DNA of 64,000 nt from Bolinopsis microptera. Lineage: Eukaryota > Ctenophora > Tentaculata > Lobata > Bolinopsidae. Location of the stretch: NCBI RefSeq assembly GCF_026151205.1, contig NC_087072.1:17499669-17563668 (forward strand), given 5' to 3'. Positions 1 through 64,000 of this stretch are shown here, piece after piece. Under the pieces are notes generated by a model. That model searched no databases. It was not told the DNA's origin and saw only the letters and a list, made by a program, of their open reading frames with translations. The stretch's first letter is position 1. Each line of letters starts with the position of its first letter. The translations under genes and the position numbers were made by a program.

Positions 1-2190
1 AGTCCCGAATAGCACTAGAACTGCTTAACCGTAGCGCGGGACCGAGGCAGCAATACAAATTTATTTGACTGTATAAAACTAGGTACTTATATATAAGTAG
101 CAGGGGAAACCTGTGAGTTACCCCCATAGTAGGAACTAGACGCAATGCAGGACAGTAATAGATAGTCCATTAGAACCTCCACACACCTATCATAGCCGGT
201 GGGGGAAACCAGGCAAGAAAGGAAACTAATTTGTTGCTGGAGAGCGCGGGGTGACCCACCCCCAACCCCCAGTCTCATATCTCACGGTCCATTGACTTGG
301 CCGGGTCTCTAAACGACCCGTACCCTCGCGCTCTCGGCTGCACGGCAACAGGACCTGTTAAACACCCAAACTGTTCAACACTACACACCATCACAGCGTG
401 AGTTACCCCTACTCCCAATTTTCTTCCTGGGTTCTGGAACTTCTAACTGTATGGTGAGGAAGTTTAACACAGGTTGCGAAATAATCACGTAGAATAACTT
501 TGCGGAGTTGAGAGATGACACCAAGAGCCGGCATGCACTAGCTTTAAACTAGCTTTAATTTTGTGGCTAAAAGAGAGGAGATGGAAGGGTATTGGAGGAG
601 TTTAACGCTTTGCAAGTACCGAACACAACTGTTATAAAGTATATATGACTTCTGGGCACTGAATTTCAATTGAGCATGGTTTGGTTCTTCAACATGTTTG
701 TCTAGACAAGTCTTGACTTCCAAAATGCTGTCTTTTTAGAAACATTTAATCTTAAAGCCATATTTCTGAACCACCTTTCTCATTCTGATAGAAAATCCAC
801 TTTATACTATACAAATCAATAAATCTACGTATTACTCTAACATACGTCATCACGAATCGGAACAATAGTCATAACTATACTTAATACTACTACTATAACT
901 ATACTACTACTAATATTTCAATCAGGAAGTTTCCAATTAAATACTACTAGTATGCTTATGATTATAGTTTCAATTAACACATTTTATAGATGATTTATTC
1001 ATTTATTCAATTGCATGCTATGTATTGTATTTCAGTATATCTTTACCCATAAAGGGTTTGACCGTTGGGAGCGGTATCAAAAAAAATTAAATACTATCGC
1101 TCAAACCCTGAATTCAATATCCTAGCCAAACTTTCCTGTACTAGTTAGTATGAACAACTTTAGGCGAGCTCGTATCTGGGACTGATCATAGTCTTAATGG
1201 GGCAATATATTGGATAAGTAAGGAGTTATCTCATGAAATTGTATTTAGTGCCTACTAACTTTCTATCTTTTTAAGTTCCTGTTTGCTTTCCGTTTCATCA
1301 GAATTATGTATCAGCCGTCTTAAGTAGTTGGCGTGTAAGTTCAGGCAAGCGAATAGCAAGGTATTACATCGTGAATAACTCTAATTTCAAGGTCATATGT
1401 TACAACTAGCTGCCATAATTCCTCCCAGAGTTGTGACGCCTGTAATAGCCCCTTTGTGCTAAGGACTGTGTGTGCCACTCTGTCATTTCATATTTTATAT
1501 CAAAGCAAAGGAAAAGTGCAACGTTAGCTACAAGACGAGTACTTATGTCTTTTGTGTGAACTTAAAGGAATTTTAATTTAGCTTAAATGGGGAGGTTTGT
1601 TTATTTCGTGCATTTTAATTCGTGGCCAAAGTTCACAATCCGTTTAGTTTTGCAACTTTTATTTTACAACTTTTGATTAAGAAAGAAGTTTTAAAATTTC
1701 TATTTATTCTATTTGTTCTACGAGTTGTGGCCGTATTTGGTTGTTGACAATAAATAATACGATACTAGGGTAAAGGTTTCCTTACTGTATCCGGCTTTTC
1801 ATTAACAATTGCAGTTAGGTTTAGCTTTGAAGTCAAAATTTTCAATAAAGTCGACTGGAGATGTTCAATCTTGTGTCAGAGTCAGACATTCTTGTCGTGC
1901 TTTAGAATACAAATATATCGTGCTAAGTAACAACTGGCACCTATTTCAAAACAACATGGACGATTTAGTCTGCAAATCTGATCTGGGTTCTAGGGTCTCC
2001 CTCAGAACTACTTTTAAACTACAGCACAAATGACAAACTCAACGAAGCAGAAACAGTGAACACTTTTCACGCTGGAGAACAACTCGCGTTAACAAAGCGA
2101 CAATGATTTAATGGAAAGAGAACCATACAACGAGCTCGAACGTGTAAACGTCAAATATAGTTCCTGTGGAGAAGTGAGGGTAGTGAAGTA
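1..2190. other. Gene-poor stretch
   Basis: I see no convincing exon here. The first 600 bases are somewhat richer in G+C. Around 840-960 there is a degenerate TAC/TAT-rich simple repeat. Short open frames such as 1809-2033 (+) have no recognisable motif or splice context. Confidence 0.4.
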
Positions 2191-2196
2191 GGTGGC

Positions 2197-2460
2197 GCGT
2201 CCCTACAAGTTCCCTACAAAGTCCCTACAAAGTCCCTACAAAGTCCCTACAAGGTCCCTACAAGGTCCCTACAAGTTCCCTACAAGGTCCCTACAAGGTC
2301 CCTACAAGGTCCCTACAAAGTCCCTACAAGGTCCCTACAAGTTCCCTACAAGTTCCCTACAAGTTCCCTACAAAGTTCCTACAATTTCCTTACAAGTTCC
2401 CTACAAGGTCCCTACAAGGTCCTTACAAAGTCCCCACAACGTCCCTACAAGGTCCGCACG
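2197..2460. repeat. 10-bp minisatellite (TCCCTACAAG-type)
   Basis: About 26 head-to-tail copies of a 10-bp unit, CCCTACAAGK with A/G/T variants at the junction bases (ACAAAG, ACAAGG, ACAAGT). A 10-bp period cycles through all frames every 30 bp, so the frame across it reads as a periodic KxPTxSLQxPY peptide. This is a property of the repeat and not evidence of a gene. Variant units cluster at the right end (TTCCTACAAT, CCCCACAACG), as expected for a decaying array edge. Confidence 0.9.
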
Positions 2461-3395
2461 ACTCTAAAAGTACAGCCTGAAGAACTGTGACCAGGACCAC
2501 TGTCGTAAAGCTAAGACTAATAACCCTGCTGTTCGTGCTGTAGGCTTAGAATTTGACCACTATATTGAAAAACGCCTGTTAATAAAGAAAGCTAATGACC
2601 GTTGAGCAGTAGAATAGCTGTTTAGAGTTTATACGAGGTTGATGAGCTGAAGAGCAAAGGGGGCCGACAGTCCCCCGGGCCCGTGTAGACCCTGATCTGG
2701 TAGCTGTGTACAGGGGAGAGCACTGAGCAGTATAATAGTGGTCCTAACTACTGTTACTTTAACTCACTCCTACCTGCACTTCCACAAAAACAATCTGCCC
2801 AACACGACCTATGACTTGTAGTTGGAGGAATGAAAACGGAACTGGTCACGTGGGCTGCATATTTACAGGCCGTACCAAATGTCACGTGACTGTACGAATT
2901 TAGGGCGGTCAGACCGGGGCCGCTATGACCGCCCTAATTATTCATATAGTTTATTGTAACCAGATACCTACCTGTTTTACAATTACTGCAGGATAATGAT
3001 TGTTTAAAGGAGCTGACTGAGAAACGAACTTAAAAGCGTGCTCTACTGCACGTCAATTCATTAAACTACCCAAAATAATTTGATCTGTGATGAGTCTTAC
3101 GGTTGTAAGGTAATTAGGGAATATATTCAAGCTTCGAACGGTAACCTGCAAGGCTTGTTCATATTATTAGCATATATGATGAAGATGACCTGGAAGGCGA
3201 GTGGTCCGAGGGGACGGCTGTCACGGTGCAGGTCTATGACAGGGGCAGCTTGGTACATACTCACCTCGCTTCGATATAATCATATCTTTTTCTTTAGGGG
3301 TACAGACCACCGGACCCCGCTAATTATACTGGTACAGCTTAGACCAGAGCGCGGATCTGGCCCTCGGAGAGTTGTCAAACTGCCCGCTCCTGTAG
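2461..3395. other. Non-coding stretch with a hairpin
   Basis: No gene recognised. At 2901-2936 an 11-bp perfect inverted repeat (TAGGGCGGTCA / TGACCGCCCTA) surrounds a 14-bp GC-rich loop. TGTCACGTGAC occurs at about 2880. The 110-codon frame at 3080-3412 (+) has no known motif. Confidence 0.4.
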
Positions 3396-3397
3396 TT

Positions 3398-3480
3398 AAT
3401 CACGTGACCTAACCAATCACGTGACATGGCTAGATCACGTGACGTATCAATCACGTGACGTGGCTAGATCACGTGATCCT
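3398..3480. promoter_or_regulatory. Cluster of five CACGTGA palindromes
   Basis: ATCACGTGAC-type sites occur five times within about 80 bases: near 3400, 3416, 3435, 3451 and 3469, separated by ACC-AATC or GGCTAG spacers. CACGTG is the E-box bound by bHLH-zip factors (USF, MITF/TFE, MYC/MAX families), and GTCACGTGAC is the extended form favoured by the USF/TFE type. The spacing is roughly two helical turns or less. No promoter or gene start is evident next to it, and the same decamer occurs in dispersed repeats elsewhere in the window (13.0, 13.2, 19.3 kb), so it may be a repeat remnant and not a control region. Confidence 0.4.
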
Positions 3481-3859
3481 AATCGGAACATCCTCTCAAA
3501 ACGCCTTATCGCTGCGGATTAGACTCAGGGGCTACTGGAACGTCATGGGCCGATGCCTCGTTACCATTCTCTTCTATCAAATTACTACGTTTTGGTACTT
3601 TGCACGTGCCCGTACTCCGCTCTTTGACGCCCCCAATTTCCAACACGTCATTAGCCAACTTCAGGGAATATTTTGACAAAAATAGCCTAAAAATGTTCAG
3701 AGATAGAAGAGAAAGCGCCTCAAAGCCCCACTCTGGTCAGCTCGGAATCAAATTAGGGTAGTAATTTAGGGCTCGCAACATTTGAAACCAGCAATAGCAG
3801 GTCCTTTCTTGTTTGATTCTGGCCGACAAACGTGTGAGTAGGTTCGCTACCCCCGAAGT

Positions 3860-3960
3860 GAGGTGAGCGCTGACCGGGGTGCCTGGGTAGTCTAGGTTAG
3901 ACAGCAGGTGCAGGCTCTGGAGACCACTGGTTCCAGTCCTCCTGGCCTAACTCACCCCAC
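3860..3960 (+). ncRNA. tRNA-like SINE head (candidate)
   Basis: The stretch has a TAGTCTAGGTTAGAC segment like a tRNA D arm (A box), followed about 30 bases later by GGTTCCAGTCC, close to the RNA polymerase III B box GGTTCRANYCC. The spacing suits a tRNA gene. The stem pairing is imperfect and the downstream sequence is not a tRNA acceptor, so a tRNA-derived SINE head is more likely than a working tRNA. I see no clear poly(A) or target duplication. Confidence 0.35.
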
Positions 3961-6900
3961 CATTAGCGTACCAGCCCTCTCTGGTGGTACCTGGCCGACC
4001 TCCCCCTCCATACCCTAACTCTCGGATTACTCAAGTAATATATAACAACTTAAGTGTCAATTTGAAGTTATGTATTTTGCCTGTTTTTGTTACCATGGTG
4101 AAACATTTATTTAGTTGGTCACGACGCCGCGGTGCGAACCGTGAGATCCAAACCATCAGAACATTCTTCTATGGCATGGATCCTAAAATTACAACGAACT
4201 AGACTGTTCCGGCAGTACGGTTTCTGTGAGATCCCCTGTACTGCTTTGTCAATCATCGGCCTCACCGGCTACACATCCCTTCACCAGATGTACCAATCCT
4301 CTTTGCTGCATTAACCGAGAATTACCCGCTTCATCACGGTGTACGAGCTGTAGTGTTAAGCAGTACTAACTGTGGAGATGGCCTGCCAGCTTGATGTTTC
4401 CTAAATTTACCAGCTTTGTCTCTTCAGACTGAGAGTTGGAGCTGGTTAATATTACTACTGCACTTAATGTACGCTAATAACATACTTCACTCGGCATATG
4501 TTTTCAGCTTCACATCATTGTTGTACTTGTAGACGAACACAAAACTCAAAACAGCGTCACCGCAAGTGGTGTCGAATAGCATTGACATTACAAAACCTGG
4601 TGCCGTTCAAGTAGTCAAACATCAACATTTAACTTAGATAAAGGTTGTAAAACGACATCTAGATCTAAGAACTCGTCTATAATTGTATGAATGTGACGTG
4701 GTCTATATTATAATGGCTAAATGGGAAACTAACTTCTTAATCGATACTCATCTACGCAAAAAGGCAAGGAAAAAAAACGACCGACAAAAAAGAGCAAAAT
4801 TTGTGGTTCCTAGCTGGAGTCGGCAGTCATTTATGCGAACTTCTGCATGTGCCATTAGTTATACCACATCAAACTTTAACTAGCCTGTCTTCATCCAAAT
4901 TTATCGGCAATTCTATGCGTACATGCAGATCTTATGTCAATTCATTTTAATATCCACTGAACCATGGTTACTCCAGATAAAGACTAAATAAAGACTAGTG
5001 TTAAACTAGCTAGACTAAGTTAAACAGATTGGCCTGACACTCACCTATCTTGCTGAGTTAGTCCTGTGTGGGCGGAGTACGGTGGAGATAAGCCCGGAGA
5101 CACGTAATGACGACTCCAAAACAGCCAAAAGATGGGAGATATTTTGAAACGGAAATAAAATTAGAATGGACAAGTGAGAAACGGCACTACAAAAGGAAAT
5201 GAAGTTTAAACTCGAAATTCTAAACCTGAGCTACAGCCAAACTCAAAGCGATATCAAGAGTCGGCATCCAAAGTAAATGTAACCGAACAATCATTCGACA
5301 CGATCTGAGTTAGCGGAGAGACCAAGAGCCTATCATAGATTAAGGTATGAAACGTGAGGGGACTATGCCTATTGGTTTCATTATCACTCAGACCAGTGGT
5401 TTAGCCCGCCCTCAGACCCGCTAATCTGTCAACTGTCAAAAGAAATGAAGAAATATTGGTGGGGGACGTGGGGTGGTGATGGGGGGGGGGGGGGGGGGGG
5501 GGACGTACCTCATATTGACTGTGTGATGTCCGGGATCCGCTCTTGATCAGTTTGTGTGCCAACAGTCGTGAGCTACCACCAATAGCCTACTCAAATCCGA
5601 AATACTGCTAACAGTAAACGGAATCGGGAATAGGAACACTGCTTTAACAATTAAGCAACTTAGTAGAGGTTCGACACGCTGTCTCACTTTGCCCGGCATC
5701 CTGAATTGTGAACCCTCCAAATTAGAGGTTACTCGGGAGTGAGCTGACCTATCAGAAGACTTCCTCCTGTCACATGTCAGTCAACAGCCAATCAAACCTC
5801 CCTAATCTCCTCTCCCCAAAAACCGCCTATGGATCAAAAATAGAGAGTCATCATGTCGCGAGTTAAAGACTCTCCCGACAAATGGTGATCAATCAATTAT
5901 ACGAATGGTATTGACATATGTGCGGGCCGTATTGTCCTCTTGTTAACCGCCCCCTCCTTCACCTCCACAATCTATCCTTTCTTCCTCACATTTTCACTCA
6001 ACAGCTTTAGTTATACCATGGCACTTTTATCCGTTATCAAATGACTAAAAATGAACCAAAATAGTGGATATAAGGTGTCTGAAGGTTAGTGAACCGTGGC
6101 AAAACTATAATCACGTTAAGTGGACTAACTGAAGCTAGTGGCTGGTGGTAATAACTGGTGACAAATTGGGGCACATACCCTCTCCAGCAAACAAGGGAGG
6201 AGGAGGAGAATCTGGTGGGGGATGATCCTAGTGGTTGATTGGGATCATGCATGCTAACAGTTATGCTGCTACTTATAGTCATCGCCGACACAGAGATCCG
6301 TAGGGAGTTGAGGAGGTGGTTGAAAAATTTGGCGAAGACGAATCTATAAAATTTTAATGGAATGGTCATTAATGACGTTATGAAAGTTGACAATGTAGTA
6401 TGGTGTAAGAGCTCGATTAAGAAAACTCAAAACAATTATTTTTGGTAAAACTCTGATCATAATCCCCAGCGGCAATAATTGTCTCGAATATTTTAGTATA
6501 ATTTGTCTCGAAACCCTTGTCATCACTGAGCAATAAGCGGGAATCCTAGAACTGTCGCTTAATTCTCCCACACAGCACCCAATCAAGCACAGGGCTTCCT
6601 GCTCTTAGCCACTTGTAACCTTAGCTCCAATAATAATCTCAAAACTCAAAAGCACAATAACAGAATAATTGCTACATTTTAGATTTCTTGATTTCTATCT
6701 CCTCTACAGTCTACGCCGCTTCAAGGTGATAATATAACGGGAACAATAACTCTACGAACACTATACCAAAAACTATCTGCCTTATTCTCCGGAAAATTTA
6801 ATTTAAATTCAAGTTCGAGTCTGCTCTACAAGTACAACGAGTTCAACAATAAAAAACGCTACTCAAATATCAGGCGCTCTCCGCATGACGGAGGGTGGTC

Positions 6901-9232
6901 ATGCTCACCAAATGTCCGGTCATCCACAAATTGGTTTTATTTGTGGGTACCAGCCTCCGGGTACCACACCAGCGTCTTACCTGACTTTTCATCTCGCCAG
7001 TTGATAATTGTATTATCGACTCTGGTCATTGTATTTAAATTTAGTAAGACCTGAGATCAGCTGTTTAAAATCAGTGGAGTATGTTATCAACTCTGTTCTG
7101 TTGTGTTGAGTGATAAGTTTAACGACTTGCTTTTATTGATCTAACTATTTACTCGTCTCTACTATATCTTTGTTTATGAAGATTAGCTAAGAATAAAACC
7201 GTTCTAGAATACGTATCAACTAATCTAAGTGACCTGTGAGCCAGGGTCGCACAAACAACGAACATAAAACGCTTTACATCATTATCACCGAAGCAACATA
7301 GCGTTTTCGGATATTTAATAAGTTAAAACGAAAAAGGGTGGTTGTGAACGATACTGAAAATGCATATTCCGTCGAACGATCAATTTGTTTTGTTATTTAC
7401 TATTGGACCATGCAGCTCCAAACGACTTTGTATTTACAGACAAATTTTTTATGTTTTATATGTTGTATGTCATGGAGGCAGTATTAAACCGTAAAAGGAT
7501 CAAAAATAAATGGAACTTTGAACTGTGCTGATGGTTCACATATATTTAAAGAGTCACGCGTGTCTGGAAAACGCCTATGCACTATTGGGTAGATGGGTGT
7601 GTACTGTAAGTGTTGGCTAAGTTTATTATAAGAAATGCGGCCATGACCTCTTTAAAATCGTACCATCACGACTCACGAGAGGTCACCACTGGCAGTGTGT
7701 TCTTAAAACTACTAGACAATGGCAGAACGTATTACAAGTGCGGAGTCCGGACATACACCTCCTCTCACCCCAGTGATAGCATGCTCTTTGTCTCCTCCTG
7801 TTGAGGTGTTGTAGTTACTAGTGCTACTACTTGTTGCGAGACAATAGCTCTCTCACTTTGCGCGTGCGCCAACATCAGACCATTAGGCAGAAGGAGTATT
7901 GAAAAATAGTTCAATGTAACTCATAGACCACTGTTAAATGAAAACTCAGAGTTAGTTTGGGATATACCTACATTGGCAGTGTGCCTCTAGAGTACAGAGG
8001 TCTGTTCGGTTGCCTACAGGACCACTACTTGTCTAAAATTATTGATAATTATCAGTAATTACGGTGGACTATAGTTTAGAGCGTCTACTGCTCTACTGTT
8101 TTAAGCCAAATGACCGTTACAATTGAAGCAACATCAATCATTATCTAACTATAATAGTTTTGATCTCTTTATTTGGTGTTAACAAAAGTGCCATCGTTCA
8201 CGATTTTAATGAGTCTGACGTTGCGACTCTGAATTTAACTGAAACTGAGAATTCTAGAAAAATCTAGGGCAGTACTAAAGTAAACAAGCAAAAAAAAGAC
8301 TGAATAAGTGTAGTGTGAGTAGGAAGGTGAGTCGACTCCGCCAAGTTGTCGCTCATCCTGGACTCGCTCAGGAAATGCGATGGAGGCTGCCTCCTCGGAC
8401 CGCAACCCAATTATAATTAATCTTCGGCGCAATCAATCCGCTTAAACTAGATTTATCGTCGCTGCCTGATTGCACTGTTAATGAGATTACGAGATAATTG
8501 GTTGATGAAGGTGGGAGTTGGTGGTCTCGCTTTCAGGAACCAGGCCGGATGATATCAATCAGCCTCTCTGGGAACTAGCAGCCAGCGATTGGTATTGGGA
8601 GGGGTCCTCTCTCCTCGAGCCCATTTCCGGTACCAGCTCATTGATCCGCACAACCCGATCACGGTTTGAAATAGAAATATGCGAATCGTTGCCGTGTTGG
8701 TTACAGGAAGGCGGTTCGAACGAACTAGGACTAGTTGTGTTATCGTTAACGTATCACTTCCTCCTTCTTACCCAGAACCCATAGTAAGTTTAATAGGCAT
8801 TTTTGAAGTAAAATAATTTAGCCTGGTCATCAGTAAGACATTTTATTGATCTCACTTAGGAATTATCAACGATATTAAATGCAACCAATCTAATTTGGTG
8901 TAACAGCTGCAAATGAAAATGAAATAAAAATGCCAGGGTAACTACAGGGTGAGTTGGTTAACAGACTAAGCACTAAATCTAGGAAAACTATAGGTAAATA
9001 TTGTACCTATCTCTGGTAGTTGTATTACCAGCATTTGCAAGGAATCATTGAGCAATTTTCAAATAGCTTGCATAACAGAATAATACGAATTGTTACTATA
9101 ATTCACAACAAAATACTACAAATATCAAGAACAGAACATAGCCAACACCTTATTATATAACTTTTATAAGTTTAATAGAGTTTGTAAACGCAAAACATTC
9201 AAAACTTTAAAAAGACCCCATTTTTTGACGGA
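3961..9232. other. Gene-poor stretch, poly-G run
   Basis: No gene with recognisable homology. A run of about 24 G lies at 5480-5503. GC-richer open frames occur at 8235-8432 (-) and 8518-8784 (+), the latter preceded by CTTTCAG, but neither links to a neighbouring exon. At 8319-8326 AAG|GTGAGT is a perfect donor match on the + strand with no coding exon before it. The rest is AT-rich and looks intergenic. Confidence 0.4.
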
Positions 9233-11757
9233 CTAGTCGTCAGTTACGTTTATAGACTCAGTGCTGATAGAGATAGTAAGTCCTAACTCCGACTCAGTAT
9301 CTACCCCTTCCTCCCTCCTCTCTCCTTCTCTCTCCGTACTGACGGGGATACTGACCGTCTTACTGACGGTCACTGTGGAGACGGCTGGTTTGCTGATAAC
9401 ACGACGTCTGATGGGGGTGTGGAGGATGGTGGTGTGGACCAGGTCATCTTGTGTAGGAGTAGGGACCTCCGCAAAGTTAACAGGAGTCCGGTCCACGTCC
9501 GTCCTGTTCAGGAAGCTGCTAGTTGGGGTGTGCATGTTGGTGGGGGTGTGCAGGTTGGTGGGGGTCGCGTCCAAACTTGCTGCGTACCGTGATAAATACC
9601 ACTGTGAGTGGTCAATGTTCCGAATGGGCGTTCGTAACTGGTCGATGCTCTGAATAGGCGGCTGTGATTGGTCAATGTTCTGAATAGGGGGATGTGATTG
9701 GTCGATGGAGTGGACTGGAGTGATGTGAGTTGAAGTGACATCACACTCTCCGGAACTGTGGGGAGGTGTTGTTACAGGGTAAGAAGTGTTGTAGGGTGTT
9801 ACCAGGGAAGGCGTTACCAGGGAAGGTGTTACGAGGGGTGTTACAAGGGATTGTGGGATCTGGGACCGGCGAATGATTGTAACATTTGGGACGTGCTCCG
9901 TGTGTGACATGTTGCTGCTCTGTGATACGGTACTATCGTTAGGATCCGTCAGCCCATGCTTTCCTGTCCTACCAGCCTCCACAGAACTTCTGAAGTCACC
10001 TGTGGTAAGATAACGGGTTATTTTGATATCACATACTTATTTATCTGCTAAATTTAAATGAAGCTGACACAAAGTCTGACTTTACTTAAAATAGTCGTTA
10101 GTCACACCTGCTGACCTAACTTATGTTTAACATCATCACAACCACAACCAGAAATATTATTATTACTATCTTGTTCTACCTGAAATTTTCAGATCAAGTT
10201 TAACGAGGCTGCATATGCCAAACCTTGGGTGTGACTAAAGACATTGAGTCAAGTTGCTGTTCGCCCGTTCGAACAGGACTTATGATTTAATGACTTTTGT
10301 CATGCTCGAAACACTGGGACACTACTTACCGGGGATGGATCGTTTCATTTTGGAGCTCATCACCAACTCCTCTCTCTCCTTAGAAGTAGTGACGGTTGAG
10401 CTTACAATGTGGCTCATGAGCTTTCCTTTAATCTCCCTCCGGTCCCTGAAAATAGTGTTACAGTGAATGGTTTGTAGGTCTAATTTGAAAACACTGTTAG
10501 TCGGAGCAGCTGATTGTTAGAATCTCACATGCTCCTACTGCTATGCTTGTAGGGGGTGCTGAATCCAGATCAGCGGACAATTATCTCTATAGTTGCAAAA
10601 GAACAATAGAGAGTGACCGCGTGTCAAGACACGTGTAGTAAGCAGCATGACACTTCGTCTTGTCGACCAATCACAAAATTGGTAACCTCGCTTGCTCTGC
10701 AAGATTTTGCAGCTATGTTGTCGGGCCCCTACCACGACGCACTTGGTTCGTGCGTGGTCCACGCCACTAAGGGGACAACTACTATCAGAAATAAGGGCCC
10801 TAACCACGTGGAGAATATGGATCTAGAAACACACGAACTGCAACCTAAAGACAACGAGAACACGTCATGTTAGAAATTTAGAACTGCTAGACAGCGGTGT
10901 TCGCTAGAATTCTACACAAATAATATTCGGAAACGTTAGAGTCGCTGGATGAAATTTAACATGAGGAGTACTCACTTGGCTGTGCTGGTGGAAGAGGCTG
11001 TGTTAGTGGAAGAGGTGGTGTCTGCTTCTCTCGTTATCTGAGGTAGAGGAGGAAAAAGGAGGTTGCTCGTTTTGAAGTCTGAGTCATCAAACATAGCACT
11101 GTCCAACCTCTGTTTCAGAGATCCTCTAGATTGGGGCATATCTCCGTCCACCTTGAAGACTATTTTGTCCCGAACTTGTAATCTGCTTACTCTGCGGAAA
11201 CTTAATTTTAATTTTAATAGTTACAAAAATAGATCATCAAACTTGAAATGTTCGATGTTTATTTAAGTACATATAATCGTGTTCCATTGGAAGAACGTGC
11301 AATATGAATAATCATGATAATGTTGTAATCATTATAATGTTCTGATACCAACTTTATTTCAGAAGCCGCACCTGTTATGCAGTTTGGTAGGAGTGCAGAC
11401 AGCCCAACCTTTATCCGGTATTAGAAACGGCAGACGAGACGGCACTTCTTTCACCAGCTGAAACGGAAATGATGTTAAACGATCTTAGAAGTCAGGGTCT
11501 TAAAAACTATCAGTTTCGAAACAAATGTGTACGAACTTTTGGACGTGAAAATGACTTGCAACAATGAAAGGATAATGAGGAACACTAGAATATATGCGAA
11601 ATGCGGGAGGTTAATTTTTTCGCACCTGAATGAAGCCAGTTTTGAGGAGGAATTGAACTCTGTATGTGTCTGATTTTACCTTGTCCACTCCGACAACTGT
11701 ACCTTCTTCAAACTTTTCATTGCTCCCACCTTCTCCCTTCTCTTTTACCGATTCTTT
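9233..11757 (-). CDS. Unrecognised Ser/Thr/Pro-rich protein, 3' five exons
   Basis: Five exons on the minus strand join in phase: 11757-11626, 11457-11372, 11191-10976, 10445-10330 and 9999-9233 (TAG stop). All introns are GT-AG. They encode 438 residues of an open N-terminus. The first two exons give a compact folded-looking stretch (FEEGTVVGVDK, TYRVQFLLKTGFIQ, RLPFLIPDKGWAV) with the beta-strand pattern of a Tudor-like or similar barrel; LIN9 has a comparable YRVxF segment, but I do not claim homology. A basic/hydrophilic linker follows. The last exon, 255 codons, is low-complexity with internal repeats: SLVTP several times, a PIQxIDQS motif four times, and TPTNxHTPT twice. This suits a disordered, perhaps nuclear or cytoskeletal scaffold protein. 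The true start lies beyond 11757 and I could not find it. Intron 10446-10975 holds a GC-richer block open in both strands. Confidence 0.75.
10541..10873. other. GC-rich block inside an intron, open on both strands
   Basis: Frames are open at 10541-10807 (-) and 10613-10873 (+). The block is clearly richer in G+C than the intron around it and includes the quasi-palindrome CACGACGCACTTGGTTCGTGCGTGG near 10733. Its composition suggests an inserted element more than host exon. I recognise no protein family in either frame. Confidence 0.3.
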
Positions 11758-11759
11758 CT

Positions 11760-13030
11760 GCGTGAACTTAATGTTACAAACTCATTGTTTCTCTAGAGAA
11801 TTTCATGAATTGTAGCTTTCAGGATTTACATTTCGATACTAGCTATTGGTTTTATCAGAGAATGTGATTTGTATTTATATGTTAAATTTTCACCAAAAAG
11901 TTACAACACTATTTCATTTGAAACAACCAGAAAAAAGTCTCACCCCAAAGCAGCTGGAGTGATCGATATCAAAAAACTTTTTCACTCCTCCGTCAGTATT
12001 CCTAATCAAACACTTGTCCAAAACATCAAGCATCATGATGGTGACAAATGTAAATCAACGATGTTATCACTATCAGCAAATGTAGGCAAAGTTATCAAAG
12101 TAACACTAATGTATTTTACCACAACTACAGCTTTAATACTGCTGCACACTAAACGAAGTACTAATCATATTACTATCAGTGTGTACTGATTGGCCTTCTA
12201 CATTGTACTCAAATAACAAGGTGTCTAATCACCGAGGACCATTTTTAATCAATTGGATCCTGTTTCACCTTTTTGCGAGCAATTAGCATCCGACTGATGA
12301 GATGATCACAGGTATAAACGAGATAGTGATCAGTCTTATCTCACGACACTGGTGTTAATTAGTTGAGGATATTATTGAGAGTTGGAGCGTTATTTTTCAA
12401 CTAAACGCAACTACTTGTGTTCATGAGGTGGTACACTAAAGTCTAATGAAGCTTGATGTTAAACTCATCGGCTAAACCTGATTAGAGGTTGATTCACGAT
12501 GTCAATCCTTCGCAGCTCGGTGAGGCACAGTGGTGCATCTCGCCGATCTACCGAAGGTGGTTGCGAGAAGCATTATTTGATGCGCGCGCGACCCAGTAGT
12601 GCATCGCGCTACAAATTAGAGGTTACTGTGCGGCGCTCAGCCTGTCATTCCGCCGAATCTTTATTCTGTATATGTTTATGAACAAAATAGCCTGGGGTCC
12701 CCAGGTAAAATTAGAAGTTCCTTATAGCCATGGTGAAACAAATGAGTTATACATGTTTACCCTATCAATTAGCCCATGTCACGGACTTGTGGTGCAACTA
12801 CAGTAACTTCTGAAATCCATGAGCGTCTAGTTGCAATACATGCACTTTTAGTCACAGTCAAAATTTCAAGCTAAATAAAACTGAACGAAGATTTTTAAAA
12901 ATTATCTTGTTTTCACGTTGATGCGACAATTATCATTAAACAATTCAACAAACAACAAATGAATGATGTCCCTACGTATAATTTATAATTGACGTGAACA
13001 TGAATCATGATTTATCACTCTACACTCGAC
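11760..13030. other. Intergenic stretch
   Basis: No exon could be joined upstream of 11757. The 106-codon + frame at 11869-12189 is AT-rich and without motif. The sequence at 12631-12713 belongs to a dispersed repeat listed separately. Confidence 0.35.
12631..12713 (+). repeat. Dispersed repeat, copy 1
   Basis: CGGCGCTCAGCCTGTCATTC, then an ATCTTTATT segment and CCTGGGGTCCCCAGG, recur at 19523-19626 in the same order and orientation. The second copy has about 20 extra bases in the middle. CCTGGGGTCCCCAGG contains the palindrome TGGGGTCCCCA. The unit is probably one end of a transposable element. Confidence 0.7.
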
Positions 13031-13032
13031 TG

Positions 13033-13225
13033 TCACGTGACTTTTTCAACCCGTTCTCTAGCTGGCCCTGAACAACTATTCGAAACCCTAACCCTCTTAT
13101 CAATATCTGATCATAACCCTAACCCTAGCTAACCCAATCCCTAACAAAATTGCATATGCTGATTGCTGAAACCCTAACCCTAACGAGAAATTAGACTAAC
13201 TTCCTCATACGGTCATATCACGTGA
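13033..13225. repeat. Telomere-like CCCTAA repeat between CACGTG sites, copy 1
   Basis: GTCACGTGACT at the left and ATCACGTGATC at the right enclose scattered ACCCTAACCCTAA runs (13085-13180). The same arrangement recurs at 19258-19505 and 34308-34460. CCCTAA is the complement of the animal telomere repeat. Because the flanks are shared by all three loci, a mobile or dispersed repeat that carries CCCTAA tracts explains it better than a chromosome-end relic. Confidence 0.55.
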
Positions 13226-13309
13226 TCGAGACAGTTTTTCGCCAATATCTGAATCTCGTCAGGGGAGCATTTTAACCGTATGTCATGACCACAATATCCA
13301 CACTTTATA

Positions 13310-14222
13310 TCACAGTGCTGGCAAGCACGAGCGGTGTCTTTATTGGGGGTATACTATGTACCCCCTTTACTATTGTACCCCCTTAACTATTATACCCCCT
13401 TTACTTTTATAACCCCTTTACACCCCCTTTGGTACACGTCGGAAGCCTCTTTCGTGCACGCGAAGCGTGCACTCCGGCAGGAGTTTTTCAGGCATTAAGA
13501 CTTATCGGAAGTCAAAACATTCTAATTTGGTGTCAAAGATGACAGGAATAAAAAATAGTTATGTTGAGATTTTTAAGAAATTTGCATAAAATACTCGCCA
13601 GTACTGTTATACGAAATTCGGTAAAAAAACCAAAATCGCCATATTCAGGTGCCTTAAAAACCATGTCAAAATTGAGTTAGAGATCTGAAATTTTTCAGGG
13701 CGTCTAGACGTTGACCAAATCGACTGCAAAAAAAGTTTCAAGTTTCAGGAGCATCGGGAAATGGGTTTTCTAGAACCCCTGTTTTACGACAGATTGTCGT
13801 GATCACAATGCTGGCAAGCATAACCGTTGCCCTTATATTCACAACACTATGTACCCCCTATACTATTATATCCCCTTTATTGTTTTCCAGGCATTAAGAC
13901 TCATCGAAAGTAGTTCAGCAGGTATATTTAAGTTCAAAACATTCTAATTCAATGTTAAAGATGACAGGAATAAAAAATAGTTATGTGGAGGTTTTTAAGA
14001 AATTTGCGCAAAATACGCGCCAGCATGTTATACGAAATTAGGTAAAAAACCCAAAATCGCCATATTCAGGTGCCTTAAAAACCTTGTTAAAATTGAGTTA
14101 GAGATCTGAAACTTTGCAGAGCGTCTAGACCTTGTCCAAATCGAATGTAAAAAAAATTTCATGTTGCAGGAGTATCGGGAAGTGAGTTTTCTGGAACCCC
14201 TGTTTTACAACAGATTGTCGTG
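13310..14222. repeat. Two-copy direct repeat with TACCCCC tract
   Basis: Two diverged direct copies, about 13310-13800 and 13801-14222. Shared landmarks are CACARTGCTGGCAAGCAY, a run of TATACCCCCTTTACTATT-like units, AAAGATGACAGGAATAAAAA and, at the end, CTGTTTTAC followed by CAGATTGTCGTGA. They abut the palindromic array that begins at about 14225. No coding capacity is seen. Confidence 0.75.
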
Positions 14223-14224
14223 AA

Positions 14225-15577
14225 GCTATATATATATATATATATGTATAGACGCTTTTGCAGTAAATTGTAGCCTACATTTAAGTGTCCGTAGATTCAA
14301 AAGTATAAAAGATACAGTCATTTCGAACCACAGGTTTTAAAGATAATTGTTTATACTTTAGTTTACATTATATCGAAAAATAATTTATCGTCATCATCAT
14401 CACTTGATGACGTCATCAATTTAAGTGTTTTTAAAACTTGATTTTTGACAAAATAACAACTTTTCAAATCGATTTTAAAGCATTAAGGAGTAATTTTATT
14501 CAAAATCTGCGGACATTTTCACCTTAGATAATTGTTCAAGCATTCTGAAAATCTACCGGAAAATTTTCCTACCTTGCTCCTTCATAAAGATATTCGCTAT
14601 TGAAGTTTGTGCTTTTTTGAAGAATAATTTTATAAAAACACAAAAGTTGTGAATTAGTATTCTCTGGTGTTGGGCCATCCCTTGGGTTGTGGAGCTCAAT
14701 TTTGCTTCCTAAAGGTCTAAATTGTGTTATAGGCTAGTTTTAAAGTTGAAAATCGAAAAGTTGCACACGTGGGGACACGCCCAAATTCATTTAAAATAGC
14801 TAAAATCACTAAAAATTGTTATTTTCACGATTTTTACCAACTTTGGAGTCCCGTTGTGATCCAAGTTCTTTTTGAAATCTTCTGAAACTTTTCATGCTTA
14901 TCAAACTATATATTAAATAACACTATGCAAAAATTTATGGTGATTCAATATTTTATGCGCGCGCAACGTCCGCTCAAAGTTTGCACGTGCGAAAGGTGAG
15001 AATTTTGCTCATTCGTGATTTCGAATATATTCTGCTTTCCCACGATATTAAAATGGCATTATATATGAATTTAATGCCACCTTGAATGAGTAAAAAGTGC
15101 TATATTCAGTCTGTTATTGACAGATATGCCTACCTAAACACAAGGAAACGTTTTCAAAGGTAAAATTTCGAAATCGTTGAAATTACCTCCTTATTAAGTT
15201 TCGACTGTGTAAATTATCCTGACATTATAATCAAAAAGAGATGATATTTGACCAAAACCCATAATCATGGGTAGAGTGAACCGCTGCCAGTGTCTCCCTT
15301 TTCCAAACAAAAGAAAATGATATTAATTTGAGGAACCGTCCGCAAATGCAAATTGATACCGAGAATGAAATCGGTCGCTCGCTTTTCCCATTCATTCACG
15401 GCTTACGTATTGTAATAAAGCTTATTGAATGGGAAAAGCGAGCGACCGATTTCATTCTCGGTATCAATTTGCATTTGCGGACGGTTCCTCAAATTAATAT
15501 CATTTTCTTTTGTTTGGAAAAGGGAGACACTGGCAGCGGTTCACTCTACCCATGATTATGGGTTTTGGTCAAATATA
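14225..15577 (+). mobile_element. Palindrome-tailed repeat, unit 1
   Basis: A unit of about 1.35 kb starts with a (TA)n tract and AGACGCTTT, and ends with a palindrome at 15244-15576. That palindrome has two perfectly matched 151-bp arms (15244-15394 and 15426-15576) around a 31-bp spacer. The body contains GGTGTTGGGCCATCCCTTGG and CACACGTGGGGACACGCCC landmarks. No protein is encoded apart from the reading frame through the hairpin. The first 420 bases are diverged from units 2 and 3, while the rest is almost identical to unit 2. It looks like a non-autonomous element whose terminal hairpin is its most constrained part. Confidence 0.8.
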
Positions 15578-16930
15578 TATATATATACATATATTCAGGG
15601 ATAGACGCTTTGCCAGTCAATTATAGGCTATATTTAGGTGTCCGTAGATTCAAAAGCTTTAAAGATACAGCCATTTCGGACCTCAGGTCTTGAAGATAAT
15701 TATTTAGACTTTAGTTTAAATTACATTTAAAAGTAATTTAACGTCGTCATCACCACTTGATGACGTCATCAAGTTAACCATTTTTAAAACTTGATTTTTG
15801 ACAAAGTAATCACTTTTAAAATCGATTTTACGCTATTAAGAAGTAATTTTATTCAAAATCTGAGGACATTTTCACCTTAGATAATTGTTCAAGCATTCTG
15901 AAAATCTACCGGAAAGTTTTTCTAGCTTGCTCCTTCATAAAGATATTCGCTATTGAAGTTAGATCTTTTTTAAAGAATAATTTTATAAAAACGCTAATTT
16001 TACGTTCTAGTATTCTCTGGTGTTGGGCCATCCCTTGGGTTGTGGAGCTCAATTTTGCTTCCTAAAGGTCTAAATTGTGTTATAGGCTAGTTTTAAAGTT
16101 GAAAATCGAAAAGTTGCACACGTGGGGACACGCCCAAATTCATTTAAAATAGCTAAAATCACTAAAAATTGTTATTTTCACGATTTTTACCAACTTTGGA
16201 GTCCCGTTGTGATCCAAGTTCTTTTTGAAATCTTCTGAAACTTTTCATGCTTATCAAACTATATATTAAATAACACTATGCAAAAATTTATGGTGATTCA
16301 ATATTTTATGCGCGCGCAACGTTCGCTCAAAGTTTGCACGTGCGAAAGGTGAGAATTTTGCTCATTCGTGATTTCGAATATATTCTGCTTTCCCACGATA
16401 TTAAAATGGCATTATATATGAATTTAATGCCACCTTGAATGAGTAAAAAGTGCTATATTCAGTCTGTTATTGACAGATATGCCTACCTAAACACAAGGAA
16501 ACGTTTTCAAAGGTAAAATTTCGAAATCGTTGAAATTACCTCCTTATTAAGTTTCGACTGTGTAAATTATCCTGACATTATAATCAAAAAGAGATGATAT
16601 TTGACCAAAACCCATAATCATGGGTAGAGTGAACCGCTGCCAGTGTCTCCCTTTTCCAAACAAAAGAAAATGATATTAATTTGAGGAACCGTCCGCAAAT
16701 GCAAATTGATACCGAGAATGAAATCGGTCGCTCGCTTTTCCCATTCATTCACGGCTTACGTATTGTAATAAAGCTTATTGAATGGGAAAAGCGAGCGACC
16801 GATTTCATTCTCGGTATCAATTTGCATTTGCGGACGGTTCCTCAAATTAATATCATTTTCTTTTGTTTGGAAAAGGGAGACACTGGCAGCGGTTCACTCT
16901 ACCCATGATTATGGGTTTTGGTCAAATATA
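15578..16930 (+). mobile_element. Palindrome-tailed repeat, unit 2
   Basis: Second unit at a 1,353-bp period. Its palindrome arms are 16597-16747 and 16779-16929, again perfectly matched. Sequence from about 14660 to 16000 is nearly identical to that from 16013 to 17353, with single changes such as CGTCCGC to CGTTCGC at 14970/16323. This shows a recent tandem duplication of exactly one period. Confidence 0.85.
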
Positions 16931-18335
16931 TATATATATACATATATTCAGGGATAGACGCTTTGCCAGTCAATTATAGGCTATATTTAGGTGTCCGTAG
17001 ATTCAAAAGCTTTAAAGATACAGCCATTTCGGACCTCAGGTCTTGAAGATAATTATTTAGACTTTAGTTTAAATTACATTTAAAAGTAATTTAACGTCGT
17101 CATCACCACTTGATGACGTCATCAAGTTAACCATTTTTAAAACTTGATTTTTGACAAAGTAATCACTTTTAAAATCGATTTTACGCTATTAAGAAGTAAT
17201 TTTATTCAAAATCTGAGGACATTTTCACCTTAGATAATTGTTCAAGCATTCTGAAAATCTACCGGAAAGTTTTTCTAGCTTGCTCCTTCATAAAGATATT
17301 CGCTATTGAAGTTAGTGCTTTTTTAAAGAATAATTTTATAAAAACGCTAATTTTACGTTCTAGTATTCTCTGGTGTTACACCATCCCTTGGGTTGTGGAG
17401 CTCAGTTTTGCTTCCTAAAGGTCTAAATTGTGTCATAGGCTAGTTTTAAAGTTGAAAATCGAAAAGTTGCACACGTGGGGCCACGCCCAAATTGATAGAA
17501 AATTGCTAAAATCACTGAAAATCACTGTTTTCACCAATTTTCGTCAACTTTGGAGTGCCGTTGTGATAACAGTTCTTCTTGAAATACTTTGAAACTTTCC
17601 ATGCTTATCAAACTATATATAAAACACCATGATGCAAAAATTTACGGTGATTCAATATTGGATGCGCACGCAACTTCCGCTCAAGGTTTGCACGTGCGAA
17701 AGGTTCAAATTTTGCTCATTCGTGATTTTGAACAAAATCTGCTTTGCCACGACAGTTCAATTTCATTATATATGAATTTAATGCCAACTTGAATGAGTAT
17801 AAAGTGGCATACTCAGTCAGTGATCGACCGATATGCTTACCTAAACACAAGGAAATGTTTTTAAAGGAAAAATTTCGAAATTGTTGAAATCACCTCCTTA
17901 TTAATATTAATGAAGTTATGAGTTTACATTTCGGCTTTGTAAAGTACCCTGACATTATAATCAAAAAGAGATGATATTTGACCAAAACCCATAATCATGG
18001 GTAGAGTGGAGCGCTGCCAGTGTCTCTCTTTCCCAAACAAAAGGCAATGATATCAATTTGAATGACCGTTATCAAATGCAAAATGATACCGAGAATTTAA
18101 TCGGTCGCTCGCTTTTCCCATTCATTTACAATTGAAATAGATTACATGTTATAAATCGAAACTTATTACAATTCGTAAGCCATGAATGAGTGGGAAAAGC
18201 GAGCGACCGATTTCATTGTCGGTATCATTTTGCATTTGATAACGGTCATTCAAATTGATATCATTGCATTTTGTTTGGGAAAGAGAGACACTGGCAGCGC
18301 TCCACTCTACCCATGATTATGGGTTTTGGTCAAAT
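16931..18335 (+). mobile_element. Palindrome-tailed repeat, unit 3
   Basis: Third unit. Its 5' 420 bases match unit 2 closely, but from about 17370 on it diverges strongly. Its palindrome (17976-18335) has a longer spacer of about 60 bases. Its arms differ from units 1 and 2 at many positions, yet left and right arms still match each other, for example GGAGCGCTGCC against GGCAGCGCTCC, and ACCGTTATC against GATAACGGT. Confidence 0.8.
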
Positions 18336-18453
18336 TAGAACTTACTGAATTGCCGTGAGTGGCAGCTACAACCGCATGATCCTTTGAATCCTGTCCAGAA
18401 TCGTTTCCCTTAAAGCCTTAACAATACCATTTAGATTAGGACCATTATACTTT

Positions 18454-18844
18454 TCATTGTTTGAGATTGATTGCCAGAGTGATGGTATCATCTAAACTTT
18501 TAGTGTCCTCCATCAGGCGCTGCCGAATTTGCTTGTCCCTTAGCCCACTGATAAGAGCTGTTCTAATGCTCTCTTCCCCATGAACAGCAGCTGATAGAGA
18601 TACTTCGGTAAAATTACACTGTTTCGCCAGTGTCCGCAACGCCTTGTATCACGTGGTGACCCCCACTGTCGCTTCGACGATACAGGGGGAGCCGCGCACT
18701 TCGTGCGCGGCGGGTCATACAACGTATGACAAGCAACGCCAAGATGAATTGATTAACTGATTCAGATTCAGTTTGACTCCGTGTATATAAACAATATCTC
18801 GCAAAGTTAGTATTCTTTGTTTTAACGCAGGCCCTCAATTCCAA
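18454..18844 (-). pseudogene. Broken Ty3/Gypsy-like gag fragment
   Basis: Two minus-strand open pieces, 18844-18733 and 18643-18454, resemble the capsid-like part of Ty3/Gypsy Gag: a TRSQTESESVNQF segment typical of the region that places retroelement RNA-binding capsids, followed by a CNF-type turn and GLRDKQIRQRL. The frame is interrupted by an 89-bp MITE at 18644-18732 flanked by the 8-bp duplication GCAACGCC. No protease, RT or LTR is visible nearby, and the palindromic array abuts it on the left. It is a dead fragment. Confidence 0.7.
18644..18732 (-). mobile_element. Short MITE with 8-bp TSD (copy 1)
   Basis: An 89-bp element beginning TTGT at both ends (read inward) and flanked by GCAACGCC at 18636-18643 and 18733-18740. 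It carries a GC-rich hairpin (GCCGCGCACTTCGTGCGCGGC). The second copy is at 46378-46525 in the opposite orientation. An 8-bp target duplication points to hAT-type transposition, though hAT ends usually start CA. Confidence 0.8.
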
Positions 18845-19257
18845 CTGAGTCCATGGAACTATTTTTTCTGTCTTAACACTTAATGCTTAAAGTTAAGTGA
18901 ATGTAATATACTGTACTTTTCCCGGTAATGTTGTTTAACATTCCATCCACTCCTTTCATTTCTAATTATACTACAACTTTGTTATTAACCGGTTATTCAT
19001 CGATAAATTATCAACGTTTGACAAAACATTTTTTCTGATCCTTCTTTTACATTTTTTTCTAATTTTACATTTTTAATGTAAGTACTGATATAATTATAGG
19101 TTATTATACACTAGAATCCCGAATTGGACTTTTTGCAGTTAAGTCTTTGTCACTGTCAGTCCACATTGCAACTGTGAACTGTCCCACGTTCCAACCTCGA
19201 CTACTTTTTCGGAGCCAGGCCGCTTTGCGACCCAGAAGGAGTTCATATAATTCCGCT

Positions 19258-19505
19258 CACCCAAAAATTATCACGTGACTCGCGTTTTTACGGTGTTGCA
19301 CTTGCAGCCGAGTAAAACGGTTTTACATGAACCCTAACCCCAACCCTTACGGTTTACCCTAACAGTAACCAAAGCTAACCATAACCTTAATCACATCACA
19401 CATCAACTCTAACCGCGCGGAACCCTAACACTAACAGTAACCCTGAACCCGAGCACTAAACAATCGAATTTGGGTTTTACTATAGCCTGTCACGTAACCA
19501 AAGGC
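19258..19505. repeat. Telomere-like CCCTAA repeat, copy 2
   Basis: CAAAAATTATCACGTGACTC at the left and CCTGTCACGTAACCAAAG at the right enclose degenerate ACCCTAACCCYAACC runs. The layout matches the copy at 34308-34460. Confidence 0.6.
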
Positions 19506-19522
19506 AAAACACATTTACTGGG

Positions 19523-19626
19523 CGGCGCTCAGCCTGTCATTCCGCCGCGGAATCTTTATTAAATTATTTGGCGTTATGTTTATGAACATTATACTTATAG
19601 CCTGGGGTCCCCAGGTAAAACTAAAA
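19523..19626 (+). repeat. Dispersed repeat, copy 2
   Basis: Partner of 12631-12713, with the same GGCGCTCAGCCTGTCATTC start and CCTGGGGTCCCCAGG end. It directly follows the CCCTAA repeat. Confidence 0.7.
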
Positions 19627-20824
19627 TTAAAAGTACATGTGTTTGCCCATAACTCCTCGAAAAGCATTTCATACATTTTTACCCAAACCTCATATATCAT
19701 GGGGTGATTCAGATTTTTGATTTTGGATTTGCTAAGGTGTTGATATTTTTGATGAGCTTAAAAATCGTATTCGTCTTTTTAGTTTGTAGTTTGACATTGC
19801 TACACGTTGTATACCTCTCGTGCACGCCGGGGGTTACAGCGTGTGTCAAGTTTGACACAATTACAAAACTGTAAATCTTTTGGAAATTTGTTTTGATTTT
19901 TTTTTCTTCTTCATAAATTTAAAATATTTGATTTTACTTCCAAATCCAGAAATTGGTGCGATGTAAAATTTAAAATGTATTTTGGTTTTAATTTTATAAT
20001 AATGTGCGCATACCATTATATTTATCATTTATTGTTTATAATATAATACTAATAGGCGGGCATTATATCTCCACCGAAATCACATCCAATTTGATACGAG
20101 TATCTATCAGCGTATGACTATGAGTATGTAATAATTCCTTAACTTGCTGGATTCAGCCATCGAAGTACGGCCTAGATCAATTTTGATTGTTGATAGCGCA
20201 GCGCGCTGCAACACAATATTAGTCCGAACTTCTCAGAATCTCACCAATCAGTTTTGTAGTACATATTACATGTGAATCCCTCCCCGACCCTATTTTATTT
20301 CGTATCAAAATTCTAAGAATCCATTATTCCATATTCCGGGAATTTATTCACAAAGCTGCTATACAACTTCCTATTTTGATAATTCATTTAGTAGGATGTT
20401 AAATACTGGTTGTGTCATGTAGTTCACCTGATTTCAATACTCTGACTTTTGATTCGATAGTTTATCATATTTTGTACATGGTTCTATGTGTTTCTAATCG
20501 CGGATTTTTACGCTAAATCTTTCATCCCAAAAACTGTAATATTCTTTCTTCACTTAATTATTGAAACACGTAATTATATTTACTTCTTTAACTGTTCTAC
20601 TTAAAAGTTACGTTACGTCTGAACCTGTTTTAACAATAATATATTATCATAAAATCAAGTTTTATTAAGGAACTCCTACTATGTCTATATAGTACAAATC
20701 CGTTTAATTCGTTTAGTACATATAATTGGCATGAATGCAATCATACTATAGATTGTTATGTTTGTTGATATCATTTCATTACAGTGGCTTGAATGGTCTA
20801 TAATATTAATAGAGTAATATTATC
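19627..20824. other. Intergenic stretch before the SLC15 gene
   Basis: AT-rich with no exon found. The SLC15 promoter should lie near its right end, but no clear TATA or initiator stands out. Confidence 0.35.
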
Positions 20825-23800
20825 ATGGAGACGCAAGATGACGCACTTCTAGTATCAGAATCAGATAATAAAAACTATGGCACAGTCTCCTCTGGGAAAT
20901 GTAACGATCTATGTTGCTTATAAGTTATAGTTATATTTCATATTGTTTCCACACATTGTTTACAATCATATAGCTGTAAATAATTTCAGATAATAAAACT
21001 AAGTTTCCAAATATTGAAATTTATCAGTATTGTGCCAGCCTAGCACCCTAAGTCATGAAAACACTAAGCACAGTGTCTAGTTTTACTCTACATACCATAA
21101 CATACTGCCCTTAGGGCAACTACGTATTAGCCGGTTAATAGCCGGCTGGCATATTGTACCTATTTGCCGGCCTGACTTAGTTTATATGTTATAGCAATCT
21201 GGTTTCCCAGTTACGTGATGTATATTATTGCCTCAGCGTCGGAGCCATCAGAATTGGAAAAGTCACGTGATTTTTATGTACTTGAAAAGCAGCCCATCAA
21301 GCGAGTATGTTAAATTTCAGTTGGTTGTGTTTTAGTCAGATCTTCAGATGATAATACAATTTTCAATAAATAATAAATACATACTATTAACTATAATCTG
21401 TGCTGATTTTTTGTTCCATGACCCTCGTTCAATTAAGGACCAAGTTATACTTATGCAACAGTTATTATACACGTTATCTATCATACATAGTTTTACCATT
21501 GCGATTGCTATCTCATTTGTATTACAATTACTAATTTCAGATATGCGGGTATCCTATAACTATACCATTCATCATATTCAATGAGTTTTGTGAACGATTC
21601 TCTTTCTATGGCATGCAAAGTGAGATCAATATAAAACTAATTTAAGATTGTTAAATAATTTCTTTCTAAAATGGCAAGTTTATCTTTAAATCTATGATAT
21701 TTTGTTTGATACCCTTGGCTATTATTGCGCCCCCATTATTTAAAAAGCAGCCCAACCCTGAGGCCTGAACCCCCTCCCTTATATAATGAATATGTTCTGC
21801 AGAAAAATTTCAGCTATTCTAACCATCTACATGACGGAGAAGCTGCTGTATTCCAACCGTCAAGCAACCGTTTGGTACCATGAGTTCGTAGCCATAAGCT
21901 ATTTCACACCTCTCCTAGGAGCACTGGTCGCGGATGCTTTTATTGGAAAATACCGGTAATAAGTTTAACTACCTTGTCAAGCTCACGACTCAGGTATCAC
22001 ATGATAGTGATATTCATTAGCTTCAAGTTAACCTGGGTCATTCCTCATCATTAGTTTTAATGACAACTGGAACACGTGTGTTATACTGTACAAGTATATT
22101 AATATTTAATGTAAATGATATTTCACAGGACTATTCTCATCTTGTCAATGGTTTATGTTGTTGGGAACGTTGTCATGGCAGTAACTTCTGTTGGTAGATG
22201 GTTTCCAGAGGATATAACAACCTCACAGGATGGAAGTGCAAACTACCAGCCCCAGCTGTGGGGCCCTATATTGGGCCTGCACCTCATTGCCCTGGGTACA
22301 GGAGGGATAAAACCTTGTGTTTCTAGTCTTGGAGGAGACCAGTTCTTAAAATCTGAGGTACAATTTGATAAATGTATTTCTATAAATTTATTTTACTATT
22401 GCATATCTTAAGAAAAGTAAGATTCTTTATGAATTATAATAACTAGCGGTATGCCTGTCCTACAGACTATTAGTCCTGCTTTAAAATTCAAAGTCCGTTT
22501 TGAGACAATAAAATTCAAACTACCCCTTCTCAGCTGGGTGTTGAACGCTCCATTTCACGCCCTCCAAAAATTTGAAAGAACCCTTCATTTCGTACCCCCC
22601 CCCCCCCCCATTTCAGTGCGGATACATACACACACATATACACAGTGACTTCACAGCTTGCATTATAATGAGTATTATAATAATTCGTTTTTCAGGGCAC
22701 CAAACTTCAGAGTTACTTTTCGATGTTTTATTTCTCGATCAATTGTGGCGGAGTACTGGCAATGTTTATTACTCCTGAACTGCGGAGTAAGTGAAGTTTT
22801 GACGATTTCGTTCAAAAAATCAATCAATACATTTTCCGAATAAATTCATTAAACCTGCAATGATTGAAATTGATACAATTAAATGACGAATACCTGAATT
22901 TATTATTTTATTTAGTAAAAGGTTCAAAACAATTCATTTCAATTTCTGGCTTTTACTTACAATTTCAGGCTCAAAATGTATGGATGAAACCACTTGCTTT
23001 CCATTAGCATTTGGTGTTCCTGCTGTTTTCATGATATTGGCAGTAATTTCGTTTGTGTTGGCCAGTAAATGGTATGTGAAGATACCACCTCTTGGTAACC
23101 CTATCACTGATTACTCCAAAGTCATCTGGGTGAATTCTTTATTAATTTCAACAGCATCATGTTTTGTATTCACCGGAGAAGCTAAATTTTGTTTAAACTC
23201 TTTTAATTTAGTTCATCAGAATCAAGATTTTTAATTGATTGTCGTGGTTTCAGGCTATGCTGACGAGAAGAAAAATGCTGGAAGATAATTTCGGGGTTTG
23301 TAGGAAGAGAATTATCTTGAGATACTTACAATTATTCCAGAATTTATTAAGCTGATTTTAATTAACGTTTTTTCAGCAACGATTATTTACTCTTGCAGAT
23401 AAAAAAGGTTCAAGACACAAGACAACTACTCAGAGTGCTGTTTGTACTATCACCTATACCATTCTTTTGGGCCTTGTATTCACAACAAGGCAGCCGTTGG
23501 ATCATTCAAGCCAAACGAATGAATGGGAAACTTGTGAGTCTTCAAATTCTTCATCTAAGATTTTATCCCCAAACCAGTTTTAGTCCGTACAAATAACGTT
23601 GTCTAAAAGGTCAGTCTAATGATCAATAATACTCAGGGTAACGTAGTGATCAAGCCGGACCAGATGCAGGTCTTTAATCCCCTTCTCGTTCTGAGCCTTC
23701 TTCCGTTTTTTGAGGGAGTTGTTTATCCACTTTTGAGAAAAAATGGACTCAAAGTCAGGTGAGTTGGAGTAACTTTCAATTCGCAGGTTACCTTTACCGA

Positions 23801-24950
23801 TATTATTAAGACAAGTTTAATTTAACTTATTTCCCAGAGAAGGAAGTTTTTCGGTATATAAGTTTCTTTTTATTAATGAACCGTTTTCAGAGCTACATCT
23901 AGAATGGTGGCTGGAATGGTTTTTGTTGCACTGGCTTTCGTTGTCTGTGGATTTGTGGAGTTATCTATGGAGGTATAAACTGAAATCCCTCACCATCAAA
24001 TTGTTTATCGGCGTAGCCGTAAGAAAATAGTGTAAGGTACCAGAGACGCAAATAATGACTCCCAAACAAAACACATACATTTTTTATTGTTTTTATTGTC
24101 CAGGCGCGGGTAGCTACTTGGAATGAAGATAACGTTGATGACAAACGAACACTTGACACCTTAGATCCGGAACATCAGCTTCACATTCTGGCGACACTTC
24201 CTCAGATATTCCTTATCGGCTGTGGTGAAGTACTTACAGTCGTCACTGGGCTAGAGTTTGCTTATGCTTACGTAAGTTTTAAGTTTGAAACTGTGTAGCG
24301 TTAGGTTTAAATATTGACAGAAACTAGCTGTAGTAATAAAATAACTGCATTACTTGGCCGACGCATAAAATACACCGCATCTTTCTCGTATTAAATACGT
24401 GAATGAGTTTCGAAAGTTTTTCAACTTTGTGAAAGTCCAGTATGGGACATCTACTATTTTATTCAATATTTCGTTTTGTTTTCTGTAACAAGCTTTACAG
24501 AAGTCTAATTTCTTTTTACCTCAGGCACCATCTTCCACAAAATCAGTGTGTAGTTCCTTCTTCCTCCTGACCCACGCATTTGGCAACGTCATCACAATAA
24601 TCTTCACTAATGTCACAGATCGTGATGTAAGTGGTTTGCTTTAACGTACTGTGGCTATTTGTTGTAACCCATGTGTTCTTATTGTGTTATTACTGGCATG
24701 ATATTATCAACAACTATAGAAGTATAGAGGGTGCAATTTACTAAAGAAACCAAATCTTATCTACTTAAATATTTTTCAAATAATGATCTTATTTCAGTTA
24801 TATTTGTACTTCATGTGGGCTGGAATTGAGCTGTCAGCTGCAATCACCATGTTCATCATATGCTGGCACGTCCAAGACTCCCTTGATAGATCCATACAAC
24901 AAATGCACACCCAGCCCAAGCTCCAAGAATCCAAAGTTCCGGTGAAGTGA
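20825..24950 (+). CDS. SLC15/POT-family proton-coupled peptide transporter
   Basis: A 12-helix major-facilitator protein of the plasma or endolysosomal membrane that imports di-/tripeptides (and, for PHT members, histidine) with protons. Exons 2-13 join in phase: 21541-21619, 21814-21955, 22129-22357, 22696-22786, 22969-23129, 23254-23295, 23399-23533, 23637-23758, 23891-23972, 24104-24271, 24525-24626, 24798-24950 (TGA), giving 501 residues. The family ExxERF signature is present as [12 protein letters not shown] in exon 2, followed by TM2; the FYFSIN signature is in exon 5, and [11 protein letters not shown] lies in exon 8. There is no large lumenal insert between TM9 and TM10, so it resembles PHT-type (SLC15A3/A4) or bacterial POT layouts more than PEPT1/2. 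The likely first exon (ATG 20825, acidic METQDDALL start) does not splice in phase to exon 2 with its obvious donor at 20900, so the N-terminal junction is unresolved. Exon 7 is only 42 bp. Confidence 0.93.
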
Positions 24951-25324
24951 ACTGTAAAAAATACTATTGACTTTTTAGCATATTTTTAGCGCTAGAAAGA
25001 TTTTTCGTAAACTGTCCGATACATCATTTGGCTAAGGCTCCGAACGTTTTATTGTTAGCTTGCAGCAAACACAACATACTTATAAACCCTCAAGATGACC
25101 TGAACATCTCTATAATGGGCACTTCCGGCGACACTAAAACATAAAAGGACCTAAATTATCGACGGTAAAACTTCGTCGTGTCCCTTAACAGTCCTTTATC
25201 CAAGCTGAGCGATCAAGGAAGTTAGCAGAAACTAATCTGAGGTAGTCTGAGAAGAAATAAGAAAGTGACAGCCCCTGTCTCAAACCGCTTTTATTAGAGC
25301 AGCTGTATGCATGAAAAAGAAGCA

Positions 25325-25330
25325 AATAAA
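25325..25330 (+). terminator. Poly(A) signal of the SLC15 gene
   Basis: AATAAA, about 375 bases past the TGA stop; the nearest exact hexamer that I noted downstream of the gene. Confidence 0.45.
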
Positions 25331-26734
25331 ATGTGGTATTTTTTCACAAGAAGCTTTACGTACCAAAGAAATGTTTCAAGAACTGAAATTTAATTGAAGA
25401 TACTCGATATTTTTATTTTTCGAATTTCTCATAGTTTGGTACTTTATTTTGTCCTGTCTTTCACCATTAAACATTTTAAAAAGCGTAGGTACCGTTTAAA
25501 AATCATTTTATACTGATATAGCTAAAAACTATTTTAAAAAAGATGTCCCAATTCAACAGAAATAAAATCTAACAATCTACGAATCAATAACAATTTCCTG
25601 TGTCTGGTCATAAAGCAGTGCACTGCTTTAAACCATGAGTAACTTTGGTTTAATTTTTTTGAACAATTCATTTTTAGAATGAAATGCAGTTTTGATTACC
25701 AACCCACAACAAAACAGTGAAACGATTTCAGGAGGTTATCAATAACAGCTAAAAAATGAATACCCAAATAATCATATTTCGATAGTATGTATAATGTAAA
25801 TCTACAGTTTATAATAGACACACGTAGGGCAGTGAGTACAGTTGACGAATGTCCCCTTATTTACGGTTTCTAGACCAGTATACCCACCCAGAGATCTAAC
25901 TGGCAAGACTACACTGATTTGGCAAAGCTATTGGTTACATTGCGCATTTATTGGAAACGCAGCTCGAACGTGTTGAGGCCTGAGGGTACGCAAAGCCTTA
26001 CATTTTACAGTGTACAGATTTATGATTATCACTAGAAATTGTATCATCCAATCATAATACTAATAACTCAAATACCAGATTTTCATTTGGAAACATTCTA
26101 AATGATTATTTTAGTTTAACATTTGATATGTGATAGTTTTGAATCGAAACATTCAGCCAAATTACAACGAAATTTCATTATCTAACAAGTACATGTAACA
26201 TTTTATGATATAAATGCACACGTGCCCATATAAATATAATACTATAATAGGAATTCTGGGTAATTTATTGTGATGTTATGCCAGAAGTAAGCGAGCGTTA
26301 GTCTGAAGCACGATATACAAATTGTATTGCACCGGCGGTAAATGTGAAACTTTCTGGGATACCCTCTCAATCTCGTGCATACTATAAAAATAATTATTAT
26401 ACTTTACCTAATCCATCAAGATCTTCATTGATTAATTGTTAAATGATACATATTGCTATTTACAAATACAATTCAAATATTTATTTGTCGTAGCTACTTC
26501 ATATGATCACATTTAATTTGAATCACGGCAATCGTGTCTCTGACGTTAATAAAATTGGCAACTAACCAACTTCCTAACTTCGTTAAAGTATTGAGCTTAT
26601 CTGTGTACTTATCAAATAAAATGATGGTTATTCTCCTTTCGAGCCCCAACAAACACCCCGATCCTTTTATTAACTCATGAAATTCAATATCACAAAAATT
26701 CAGCAAGCGTCAATAAATTAAAATGTGAAAATGT
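25331..26734. other. Intergenic stretch
   Basis: AT-rich with no gene seen. It should hold the 3' UTR of the minus-strand GPCR; an AATAAA on that strand lies at about 26480-26485, some 250 bases past the GPCR stop. Confidence 0.4.
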
Positions 26735-29700
26735 TCAAAACAATTTTCGTGCAAATTTCCTCCCCCATAAGCATGGAAAACAAAGCACATTTGCCAAAAC
26801 CCCCAAAAAGTCCTGCATTCTCTGTCGGAGGTAAGAGCACCGGTAGTAGTATATGATAACGTTGAGGGGGGCATTAAGGTAGACCAGGGTGATGATGGCT
26901 GTGTGGAACACTACGCACGATCCGTAACTGAAAACATTTTGTTACCAACACCTTATCAAGTGTATTTCATTTGAATTTAAATAAGTTTGCATGGGTAAAA
27001 CAAATTGAAATGAATAATGAGGGATTCAGATGGGAAAAATTACCTCCAATCCTCATTTCGTTTGGATAAGGCTGAACAGCCATTGTAGATCCCACTGTCA
27101 TAGAATGCCCAATAAGTGAAAAGACACACGTGACAAAGGAAAAACGTTGCTGCAACTAGGGTCATAGTTAACCCTGCTCTCTTCTGAAGAATATACACTG
27201 TGTTAAATGTTAATACAAAATGGGGCTTCTATAGTGATGAAAGTGTTATCATGGACGTACCAATATTAATTCATTCTTTGCTTTAATTCTTATAAGTAGT
27301 AGTAGTAGTAGTATAACTATATATACTATAAGTATAACATAAACCTGGAGCTTTTGTCGCCGTAGGAGAGAGCCCTGTTTCTTCATTTGGCGGGGCTCCG
27401 GTCGGTGAAGCATTTCCATTTTGTCACAAGCAATGAAACTTTTCTCTGCTTTGCTTTCCATATTGTCCTCCTCAGATACAATCACATCTGTCCTGGTCAG
27501 AGACTTATCTGAAAACAAATGTTTATCATTTTAATAGTATCAAATTACAAATTGAAAGATAACATGGTGATTTTTTCACTAACTCTCGAGAGTCTGAGGA
27601 TCGAAAATAAAACAGGATGAGACTAGAGGCATGTTATGTTTTACAATGACACTGCAGGAATCATGACGTATGATTATGATGTTCTTTACTTCCACCATCT
27701 CACCCTCTCCGCCTTCATTTTTATGTGTCTCGGTTTCATATTACACCTCCAGTTCTACCAAAATATGAGTTATGTGCCTCGCCGGGCTAAAGTAGTGGAT
27801 GACCTTGCTGTACGGCAAGTTAAACAAGGATCTGAAACTACTAGGTTCCGTACAGACTCAACTCTGCACCCGTGTCAATATGTTCATTATATGCAAGCCT
27901 CTTGATTTATAATCACCGAGTCTAGTAATTGTTTAAGAGAGTTCTCTGGCAGTTACGAAACTCGAGAGACTGTGGGATACTGAAGGGAAAGGAAGCAGTT
28001 CTAACGAGCTCTTCTCAAACACAAGGATATATCTTGTGAACTTGGCTAGTATATATGAAACATTTGATATGGAGTTGTAGAGGGAGTTATGTGCCTCGCC
28101 GGGCTAAAGTAGTGGATGACCTTGCTGTACGGCAAGTTAAACAAGGATCTGAAACTACTAGGTTCCGTACAGACTCGACTCTGCACCCGTGTCAATATGT
28201 TCATTATATGCAAGCCTCTTGATTTATTATCATCACAAATAAAGTAGATCATCATGTCCTTTTCAGTTTCCTCGCTGTCTGTATTTTGCGCTGTTATCGA
28301 TATTCTATAAGTATAGGAGAATCTTTTCTTTTAGGAGTTTGAAATCAGTTCCATGGTAAACTTCAAGGAGTCTCCTTGTTATAAGTGGATTGTCATTCCT
28401 CAACATCGGAATCGTCTGATGTACACTTCTAAACTGCTAGGTTGCCGATATCTATTTGGTGACATTATTTTAAAACCGATCACATTCTCACCACTTAAAA
28501 TCATGATTTAATTATTTAAAATTTTAAACGTTTATCACTCAATACAACGAGAGATCAAGATTAACATTTCATTTGATAAGCTACTCTGATCATCACATAT
28601 TCGCATTATAAATGTTTAAGTTCAGCATAAATCATGTAAATTGTCGAACTTCCATAAATCATCAGCCATGCAAGATCAAGATAAAACATCGTCCTTCTTT
28701 TATCATTTCGAACACAGCGTTTATAGCATCTGAAATGTACAGTTTATACCGCTATCATTGCCTAGTGCGGGACTGGAAGTACGGCTAGAAGAACGAATAG
28801 TTGAAATCTGGCTCTGTTCAGCGGTCTGGTCCAAACTTAGTCTTGTAAGCCTGCTCTCTCCGTCTGACCCATTGCTCTGCATGCTTCCTCGGTTTGACAT
28901 CACTCTACTTTTCTTCTCTGGTGTTTGGTAAGAGTCGGATAATATTAGACAATGTGAATCTGTGATGACGCAATTTCAAAACCTCAAGGGTTTAAGAATG
29001 TAAATCAACGGAAAAATTAAAAAGTCTAAGAAAAAGTGGTGAGAGTTGATAATGGTTTCAAGACCAGAAACCTTTTTGCTTGTTTCCCAAATTAAGAACA
29101 CATTACAACTCGAAGATACTTATAAATTACGCTCGTTATTGCTGTCGTCCCTGTCAAGGGGTTATATTTTACAGGGAATTCTTGATTATATTTAATAAAA
29201 TTGATTAGATAGAGACATCGAGGGTTAAAATCAGTGAGTTAAAAGTTACCCTTACCAGGTTATTGGAATGAGTCTAAAGTTTTTGATTTATGAAGTTTTA
29301 CAACTAATATCAAATATCTATCTGGCACTAACCTAAATTTTTCTTTGTTATCCCATCTTCTGACGGTATAATGGTTTTCTTGTAGAGCTTGTACGTTACG
29401 ACAGCACAACTGAGGATAATCAATGTCACATTTTGAAGAACACAAACATAAATATTTAATCTTCTTAATGTGACAATGATTTGCAGTGAGAATAAGTGAT
29501 TTTAGCGGTTTTTTCCTTTTCCAACTAAAGATATAATCGCTAAACTAAGTACTTACCTGGTGCACACCACAGCAATAGGGAGTCCGAATAGCAGGGAGTA
29601 CAGTATTCCCACCACTATTTTAGTCCAGTAGACGTCCATGTACTTGTGCAAATGATTATGTAGCTCAAGGGAGCAGTTCGGGACAAATGGCTTGTACACG

Positions 29701-32700
29701 TACCTAAACAGTTAAAATGATTATTAAAATTTGTAAAATCTATGTATAAATATACAAGGATTATAAACAATGTCGTCTAGAATTTAAAATGATATCCTCG
29801 CCATTGAATTAAATAATGATTTTAAAATATGTATTTACGTGTTAACGTGTAAAGCAGGAGCTATAGCCAGCGTGATGCTGAAGATCCAGGTGGCAAGGAA
29901 AAGAATTTGGGGCTTGATTCTCTTTTGAAGGTTTGCGTAGAACATTGGTGCAGTTATAGCAATGACTCTGTCCACGGCAATGGACATGTTACTCAGCAGT
30001 GAAACCAACATGCATACCATGAAGATTGCCCTGATTGGATATTTTAATTAGCTGTTTAGCATTTTAGTTTAAAAACATCGTTTGAAGGAACGTTACTGAT
30101 TTTCTCGGAATAGACCTAATAAAAACGGAGCTCCATAAAAACGATGTTATACTTTTAATAAGTGGAACGTCATCTTTTGTTAGTCAAGTCAATAGTGATC
30201 AGAAATTTTGCTTTTTGAAAATCTTCTCATGATTTTCAATTGTTGTCGTACATAATATAAAACTAGTTATTTACAATTTTAACACTTTTTGACTCACCCT
30301 TCTTCTCTACAAAACGGAGGATCCCCGATGAGAGATTGGTGAGCGATCTTTCTGTAGAGTTTATAATTCCTGTAGAAAAATTTTAAAGATAGAGAGTATA
30401 GTATATAGGGAAGTTGGTCGTTTAGCTCCGGACAGTCTATGCAACGTCTATGCAACGTCCGTGCAACAACAAAAGAACCGTCTATGCAACGTCTATGCAA
30501 CGTCCCTGCACAATGAACACTCTATGCACACTCCCTGCACGGTCAGTCTATGCAACGTCTATGCAACGTCTATGCAACGTCCCTGCACAGTACCATATGA
30601 ACACCGGCTACTAGCCGGCTACTAGCCGGCTAGTAGCCACTTTTGTAATAACAGCTCCTCAACTTCACATTAACAACCGGCTACTAACCGGCACTTGAAA
30701 AGTGGTCACTAGCCGGCTACTAACCGGCTACTAGCCGGCTAGTGATCACAAAGTGGCTACTAACCGGCTACTAAGCGGTCACTAGCCGGCTATTAGCCGA
30801 GCTCTAAAGCAGACCTATTAGTAGCCGGTTCTAAACCGGCTACTAGCCGGCACTTGAAAAGCGGTCACTAGCCGGCTACTAACCGGCTAGTAACCACCAA
30901 GTGGCTACTAACCGGCTACTAACCGGTCACTAGCCGGCTCTAAAGCAGACCGGTTAGTAGCCGGTTAGTAGCCACTTGGTGGTTACTAGCCGGTTAGTAG
31001 CCGGTTAGTAAGTAGCCGACTAGTGACCGCTTTCTAAGTGCCGGCTAGTAGCCGGTTTGGAACCGGCTACTAGTAGGTCTGCTTTAGAGCTCGGCTAATA
31101 GCCGGCTAGTGACCGCTTAGTAGCCGGTTAGTAGCCACTTTGTGGTCACTAGCCGGCTAGTAGCCGGTTAGTAGCCGGCTAGTGACCACTTTTCAAGTGC
31201 CGGTTAGTAGCCGGTTGGTAATGTGAAGTTGAGGAGCTGTTATTATAAAAGTGGCTACTAGCCGGCTAGTAGCCGGCTAGTAGCCGGTGTTCATATGGTA
31301 CTGTGCAGGGACGTTGCATAGACGTTGCATAGACGTTGCATAGACGTTGCATAGACTGACCGTGCAGGGAGTGTGCATAGAGTGTTCATTGTGCAGGGAC
31401 GTTGCATAGACGTTGCATAGACGGTTCTTTTGTTGTTGCATGGACGTTGCATAGACGTTGCATAGACTGTCCGGAGCTAAACGACCAAGTTGCCAGTATA
31501 TAGTACTAGAAACCCGCCGCTAGTCGAAAGCTTTGTTCGAGGAAATTTTAAGCATCAGTTATGTTTTAATTTCTCTTCATCATATAGCCCCAAAACGATA
31601 CTTTTTACCGCATCAAAAAATTTCAATCACAACCAAAGTTATAAATATATATAGGTATATAGCGTCATGAGGGTAAATGTGAGCTAGTTGTGAAATTCTG
31701 ACGTAGCATACAGCATAACACCGCGCGTTGAAATCCGCTGTAGTCGAAAATTTTATTAAAGGACACTATAAATCCTCGCAGAGATTATCCGCGAATGTTT
31801 CCCACAGAGATAGGGGGTCAGAACTCAGACGGTTCGCATGCGCAGATGACCGTAACAAAAAATTGTCTAAGTTTTAGAGCAGACAATGTAGCACTAATCT
31901 CGTTCATCGCATCAAAAATGTGGTCATCGTTGTCCAATAAGCCGTGTCTTCTGCAAGCCTCTTTGAAGGTTGACAGTAGCTCACCGTCAACTGTCTTGAG
32001 GTGAGCGAATGACGTTGGGCCTGGCTGATGAACCAACAACAGTCTGAGGTAGTAAAGATCACCAATTTTTGGTGACATCGAGTAGAGTCTACCAATAGTA
32101 TTTGAGTGGACTACTACAGAATCGTCGGTCTGATACATCTTCCTTCCACCAATCTGACGACGCTTCCACTCTCCTTTTCCCCAGGTGTAAAACTCGGGGA
32201 ATTCGTGATATTTTAAAGTAGAAGCAAATAAGTCCTCTGAGCAGAGATTAAAGAATGCCACAAGTTTCGAAGGGGGTGGGTTACTGTTCTCCATGGACTG
32301 GGATGTAGTAGTCTCTGGATTGAATATGAATTGGTGTTCCCCCTCGAGGTGTATGTCTAATGTAACGACTGTTGGCCGGTGACCGTTTCGTTCCATACCA
32401 AGTATGACCATAGTGGCTTCATTAGATTTAGCCCCCAAATACCTAAAAATTAGAAATTAGAAATTATAAAGATCATAGCAATTTTACATATAATGGTGTA
32501 AGATCCAGATCAATTAAATGAAAATTACTCAACGAAGAACAGTAAACATACCTATGATTCTCATATTCGGATATTTCATCCAAACCCGGACTTTGTAGAT
32601 TATATGTAGCCCTGTCAGTTCCTTTATACGTATATTTTAGAATATATTTGATTGAGTTGACTGAACTGCAAATTTCAACGTTAATGTGACAGTTCATCTG

Positions 32701-35700
32701 TCGTGAGAGAAACGGAGAATAAGGGACAATCCAGCTGTTGTCTACTATAACAACTGTTCTTAGGCAGTTCTTTTTCATATCTTTAACTCTCACAGCAAAT
32801 CGATTGTGCAGAGATCTCCGTTTAGCAGGTCTAGATCCAAGAAAGGGCATTGAAAAACAACAACAGATGAGTAAAATATGTTAATCGTTGGAAGATATTT
32901 CAATCGAGAATGACAGTCAATTGAATTATTGCCAGGCAATTAAAATGGCACGTGATGTTTAACTGCGCAAAGTTATGACGTAGCATACAGCATAACAACG
33001 CGCGTAGTTAAAATGTTATTGCTCGCGCACGTGCATTTTAACGTTGCTACGCAACAGCGCAGTAAACCTTTGCTAAAATAACGCCATTATTCTAACGATT
33101 ATTTAACCTCACTTTCGACGTTTATTATAAAAAATCTAAAGCCTAAATCAAAATTCTAAGAATGCTATAGCCTATTCCTATCCTTTTTCTACAACCCTGC
33201 TAAAAATGGCGAGGTTTCAACTCCATTTGCGAGCTGGGTTTGGCATCACCAGAGGGTCATTTTGAGGTCGATTTTCGGTGTTTTTTCTTCTATGTCCCCG
33301 TTGCCGGGGAAATTTCGTCAAGTTTAAAATATAATATAGATAGTAGGAGAGAGTATAGTAGCAAATAATGTAGATTGGCATGTTGCCAAAAGACGTATGA
33401 GTTATAGGTATCTAATTAATCAGCTTTCATTATGGTTTGACTGAATTATCAATATCACTAATATGGGTAAGTGCATTTAAGTTAATCCGAGGAAAACTCA
33501 ACGCTAGAAAGCAATCATTATGACCATATTATGGTCACCATAGCCATTGTTTAGAAATTTCATTTTCAGGTACTTAAATCAGCATTGAATTGGAGTTCTA
33601 TATATTATATTCTATACATTATATTATGATCATAGCTTACCATATTAGATAGAGGGTGTAAGGCATACATATACACGTCTTTAACAGATCTGCTGACACG
33701 AGGTTAAAGAACCACACATAGAACTGTGAAGCTGAGGATATCAGTGACAGCACTGCCAAGGAATTACCTGAAGAAAATAGCCATTATATAAACCTGAATT
33801 ATTTGCTACATATCCACAATAAAGTTATATAGGTTATATTATATAAGGTTATATATAAGGTTATATATAAGGTTATATATAAGGTTATATATATTATTAT
33901 ATATAGTCTCAATAGTGACTTTAATATATAAGGTTATATATATAAGTACTACATCTTCTATTAGGTTTAAAAACTCTCCATTTTTCTTTCTCCTCAAGCG
34001 AATATGAACCCTAATTAATAAAACTTAGATCGAAACTTTTAATTAATCTGTTTTATCAACCTATCAATGACGCGAGGAATATGATTAAGTGAATGGAGAA
34101 GTAGATGTATTCCAACCATCCAGGGGGAAGATAGTCCGTAACTGGGAGAATATGTGTTTATAACATAAGATATACCAGCTGAGAATAAATTATCAACTCT
34201 TTCAGTTAAAATACAGCAGCATGCTGCGTGGAAATGGTAAGCTGATGCAGTTTTTAGGGGATAGGTGTGATTTCTTGCTGTTTCATTGGGCTCATATTAT
34301 TTCGATCGCCCAAAATTATCACCTGACTCGGGTTTGTACGGGTTTTCAGTCGAACGAATCAATAGTCTTACCTAAATCCCAACCCTAACCACAAACCTTA
34401 CCCTAACCCATGTCATAAAACTCGTGTTTTACTTTTACTAGGCTGTCACGAGACCAAAACAGTTTTTTGTCCATTAATCTTCAAGGAAGCATTTTAATTA
34501 TATCCCCTGTTTTGAGATCTTGAAACAAAAAACAACTCGATGTCAGAAAATATTGAGATCATAAAATAATGGAACATGCCATGTCATTGCCACGTGGAAA
34601 GTCAAAAAGCGCACATAAGTGGCAACATGAAATTGAACGATTATGCCTTTTCTGTCCACATTTTTCAGTTCAGTATTTTGTGATTCCTTGACTTTGTGAT
34701 TGTGGATTAAAAATGCCTTTTAAGAAACTAACATTAACAATGATTGCAACAGCAATAAATATCCTTTTGGTAGTAGTCGCTGAAGAGGGAACCACAGCTG
34801 TTATAAACACAGCTGTTATAAACACAGCTGTTATAAACACAGCTGTTATAAACACAGCTGTTATAAACACAGCTGTTATAAACACAGCTGTTATAAACAC
34901 AGCTGTTATAAACACAGCTGTTATAAACACAGCTGTTATAAACACAGCTGTTATAAACACAACTGTTATAAACACAGCTGTTATAAACACAGCTGTTATA
35001 TATTCGGAGCCCTTTCGGCGATTTATTGTAACCCCCGGAAACGAATGCCAGGAATACTGCAAGTATGAAGCCGAATGTAAGACGTTCTCCTTCGACCTAG
35101 ATTGGCTATCCGAGTGTTTTTTGTACCGAGAAAATAGGAGCACTCTGGTTTACGAAGCTAGCAATGCATCACATATTATATTCGGAATGAAGGACTGTAA
35201 TGTTGAATGGTCCTATATAAACATGCAGGGTCAGTTTAAGATGGGCCAGGAGGATGCTGTTGTTTTTCTGAGGACTGATTTGAAGATGTGTGCTGAGGTG
35301 AATTACACAGAAACCAAACCTTCCTCGTCCATGGGATATCAGTTGTTTTTTAGTTCATCCTGCGAAATTGCTCAGCAATGGTAAATTGTCCCTTCTTAGG
35401 AAAAGTTTGGAAACATGTGTCTTTCGGCTCTGTACGGCTTATCCCGATCAGCCTGCTTAAAGTCTTGTAAAAATGAAAATAGTTATCTTCTGCTGTGCCC
35501 AGAGAGAAGAGATTCTTGGTCACTCTACGAGTATGATCCTGTCTTTCAACCAATCAATATTCCCATCAAAGATTCCACCAACTTCCTCAACAGAAGACCT
35601 ATGTCCCTCCTTGATCTTGTGACTGGCAACAAGCTCAAAACACTACACAATATCCTATGCAAGAATATGAGTGTAAGAGATGAGAGGATCTCGCTTGAGG

Positions 35701-37740
35701 AGACGGTACCATTTTTCCTACCCGGAGAGACCATCACTGTTTCTTACAACAAAGGGTTTGGAATGCAGGTCACCCAAGGTGTATTTCGTCAGGAATTTAC
35801 CACAACTTGCTCAACATCCAGCATCCCATTAGTGTGCTCAATAATTACAGAAGGTGTAGGCTTACCAACGGCACAGAATTGTTCCAGTGTGGTACAGATT
35901 GATTCAAGTAGCTCTAAAAGTTGTGTGACCATGGAATTGTAGGCGTTTCTAGCCTGTCATTCCAACTTCTTGACGAGTCCATGAGAAAAGAGGTCAATAA
36001 CACTATCACAAGGAGCTTGCTTACGAATGGTTTCACTCATTTCTTTGTTATTTGGACTGCTTTGTTTTGTAAAACACTCTAAAATCCATTAGGCCATGAT
36101 CACGAACAGTCTTGACTCGTGTGTAGGTAGTTACTTTATTATATTTTTCCTATATATAGGAACAACATCATTGTTATATCCAGGATTTATGCAAGTGCAG
36201 TGATTTTCAAACTTTAATGCCGATCAAATTTATCATTTATTTATTTATGTTACGCTGCATTATTTTCCGGAAAACCTATTTATACTGTAAAATGCTTTTA
36301 TGACCGCAAATTATGCCTACTAGCAGAAACCCGTCTTACCCTAAAGTTGTATTAACAAGTTGATTAAGCTAAAATGATATTTATTTATTTAGTGATTTTG
36401 ATACAATTTGGGGGTCCTAATTTCGGGACCTTTTCCTTACCCAATTTGTATTTCTTCATACTGTTCAAAGGGCAATAAAAACATTTGATGCGAAAAGTTT
36501 TGTTAAAGATGATGTCGTGGTGGCAGTAAAATGGAAACAGATATAAATATCGTCTCGCTTTAATTTTTAAGTATAGTAAGATATATCCAAAAATAAATTA
36601 TTCGCAATCCCAGTATAAACTTTCTTGAAGTATAAAATGCAACTTGGTACAGCTTAACCTTCTAACTCATAACATAAAGGTCGGTTAACAAGTTGAACTT
36701 CGTTGAAGGCCACTTTAAGGTCTGGTTAAGGCACAATGGTGCAGTTACTCGGTTAAGGTGGGTTAACGCAGTTATAATATACTTCTATTCGTCAGTAGAG
36801 TTGATCAACTACATTACATGTTAGTCGTTAATATCATGGTGGGTAAAATATTGACCGTTAAAAATATGACGGGATGCCCGAAAAACCGCCACATTTTAAA
36901 ACCACATTGGCTAATTCAGGTCAGTACTAACTAAAAATATTTTTAGTACAAATGTTTCAAAACTTAAAGAAATATTATTTTCAAATTTTTGAACCTGAAC
37001 ACAAGGGTCCCCCCTTGTGTGAATTATTGAAACATTTTTTGAAAAATTTGGTGCTTTAAATATTGTATGTTCAAATATTTTTACCCAAATTAATGCGTCT
37101 GACCGAGCTGAATAGTGAATACGATGCTGTAAAAACTATTTCGTCAATATTACACACTTGCAATGCACAGGAGGCCCACATAATGATATTGCAAAGATAT
37201 GATCAAAAATATAGAAATGTTGCATTTTTTGTGTTGACTTTTATATCTGAGGAAAAATGGACTTACTGCCTTTCTAGAGAGGAATCGGTTGAAATCGATC
37301 CTGATAAAAGGCAGTAAGTCCGCAATTCCCTCAGAAAAGGATGTAAGTCCAATGCGGATGGGAAAATAGTTTAGTTATTCTGGAGAAAAATGGTTTTTAT
37401 AGATCAGTGTTGGTGAATTTATGCTTTTAAGCATGTTTACTGTTGAGGACATACGACAATAATTTATTTACGCATAAACGTCAAAATTAACCCCTTTTAT
37501 GCAAGTAAAATTACCTAAAAAACAGCAAACACGTTTTTCCCATTTTCTCAAAATGACATCGATGTGACTTACTGCCTTTTCTCAGGGAACGGCAGTGCAC
37601 TCATCTAAATGTAACAATTTATAATATTTATTCGACTAAAAATCAAATCTAAGTAAATCAAAGTAAAATTATAGAAGAGATTTACCTGCTTCTGTGGGGC
37701 CGTCTGTAAAGGTTAAATAATTCACTGTAATGTTGTCCAT
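26735..37740 (-). CDS. Rhodopsin-class (class A) GPCR, 11 exons
   Basis: All eleven exons keep phase and give 471 residues: 37740-37686 (ATG), 34141-34061, 33767-33641, 30369-30298, 30030-29839, 29703-29557, 29409-29333, 28917-28750, 27508-27345, 27183-27044, 26927-26735 (TGA). Seen: a short N-terminus with an NIT glycosylation site; TM1 with GNSLAVL (N47 = N1.50); TM2 LVSADLL (D72 = D2.50); C108 exactly 25 residues before R133 of a DRV motif (DRY variant); TM4 W160; extracellular-loop C186 to pair with C108; a long Ser-rich third intracellular loop (about residues 226-361). Odd: the TM6 CWxP motif is CHVC (H379, C381 for the proline) and TM7 NPxxY is NVIIY (V431 for the proline). The ligand class is unknown; I could not assign a subfamily. 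Introns hold a nested gene, a Helitron fragment and a foldback element. Confidence 0.92.
27766..27912. repeat. 145-bp direct repeat in GPCR intron, copy 1
   Basis: Nearly identical to 28086-28229 (AGTTATGTGCCTCGCCGGGC to CAAGCCTCTTGATTTA). It lies in the intron between GPCR exons 9 and 8. The plus-strand frame 27636-27905 covers copy 1 and has a hydrophobic stretch of about 20 residues, but copy 2 lacks that upstream part. Confidence 0.9.
28086..28229. repeat. 145-bp direct repeat in GPCR intron, copy 2
   Basis: Second copy, offset 320 bp from the first, with one noticed difference (GACTCAACTC against GACTCGACTC). Confidence 0.9.
30409..31494. mobile_element. Foldback element, 1,086 bp, 9-bp TSD
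   Basis: The whole element is an inverted repeat. The ends are GGAAGTTGGTCGTTTAGCTC and, inverted at the right, GGCAACTTGGTCGTTTAGC. Each arm has a block of CTATGCAACGT repeats, then a block of CCGGCTACTAG repeats toward the centre. The 9-bp direct duplication AGTATATAG lies at 30400-30408 and 31495-31503. No protein is encoded. Nine-base duplications with long inverted ends are typical of Mutator-like (MULE) and foldback elements. It sits in GPCR intron 3, 31 bp beyond the acceptor of exon 4. Confidence 0.92.
31818..32850 (-). pseudogene. Helitron Rep/helicase fragment with an intron
   Basis: On the minus strand, 32850-32552 joined to 32442-31818 encode about 308 residues of a Helitron transposase interior. 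The first part has VDNSWIVPYSPFLSR, NCHINVEICSS and KYTYKGTDRA, the conserved tail of the rolling-circle Rep domain. The second has GRLYSMSPKIGDLYYLRLLL, the classic stretch between Rep and the Pif1-like helicase. The join removes a 109-bp GT-AG intron (32443-32551) and gives RYLGAKSNE in phase. Both the Rep catalytic part (two-His and Tyr motifs) and the helicase Walker motifs are missing, so it is a fragment. It lies in GPCR intron 3. TGACGTAGCATACAGCATAA occurs on both sides (31701 and 32977) in the same orientation. Confidence 0.88.
33825..33950. repeat. AGGTTATATATA simple repeat
   Basis: Four or more 12-bp units AGGTTATATATA, then related TA-rich sequence. Intronic in the GPCR gene. Confidence 0.8.
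34308..34460. repeat. Telomere-like CCCTAA repeat, copy 3
   Basis: CAAAATTATCACCTGACTCG at the left, CAACCCTAACCACAAACC inside, and GGCTGTCACGAGACCAAAAC at the right. Matches the layout of the 19.3-kb copy, with decayed CACGTG sites. It lies in GPCR intron 1. Confidence 0.6.
34713..35384 (+). CDS. Secreted apple/PAN-domain protein with pentapeptide repeats
   Basis: A 223-residue intronless frame. An N-terminal hydrophobic segment (KLTLTMIATAINILLVVVA) fits a signal peptide. It is followed by 13 VINTA/VINTT pentapeptides encoded by a perfect 15-bp tandem repeat at about 34793-34998. Then comes an apple/PAN-like domain: NECQEYC, ECKTFSF, SECFLY and a closing KDC, the expected six-cysteine spacing, as in extracellular adhesion and recognition proteins. 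Several NxS/T sites are present. The frame ends TAA at 35382-35384 within CAATGG-TAAATT, then continues open in the same frame for another 180 codons. The gene is nested in intron 1 of the GPCR on the opposite strand. Lack of introns suggests a retrocopy or a young single-exon gene. Confidence 0.75.
   Translation: MPFKKLTLTMIATAINILLVVVAEEGTTAVINTAVINTAVINTAVINTAVINTAVINTAVINTAVINTAVINTAVINTAVINTTVINTAVINTAVIYSEPFRRFIVTPGNECQEYCKYEAECKTFSFDLDWLSECFLYRENRSTLVYEASNASHIIFGMKDCNVEWSYINMQGQFKMGQEDAVVFLRTDLKMCAEVNYTETKPSSSMGYQLFFSSSCEIAQQW
34793..34998 (+). repeat. 15-bp coding minisatellite
   Basis: Thirteen head-to-tail TTATAAACACAGCTG units with only one base change noticed (ACAACTG near 34961). 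Homogeneity implies recent expansion. Both strands are open through the array because 15 is a multiple of three. Confidence 0.95.
35398..35942 (+). pseudogene. In-frame continuation of the apple-domain gene
   Basis: After the TAA at 35382 and a second in-frame stop (TAG at 35394-35399 area), the same frame stays open to TAG at 35940. It encodes Cys-rich sequence (GLSRSACLKSCKNENSYLLL) that looks like the next extracellular domain, plus a Ser/Thr-rich end. A GT-AG pair only 19 bases apart spans the stops but would shift frame. The likeliest reading is a former longer gene with nonsense mutations, or an allele of it. A downstream ATG at 35415 exists, but it has no signal peptide. Confidence 0.5.
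36489..36582 (+). repeat. Left arm of a 2-kb-spaced inverted repeat
   Basis: GTGGCAGTAAAATGG, then ATATCGTCTCGCTTTA and GTAAGAT, match the complement of 38546-38645 with about 75-80% identity by eye. Both may be independent opposite copies of a repeat or the long ends of one element. The first GPCR exon lies between them. Confidence 0.65.
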
Positions 37741-38194
37741 ATCGATATGCTTCCTCCTTCCAAACCCCGAAGTTCTAACAACGATTTAGGAAGTAAAGGC
37801 TTAAACTACCGCCGCTAAAAGTCGACTGTTGTGTTCTATTGAATATGAATATTCCTTGCATACAATTAGAGGTGGTGCTCTATTGTCGTACTATTTTACA
37901 GATAGTTCATTATCATTGCTTTCTTACATCTCCTGAGAGAATTAGATTAAAAATGGAAATTTCGAGTATTGAATATTGATGGGTGAAAATCATTCTGCAT
38001 CTATATTAATTTTATAAGCAAAATAACAAAATGGAAATCGGAACAATTTTTAAAGGCTATTACAGTCTTACAGTTAAATGCAACTGCTCGATCAAATCAA
38101 ATAACGCTCTGCAGAACTGCCTAAATGACAGTGACTGACATGCAGTTTTATTGAAATTCGAATAAGATACAGTTTCGAAAAGGCGTTGGACAAA

Positions 38195-38197
<3 letters not shown>

Positions 38198-38258
<61 letters not shown>

Positions 38259-38529
38259 GAGGAACCTGCCAAACCCCAGGACACCAGGAGGATACCACCG
38301 GCAAAGCGGCTAATAGTACCCTCCGGTCTGTGTTGTACCGAAGAAGCTGAGTTAATCGATCAAGACTCGGCTTACCAGCCAAGAGGCAAAAACTGAGCGG
38401 CACCAAGGGTTCAGAGAGTGTCATTTCAGCTTCTCCGGTGCTGGATGCCCTGGGGTTTCACATGCGCCGTAGCAAAATAAATATAAAAACACACGCACAC
38501 AATTTTTTTTATTCTTTTAGATAAAAAAA
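38198..38529 (-). mobile_element. Poly(A) retroelement (SINE-like) with 20-bp TSD
   Basis: Read on the minus strand, a sequence of about 275 bp ends in about 57 A (T run at 38197-38254). AAAAGGCGTTGGACAAATCT occurs on both sides (38178-38197 and 38530-38549), a target-primed duplication. The body (CCGGAGAAGCTGAAATGAC near 38430 to CTCCTGGTGTCCTGGGGTT near 38275) has no protein motif I know and no clear polymerase III boxes. It is a SINE or a 5'-truncated LINE tail. The intact poly(A) and TSD suggest a young insertion. It sits next to the right arm of the inverted repeat. Confidence 0.88.
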
Positions 38530-38545
38530 AAAAGGCGTTGGACAA

Positions 38546-38645
38546 ATCTTACTATATATAAAGCGAGACGATATATATATATATATATATATATCTGTGC
38601 CATTTTACTGACACCACGGCATCAACTTTAACGCAACTTTCCGCA
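38546..38645 (-). repeat. Right arm of the inverted repeat
   Basis: Complement of 36489-36582. It contains a (AT)n tract at 38571-38594 absent from the left arm. Confidence 0.65.
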
Positions 38646-38694
38646 AAAACCGTAAAAGATATACAACTGGGGTGATACAGGCCGCTGCCCCCTA

Positions 38695-39423
38695 GTGATA
38701 AAGGCATCAAAGCAAGTATTTGGGTATTTCAACCGACTTGAGCAAATGGACAGAGCTGGTTGCACAAGTCTAGCCAGACAGGCGTTCATAGAACAACGCA
38801 CACTCAATCTGCCATGGTACAAAGGTATAGAAGATCTCCGACAAAGCCTTCAGTCAGTATCATCTCGCAGGTTGACCTACCCCAACCAATTCAAAACAGC
38901 ACTACGTAGTACTTTTATTAACTGTTGGAACGAGGAGCGGCAAAACAACCGGAAGCTCAGTTTCTACAACACTATCAAAAGTGAATTTACAGCTGAAGCG
39001 TACCTGAACCTGCAGCTCAGTGGAGAAGAGGTGAAGCGGCTGGCGCAGTTCAGAATGAGTGCTCATAAGTTCAACATCGAGACCGGTAGATACGCCATCA
39101 ACCGTGAAAATCCGCTCAGTCGCATTTGTAAGCACTGTTCTTCATCAGACCTTGAAGCTGTCGGTATACTGGCCGAACTACCAATGTTTGAGCCGATCAT
39201 TGAAGATGAGAAACACGTTCTCACGGATTGTTCGCTTTACGACGACCTGAGGCGAAACATAGGTCAGCAGGCGAGAACCATGATCACCTCTGGAGCGGAG
39301 ACCTTTGCCGACCTCTTCAAGGATATCCTATTGATCAGAGAAACTGCCAGATTCTTGAGTAAAGTGAACAAGCGGAGGTTCCCCCCGAGTGACAGAAAAG
39401 AAAAGGAAGGACCTACAACATGA
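38695..39423 (+). pseudogene. LINE ORF2 C-terminal fragment
   Basis: A 242-codon frame ending in TGA with the pattern found after the RT domain of many non-LTR elements: LAQFRMSAHKFNIETGRY, then CKHC, then DEKHVLTDCSLYDDLR (a CCHC-like zinc motif). No RT or endonuclease is present upstream, so the copy is 5'-truncated at about 38690. The 3' sequence ends in a CTTTGAAAT tandem run at about 39727-39770, which may be the element's repetitive 3' tail. Confidence 0.75.
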
Positions 39424-39726
39424 CTCACGGACTCAACATGCGAAACGCGGATCCGACAGTGTGTTATTTTTCGTGTGCGTTTCACACTTTTGATTTAGTG
39501 TGGAATTTATGTGTGGATCTTAGGCATGGACACAAAGGACTGGTTGTTCGCGTCATGAACATTCCTTTTTAGAATAGCTCGGTTTTTAAACTCTTTAGAC
39601 TATAACCGTCAACCGTGAATATTTCAGGACAGGTTTCGGTTTTTTCGTTTTTGACTTTCATTTTATCTTTATTTTTTAAAATTTAGATCCGACACAATGT
39701 TTATTGTAATGATCATTTTATTTTGA

Positions 39727-39770
39727 AATCCTTTGAAATCCTTTGAAATCCTTTGAAATCCTTTGAAATA
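39727..39770 (+). repeat. CTTTGAAATC 10-bp tail repeat
   Basis: Four to five copies of TCCTTTGAAA in a row, 300 bases past the LINE stop codon. Several LINE clades end in short tandem repeats instead of poly(A). Confidence 0.7.
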
Positions 39771-42700
39771 CAACAGAAACTTTTTTGACTGGGTTAAATG
39801 CTTTAATGGCCTTCAAATCAGCATGAAAAAATAAAAAATTGGCCAAGGAATAATAATTTTAGTGCCCAAAATTTGGACTCCCAAGTGGTGTCAAAAACGC
39901 GAATTAAATAGGTAATAATTATTTTAGTCTCTCGAGTCTTGACACCACTTTAGGGTTAGACGGGTTCCTGCTAGTAGATTAAATTGCATTCCGGTGTGAC
40001 ATTTTAAGCACATTTGAAGCTTTTCGTGGTTACAAGGTTGGCTAGAATTAATGGAACGTCGGCTGGATTTCAAATATTAAAATTCTGGACGCATATAAAA
40101 ACGGCACTTTAAAGTCACTGCCTGTCTTGGATACTCGATAAAATCTCGTAACCAGGTAACTGCGAGCTACTTTGTTTAATGCGATCCTGGTCCCCGATCA
40201 CACGGTATAAAATCTTTAATAGCAATTATATGTTATATTAGTGTTTAGACAAGCGAAAGGCAGCCTACTAGTACTAGCCTTAACAATCATAAAATGCTGA
40301 GCAGCAAAGGTTGTCACTTTGATAATGTGTGTCAGAATCTTATGTCGCATCAGAAACTGAAGCAAATGCAATTTAGAGGAAATATACATAGTCCAAAGTT
40401 TTCGCCATGACGTATTGATCAACTTTTATTTGAAACTTTCTACTTCAGAATATGTTGAACGAAGATAGACCATATAATATTGACGAAGTAAGTTAAACTA
40501 TTAACTAACACCTGATTCTCCAAAAGCCTAATAACAAAACCTGAGTCATAAAACATGTTATAATTTAGCGTAAACAATTTAACACCCAATTGACAAAACA
40601 ATTGAATCAAAATAAGAATAAGAATTCTGAGTTCAAAAATTTAGGTATTTGTTTATTTGGAAATTACATAAACACTTGATGCCTTGATGGTTAAGATAAT
40701 CGTTTCATCCTTTAGGCAAACTTTGTCCCATAACGATTTCTTAATTAGGTGATAAGATATCTCCTAAATACGGCCGGCACGGACATTTTAACATTGTCAC
40801 ACAATAAACGTGTGAAGGAATAGACAATAAACATTAAACATGGACTTTTTGTAGTAGATTAGAAAACGTAAAACATTTGTTTTGTAAAGTTTATTAAGTA
40901 ACATTTGTAAAGGCTACTGTTGTTTTCTGACAAAATTGCTTAAATCCATTCCAAAATTCGAGGTTTTTAAACAGATAAGTCAAATTTTTGGCCAATTTTG
41001 GCATTGTAGGGGTTCTCTAAAAGATGTTGTTCATGTTGGGGCCAGGGATTAGTTCTGATGGTTTCTAATGGTTTTCAGGGACAGTTCTTAACCTAAAAAT
41101 TCGGATAACAGAATCTAAAATTTCAAAAATGGTCTTTAAGAACTTTTGTCAGTAAACGGAAAAACAGGACCGGCAACGTCGATAAAGTTTTCGTTGTCCT
41201 ATAAGTATATAAATTACATGAAGTAACCTGCTTAGAAGTTAAAATTGTCAGGTTTATCGTCAAAAAGTGAAACATGATCTGCAAAACGTACATACTTTAC
41301 GCCGCTTTCCCACGAGCTAAGCTGTAAATGTAATCTGCTCTAAAAAAGCCGTCCAACCCGATAATCGATTTGAATCAGATTACATGTATGCCGTATGGGT
41401 TATGTTAGGTTATATAATAGGTTACACTTACCCACACTACCATCTGAACTATATTAAACGGACTACAAACCTCTCCTAAAACCGCACATTACTAAAATAT
41501 TATTATACATTATGCAATATTACTCATACATTATAATGCAGCCTTTACTTTAGATTAAAAACGTCTACCTTATGTCAAGCCAGATAGCGACAGACTAGGT
41601 CACTATAAAGCTATAAGTGCATGCAATGAAGAAAATGAATTGTGTGAAATGTATTGTCAAGCACGACAGTCCCGCTTGTATGACCACACTAACACTGCAG
41701 ATGGTTGCCGTTGAACTTCCTTAAAGTGTCACTGTTGCAGATTCTTCATTTCAGTACTTGTGTAGTAAGACTAAGAGAGGGTATGATCAATCTAAGATGA
41801 TAAATTACGGAGGAATGTTCCCCGTTTTACGCTAGAAATTTTCATTTCTTAGTAAAATTCTCGAGTTGATGGACAGAGCAAAGAATCTGATCAGACCTTT
41901 ATGTTTAGAGCTACGGAGAAACATTTAACTGGCCAAATAATTCAAAGCTGTAGAAGATTAACAAATGTAATGATATTTTAAACCTTGTTATTTGGAAGCT
42001 TTCCAAGCAAAAATTTAATTATCGTAAGGTGATCCTAAATACGTCAGAATTATCGAAATAACTGTCCTGTTTACGACGGGAACAGTTTACAACTGTCGTA
42101 TATTTACGACAGTAATTTTTTCTCTAAAATTACCGCATTTAAAAAATATACCAAATATACGGGAACAGGAAATCACGTGCCCGCATCAAAATGTTCACGA
42201 TATAGTTGGCTTTGTGTGGTGGAATATTGCCAAAACATGTGCTTCCCGCAACAACTAACGACAACGTGGGTATTGACCAAGATCGCAAGGGGTTACATTT
42301 AGTTCATACCCGAAGACGTTATGGAGTATAGTGTAAAATACGATTGGCAACCAGATCAGTCCTCCCGGGGCGTACCAATGGTAAATACTGCCTGCTCACA
42401 AAGGTACGGTATAAACGAAGTGGCGTACACGGGTAATTAAAATGTACAAGGGTACGATAAAGAAGTGTCGTACACGGTACTTAAGAAATACACGGGTACG
42501 ATATTGAAGTGTCGTACACGGATACCTGCAAACCTCTAGCTCTGCAATTACTCGTGCTGTGATAGAGAATACGGCGATAACTCAAGTTACGGTAATTAAT
42601 GTACTATAAGTATAACTCTTACAGGCTACTGAGTGCCGTATAACTTTAAATACGATCGAATGACTGGATCGAATCCTAAGTTAGGTAAGAACAAAGGAAA

Positions 42701-43284
42701 CTGTGTATTCGAACAACAAGTTTCGAAGCGTGAATTACAGTCAATCAAAACTATACTAGTGAGTAGTGACGCATCGGCAGTTAGATTTAGAGCAGTTGTA
42801 CAATGACATTGGATAATTGGCGGCTTGAACTATCAACTATGTTGGTTGAACAAGTTGGCAGATGTTGTTTACGCGATTTTGAGCGCATCCTCATTGTGTG
42901 AAACAAACTTTAGAGATTACGAATATCTTATGAATAAAGAAAGGCTGAGGCTGAAGCCTCAGCTTGCTGAAAAACTAGTATTTATTTACTCCAATGAGCA
43001 CATTAAAATGTGATACTGATTTTATCTGTCACTGCTCATTTTTATCTCTCACTGTTAATTTACTATCTTAATAATTCATGTTTCTCTTCGACTACTACCT
43101 CAAATAAAATTATGATAATACTTAAGCCAAAGGAACATTGCAAGTACTCCACTGACTTTGAAAAAAGTTACATTTTTTTTTCAAAAAAGGCTGTTCCCTA
43201 TAGGGCCCGTACGGTACGTACCTTTAAAAGTTGCTGTACCGTACGTACTTTAAGCCCAGTACCGTACGTTCTTCTCATTATAGG
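39771..43284. other. Gene-poor stretch with small repeats
   Basis: No gene recognised. Near 42400-42530 a motif GTACGATAAAGAAGTGTCGTACACGG recurs about three times at roughly 55-bp spacing. At 43205-43270 CGTACGGTACGTACC and GGTACCGTACGTAC-like segments alternate in both orientations. Confidence 0.45.
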
Positions 43285-43356
43285 TCCAAATTGTCACCAA
43301 TGATCATTGAATTCATGCAGAAACCCCAGGGGGTCTCTAACTTAATATACAGTATG
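43285..43356 (+). repeat. Duplicate of the LINE 5' end
   Basis: TCCAAATTGTCACCAATGAT through AACTTAATATACAGTATGTA matches 44611-44682 with a few changes. It is a stray piece of the same LINE family, 1.3 kb upstream. Confidence 0.8.
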
Positions 43357-43369
43357 TATATACAATATA

Positions 43370-44015
43370 ATATATATCCAGTGCATAAAATGGCTAACAT
43401 GATAATATGAATTCTTCAAACCTATTATTATGAAGAAGACTGTGTAGTTGTAAATTGTAATTGAACATTTGGTAAAAACCTGGAAACCATTAAAAACTGG
43501 ACCGGTTTACAATGTCAAGTAATAATGCAGTCCAGACATGGTCATCATAATATCATAGGTATGTTGAGCAACAACAAAAATACTATGTTTTTTTAAATAA
43601 ATGAGTGGGATTCGTGCATGGTAAAAATTGACGATTTATTTGACCAATGTAGCGCCGCGCATCAACAATAAATGAATCCAGAAAATTGCGGAAAACAACT
43701 TTGCGAAAAAGGAACTTCACTGTAATTAATTAACACATGGCTATCGTCGCGCGCAGCATAACAGACGCTTCCCATACACATAATTATAGGGGAGTGGTCT
43801 ATAATATTGCGAAGGAGCAGACTTTTGTCATCAACGTAGCGCCGTCGGTCCACCTCATATATCCAAACCCGATTACTTATTCCCTACGATCTTTTTGCTT
43901 TGCCTTCGGCAAGAGTAGGGAAACAAATCCAGATTAATATTAGCTGATAAAAGTGTTACAGAAGCAAACGATAAACGCATGTTTACAGATAATCTTTATT
44001 CTCCTGTTTCTGTCA
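43370..44015 (+). repeat. Dispersed repeat, longer copy
   Basis: 43370-43535 and 43930-44010 match 51070-51225 and 51252-51340. About 350 extra bases lie in this copy between ACAAAAAT (about 43580) and CCAGATTAATATTAGC (43931). The extra piece is an insertion here or a loss there. Confidence 0.8.
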
Positions 44016-44616
44016 CACACAGTCTCGTGAATTGTATTTAACTTTAAATAGTACGAAACTAAAATGACAGATCCGTCTGAAGCTAGCAAGTACTATACTA
44101 CTTTACTACTTATCAAGCTTTTAAGTTTTTGCTCGTAAAATTATCATTTTTAATAAATAAAAGATGTCAAAGTTCGGATAATTTAGTTGGAGTGACGTTA
44201 AAATGATCGTCTAAGGTTAAACCATGTTAATAATGCAAGTTACGAAATAAACATGAAGTGATGAAGCATATTAACGTTAAACATTCATCATCTGTCATGA
44301 CAGTTTCGTCCGAGCGATTACACATGTCTCTTGACCACAGATATCTCTGAGCATGGCACTTCCATGCAGGACTGTCACTCTTCAAGAGATCTGTTTTTAG
44401 TGCTTTTACTAGACCAGCAGAAATATAACTCAGATTAGAAAACCTGTGAACGGGGATATGACCCAGATTAGAAAACCAAATGGCACTTTTAACTATGTAT
44501 TTAAGGAGCCAAACGAATTTATTGAAATAAACAAGGTTCATTAACCCAAATTTGAGAATTTTGTAGTTTTTCAACCTTTAAATAAAACATCGCAAATAAT
44601 TTTCGATCCGTCCAAA

Positions 44617-46032
44617 TTGTCACCAATGATCATTGAAATCATTCAAAAATCCCAGTGGGTCTCCAACTTAATATACAGTATGTATGATCTTGTGTATATG
44701 ATCTGTCTGTTACTGGCGGGGGCCATTGAAACAGCATGTGAAAACTCAGACCTAACATTTCGTATGCATGATCGCTCTTACAATATCGGACTACACCTGA
44801 CCAATGACTGGGACTACCTTATGAACAGTGCAACTCTTGTAGTCCTAATGATCGTCTATTCAAAGAAGAAAAATGGAATAGCTCCATGGATAGTTAAGTA
44901 TGGTTGTCCTAGACATTATTTTTCTGCTAAGTGTAGTGGACATCAATACCTAAATAAAATGTTCACCATCTGGACAACCATTCTTAACTTAGTCTTGCTT
45001 GTAATTTGCAATACAAGCATACTTAACCCAGGTCCAGATAATAACAATAGCTTAAGTCATCTCAAGGTAATGTACCAAAATCTGAGAGGGCTTGTCCCCT
45101 TTAGTGGCCTAGCATCCAAAAACATGCCACTGGATGCTGGTAAACTAATGGAGCTCCAATCTAAGAATTATGAAGACAAGCCTGATGTTATTGTTCTTAC
45201 TGAAACTTGGCTTTCAAAAGATCATCTGGAAAATGAGATCCTCCCTGATAGCATCTACAAGATATATCAGAAGGATAGATCCAAAAGATCCCACTCCCCG
45301 GATCCTGATAACCCAAATAAGTTTCGAAGGAAGGGGGGGGGGGGGGGGGGGGGGTGCCGGGTGGGGTCCTTATTGTAGTCAAGACTGGCATCAGTATTGA
45401 AAATGACAAGATCGATGTAGGGCTGAAATTATTTCAGTCAGCCTAAAATCAAATAACACATGTTACTGCATAACTGCCTGCTATAGGGTTGGCACCCTAG
45501 GCGAGAAAAATTTTAATGAAATTGAGAAACACCTCAGAAATGTGGTAAGCCGGAGGAAGTTTAAGGCCCACTTTGTAGTTGGGGACTTCAATCTACCCGA
45601 AGTTAACTGGTGAGATGATGTGTCCCCCACACTTCTTGGTGGCCGTTTCATAGATCTGTTCAATGATCTAGGCTTAACACAACTGATAAACCAACCCACT
45701 CATGGGAAAGGGAAGGTCCTCGACCTTCTCTTCTGTAACATGATAGGTGTTGTTGAAAATTCTGTGGTCCTGGGGAAAAATGAGATATGCTCCTCAGATC
45801 ACTTTGGGATAACCTTTACCGTTGAAATGAAGTTTAGAAAGAAGGTTATCAAACGTAAAATCCTAAACTACAAAAAAGCAGACTGGATCGGCCTGAACAA
45901 TGATCTGAAATCGGTTAGATGGGATGATCACCTTAACTGTGATGCAGAAACAGGATGGTTCCGTTTTAAGAAAATCCTGTTCCATCACATACACAACCGA
46001 ATCCCAACTATTACGATATTAGATTATAAATA
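44617..46032 (+). pseudogene. LINE leader and endonuclease
   Basis: Frame 44617-45378 starts with a hydrophobic leader that ends ...SILNPGP (NPGP at 45025-45036) and runs into NLRGLVPF and DVIVLTETWL, the first endonuclease/exonuclease/phosphatase motifs. A run of 23 G at 45331-45353 then breaks frame. It resumes with VVGDFNLPEVNW (metal-binding Asp/Asn), LINQPTHGKGKVLDLLF and SSDHFGI (catalytic Asp-His). Stop codons at about 45445 and 45613 confirm decay. The 2A-like NPGP before an endonuclease is known in CR1/L2-type elements. Confidence 0.85.
45331..45353 (+). repeat. Poly-G run in LINE
   Basis: Twenty-three consecutive G in the endonuclease coding region. It encodes poly-Gly and ends in a frameshift relative to the resumed reading frame. 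The exact length may be a sequencing artefact. Confidence 0.9.
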
Positions 46033-46377
46033 ATGGATCAGCCACCCTGGTTTGACTCTGACACCTATCAGCTGTGTCTCAAAAAGGAAAAACTGCGGGA
46101 CAAATCTAAAAGATCAGGCCTAGCAGAGGACTATGAAAAGTTCTCGCAATGTAGAAGAGATTTTCAAAATTTCGTCGACCAAAAAATGATCTCAAATTTT
46201 AATGATGATGATGATCCAGATTTTATATCAAAGAAATTCTGGGAACATGTAAAATCGGCGTCAAAATCTACTCGCATACCAAGAACAGTAAACTTTAACG
46301 GCATATTTAGAAACAATCTCTTAGACCGAGCTGAAATGTTCAATGAATATTTTGCCGAACAGTTTTCTGAAGCGAGT

Positions 46378-46525
46378 TTGTCATACGTTGTATGACCCGC
46401 CGCGCACGAAGTGCGCGGCTTCCCCTGTATCGTCAGGACGATTAAGACCATAGGACGTGACGATAAATACCATAGGACGATAAAGACCATAGTGAAACGA
46501 CCGTGGGGGTCGCAACGTTATACAA
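46378..46525 (+). mobile_element. Short MITE with 8-bp TSD (copy 2)
   Basis: A 148-bp element, TTGTCATACGTTGTATGACC at the left end and complementary TTGTATAACGTTGCGACCC at the right, flanked by AAGCGAGT (46370-46377, 46526-46533). The 5' 60 bases match the reverse complement of 18670-18732. It has an extra internal ACCATAGGACG repeat. Confidence 0.88.
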
Positions 46526-46891
46526 AAGCGAGTAACTATGATATTGATTTTGACTACAGTAATGATTCTGTAAACGACATTGAGTTCAGTACCAGCAGAA
46601 TCCGAAAAATTCTAAAAGACGTCAATGTTATAATAAAGCTGCTGGTACAGGTGGCATCCATGGCAAAATTTTAAAGAACTGTAGAGATAGTATTGCATAT
46701 CCACTCTAGAGCCTTTTAAAAATTTCATATAACATAGGTCAGATACCATCTGAATGGAAATTGGCTAACGTAGTACCTGTGCATAAGAAAGGCCCCAAAA
46801 CTTTCGTTGAAAATTATCGGCCAATCTATGATCTAGCTCTCACCAGCCTTGCAATGAAATTTTTGAGAAAATTGTGAGAGATGAACTGTTG

Positions 46892-47576
46892 GCACGTGCG
46901 AAAGTTGAGAATTTTGCTCATTCGTGATTTCCAACAAATTCTGCTTTGCCACGACAGTTTAATGTCATTATATATGAATTTAATGCCAACTTGAATGAGT
47001 ATTAAGTGGCATATTCAGTCAGTGATCGACCGATATGCTTACCTAAACACAAGGAAATGTTCTTAAAGGAAAAATTTCGAAATCGTTGAAACTTCCTCCT
47101 TATTAATGAAGATATTAGTTTATATTTCGACTTTATAAAGTACCCTGACATTATAATCAAAAAGAGATGATATTTTACCAAAACCCATAATCATGGGTAG
47201 AGTGGACCGCTGCCAGTGTCTCTCTTTCCCAAACAAAAGGAAATGATATTAATTTGATTGACCGTTCTCAAATGCAAAATGATATTGATACCGAGAACTT
47301 CAGCTAATTCAATAAGTAATAACTACCACCCTTACCCCGAAATACTAGGTAGTAGGTATCGACCCGAACGCAACAGCATCTGATTGATGTAATCAATCGA
47401 AACTTATTACAATTCGTAAGCCGTGAATGAATGGGAAAAGCGAGCGACCGATTTCATTCTCGGTATCATTTTGCATTTGAGAACGGTCAATTAAATTAAT
47501 ATCATTTCCTTTTGTTTGGGAAAGAGAGACACTGGCAGCGGTCCACTCTACCCATGATTATGGGTTTTGGTAAAAT
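46892..47576 (+). mobile_element. Palindrome-tailed repeat, 3' part inside LINE
   Basis: The 3' half of the same unit as at 14.2-18.3 kb: GCACGTGCGAAAG start (matches 14980), then the palindrome 47172-47576 with a spacer of about 125 bases. Arms match each other, for example GTGGACCGCTGCC with GGCAGCGGTCCAC. The outer end is ATTTTACC/GGTAAAAT where the other copies have TTTGACC/GGTCAAA; the change is present on both arms. It lies in the RT gene, with a loss of about 200 bases of LINE. Confidence 0.85.
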
Positions 47577-48835
47577 GAACTATCTCAAAGACCGTAAACA
47601 GTGTGTTATAATTGGGGGATCCCACTCAGAACTTAAGAATGTTAAATCAGGGGTTCCCCAAGGCTCCATTTTAGGACCTCTGTTCTTTGTACTCCTTATT
47701 AACGACATGTCAGAATGCTTAAGTGAAGGTACAAAAATAGCCCTATACGCTGATGACACCAAAATATGGCGTAAAATCTTGGGCTGGAGAGACCATGAGA
47801 TCCTACAAGCAGACATAAATGCCCTGTATTGCTGGGCAGTAAGAAACAAAATGAAGTTTCACCCAAATAAATGCAAGGTGCTTTCTATATCTAGAATAAG
47901 CGAAAAGGGAATTTTGAGTTTTTTCACCTTCCAGCTCTTTGAGTTTGTCTACACCTTAGATGGAATGGCACTAGATTTCGTCCAAAGCGAGAAAGACCTC
48001 GGGGTCTTTGTTAGAACAGACCTTAAGTGGGAGGAGAACTTAGTCGCTCTCTGTACGAAAGCTAGTTCACGTCTAGGTCTAATGAAAAGAACTCTACGGT
48101 TTATTAAGGACCGTAAACAAAAAATGGCATTCTATCTAGCGCTGGTTAGAAGCCTTTTTGAAAATTGCAGTGTTGTCTGGAGACCAACAAGTGTAGTTCT
48201 TAATAACAAAGTTGAAAACATCCAGCCCAGAGCAGTTAAGTGGATCCTTGGCGAACAGGATCATCACTATAATTACATAAAATATTTGGCTCGGTTAAGA
48301 GAGCTAGACATGTTGCCAATGGAGCTGAAGTTTGAATACACAGACTTACTATTATTTCACCAGATATACAATGGCCAATCTGTACTGAAGCTCCCATCCT
48401 ATTTAACCCCGATAACAACCAGTGAACAGGGTAGATTGCGTTCAAATATAAGGCAACCCTCGAGATATAATGAAGCTGATACATCTCAAATGCCTGATAT
48501 CAACCAGAGGCGACAGAACAGACACGACAACTTCTCCCTGAAATGTACTGTGGAAGCAAAGGCACACCCTTTTAAGAGAAGCTTCTTCTTCAGAACACAC
48601 AGTGTCTGGAATGATCTACCGACTGACCTTAAAGAGATGAGTGATGCTGGAACTTTCAAGGCGAACCTGGCAAAACACTTCTGGGACAAAATGACAGACC
48701 CCAACTAAGTCCAGGAATGCAAATGATATTTATAGGTGGGCACCTGCCACTGATAGATCGGTCACGATACTGAATATAACAAGTATAATAGAACTATATC
48801 TATTAAATCACATTTACTTTCTGTCGCCAGGATGT

Positions 48836-49607
48836 GGCCCTTGCGTGGTCCTCAATGAATATACGAAATTGGATTACGCGAAATTAAAGCAGAATATAGC
48901 GTGTAGCCATGCTTTTCAGCGCTGTGTTAGTGTTACGAATGCCGCGCATTATGCATTGTTGCTACCGCATCTTCAGTCGCATCGTGGTAACATGTATATT
49001 ATTTATTTTGATAATTATAAATTTGTGTGTTTTAGATTAATTTTGTGTGTTTAGATGGAGGTGGTGTTAGTGAGTCTGGGGGTAGAAAAATTACCTGTAA
49101 TACGTATACCCCCAGAACTTGTACCACTTACACATGCTTTTAGTATTTCTACGATATGGTCTACCACTTTTACACAGCATATTGCATGCATGGTGTCATT
49201 TATTTTAAATTCTCTTTGCTGTATTGTATATGATTGATTGAGGAGCACTACCCGAAGGCATTACTCGGCACTAACGCCTTAAAATCTTTAATTACAATCA
49301 AATATAAATATATGCACACAATGTATAAAGTATTAATAATGTATAAAATATGATTATGCTATTAGCAAATTTAAATAGTACTATTAAGAATTTTAAATAA
49401 CTCTTATCTCTTGACATAAATTTAGAACAGCGACACAGGTACTGAAGAATGCGCGGTGATATTTTTATCTTTTAAAAGTTGTAAATGACAGTGAAATTGC
49501 GCGGTTTCGATAGCATTGTAAAAAATGCTCGAAGATAGTCATATTTTGTTATGAGGTTAAAGTTTTGTTGCTCGTTATTATGATCAACGTATGTTGTACC
49601 AAATTAT
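48836..49607. other. Between the two LINEs; one candidate exon
   Basis: A minus-strand frame at 49110-49225 is preceded by TACAG and followed by G|GTAATT, giving about 38 codons (QREFKINDTMHAICC start). The splice sites are good, but no partner exon is found. The rest is AT-rich with no gene. Confidence 0.25.
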
Positions 49608-51030
49608 TTAAATTTCTAAAAGTACGAAATTTGAGTTGTCCCAGTCCTTGTCATCCGGTTTATGTGCTTGTGCAGTAAGCACATGCTTGTTGACTGTAGA
49701 CTTGAATGAATTTAGGAATTTGTCTTGTAGGCAAGTGGTGACATATTTTATGTCCTTGTTAATAATGTTGACTGTTTGGTTATATAACTTAGGCCCAATG
49801 TAAGAAATGCTCTTGTCTGAATTACATAAACGGTTAAATGGTACTGCAAAGAACTCAGGTTCTCTTCTAGGTGCGTTTAAGTTTGAAACAATGAACATTC
49901 TTGTAATATTTGGTGGTGCAGTGTTAGAATAAACTTTGTGCATTAAGCATAATATACATTTAGCTATCACGTTCGGTAAAGCTAATACTTCTAGTTTATT
50001 GAAAATTTCTTTTGTGTGTGAAGGTGTGCTATTCAGATCTTTGTCATAAAAATAGCGGTGGTATTTGTTATCTGCAGCGCGAATGCCCTTTTTCTGGGCC
50101 GAGAAGACTCTTTTAACGGAGTTTAGCGATCTTGTTCCCCAAACTGTGCAGCAGTAGTACAAGTGAGACTGAACAAAGCTGTTGTATATCAACTTGAGTG
50201 TTTTGTTAGGTACCGAGCCTTTGAGTTTGTAGAGAATACCCGCATTTCTAGATACTTTAGTGGCTAAATGTCTAATGTGGTGGGCCCAATTTAGCTTAGT
50301 ATCAATGATCACGCCAAGAAACTTTTCGTGATAACTTTGCTTTAGTCGCTCACCTCCCATGTAGATTTCTATATCCTTAGTTTTTTTATTTGTAAAGATC
50401 ATATATTTAGTTTTGCTAGCATTTAATTTGAGCCCGTTATTAGTAGCCCAATCAATTATCAAAGTCAGAATCTCATTCACCAATGCATTAAGTTGTTCAA
50501 ATGTATCTGTACTTATTATTAGGTTTGCGTCGTCAGCGAAATAAATATGTTTAGCTAAATTACTAATCTGAGGAAGGTCGTTGATGTAGATTATGAACAG
50601 AATTGGTCCGAGAATGGAGCCCTGTGGTACTCCGTAGTTAAGTTTGAGGTGAGAGGACTTGCAGTTGTTGACGCTCACGTATTGCTCTCTATCGGTTAGA
50701 TATGAGTGAAACCAAGATAAAGCCAACCCCCGAACTCCATAGTGCTCAAGTTTTCTCAGAAGAATACTGCTGTCAACCATGTCAAAGGCCTTGCTGTAGT
50801 CCAATAGAAGCAGTGCTGTGACCTGCTTTTTTTCTAGTGCCCTGTGAATATGGTTTTGGGCTTCTAGTAAAGCATGTTCGCAGCTGTGCCCAGCCCGAAA
50901 TCCGTATTGAGAGTCAAATAGGATTTTCTCTGTCTTTAAGTGATCTAATAGTCGCGCTTGCATAATTTTTTCAAAGATTTTTGAGAAACATGAGAGTAGT
51001 GAGATAGGTCGATAGTTTGAAATATGTACT
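49608..51030 (-). pseudogene. Jockey/CR1-type LINE reverse transcriptase, 5'-truncated
   Basis: A 451-codon intact frame (50963-49608), open further to about 51030. RT motifs occur in order: NYRPISLLS, QYGFRAGHS, LLDYSKAFD (first catalytic Asp), YGVPQGSILGP, YFADDANL (catalytic pair), LKLNASKTK and FLGVIIDTKL, then the C-terminal HLYYCCTVWGT. The endonuclease is absent because the copy stops abruptly where a dispersed repeat begins. It is a different family from the LINE at 44.6 kb. No internal stop is present, which suggests a fairly young truncated insertion. Confidence 0.85.
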
Positions 51031-51069
51031 ATTTGTCAAAGTTTCAACTCAAATCAAATCAAAATCATA

Positions 51070-51340
51070 TAATATATATCCAGTGCATAAAATGGCTAAT
51101 ATGAATTCTTCAAACCTATCATTATGAAGAAGACTGTGTAGTTGTAAATTGTCATTGAACATGTGGTAGAAACCTGGAAACCATGAAAAACTGGATCGGT
51201 TTACAATGTCAAGTAATAATGCAGTTCAGAATGATATGTTTAGCAACAAAAATCCATATTAATATTAGCTGATAAAAGTGTTACAGAAGCAAACGATAAA
51301 CGCATGTTTACAGATAATCTTTATTCTCCTGTTTCTGTCA
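51070..51340 (+). repeat. Dispersed repeat, shorter copy
   Basis: Partner of 43370-44015 without the 350-base middle. It abuts the truncated 5' end of the minus-strand LINE. Confidence 0.8.
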
Positions 51341-54300
51341 TTGCTTGTAGGTCTCCTCCCTGTAGGCTTATTTACTTCTACTACTGTCATATAGTGCTGA
51401 ATGCTGATTGCGGTGATCTCGTTTATTAGATCTATACGCTGTTTATTTATATTAGGTAGTGCGCCATCGACAGTTCGAGCCGCGCGTACCGACTGTAGGA
51501 TGGTTTTTTAGCGCTAATTTCGGCCAGCACAAAATTCTTGAAACAAATGCGTATTGAGTAACCTTCCCTTGATCCAATTTTAACAAAAATTGGTCAGCTT
51601 ACTCATAGACTTACAAAAAAGCTGTCCGAAAAATTTAGAGCATATCAAACCATCAGACTGAGACATTATGTTACATTTACAGCTAAAAGCAGCGTATTTT
51701 GCCCCATTTTATCCCTTTTTCATCACTATATCAACTCCGATATCCACCAAATTTTACGGACAGTTGTAAAAGCCCTATTGAAAGGTCTTCACAAATTTTC
51801 AGAATGATCTAATTTAAGGAACCAAAGATATGACAAAATAATACGACAAAAATCAACGAATTTCGTCAAATTACGCGACTTTTGCTCCAAAAGCCGCGCA
51901 CCATTAAATATGGCACCTAGGCAAAACTCACTGATCATTCCAAAAAGGTATGACAAATTTGGTACTGAGAAAATTCTCACAGTCTCTAGAAAACAATGGT
52001 ACAAAAATTTTGAAAATTCTCACAGTCTCTAGAAAACAATGGTACAAAAATTTTGAAAATTCGAGCAAGTTTATTTTTAATTTTATCGATCGTGCACCCC
52101 CTATTAGTATTTAGTATTTATATTATACAATTAGTTATGGTAGTGGTACTACTTTAAATTTCCGAGAAATGCAAATTTTTGCAGTTTTATTAACGTTTAA
52201 AGCCATTCCACTGATTATATGTCTGTTTCCAAGTTTATCGACTAATTTCTTGACGAAATATGATGGAGGTATTAGTCCTGTATTTAAAATGAAAATATAT
52301 CGTCTAGACAGACACTGCGGGTTAATGTAAAGAAATAAAGCCGATGATTTAACATCTAATAAACCTCAAGCAAGAGGTTCTAAAGAAACACTGAATTTGA
52401 CAGTTTAAATCAAATTTTGAAACTGCCATGTTATAAATTCGTAAAAGTAAACGCCCAAACCAACACCGTTTATCAAAAATGCAAGTTTATAAATACAGGA
52501 CTCCCACTATTAACGCTAAATTTATCATCCCACAATACTGAACGTATTACTTTCATGACACCAGATATATAAAACGTGTGACTATATAGACTGGTGGGAT
52601 ACTGGTGAGGTGCGACCTAAAATTAAAAATGTTAACATAGCGATACTTGATAGTCCGAGCTGCTATACTTCGTCAGAGACATATTGACTCCCCAGATAAA
52701 ATAATATAATAGTAAAATCAATATCAGGAATTATGGAGTTAAATTTCAACTGGTGATGTCGCGCCATTTGTCCACTAAGATTTATGATTGGCATTTATAG
52801 CTTTGTCCTTTCGATTCTTCTGACGTTACTATAATACTACAGAAATCAGAACATATCATCGTAAAGGGTTATAAATACACAATATTATTTTGGTAGCACT
52901 CAGTACTGAATTATATAACTGAATAGTCTAACGAATAGCATTTGTGCTAAATTATAATTATTTACATGTGTGTCTACAAGTGTGTCTGAGTATATTTTTG
53001 AATAACTGATGGCATATTAGCTATTATTATTTGTCTGGTGAGGCAATAATTAAAGTAAAGGCAGTCACTCAGACGGTCAAACAGTGATCACACAAGAATG
53101 ATGGACCGATATTAATCGGTGACCAACTTGAACTATAATGTCGCGTCGATCGCAAATGAAATTAGACTCAGCTTTGAATTTCTTCAAATTGAGTCGGCAC
53201 CGTACACGTACAAAAATACCAGTATTGAGTGATCTTAAGTTTAACTGTTTAAACCTTAAGGGAGATAATGGGCAAACAGCTATAATATGACCTCTATATA
53301 TAACTTCCACACGGATTTAAACGGCCTCCATATGTCCTACATATTACGGCTTTTAAACGGCCTCCATATGACTTCCATAAGGCTTCCATGAACGGCCTCC
53401 AAACGGCCTTCGTGATACCTAGTCCATGCACCCTCTTTACAGTTCCAATATAATGCCTCCATATCAAACCTCCGTGTAGTGGGGCCTATGAAAGTATGAA
53501 GGCCGTATCGAAGTCAGATATGGCCCATATCTTATTATCCCAAACTTATTTTAATAGAATTTATATGGTAAGTCTATAGAATATTGAAGCTATTAATGAT
53601 AAATTATTACTAAGAATAAAAATGTTCTGTTTACTTTAAGATTAACTCCGTTATGGCTAGTTTCAATAAAAACGTATATAATTATATACGTTTTTTAGTT
53701 TCAGTTACTCAGTTAGTTTCAGTTATGATGTTGAAAATTCGAACGATTTAAACATGCACTAAGATCATGACACTAATGACTGATAAATGAAGTTAATTAC
53801 TAGAAGTATAGTCTTGGTCGTCAAGGTTAAAATAGTGGAAAGGATAAAGAATCAATGATAATTTCAGTAAAAAATAAACTGTACGTTCCAAATGCCACTA
53901 TAATAAAGACAAAGAAATCGTAAATACATAAACGTACGAAGAACACCAAAAGTAGAATAAACGCTCCGTCAAAGCCTGGACGACTACCATTACCATATCC
54001 AACAAAGTGTAAAGTTTGGATCCCACGTGGGACACTATGGGGCAGGTGGGGTCAGTGGTGAAACTTCGCTACAATAATGCTAACGCTCTGGTGCCTCCAT
54101 TGAGAGGTCAGGACAGCTGGAGTTTACAAGCTACCGTTCCTATACTGAATAATAACCTTTACGTATGATGAATACATCAGTCATGTGTCCATCATGTATG
54201 TAGGTCCCCCGAGAAACTTGTCATACAGATCATTAATGACACTAATATTTAATCTTATATTAGAAACTTTTCATAAGGATTATTAATGACACTAATATTT

Positions 54301-55458
54301 AATCTTATATTAGAAACTTTTCATAAGGATTATTAATGACACTAATATTTAATCTTATATTCTAATTTTAGAAGTACCCTGAAGACTACATCATGGCTCA
54401 TAAAGATTTGTCATGCAATTTAAAAGCTCATAAAGATTTAAGTTACAAGTAAAGAAGCTTAAGTTATGCGCATAGACCAAGAAAATAACGTTTTGCCCCA
54501 ATAAGTATTAAGTATGAGTCACTAATAGTAATAGAAGTTAATATTTATAGAATCAAATTTAAAACAAGATAAGATGGCTTGATCAGTTTTTGTAGTTGAT
54601 TATTAACAAGCAGTATCACCAATATCGTTAAGTGTGGCTTCAGTCAATAGAGTCATTGTCGTCAAGTTTTAAAAATCAAGGTTCAACCAAATTTATGAGG
54701 AAGGGTAAAACTAATTGCCTACATATCAAAAATGTTTAAAGATTAGGTTAACTTTACATGCCGTATTTTGTGCTAATATGGTCACAGTTGCCTTCTTCCA
54801 TTGTGAAACATTTAGACCAAAACAATTTCTCTGCTTTGTCATAACCAACTAAATATTTCTTTGTGTTTTAGAACGTAAATGTCCTGGTCAGTGAAATAAT
54901 CATAGAATTAAATTCTGCTTAATGTGCTCAACTCTTCTCTTTCTTCCTTAACTCTTCTCTTTCTTCCTCAATGTCACTTTAATACGATAAATACGATATA
55001 ATATTTTTGCGAAAATACAGTTAAAGGCATGGATCATAACTATTCCTTACTCTCTTATAATCAGTATTCAGTATGTGGTGCCCGTCATATTGATCATATT
55101 AATGCCGGAAAGCTCCTCAAAACCTGTAAACAAATCCCAGCAAATTGAAAAAATCAATATCATTATCATTTGCGATCGTTGCTCATAAAGCCATACTTAT
55201 TCGAAACAGACTGGTCAGGACTGGTCACAGTATAAAACTAATATAGTTATACAGCGTCAGATTCTGTCTACGAGAATCATACGGGCAAATCCATAGAAAT
55301 ACAACCAATCTTTGAGATTAAACCTTTAAAACTTAAAGTTATCAACCAACTTGGGGCCTGTAACCTGCGCAGAAATTAGTTAGACTGAGCAGAATAATAT
55401 CAGATATTTAGAATATGGTTACTGCAATACAAGAATGATAGAATTTTTTTTGGAAATA
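51341..55458. other. Gene-poor stretch with local duplications
   Basis: No gene recognised. CACAGTCTCTAGAAAACAAT and its surroundings are tandemly duplicated at 51978-52064 (about 45-bp period). 53310-53480 carries degenerate ACGGCCTCCATATGACTTCC units. 54213-54360 carries three copies of a 50-bp unit (TTAGAAACTTTTCATAAGGA). Confidence 0.45.
54213..54360. repeat. 50-bp tandem repeat, three copies
   Basis: AATCTTATAT recurs at 54251, 54301 and 54351. Copies 2 and 3 are identical, and copy 1 has a few changes (CATACAGATC for CATAAGGATT). Confidence 0.95.
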
Positions 55459-55460
55459 TA

Positions 55461-57640
55461 CAGGGTGGGCCAAAAGTCAGTGTGCAAACGTTTGGTCTTA
55501 TACCTCCGCCGTATTTTATATTCGAGAGCTGTTGCTTTGCAAATGGCATACTGTACCTTCTTGTTAAAGAAGGTACAGTATGCCGTCGCCAAAATTTGAA
55601 AATTCGAATATTTTAAACCACGTCCATTCAATATTAAAACACCTATATTGTTCTCTCTGAACATGCTGGACGCCTAATTTTTTCAGAGACGGTAGATTAT
55701 TAAATGTTGCATCTGATCTGAAAAACTGAGGCAAAACAAATTAGAAATGACGACGTTATGAAGCATTTTGTGTATCTCGTTCAAAAATTGATTGGGATTA
55801 CCTTATCGGTCATAATTATCACGGACATTACTGTCACGCTGAAGACCTTAGCGTGAATAATTATGTCCGTGAAAATGATGTCTGAGGCATTAAGGTCCGT
55901 AAATAATAAAGTTCGGTAATTATTTCCATTAATTTTAATGTGTGTGTCCCTACATATGCGTAGATACTAGATATGTGTGTAGCCGATTACTATATTAGCT
56001 TATTAGTATACTAGGACAAATATAATCACTCCTCAGTCACATTCTAGAGTTCAGAAAAAGAGTAAAACACTTATTAAACAAGAATTGCGCCCGTTGTTTC
56101 GTTTTGGCGGACGCTAGATTTCCATTGACTATAACTATAAGTATAAGCTCTAATCAGCTCACTTCATAATAATAATATTGATAAATTATGCTTTAAATAC
56201 GGGAAACACTTGAAAATGAAATTCAATTCAATTGCCGTAGAACTTAACTTGTATCTGTGATTCAAAAAATTGTAAGCAAAAGTAAACTATACTCATGTTT
56301 TATACACATCAGTACACTACGCGTGCCACGTACAAATTTGGCCTATTACCTAATACTATACATTACATAGTATACATTAAATACACTCGCGCCGCGCATT
56401 CATTGACCAAAGGCTAGCTATACAGTATACACCACATCTCCGTAAGCAATCGTCGCGCGGTGCGCGCGGCAAGTTGACATGGTAACTAACGAAAGGAAGG
56501 AAGGAATGACAACATATTTAAACCTAACTACCTGATCGTTCTCCAAAATCCGGATCCACGTTTTTCTGCAAAAACGACCATTCATAACCTTTCACTACAC
56601 TATTGCTTTTTTACAAAAGGGTGAAATGGAAAAAATCACCAAAAATGTCCACAATATCAGTAAAACTAAAACATGACATATTTTGACAGGCAAAATTCAC
56701 ATAACTGCCGATTTAGGGATGAAGGAGTGTGTTTAGGGTTCTGAAAGTATCATACGCTAATACAAATGGCATGGTGGAAAATGGTTAACTTTAGTCAAGG
56801 TCTCATGTCTCTACGACCTTCGGTTTTTGCGCAATGAATCCCGCGCAAACTCCATGCGGGAACTTAAACTTCCCGACATCGTAGCGAGACCTAAAACCTC
56901 GACCAAAGTTAACCTTTTCCTACTGTTTGTATTGAAGTAATATACATTTAGAAATCCTTCTATACTCCTTCGTGACTAAATTGACGATATAACGAATTTT
57001 ACCTGTTAAAAATTGATGAAAAATATGGGTGTGGCCGGAGGACCACTAAAATGGTCGAGTTGGAACTTGAAATTTTTTTTGTGGTTATTGAACCTAAGGA
57101 TCAACAGATAAGAACATACTGGAAGATATTAAATAACATTTTGTTTTTACCTACCTAGTGAATAATTATGTCCGCGAATAATTATGTCCGTGAAAAAGTT
57201 GTCCGTGATAATTGTGACCGATAAGGTATGTGATCACAACGTGACACGACACCTTAATTGGGCAGCCTTAACGATTCCCGAAATGTTTAAAGGGGTGGTT
57301 AACGGGGTCACCTAATCACGTGATGAATTAACTCGTTATGCTACGTATCTCGGTCATCTGAGAAACTAAAACTCTCATTTTTTCAGGACAAACGTAATTT
57401 GAATGTCCAAACACAATTCAATAAAATTTAGCTCGATCCGACTATCCAAACTATCAAATAAATGCAAAAATGAACCTTCATTTGAAAAAAAATGAACACG
57501 AATATTTTTCGATTTGACAAATTCGTCGAACCAGTGGTGGTAGTAAGTCATACCGGAAAGAATTATTTCAATTGGGCACTCAGTGACTGAGCTATTATTA
57601 TTAAGGCCAACGTTTGCACACTGACTTTTGTCCCACCCTA
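55461..57640. mobile_element. Mariner-like TIR element, no transposase
   Basis: The left end CAGGGTGGGCCAAAAGTCAG and the right end, inverted, TAGGGTGGGACAAAAGTCAG continue together for about 35 bases (TGTGCAAACGTT) and are flanked by TA on both sides. CAGGGTG...CAAAAGT ends with a TA target are typical of mariner elements. I find no DDE transposase frame; the interior holds a second element (55801-57226). It is non-autonomous. Confidence 0.8.
55801..57226. mobile_element. Nested TIR element with TA target
   Basis: Ends CCTTATCGGTCATAATTATC and, inverted at the right, CCTTATCGGTCACAATTATC agree at 25 of 26 bases and are flanked by TA. Subterminal TAATTATGTCCGTGAA repeats occur at both ends. 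The interior is non-coding and includes a diverged inverted repeat at about 56775-56935 (GGTTAACTTTAGTCAAGGTC / GACCAAAGTTAACC). Confidence 0.8.
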
Positions 57641-58603
57641 TATCATCGACCATCGACCTGTATAACGCCCCTGGCATTTTAATAACCCTCTGGATCTCTG
57701 GCAACATTTACCTACGAACCTTAAAAATCGCAGTTCTTTTCACAGACAATCACATTAGGTAAACCTTTTCTTTGCAATATTCGATTGTGGGCCGCTTATA
57801 ATAAGAGGAATATTTTCATGTGGAAACATAGAATTATAATAATAAGTCGACAGCAAAATTGTAGAAGAGCGGATCCTTCAAATGATCAAGTGAAGCTGAT
57901 AGGGCGCATTCAAATGAATTAAATGATTATATCAGAATTACAACTAATTGCAGCACTGAAGTATATTTGCAAACTTAGTGGTCAACGATTTAAATTTAAA
58001 TAAATGCAGTGAGATTTGATATAATAGAATTTGATATTTTACGTCACAGCCATTCAATTTCAACCGTATTTGGAAGTAAAATTGTTGAAATTGAGGAATT
58101 TTATAATGCATGTGGTTAAGCAGAAAAATTATTAGGTCGCAATTCGTTGAAGTAAATTATAGATATAACTCCACTTTTGACCTATTTGGCGGCCATTTAT
58201 TAATTCCATAATTAAGCACCGGTTTTTGTTCCAGGGGGTGCGATTACAAAACTAATTGCACTGTTTTGAGAGTGACCGAAATCTTATTAGGTACGATTAC
58301 TAAACTAATTGCACTGATTCCCTGAAAGATGCTGTAAATCATGGCTCAGGCAGATAATTAGAGTTAGAGAGAGCACCTCGTAAAATGAGGACCTAATTAA
58401 AACCGAGTAATTTACTACTGTGAGGTGATGATTCAAGTATTGACTTAAATCAACTACCTGAGGTAGTTTGGCGACCGTTAGTGCAATGGTCGCACGAAAT
58501 AAATTTATGGACATAAATTTAAATTTATAGTTTAGGAAAACATCTTTCCTTGTGTTTGGAATAAGTCAATCCTTACATTGCATTAACACAACACAGTATG
58601 AGG
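57641..58603. other. Intergenic stretch
   Basis: No gene seen. CGATTACAAAACTAATTGCACTG occurs as a near-perfect direct pair at about 58242 and 58287. Confidence 0.4.
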
Positions 58604-59117
58604 CTGAGATCTCACTAATTATTTGTAAAACAAAAAGTGGCATAACTTATGTTCTGATAAATATTTTTTAAAAAACCAGCGATTTATTCACGTTTTACCA
58701 ATTCTATTCACATGGATTCATCGCACATTCCATTCTCTCTATATTTTAACTGATAAGGACTATCACAGATGATCCTTCCTGCTTGTTTATATCGTTCTTC
58801 TTATAACATGGAATGTGCGATGTATCATGGTGAATAGAATTGGTAAAACATAAATAAATCGGTGGTTTTTTTATTTTTTTACCCAGGATTTTTTTTGTGG
58901 TTTCTATTAACCAATGTAAACAGTTCTGGGTGAGAAATTAAAGCTAGCACACTCAGGAGCTAACTTTGTCAGACGAGCTCAGACTCACACAAAACTTAGC
59001 ACGAAGTTGTGTCTAATTATGATTAACATTCTCTAAAAATTTGAATCAAAAATATTAATCAGAACGTAAGTTATGGCGCTTTTCCATTCTGAAATAAAAT
59101 AATTAGTGAGATCTCAG
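58604..59117. repeat. Nested foldback, 514 bp
   Basis: Outer arms start CTGAGATCTCACTAATT (58604) and end AATTAGTGAGATCTCAG (59117). Inner arms 58671-58734 and 58807-58870 share CAGCGATTTATTCACGTTTT-like and TTACCAATTCTATTCAC sequence. The two palindromes are offset from each other's centre, so the second was probably inserted or arose separately. No coding sequence. Confidence 0.8.
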
Positions 59118-59175
59118 TGTTACAATTTTAAGAGATAAGGATGGGTAGACTTTTGAGGCCCACCCTGTATAACGC

Positions 59176-59266
59176 AATAATGCTCTCTCACTCTGAGGGC
59201 CGCGCATGATAACACCCGAACGTAGTGAGGGGGTTTGCGCGGCCTGATAGAGTGAGAGAGTATTAT
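59176..59266. repeat. 31-bp-arm hairpin next to a mariner-type end
   Basis: Arms GCTCTCTCACTCTGAGGGCC and GGCCTGATAGAGTGAGAGAG surround a 29-bp loop. Just left, GAGGCCCACCCTGTATA (59157-59173) looks like a lone mariner terminal repeat. Confidence 0.65.
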
Positions 59267-60286
59267 CAGTTATAATGCCCGACTGTCCGATTGGAAGGGG
59301 TGTAATGTGATACGTGCGCATGATACAATATAGTGTCTAATATATAGAACGCCAGTGTTATTTGTTTTGAAACTAATTAACTGTGGAGCCGGAAACGTAT
59401 TACGAGAAATGAAAGTGGTCTCTCGCTATTCCTATACCTGTTTTGATAATGCTCCCTGAGAAAAATTTAGCGTTATCACTTTTCACCCTCATAATACAGT
59501 ATCTGATAAAAATCTGGCACAACTTAGCGAGTTTAGAAGGTTTGAGATGTTATTTGTGCTCCCTAGGGTCTCCACTTCAAAAAAAATTTGGGTGGATAAT
59601 TTTTTATGTGTCTTTAAACCTGTGACCACGCCCTTTTTAAAGCGTGGGAAAAATTCGACCAAAATTTTGAAATTTGTCTATATTATTTGATGGAGGGATC
59701 CAAATGGCTTGTTTTGATACCATCAATATAACTAGAACATAATAAGGGTAAAATAGAAGAAATGAAACTCAAGTGGCGCCTTAGCCACGCCCATTTACGC
59801 CATTTTTTGGCGCAAAATACTGAAATTTCAAACTTTGTTGTAGTATCATATGGGGTATCAAACCTTAGGTATTTTGACACGAGAAAATGATTGGTGATGA
59901 TATTTTTTCGAATAAAACGTTCCCTGAGCATTTATAATTCAGGTTGACACAATTATTTTCGAACATACAGATTACAGTTTGAATTTTAGATTATAATAAT
60001 ATGATGATGTCAATTTGGTGCTGACTCATCGGACAAAATTTTATTACAAGATAAATTTCGTAATATGGCCGATAAATCAAAGACCTCTTGCAATTTGAAA
60101 CCAAGTGAGCAAGCAAACGACTGATAAGTGATGTCCCATGACATCGAATTAAAATGCTGTTAACAGATAAAATAGTTGTTGAAATGCTGTTAGCGGCTAA
60201 AACCCCTAAAATCGTTGAAATATTATATTTCAATTCTTTGTTGCAAATTTGTTCAGTTTAAGTGCCTTTGTAAACTACCCAATTTT
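59267..60286. other. Non-coding stretch upstream of the zinc-motif gene
   Basis: AT-rich; CCACGCCC-containing repeat-like sequence at 59620-59800 resembles the style of the palindromic units but not their sequence. The promoter of the next gene should be near the right end; no clear core element is seen. Confidence 0.35.
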
Positions 60287-63200
60287 ATGAGCTGCATTGG
60301 AGGTAGCGGTCGTGATTCAGGGGCTGGAGGGTCACAGCCTACCGGATCAATATCTCTTAAGTTATCGAAAGAATCGGCATACGATCCAGAAAAACACTGT
60401 ATCTTTTGCTTAGACGCCAGCTCAACTTTGTTCAAACTTAGTGGCAGTGACAATGGTCGGACCAAAGTATTGCAGGTAATCTTAACAAATCATTCGACTA
60501 TTACAACTATATTTCAACATTGTGTGGTATAGTTCATTTTTAAATGTTACATTAAAATTCCTCCTGAGGTATCAAAGTACAGAATTTGCACTAGATTTAT
60601 CCCTTTTTTCTAGGCTGCCGAAACACGAGCGGATAGAAAAATATTAGGACGTATCGCACTTCTACCAAATGGATTTAAGTATCACGCAAAATTGAATCGG
60701 TGCTACAAGGACTATGTACACAAGAAAACTTTGGATGCTATTAAAGAAAGAAAACGTGCACGGGAGGAAGATGGGAGCAAAGACGTGAGTTAAATTTCCG
60801 ATCCTTTGCCTAGCACACAACGTCTTATCTTGTTAAATTCTAATACAGGGAATACAACGTCGAATGGCCCCGTCAAATTCTGCCTTATAATGTAGCTGAC
60901 ATTATGCACAATTTAAGAGTGAACAGTCGACTGAAACTAAGAGTAACAGCACAACAGAACGGAATACGCGAAGCAAAACCCCCTCCAATAGGAACACTCC
61001 AAGTAATGAACGTCCAATCTGTCATGAAAAGATCGCTTGATGAACACCTTACCTGATTATCAATCAATTGATTAATAAGCTTGATTGTTTTTAAATTGAG
61101 ATCCTTTATATTCGTGTGAACGTTTTGATGCTATTTTATACCGTTCTTTAATATTTTATGATTGCTGCACAAAAAGATATAATGGAACCCTGAACATTTT
61201 ACCCGTAGCTAAGAAAAAAAACAATAGACCATCGAATGATTCATATAATATACCTTTTCAGGTTCTGAGATGAAGACGAAAGGGGATGTTTTGAATTCTA
61301 TCAAATGCTTCAGGTGTGACTCCGTCGGGGTTATGATAAATGGTAAAAGAATCAGAGAAAAATACAGAATTTGTGAAGTGGAAAGGGCAAAACAAGTACT
61401 GGTGGCTATAACACATCTCAAAGATGAAAGTGCAGCGGTACGGCTAGCTGATATAGACTCAGTCGAACGTCTGATCGCACAGGATCTCTACTATCACAAT
61501 AACTGCTTGGCTTCACTTTTATCCCGCTATCAAAGATCGGTTACGAAATGCCTCTTATGTGCAGAACCTGTTGATAAATCCCGTAATCTCTTGACTGTTG
61601 AACAGATTAAAGCACTCCTTTCCAAGAGTGTTAATAACTACGACCATGAACTAAGTCATAAGATTCGAGAGAAATTTGACGAAGAGAGAGATTGCGTGAA
61701 ATCATATTGCTACGCTCACAAACATTGTGAAATTATTTACATCTCATCTGATTCTCCATCAACTACGAAAATATACGAAAATCAAGTAACTCCAATGATT
61801 GAAGAACTAATTGACAGAGAATATGGACTGCCAGTTTCAAGTATCCGGGATTTCCTGTCTGCAGAACACCCAGACAGCAAGTTCTACAACCACAAGATTA
61901 GAAAATTTATTGTTGACAAATTTTGTGACCAAGTGTCATTCTGTAAACCCTACAGGAAAAGCGACTCGGAAGTCGTGTTTTCCTCCTCAATAGATGCTGC
62001 ATCGATGATCCAAAAGCTGCAAGTCCTGAACGAAGTAAAATCTGCAGGAAGTATTTTACGGAGAAAGCTGAGAGGAATGACTTTTGGGCTTGAAGACAGA
62101 TTTTGCGATGCTGTAGATTTGCAGACTGCTCTGAGGGATACGAGAATGCCGGAGTCCGTAATGGATTTTTTGGGAGGTTTGCTTAATATCAGCAAGGCAA
62201 CATTCCTCAAGTACCAAAAAAGTGTGGCAACAGATACTATAGCAGACACCGATGATGAAATAGAAGATGAAAACAATGAAATTGAATCAGTTTTAACACA
62301 AAGTCCGAAAAAGATTCTCAAAGCAAACTCCCTCTTTCAGGTTATGCATTATATGGCAAATAACGGAGAAATAAGAACACCTTTCCATATCATGCAAGCT
62401 CATGCAATTTACCACAAAAGTCACAGTAGGGAACTTATCACAGCATCTAACCACCTGGGATTCTGCATTAGCTATCCAGAACTTTTAAGGCTGAGAGCGC
62501 TGTTAGGGCTATTTATCATGACCAAGTACTTACTTACGAAAGTCTCACTGCCAAGTAATTTTGATGAGAATCAGGAAACAAGTGTGGGGATAGATAATTT
62601 TGACCATAATGACCAATCATCGATAACTGGAAAGAACGAAACCCACGACAGTGTCTTGGTCATGTATCAAAATGTACCGTTCAGTCGAAGAAACTACCGC
62701 CCTCCTACCAAAGGCAGAGTTTCCCACCTTACGGATTTTGTAGTATCAGGCAGGAAGTACATATCAAAGTTACCGTTCCAGAAATTGCTGCCATTTTACC
62801 TCAAAAGCAAGGAGCAACCTTTACCATCAAGCTTCAAATCAGAAGGATTTCAATACGAACCTGATGAGAGAAAAGAGAAGGTACTTAACCTTACAAGGAA
62901 CATATCAACTCCACTCCCAGAAACTCAACAACTCGCACATATACCAACTTGGGCCGGTTGTGAAGTCCTCACATCAACTATCAATGATGTACCGTTGAAA
63001 ACGGTTGGATACCTTCCCATCTTTCCACACCCCATTACCAAAATAGAGACAGTTTACAGCCTTTTGCAGAACTGTGCTAGCATTGCAGCACTCTTGAAAC
63101 AGAAGACACTGCCTGTTATATGCGATGAAGGAGTCTATCACCTAGTGACGAAGATTTATCTTCAACAACCTGACGTCTTTGAGCGGTTATTTCCTTTCCT

Positions 63201-64000
63201 CGGCGGTTTTCATTTGACAAAGTCTGCGTTACGATGTGCTGGTAAGTTCATTCGGGGCTCTGGGGTAGAAGATGCTTACATCGAGTGTAACATATTTGGA
63301 CCGAAAACTGTCGAAGCTGTAATGAGTGGCTCTCATTATTATCGGTCATTTGATGGTTTGATGATGTTAGGTGATGCACTTACTAAGCTAAAAATGGAAG
63401 CTTTTTGGAAAGAGAAATCTACGAACGACTACTCAATAGCAATACAGAAACTTGACCAGCTGCAATGTGCTCTTGTGCAGAACAGTAAGACAGAGTCGAC
63501 GATTTTAATTTCGGAACTTCAAACATGTAAAGAGGTGAAGCGACTAATGGACGACATAGAAGTGTTCTCAATCAAATGTGGTGAAAAATCACCACAATGT
63601 AGATTTTGGCTCAACTTTGTAAAAATCATAGACACGATTAAAGATTTTGTGCGTTCTGAGAGAGATGGGGACTTCTTCCTTAACATGAAAACTTTGGAAC
63701 ACATCCTTCCAATATTTTTGGGCTGTGATGCGTTGAATTATTTGCGCTACGGATCTTTTCATCTTGAGCTCCTAAAAAGGGCAAAGATAACTCACCCTGA
63801 ACTTTATGATTCATTCATAAAAAGAAATTTCGTTGTTAAGAGAACACCTGGGACGTTTAATGCCGTATCCCCAGACCTAGCTCTTGAGCAGACTATCAAT
63901 AAGAGTGCCAAGAGTTCTCATGGGATAATTGGCAACACTAAATCAGCTGATTATGTTGCGGAGTGGTGCCTGATATACCACGAAGAGCTCGCAATAACAA
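60287..64000 (+). CDS. Large EQTIN-type zinc-motif protein (5' part)
   Basis: Exons 60287-60475 (ATG), 60614-60784, a tentative 60918-61020, and one long exon from 61262 that stays open for over 900 codons to the window edge. Exon 1 has CIFC near 60398. The long exon has CFRC, then RICEVERAKQVL, a DLYYHNNCLASLL segment and CLLC (61549), a layout of Cys/His pairs that suggests zinc binding. Much further on come RELITASNHLGFCISYPELL and finally LEQTINKSAKSSHGIIG near 63886. From memory, this C-terminal LEQTIN-x(4-6)-S/G signature and the two Cys-His modules occur in a large, uncharacterised, multicopy family in Hydra, corals and some fish and molluscs. Function is unknown; the high copy number suggests transposon origin. 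The third exon uses weak sites (TTAAG acceptor, GTCATG donor) and is chosen because it is the only join I found that keeps phase. Confidence 0.75.

Follow-up and report, generated by a model that had tools for sequence, protein, structure and literature searches.

The window, namely the whole stretch of 64,000 nucleotides analysed here, carries a Helitron-like composite element built on a long palindrome, and a further copy of its repeated unit downstream. The features are listed below in window coordinates.

13310-18334, plus strand: Helitron-like composite, from 5' TCACAGTGCTGGCAAGCAC... to 3' ...GGTTTTGGTCAAA, with A before and T after
13310-13802, plus strand: 5' segment ('up'), starting with TC, with a 5' subterminal inverted repeat (GTGCT-ggca-AGCAC), and partly repeated at 13803-14226
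14227-15574, plus strand: unit 1 (body and palindrome)
15246-15394, plus strand: left arm of copy 1, 149 bp
15395-15425, no strand assigned: loop of copy 1, 31 bp, in the orientation opposite to copies 3 and 4
15426-15574, minus strand: right arm of copy 1, the perfect complement of the left arm
15548-15563, plus strand: 16-nt terminal hairpin ACCCAT-gatt-ATGGGT, read from the sequence
15577-16929, plus strand: unit 2, a tandem copy of unit 1, with its palindrome at 16599-16927 and its loop at 16748-16778
16930-18335, plus strand: unit 3, diverged, with its palindrome at 17976-18335; with 149-bp arms the loop is 18125-18186
46888-47576, plus strand: copy 4, a 5'-truncated unit with a terminal palindrome (47172-47576)

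The composite is made of the 5' segment (one copy and a partial second) followed by three tandem units of body and palindrome, and its ends were deduced from a nested insertion at C3:2977863-2981409. The palindrome is not free-standing: it terminates, on the 3' side, a unit of about 1.35-1.41 kb. Foldback transposons carry long inverted repeats at opposite ends. Here the unit has both arms at its 3' end and the body on one side only, and insertion as a foldback transposon or as a free-standing MITE was therefore rejected. Copy 4, in which 113 bp of arm are paired around a large loop, is found directly upstream of a reverse-transcriptase match; it apparently sits within that non-LTR gene, whose upstream portion is judged from its motifs.

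Several features of the element are those of Helitrons. The nested insertion joins host sequence CAAATTAA to TCACAATGC..., giving the Helitron-type 5' TC, and the copy in the window begins with TCACAG after an A. One empty site, a known arm sequence, was split exactly at A^T without target duplication, and T begins 90 of the 91 readable 3' flanks. The 16-nt terminal hairpin, ACCCATGATTATGGGT, ends 10 nt before the 3' end of the element and has a reversed copy within the left arm; excerpts of PMC4067079 describe the canonical Helitron hairpin as a palindrome of 16-20 nt lying about 11 nt inside the 3' terminus. The 3' CTRR of canonical Helitrons is absent in the 91 copies, which end in ...GGTCAAA, ...GGTAAAA or, in one copy, ...GGTTAAA. 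Among Helentron and HINE features, a pair of 12-15 bp subterminal inverted repeats was not apparent on visual comparison of the two ends, and the one clean case shows a 5' flanking A and a 3' flanking T, Helentrons and HINEs being flanked by T-rich sequence on both sides. Canonical Helitrons encode a Rep/helicase or are moved by one. An ORF search of 13310-18334 gave no frame of 130 aa or more. Helraiser-like gene fragments were detected in the same window at 31818-32880 by a PDB sequence search, and Pfam gave no match in the Helitron-like fragments.

An earlier note on this DNA had reported four hairpins of shared layout whose arms differ between copies and stay exactly complementary within each. 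The window sequence contains all four where they had been placed. Copies 1 and 2 are indeed perfectly complementary over 151 nt around a 31-nt gap; we count the arm as 149 bp, since the outermost 2 bp are the AT at the flank. Exact complementarity does not extend to copies 3 and 4, which carry some one-arm mismatches (97% over 151 nt and 99% over 113 nt, respectively). Each of the three arm variants, CCGTCCGC, CCGTTATC and CCGTTCTC, is mirrored in the opposite arm, and the change of the outer end from TTTGACC to TTTTACC is present on both arms together, as had been observed. Copies 1 and 2 are not independent of each other, being tandem duplicates with a period of 1,353 bp. Moreover, the loop lies in opposite orientations in copies 1 and 2 and in copies 3 and 4, as seen in the sequence, in longer inverted matches and by comparison with references, a point that the earlier note had missed.

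In the genome, the pattern of the body-arm junction occurs at 1,345 places. The sample consisted of the first 100 exact-match places listed, all on contig C1, from which six copies with a truncated or rearranged palindrome (L032, L042, L043, L054, L076 and L100) and three whose palindrome lay beyond the fetched stretch (L091, L092 and L094) were dropped, leaving 91. Mismatch means refer to 90 copies (W4 excluded), rate counts to 87 (W4, L051, L060 and L079 excluded) and per-group rates to 78 copies in the six groups with at least four members. Because the innermost 8 arm columns do not match in several groups, they do not enter the private counts or the 141-column means. Two readings of single copies were rejected: L114 with body on both sides, where the flank match is due to chance, and L115 as an inverted dimer, which reads as a reverse copy inserted within the left arm. 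The copies group into subfamilies with near-identical arms. Arm and body distances first gave a correlation of 0.24, owing to four copies whose bodies deviate; with these removed it is 0.79.

In this larger set, the outcome that the earlier note had named as refuting its reading did not occur: arm mismatches within a copy are far rarer than differences between copies, 0.56% against 5.4% over the outer 141 columns of 90 copies, and the arms are perfect in 53 of the 90. The same is seen inside one 34-copy subfamily (0.23% within copies, 1.76% between). The suggestion that something keeps the arms equal is supported by mirrored private changes, mirrored indels and mirrored differences between subfamilies. 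Among changes private to a single sampled copy, 21 are paired and 39 are on one arm (87 copies). Alleles found in exactly 2 of the 182 arms sit in the same copy in 21 of 28 cases and in different copies in 7, where chance would give 1/181; the excess has P about 4e-42 by this rule, which ignores relatedness. Alleles found in exactly three arms have mostly mixed carriers (10 mixed, 4 paired). Four small indels of 1-7 nt are mirrored. Furthermore, 28 comparisons between subfamilies gave 196 differences in the left arm and 196 in the right, 189 of them mirrored, over the outer 141 columns, and 239, 259 and 199, respectively, over all 149. One-arm changes nevertheless persist: a scan of four sites, each selected for a paired variant in the sample, found 26 copies changed on one arm, and only one or two more paired copies are left once the selecting variants and their lineages are set aside.

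The orientation of the loop depends on its class. The minority orientation was counted at 115 of 395 short-loop places and at 17 of 470 long-loop places, raw figures in which the 280 short-loop majority places take in up to 17 inverted copies of the long-loop class and three or more palindromes are counted twice; without the known double counts it amounts to about 30% and 3.6%. Inversion is commoner with short spacers, in loop classes that differ in more than loop length. A 12.6-kb inverted duplication on C1, whose two arms differ over 5,225 bp by three substitutions and a clean flip of the 31-bp loop, provides the one flip with shared flanks, and so large a palindrome may be an artefact of assembly. 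Among unit pairs at least 98% identical with both orientations called, 10 of 11 have the same orientation, the exception being the flip already known, L110/L111. In L028, arm and loop have been copied back onto themselves, extending the arm from 149 to over 210 bp. Private changes were also divided by group, with 2 paired and 13 one-arm in short-loop groups 2 and 3, 5 and 6 in groups 1 and 7, 8 and 9 in group 8, and 12 and 9 in long-loop group 12, which indicates no tight coupling between arm correction and loop flipping. In parvovirus-like terminal hairpin replication, flip and flop are near-equal in number; here they are not, the raw ratios being 280:115 (short loops) and 453:17 (long loops).

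Pairing of the arms is retained across subfamilies and mobility probably needs the 3' hairpin, as would fit selection for a structured RNA or DNA hairpin held complementary by compensatory mutation. The arms, however, change at about the rate of the body, the ratio of all arm changes (paired and one-arm) to body changes being 0.93 (0.67-1.26). Transversions make up similar shares of paired (13/21), one-arm (24/39) and body changes (34/59), only 5 of the 39 one-arm changes produce G-U on the top strand, compensation is hard to reconcile with mirrored multi-base indels, and Rfam returned no family at the gathering threshold in 13200-18500. With arms at about the body rate, no wobble bias and one-arm changes that persist, selection on the hairpin is unlikely, and as an account of how the arms stay complementary we give it very little weight. 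Thus, of the three options proposed in the earlier note, arm-to-arm copying and copying coupled to transposition survive and hairpin selection is disfavoured. It is also hardly credible that no continuing process exists and that the palindrome was made afresh in each subfamily, its arms matching by recent origin only. Near-identical arms within subfamilies would agree with this, and fold-back products such as L028 indicate that remaking can occur; but changes private to one sampled copy are already mirrored, three variants are paired in one place only genome-wide (at the scanned patterns), and within a subfamily the arms of one copy differ less than those of different copies.

We consider it probable that the arms are kept identical by repeated copying of one arm from the other during DNA synthesis. 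The palindrome would fold, either into a cruciform or, where a fork or gap exposes single-stranded DNA, into a hairpin, and the polymerase would switch onto the other arm or strand, so that a mutated arm is rewritten or a new base is spread to both arms. A switch onto the complementary strand that spans the entire loop would invert it, while folding back of the nascent strand only would correct the arms and retain loop orientation. Mirrored changes and indels, inversion that depends on loop class, an arm rate close to that of the body and one fold-back product are observed. Recombinational gene conversion between the arms would leave the same marks; we infer that template switching rather than recombination is the agent, and that it would act not only at transposition but also on copies in the chromosome. 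Homogenisation at transposition only, in which a single-stranded rolling-circle intermediate folds, its stem mismatches are repaired and insertions start perfect and then decay, is possible but in our view doubtful. Helitrons have single-stranded intermediates, which by analogy would be expected of this element with its A^T insertion without target duplication, 5' TC and terminal hairpin, and the Helraiser-like fragments lie within the same window. Subfamily 12 is nearly mismatch-free (0.23%), the rate of one-arm changes is 0.38 of the body's private rate, and a single paired variant is common to 9 copies, as an origin in a source lineage would predict. Against transposition only, the loop flip between duplicates with shared flanks requires no transposition, and a hairpin-linked process alone leaves the drop in inversion from about 30% to 3.6% by loop class unexplained. 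A eukaryotic rolling-circle transposon with a self-priming or self-repairing terminal hairpin, in which every transposition event rewrites one of the arms from its partner and sometimes flips the loop (parvovirus-like hairpin transfer on a Helitron-type 3' terminus), seems unlikely.

Template switching between arms is itself a known process, and its scale here is unusual. The published cases of hairpin correction with spacer inversion that we found concern short repeats. A literature search, judged largely from titles and excerpts, gave no description of arm homogenisation with loop inversion in such a transposon family, and excerpts of the Galileo paper (PMC4168063) contain nothing on arm homogenisation. 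With 1,345 junction places, 149-bp arms, several loop lengths and the body as a clock, the family is a natural experiment on palindrome self-correction and makes it possible to measure, in a 265-Mb eukaryote genome, how fast arms are copied, how long the copied tracts are and how copying depends on loop size. It also calls for caution, as paired changes in hairpins, usually taken as selection on RNA structure, can occur without such selection.

According to excerpts of PMC8604942, arm homogenisation together with spacer inversion is the mark left when a polymerase switches template between inverted repeats. In the quasipalindrome correction of S. cerevisiae, as here, arms become identical, the spacer inverts and shorter spacers are favoured, and among strains inversion occurs mostly on arms already perfect (PMC8604942). 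The yeast cases lie in coding genes, where the arms measure 7-16 bp and the inverted spacers 2-5 bp (PMC8604942), whereas here the arms are 149 bp, the loops 31 to about 210 nt and the junction places 1,345. Template switching in RNA hairpins likewise copies one side of the stem from the other and produces paired changes, rare loop inversion being attributed to interstrand switching; the excerpts concern RNA genes under selection (PMC8794818), in contrast to non-coding transposon arms changing at about the body rate. In ISWpi1 of Wolbachia, exchange between terminal inverted repeats also inverts the interior and equalises both repeats, but the repeats are 23 bp and at opposite ends of the element (PMC3004938), while both arms are here at one end. 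Finally, the element shares with canonical Helitrons, as excerpted, the 5' TC, A^T insertion without target duplication and a 16-nt hairpin near the 3' end, and with HINEs, including DINE-1, the lack of coding capacity and a 3' palindrome (PMC4067079). It differs in its 3' end, which is CAAA or AAAA instead of CTRR and has been doubled to form a palindrome of about 330-520 bp.

The four hairpins reported in the earlier note are all present in the window. The arms of copies 1 and 2 are perfect, as had been stated, although each measures 149 bp plus 2 bp (AT) at the flank rather than 151 bp, with a loop of 31 bp; arm complementarity is 97% in copy 3 and 99% over 113 bp in copy 4. Self-comparison of the window places the palindrome at the 3' end of a longer unit, in which it follows a body.

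Units found by self-comparison of the window
14227-15576: head-to-tail unit, stopping at the palindrome end
15577-16929: head-to-tail unit, stopping at the palindrome end
16930-18335: head-to-tail unit, stopping at the palindrome end
46888-47576: copy 4, unit with a 5' truncation

As a tandem duplication, copies 1 and 2 count once. Immediately downstream of copy 4 there is a reverse-transcriptase match, and the copy apparently lies within that gene; judging from conserved motifs, it seems to interrupt a non-LTR reverse transcriptase, part of which is missing at the insertion. Interstitial telomere-like AACCCT repeats adjoin the element at 13070-13185, and a short-period repeat at 34692-35149 has frames that stay open on each strand (NTAVI / FITAV, repeated).

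A 27-base pattern spanning the body/arm junction (up to 2 mismatches) occurs at 1,345 places in the 265-Mb genome, and the backwards control at 0. The first 100 listed exact-match places, all on contig C1, were taken as a sample (96 fetched, plus the four window copies), of which nine were dropped (six truncated or rearranged palindromes, three palindromes past the fetched stretch), leaving 91. Over the outer 141 arm columns, copy 4 being left out (n=90), the mean difference between the arms of one copy is 0.56%, with 53 copies perfect, whereas a left arm differs by 5.4% from the right arm of another copy. Mismatches within copies are thus far from being as common as differences between copies. 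In the largest subfamily (34 copies) the arms differ by 0.23% within and 1.76% between copies, with bodies 2.1% apart. We also compared the majority sequences of the eight groups having two or more copies (28 comparisons). Over the outer 141 columns the left arms show 196 differences and the right arms 196, with 189 mirrored; over all 149 columns there are 239 on the left and 259 on the right, with 199 mirrored. Groups 2 and 12, with bodies 10% apart, show 10 left and 10 right differences, 10/10 paired; the differences of groups 10 and 11 (two copies each) from group 12 are mainly unpaired.

Because sharing within subfamilies could mislead, we counted alleles found in a single copy. The earlier claim that something keeps the arms equal is supported by this count: among 87 copies, 21 private changes are paired, being present in both arms, and 39 are in one arm. 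Alleles found in exactly two of the 182 arms are in both arms of one copy 21 times and across two copies 7 times, while random placement would put 1 in 181 into one and the same copy. Alleles carried by 3, 4, 5 and 8 arms have paired and mixed carriers at 4:10, 12:0, 2:1 and 4:0. Mirroring is also seen in four indel events of 1-7 nt and is absent from five indel runs, four of these in one copy (L027). Moreover, a whole-genome scan of four arm sites for any non-consensus base gave 54 matches, made up of 14 copies changed in both arms, where about 0.01 is expected by chance, and 26 matched in one arm, an upper limit since partner arms carrying another change or a deletion escape the scan. The 14 copies represent 5-6 events, a single haplotype accounting for nine. 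This rate is biased, the sites having been picked for a paired variant in the sample; without the chosen variants and their lineages, one further paired copy (contig C5) or two (contig C11) are left.

Selection on the hairpin, one of the causes proposed in the earlier note, is unlikely to be what matches the arms. Private changes within six groups (78 copies) amount per site to 0.00246 for paired, 0.00168 for one-arm (per arm) and 0.00446 for body changes. The paired and one-arm rates add up to 0.93 times the body rate (bootstrap 0.67-1.26), a value that neutral arms with unbiased copying would be expected to show. Transversions make up 13/21 paired, 24/39 one-arm and 34/59 body changes, five of the 39 one-arm changes give a top-strand G-U pair, and Rfam returned no family at gathering score for 13200-18500.

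The short-loop family carries its loop in both orientations relative to the body, whereas in the C1 sample long-loop group 12 (34 copies) and group 8 (62-bp loop, five copies) each have a single orientation throughout. Whole-genome pattern counts for the two orientations are 280 vs 115 for the short loop and 453 vs 17 for the long-loop start (mostly about 210 nt, some shortened). As many as 17 of the 280 may be inverted long-loop copies, and three or more palindromes were scored twice in the short-loop counts. After correction the minority orientation represents 30% of short-loop and 3.6% of long-loop places (Fisher P about 1e-27, with related copies non-independent and classes differing beyond loop length). 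The 17 inverted long-loop places have at least four arm haplotypes and therefore reflect several inversions; among three of them that were retrieved, L116 and L118 show a plain inversion and L119 (C1:12773700-12775300) has an internal inverted duplication in its loop, possibly another fold-back product. In L028, arm and loop are copied back on themselves, giving arms of more than 210 bp.

The strongest case for an in-place event is a pair of copies (L083, L084), one in each arm of an inverted duplication of 12.6 kb on C1; over 5,225 bp the two copies differ by three substitutions and a clean 31-bp loop inversion. This region (C1:17597776-17610337; L110, L122, L111) is a near-perfect palindrome, 99.7% self-complementary, with at least four units. 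If it were an assembly product of a single locus, the flip would lie between two versions of that locus, and a sequencing or assembly error is a possible source of the flip itself. Flips are not common among other near-identical units, loop orientation agreeing in 10/11 pairs (at least 98% identical, both orientations called). One-arm changes at 0.38 (0.25-0.55) and paired changes at 0.55 (0.34-0.80) of the body rate fit copying in place as well as at transposition. The flip in the duplication favours in-place events; the paired variant common to nine copies favours events in source copies. Arm copying is probably also active on chromosomal DNA, and we consider it rather unlikely that arms are copied at transposition only.

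As to the element itself, a T follows ...GGT(N)AAA in 90/91 copies with a readable 3' end, and at a distance of 10 nt from this end there is a 16-nt hairpin (ACCCATGATTATGGGT). At C3:2977863-2981409 (L115, L120, L121) a complete reverse copy, bounded by TCACA... and ...GGTCAAA, has inserted into another copy's left arm; the arm sequence being known, so is the empty site, and the insertion is exactly between A and T, without target duplication. The pair is 100% identical over 1,524 bp in inverted orientation, and the nested copy is a very recent self-insertion. A/T insertion without target duplication, a TC start and a hairpin near the 3' end are Helitron features according to PMC4067079. Canonical Helitrons, however, end in CTRR and this element does not, so we name it Helitron-like rather than class it with them. 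It has no ORF of at least 130 aa in 13310-18334. Elsewhere in the window (31818-32880, minus strand) two fragments, open frames lying next to each other, have matches to Helraiser, a Helitron transposase (PDB 7lcc, E about 1e-17 to 2e-17), Pfam giving no match on them; together they probably represent a broken Helitron gene. Since the left arm repeats the 3' end in reverse orientation, flanking A/T base included, the palindrome may have begun as a reversed self-insertion like that on C3.

Two further C1 loci (L108, 10848189-10851636; L109, 15238089-15241519) carry the same three-unit series (short/long/short loop), with nearly the same spacing at both loci and 91% identity across 5.7 kb, as though several units moved together as one composite. 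At L008:4921-5688 a 768-bp element with ends TACAGGGTGGGC / CCCACCCTGTA splits a unit, and related DNA occurs in the window at 55457-55796 and 57227-57643.

The ratio of paired to one-arm private changes varies with the group: 2:13 for short-loop groups 2 and 3, 5:6 for groups 1 and 7, 8:9 for group 8, and 12:9 for group 12. This spread speaks against one simple process. The long-loop family, whose arms are corrected and whose loop is seldom inverted, fits fold-back copying; the frequent inversions of the short-loop family fit interstrand switching or cruciform exchange. We found no paper on arm homogenisation with loop inversion in such a transposon family, in a search that covers few subscription-journal papers. 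The process itself is already known; what sets this case apart is how long the arms are, how many copies there are, how the loop classes differ, and that a Helitron-like 3' end is doubled. In yeast, PMC8604942 describes template switching between inverted repeats that homogenises arms and inverts spacers, preferably short ones, as in this element. PMC8794818 attributes corrected stems whose loop is unchanged to fold-back switching, and inverted loops to interstrand switching. The same two outcomes, homogenisation and inversion, arise in ISWpi1 through recombinational exchange between terminal repeats, as PMC3004938 reports.
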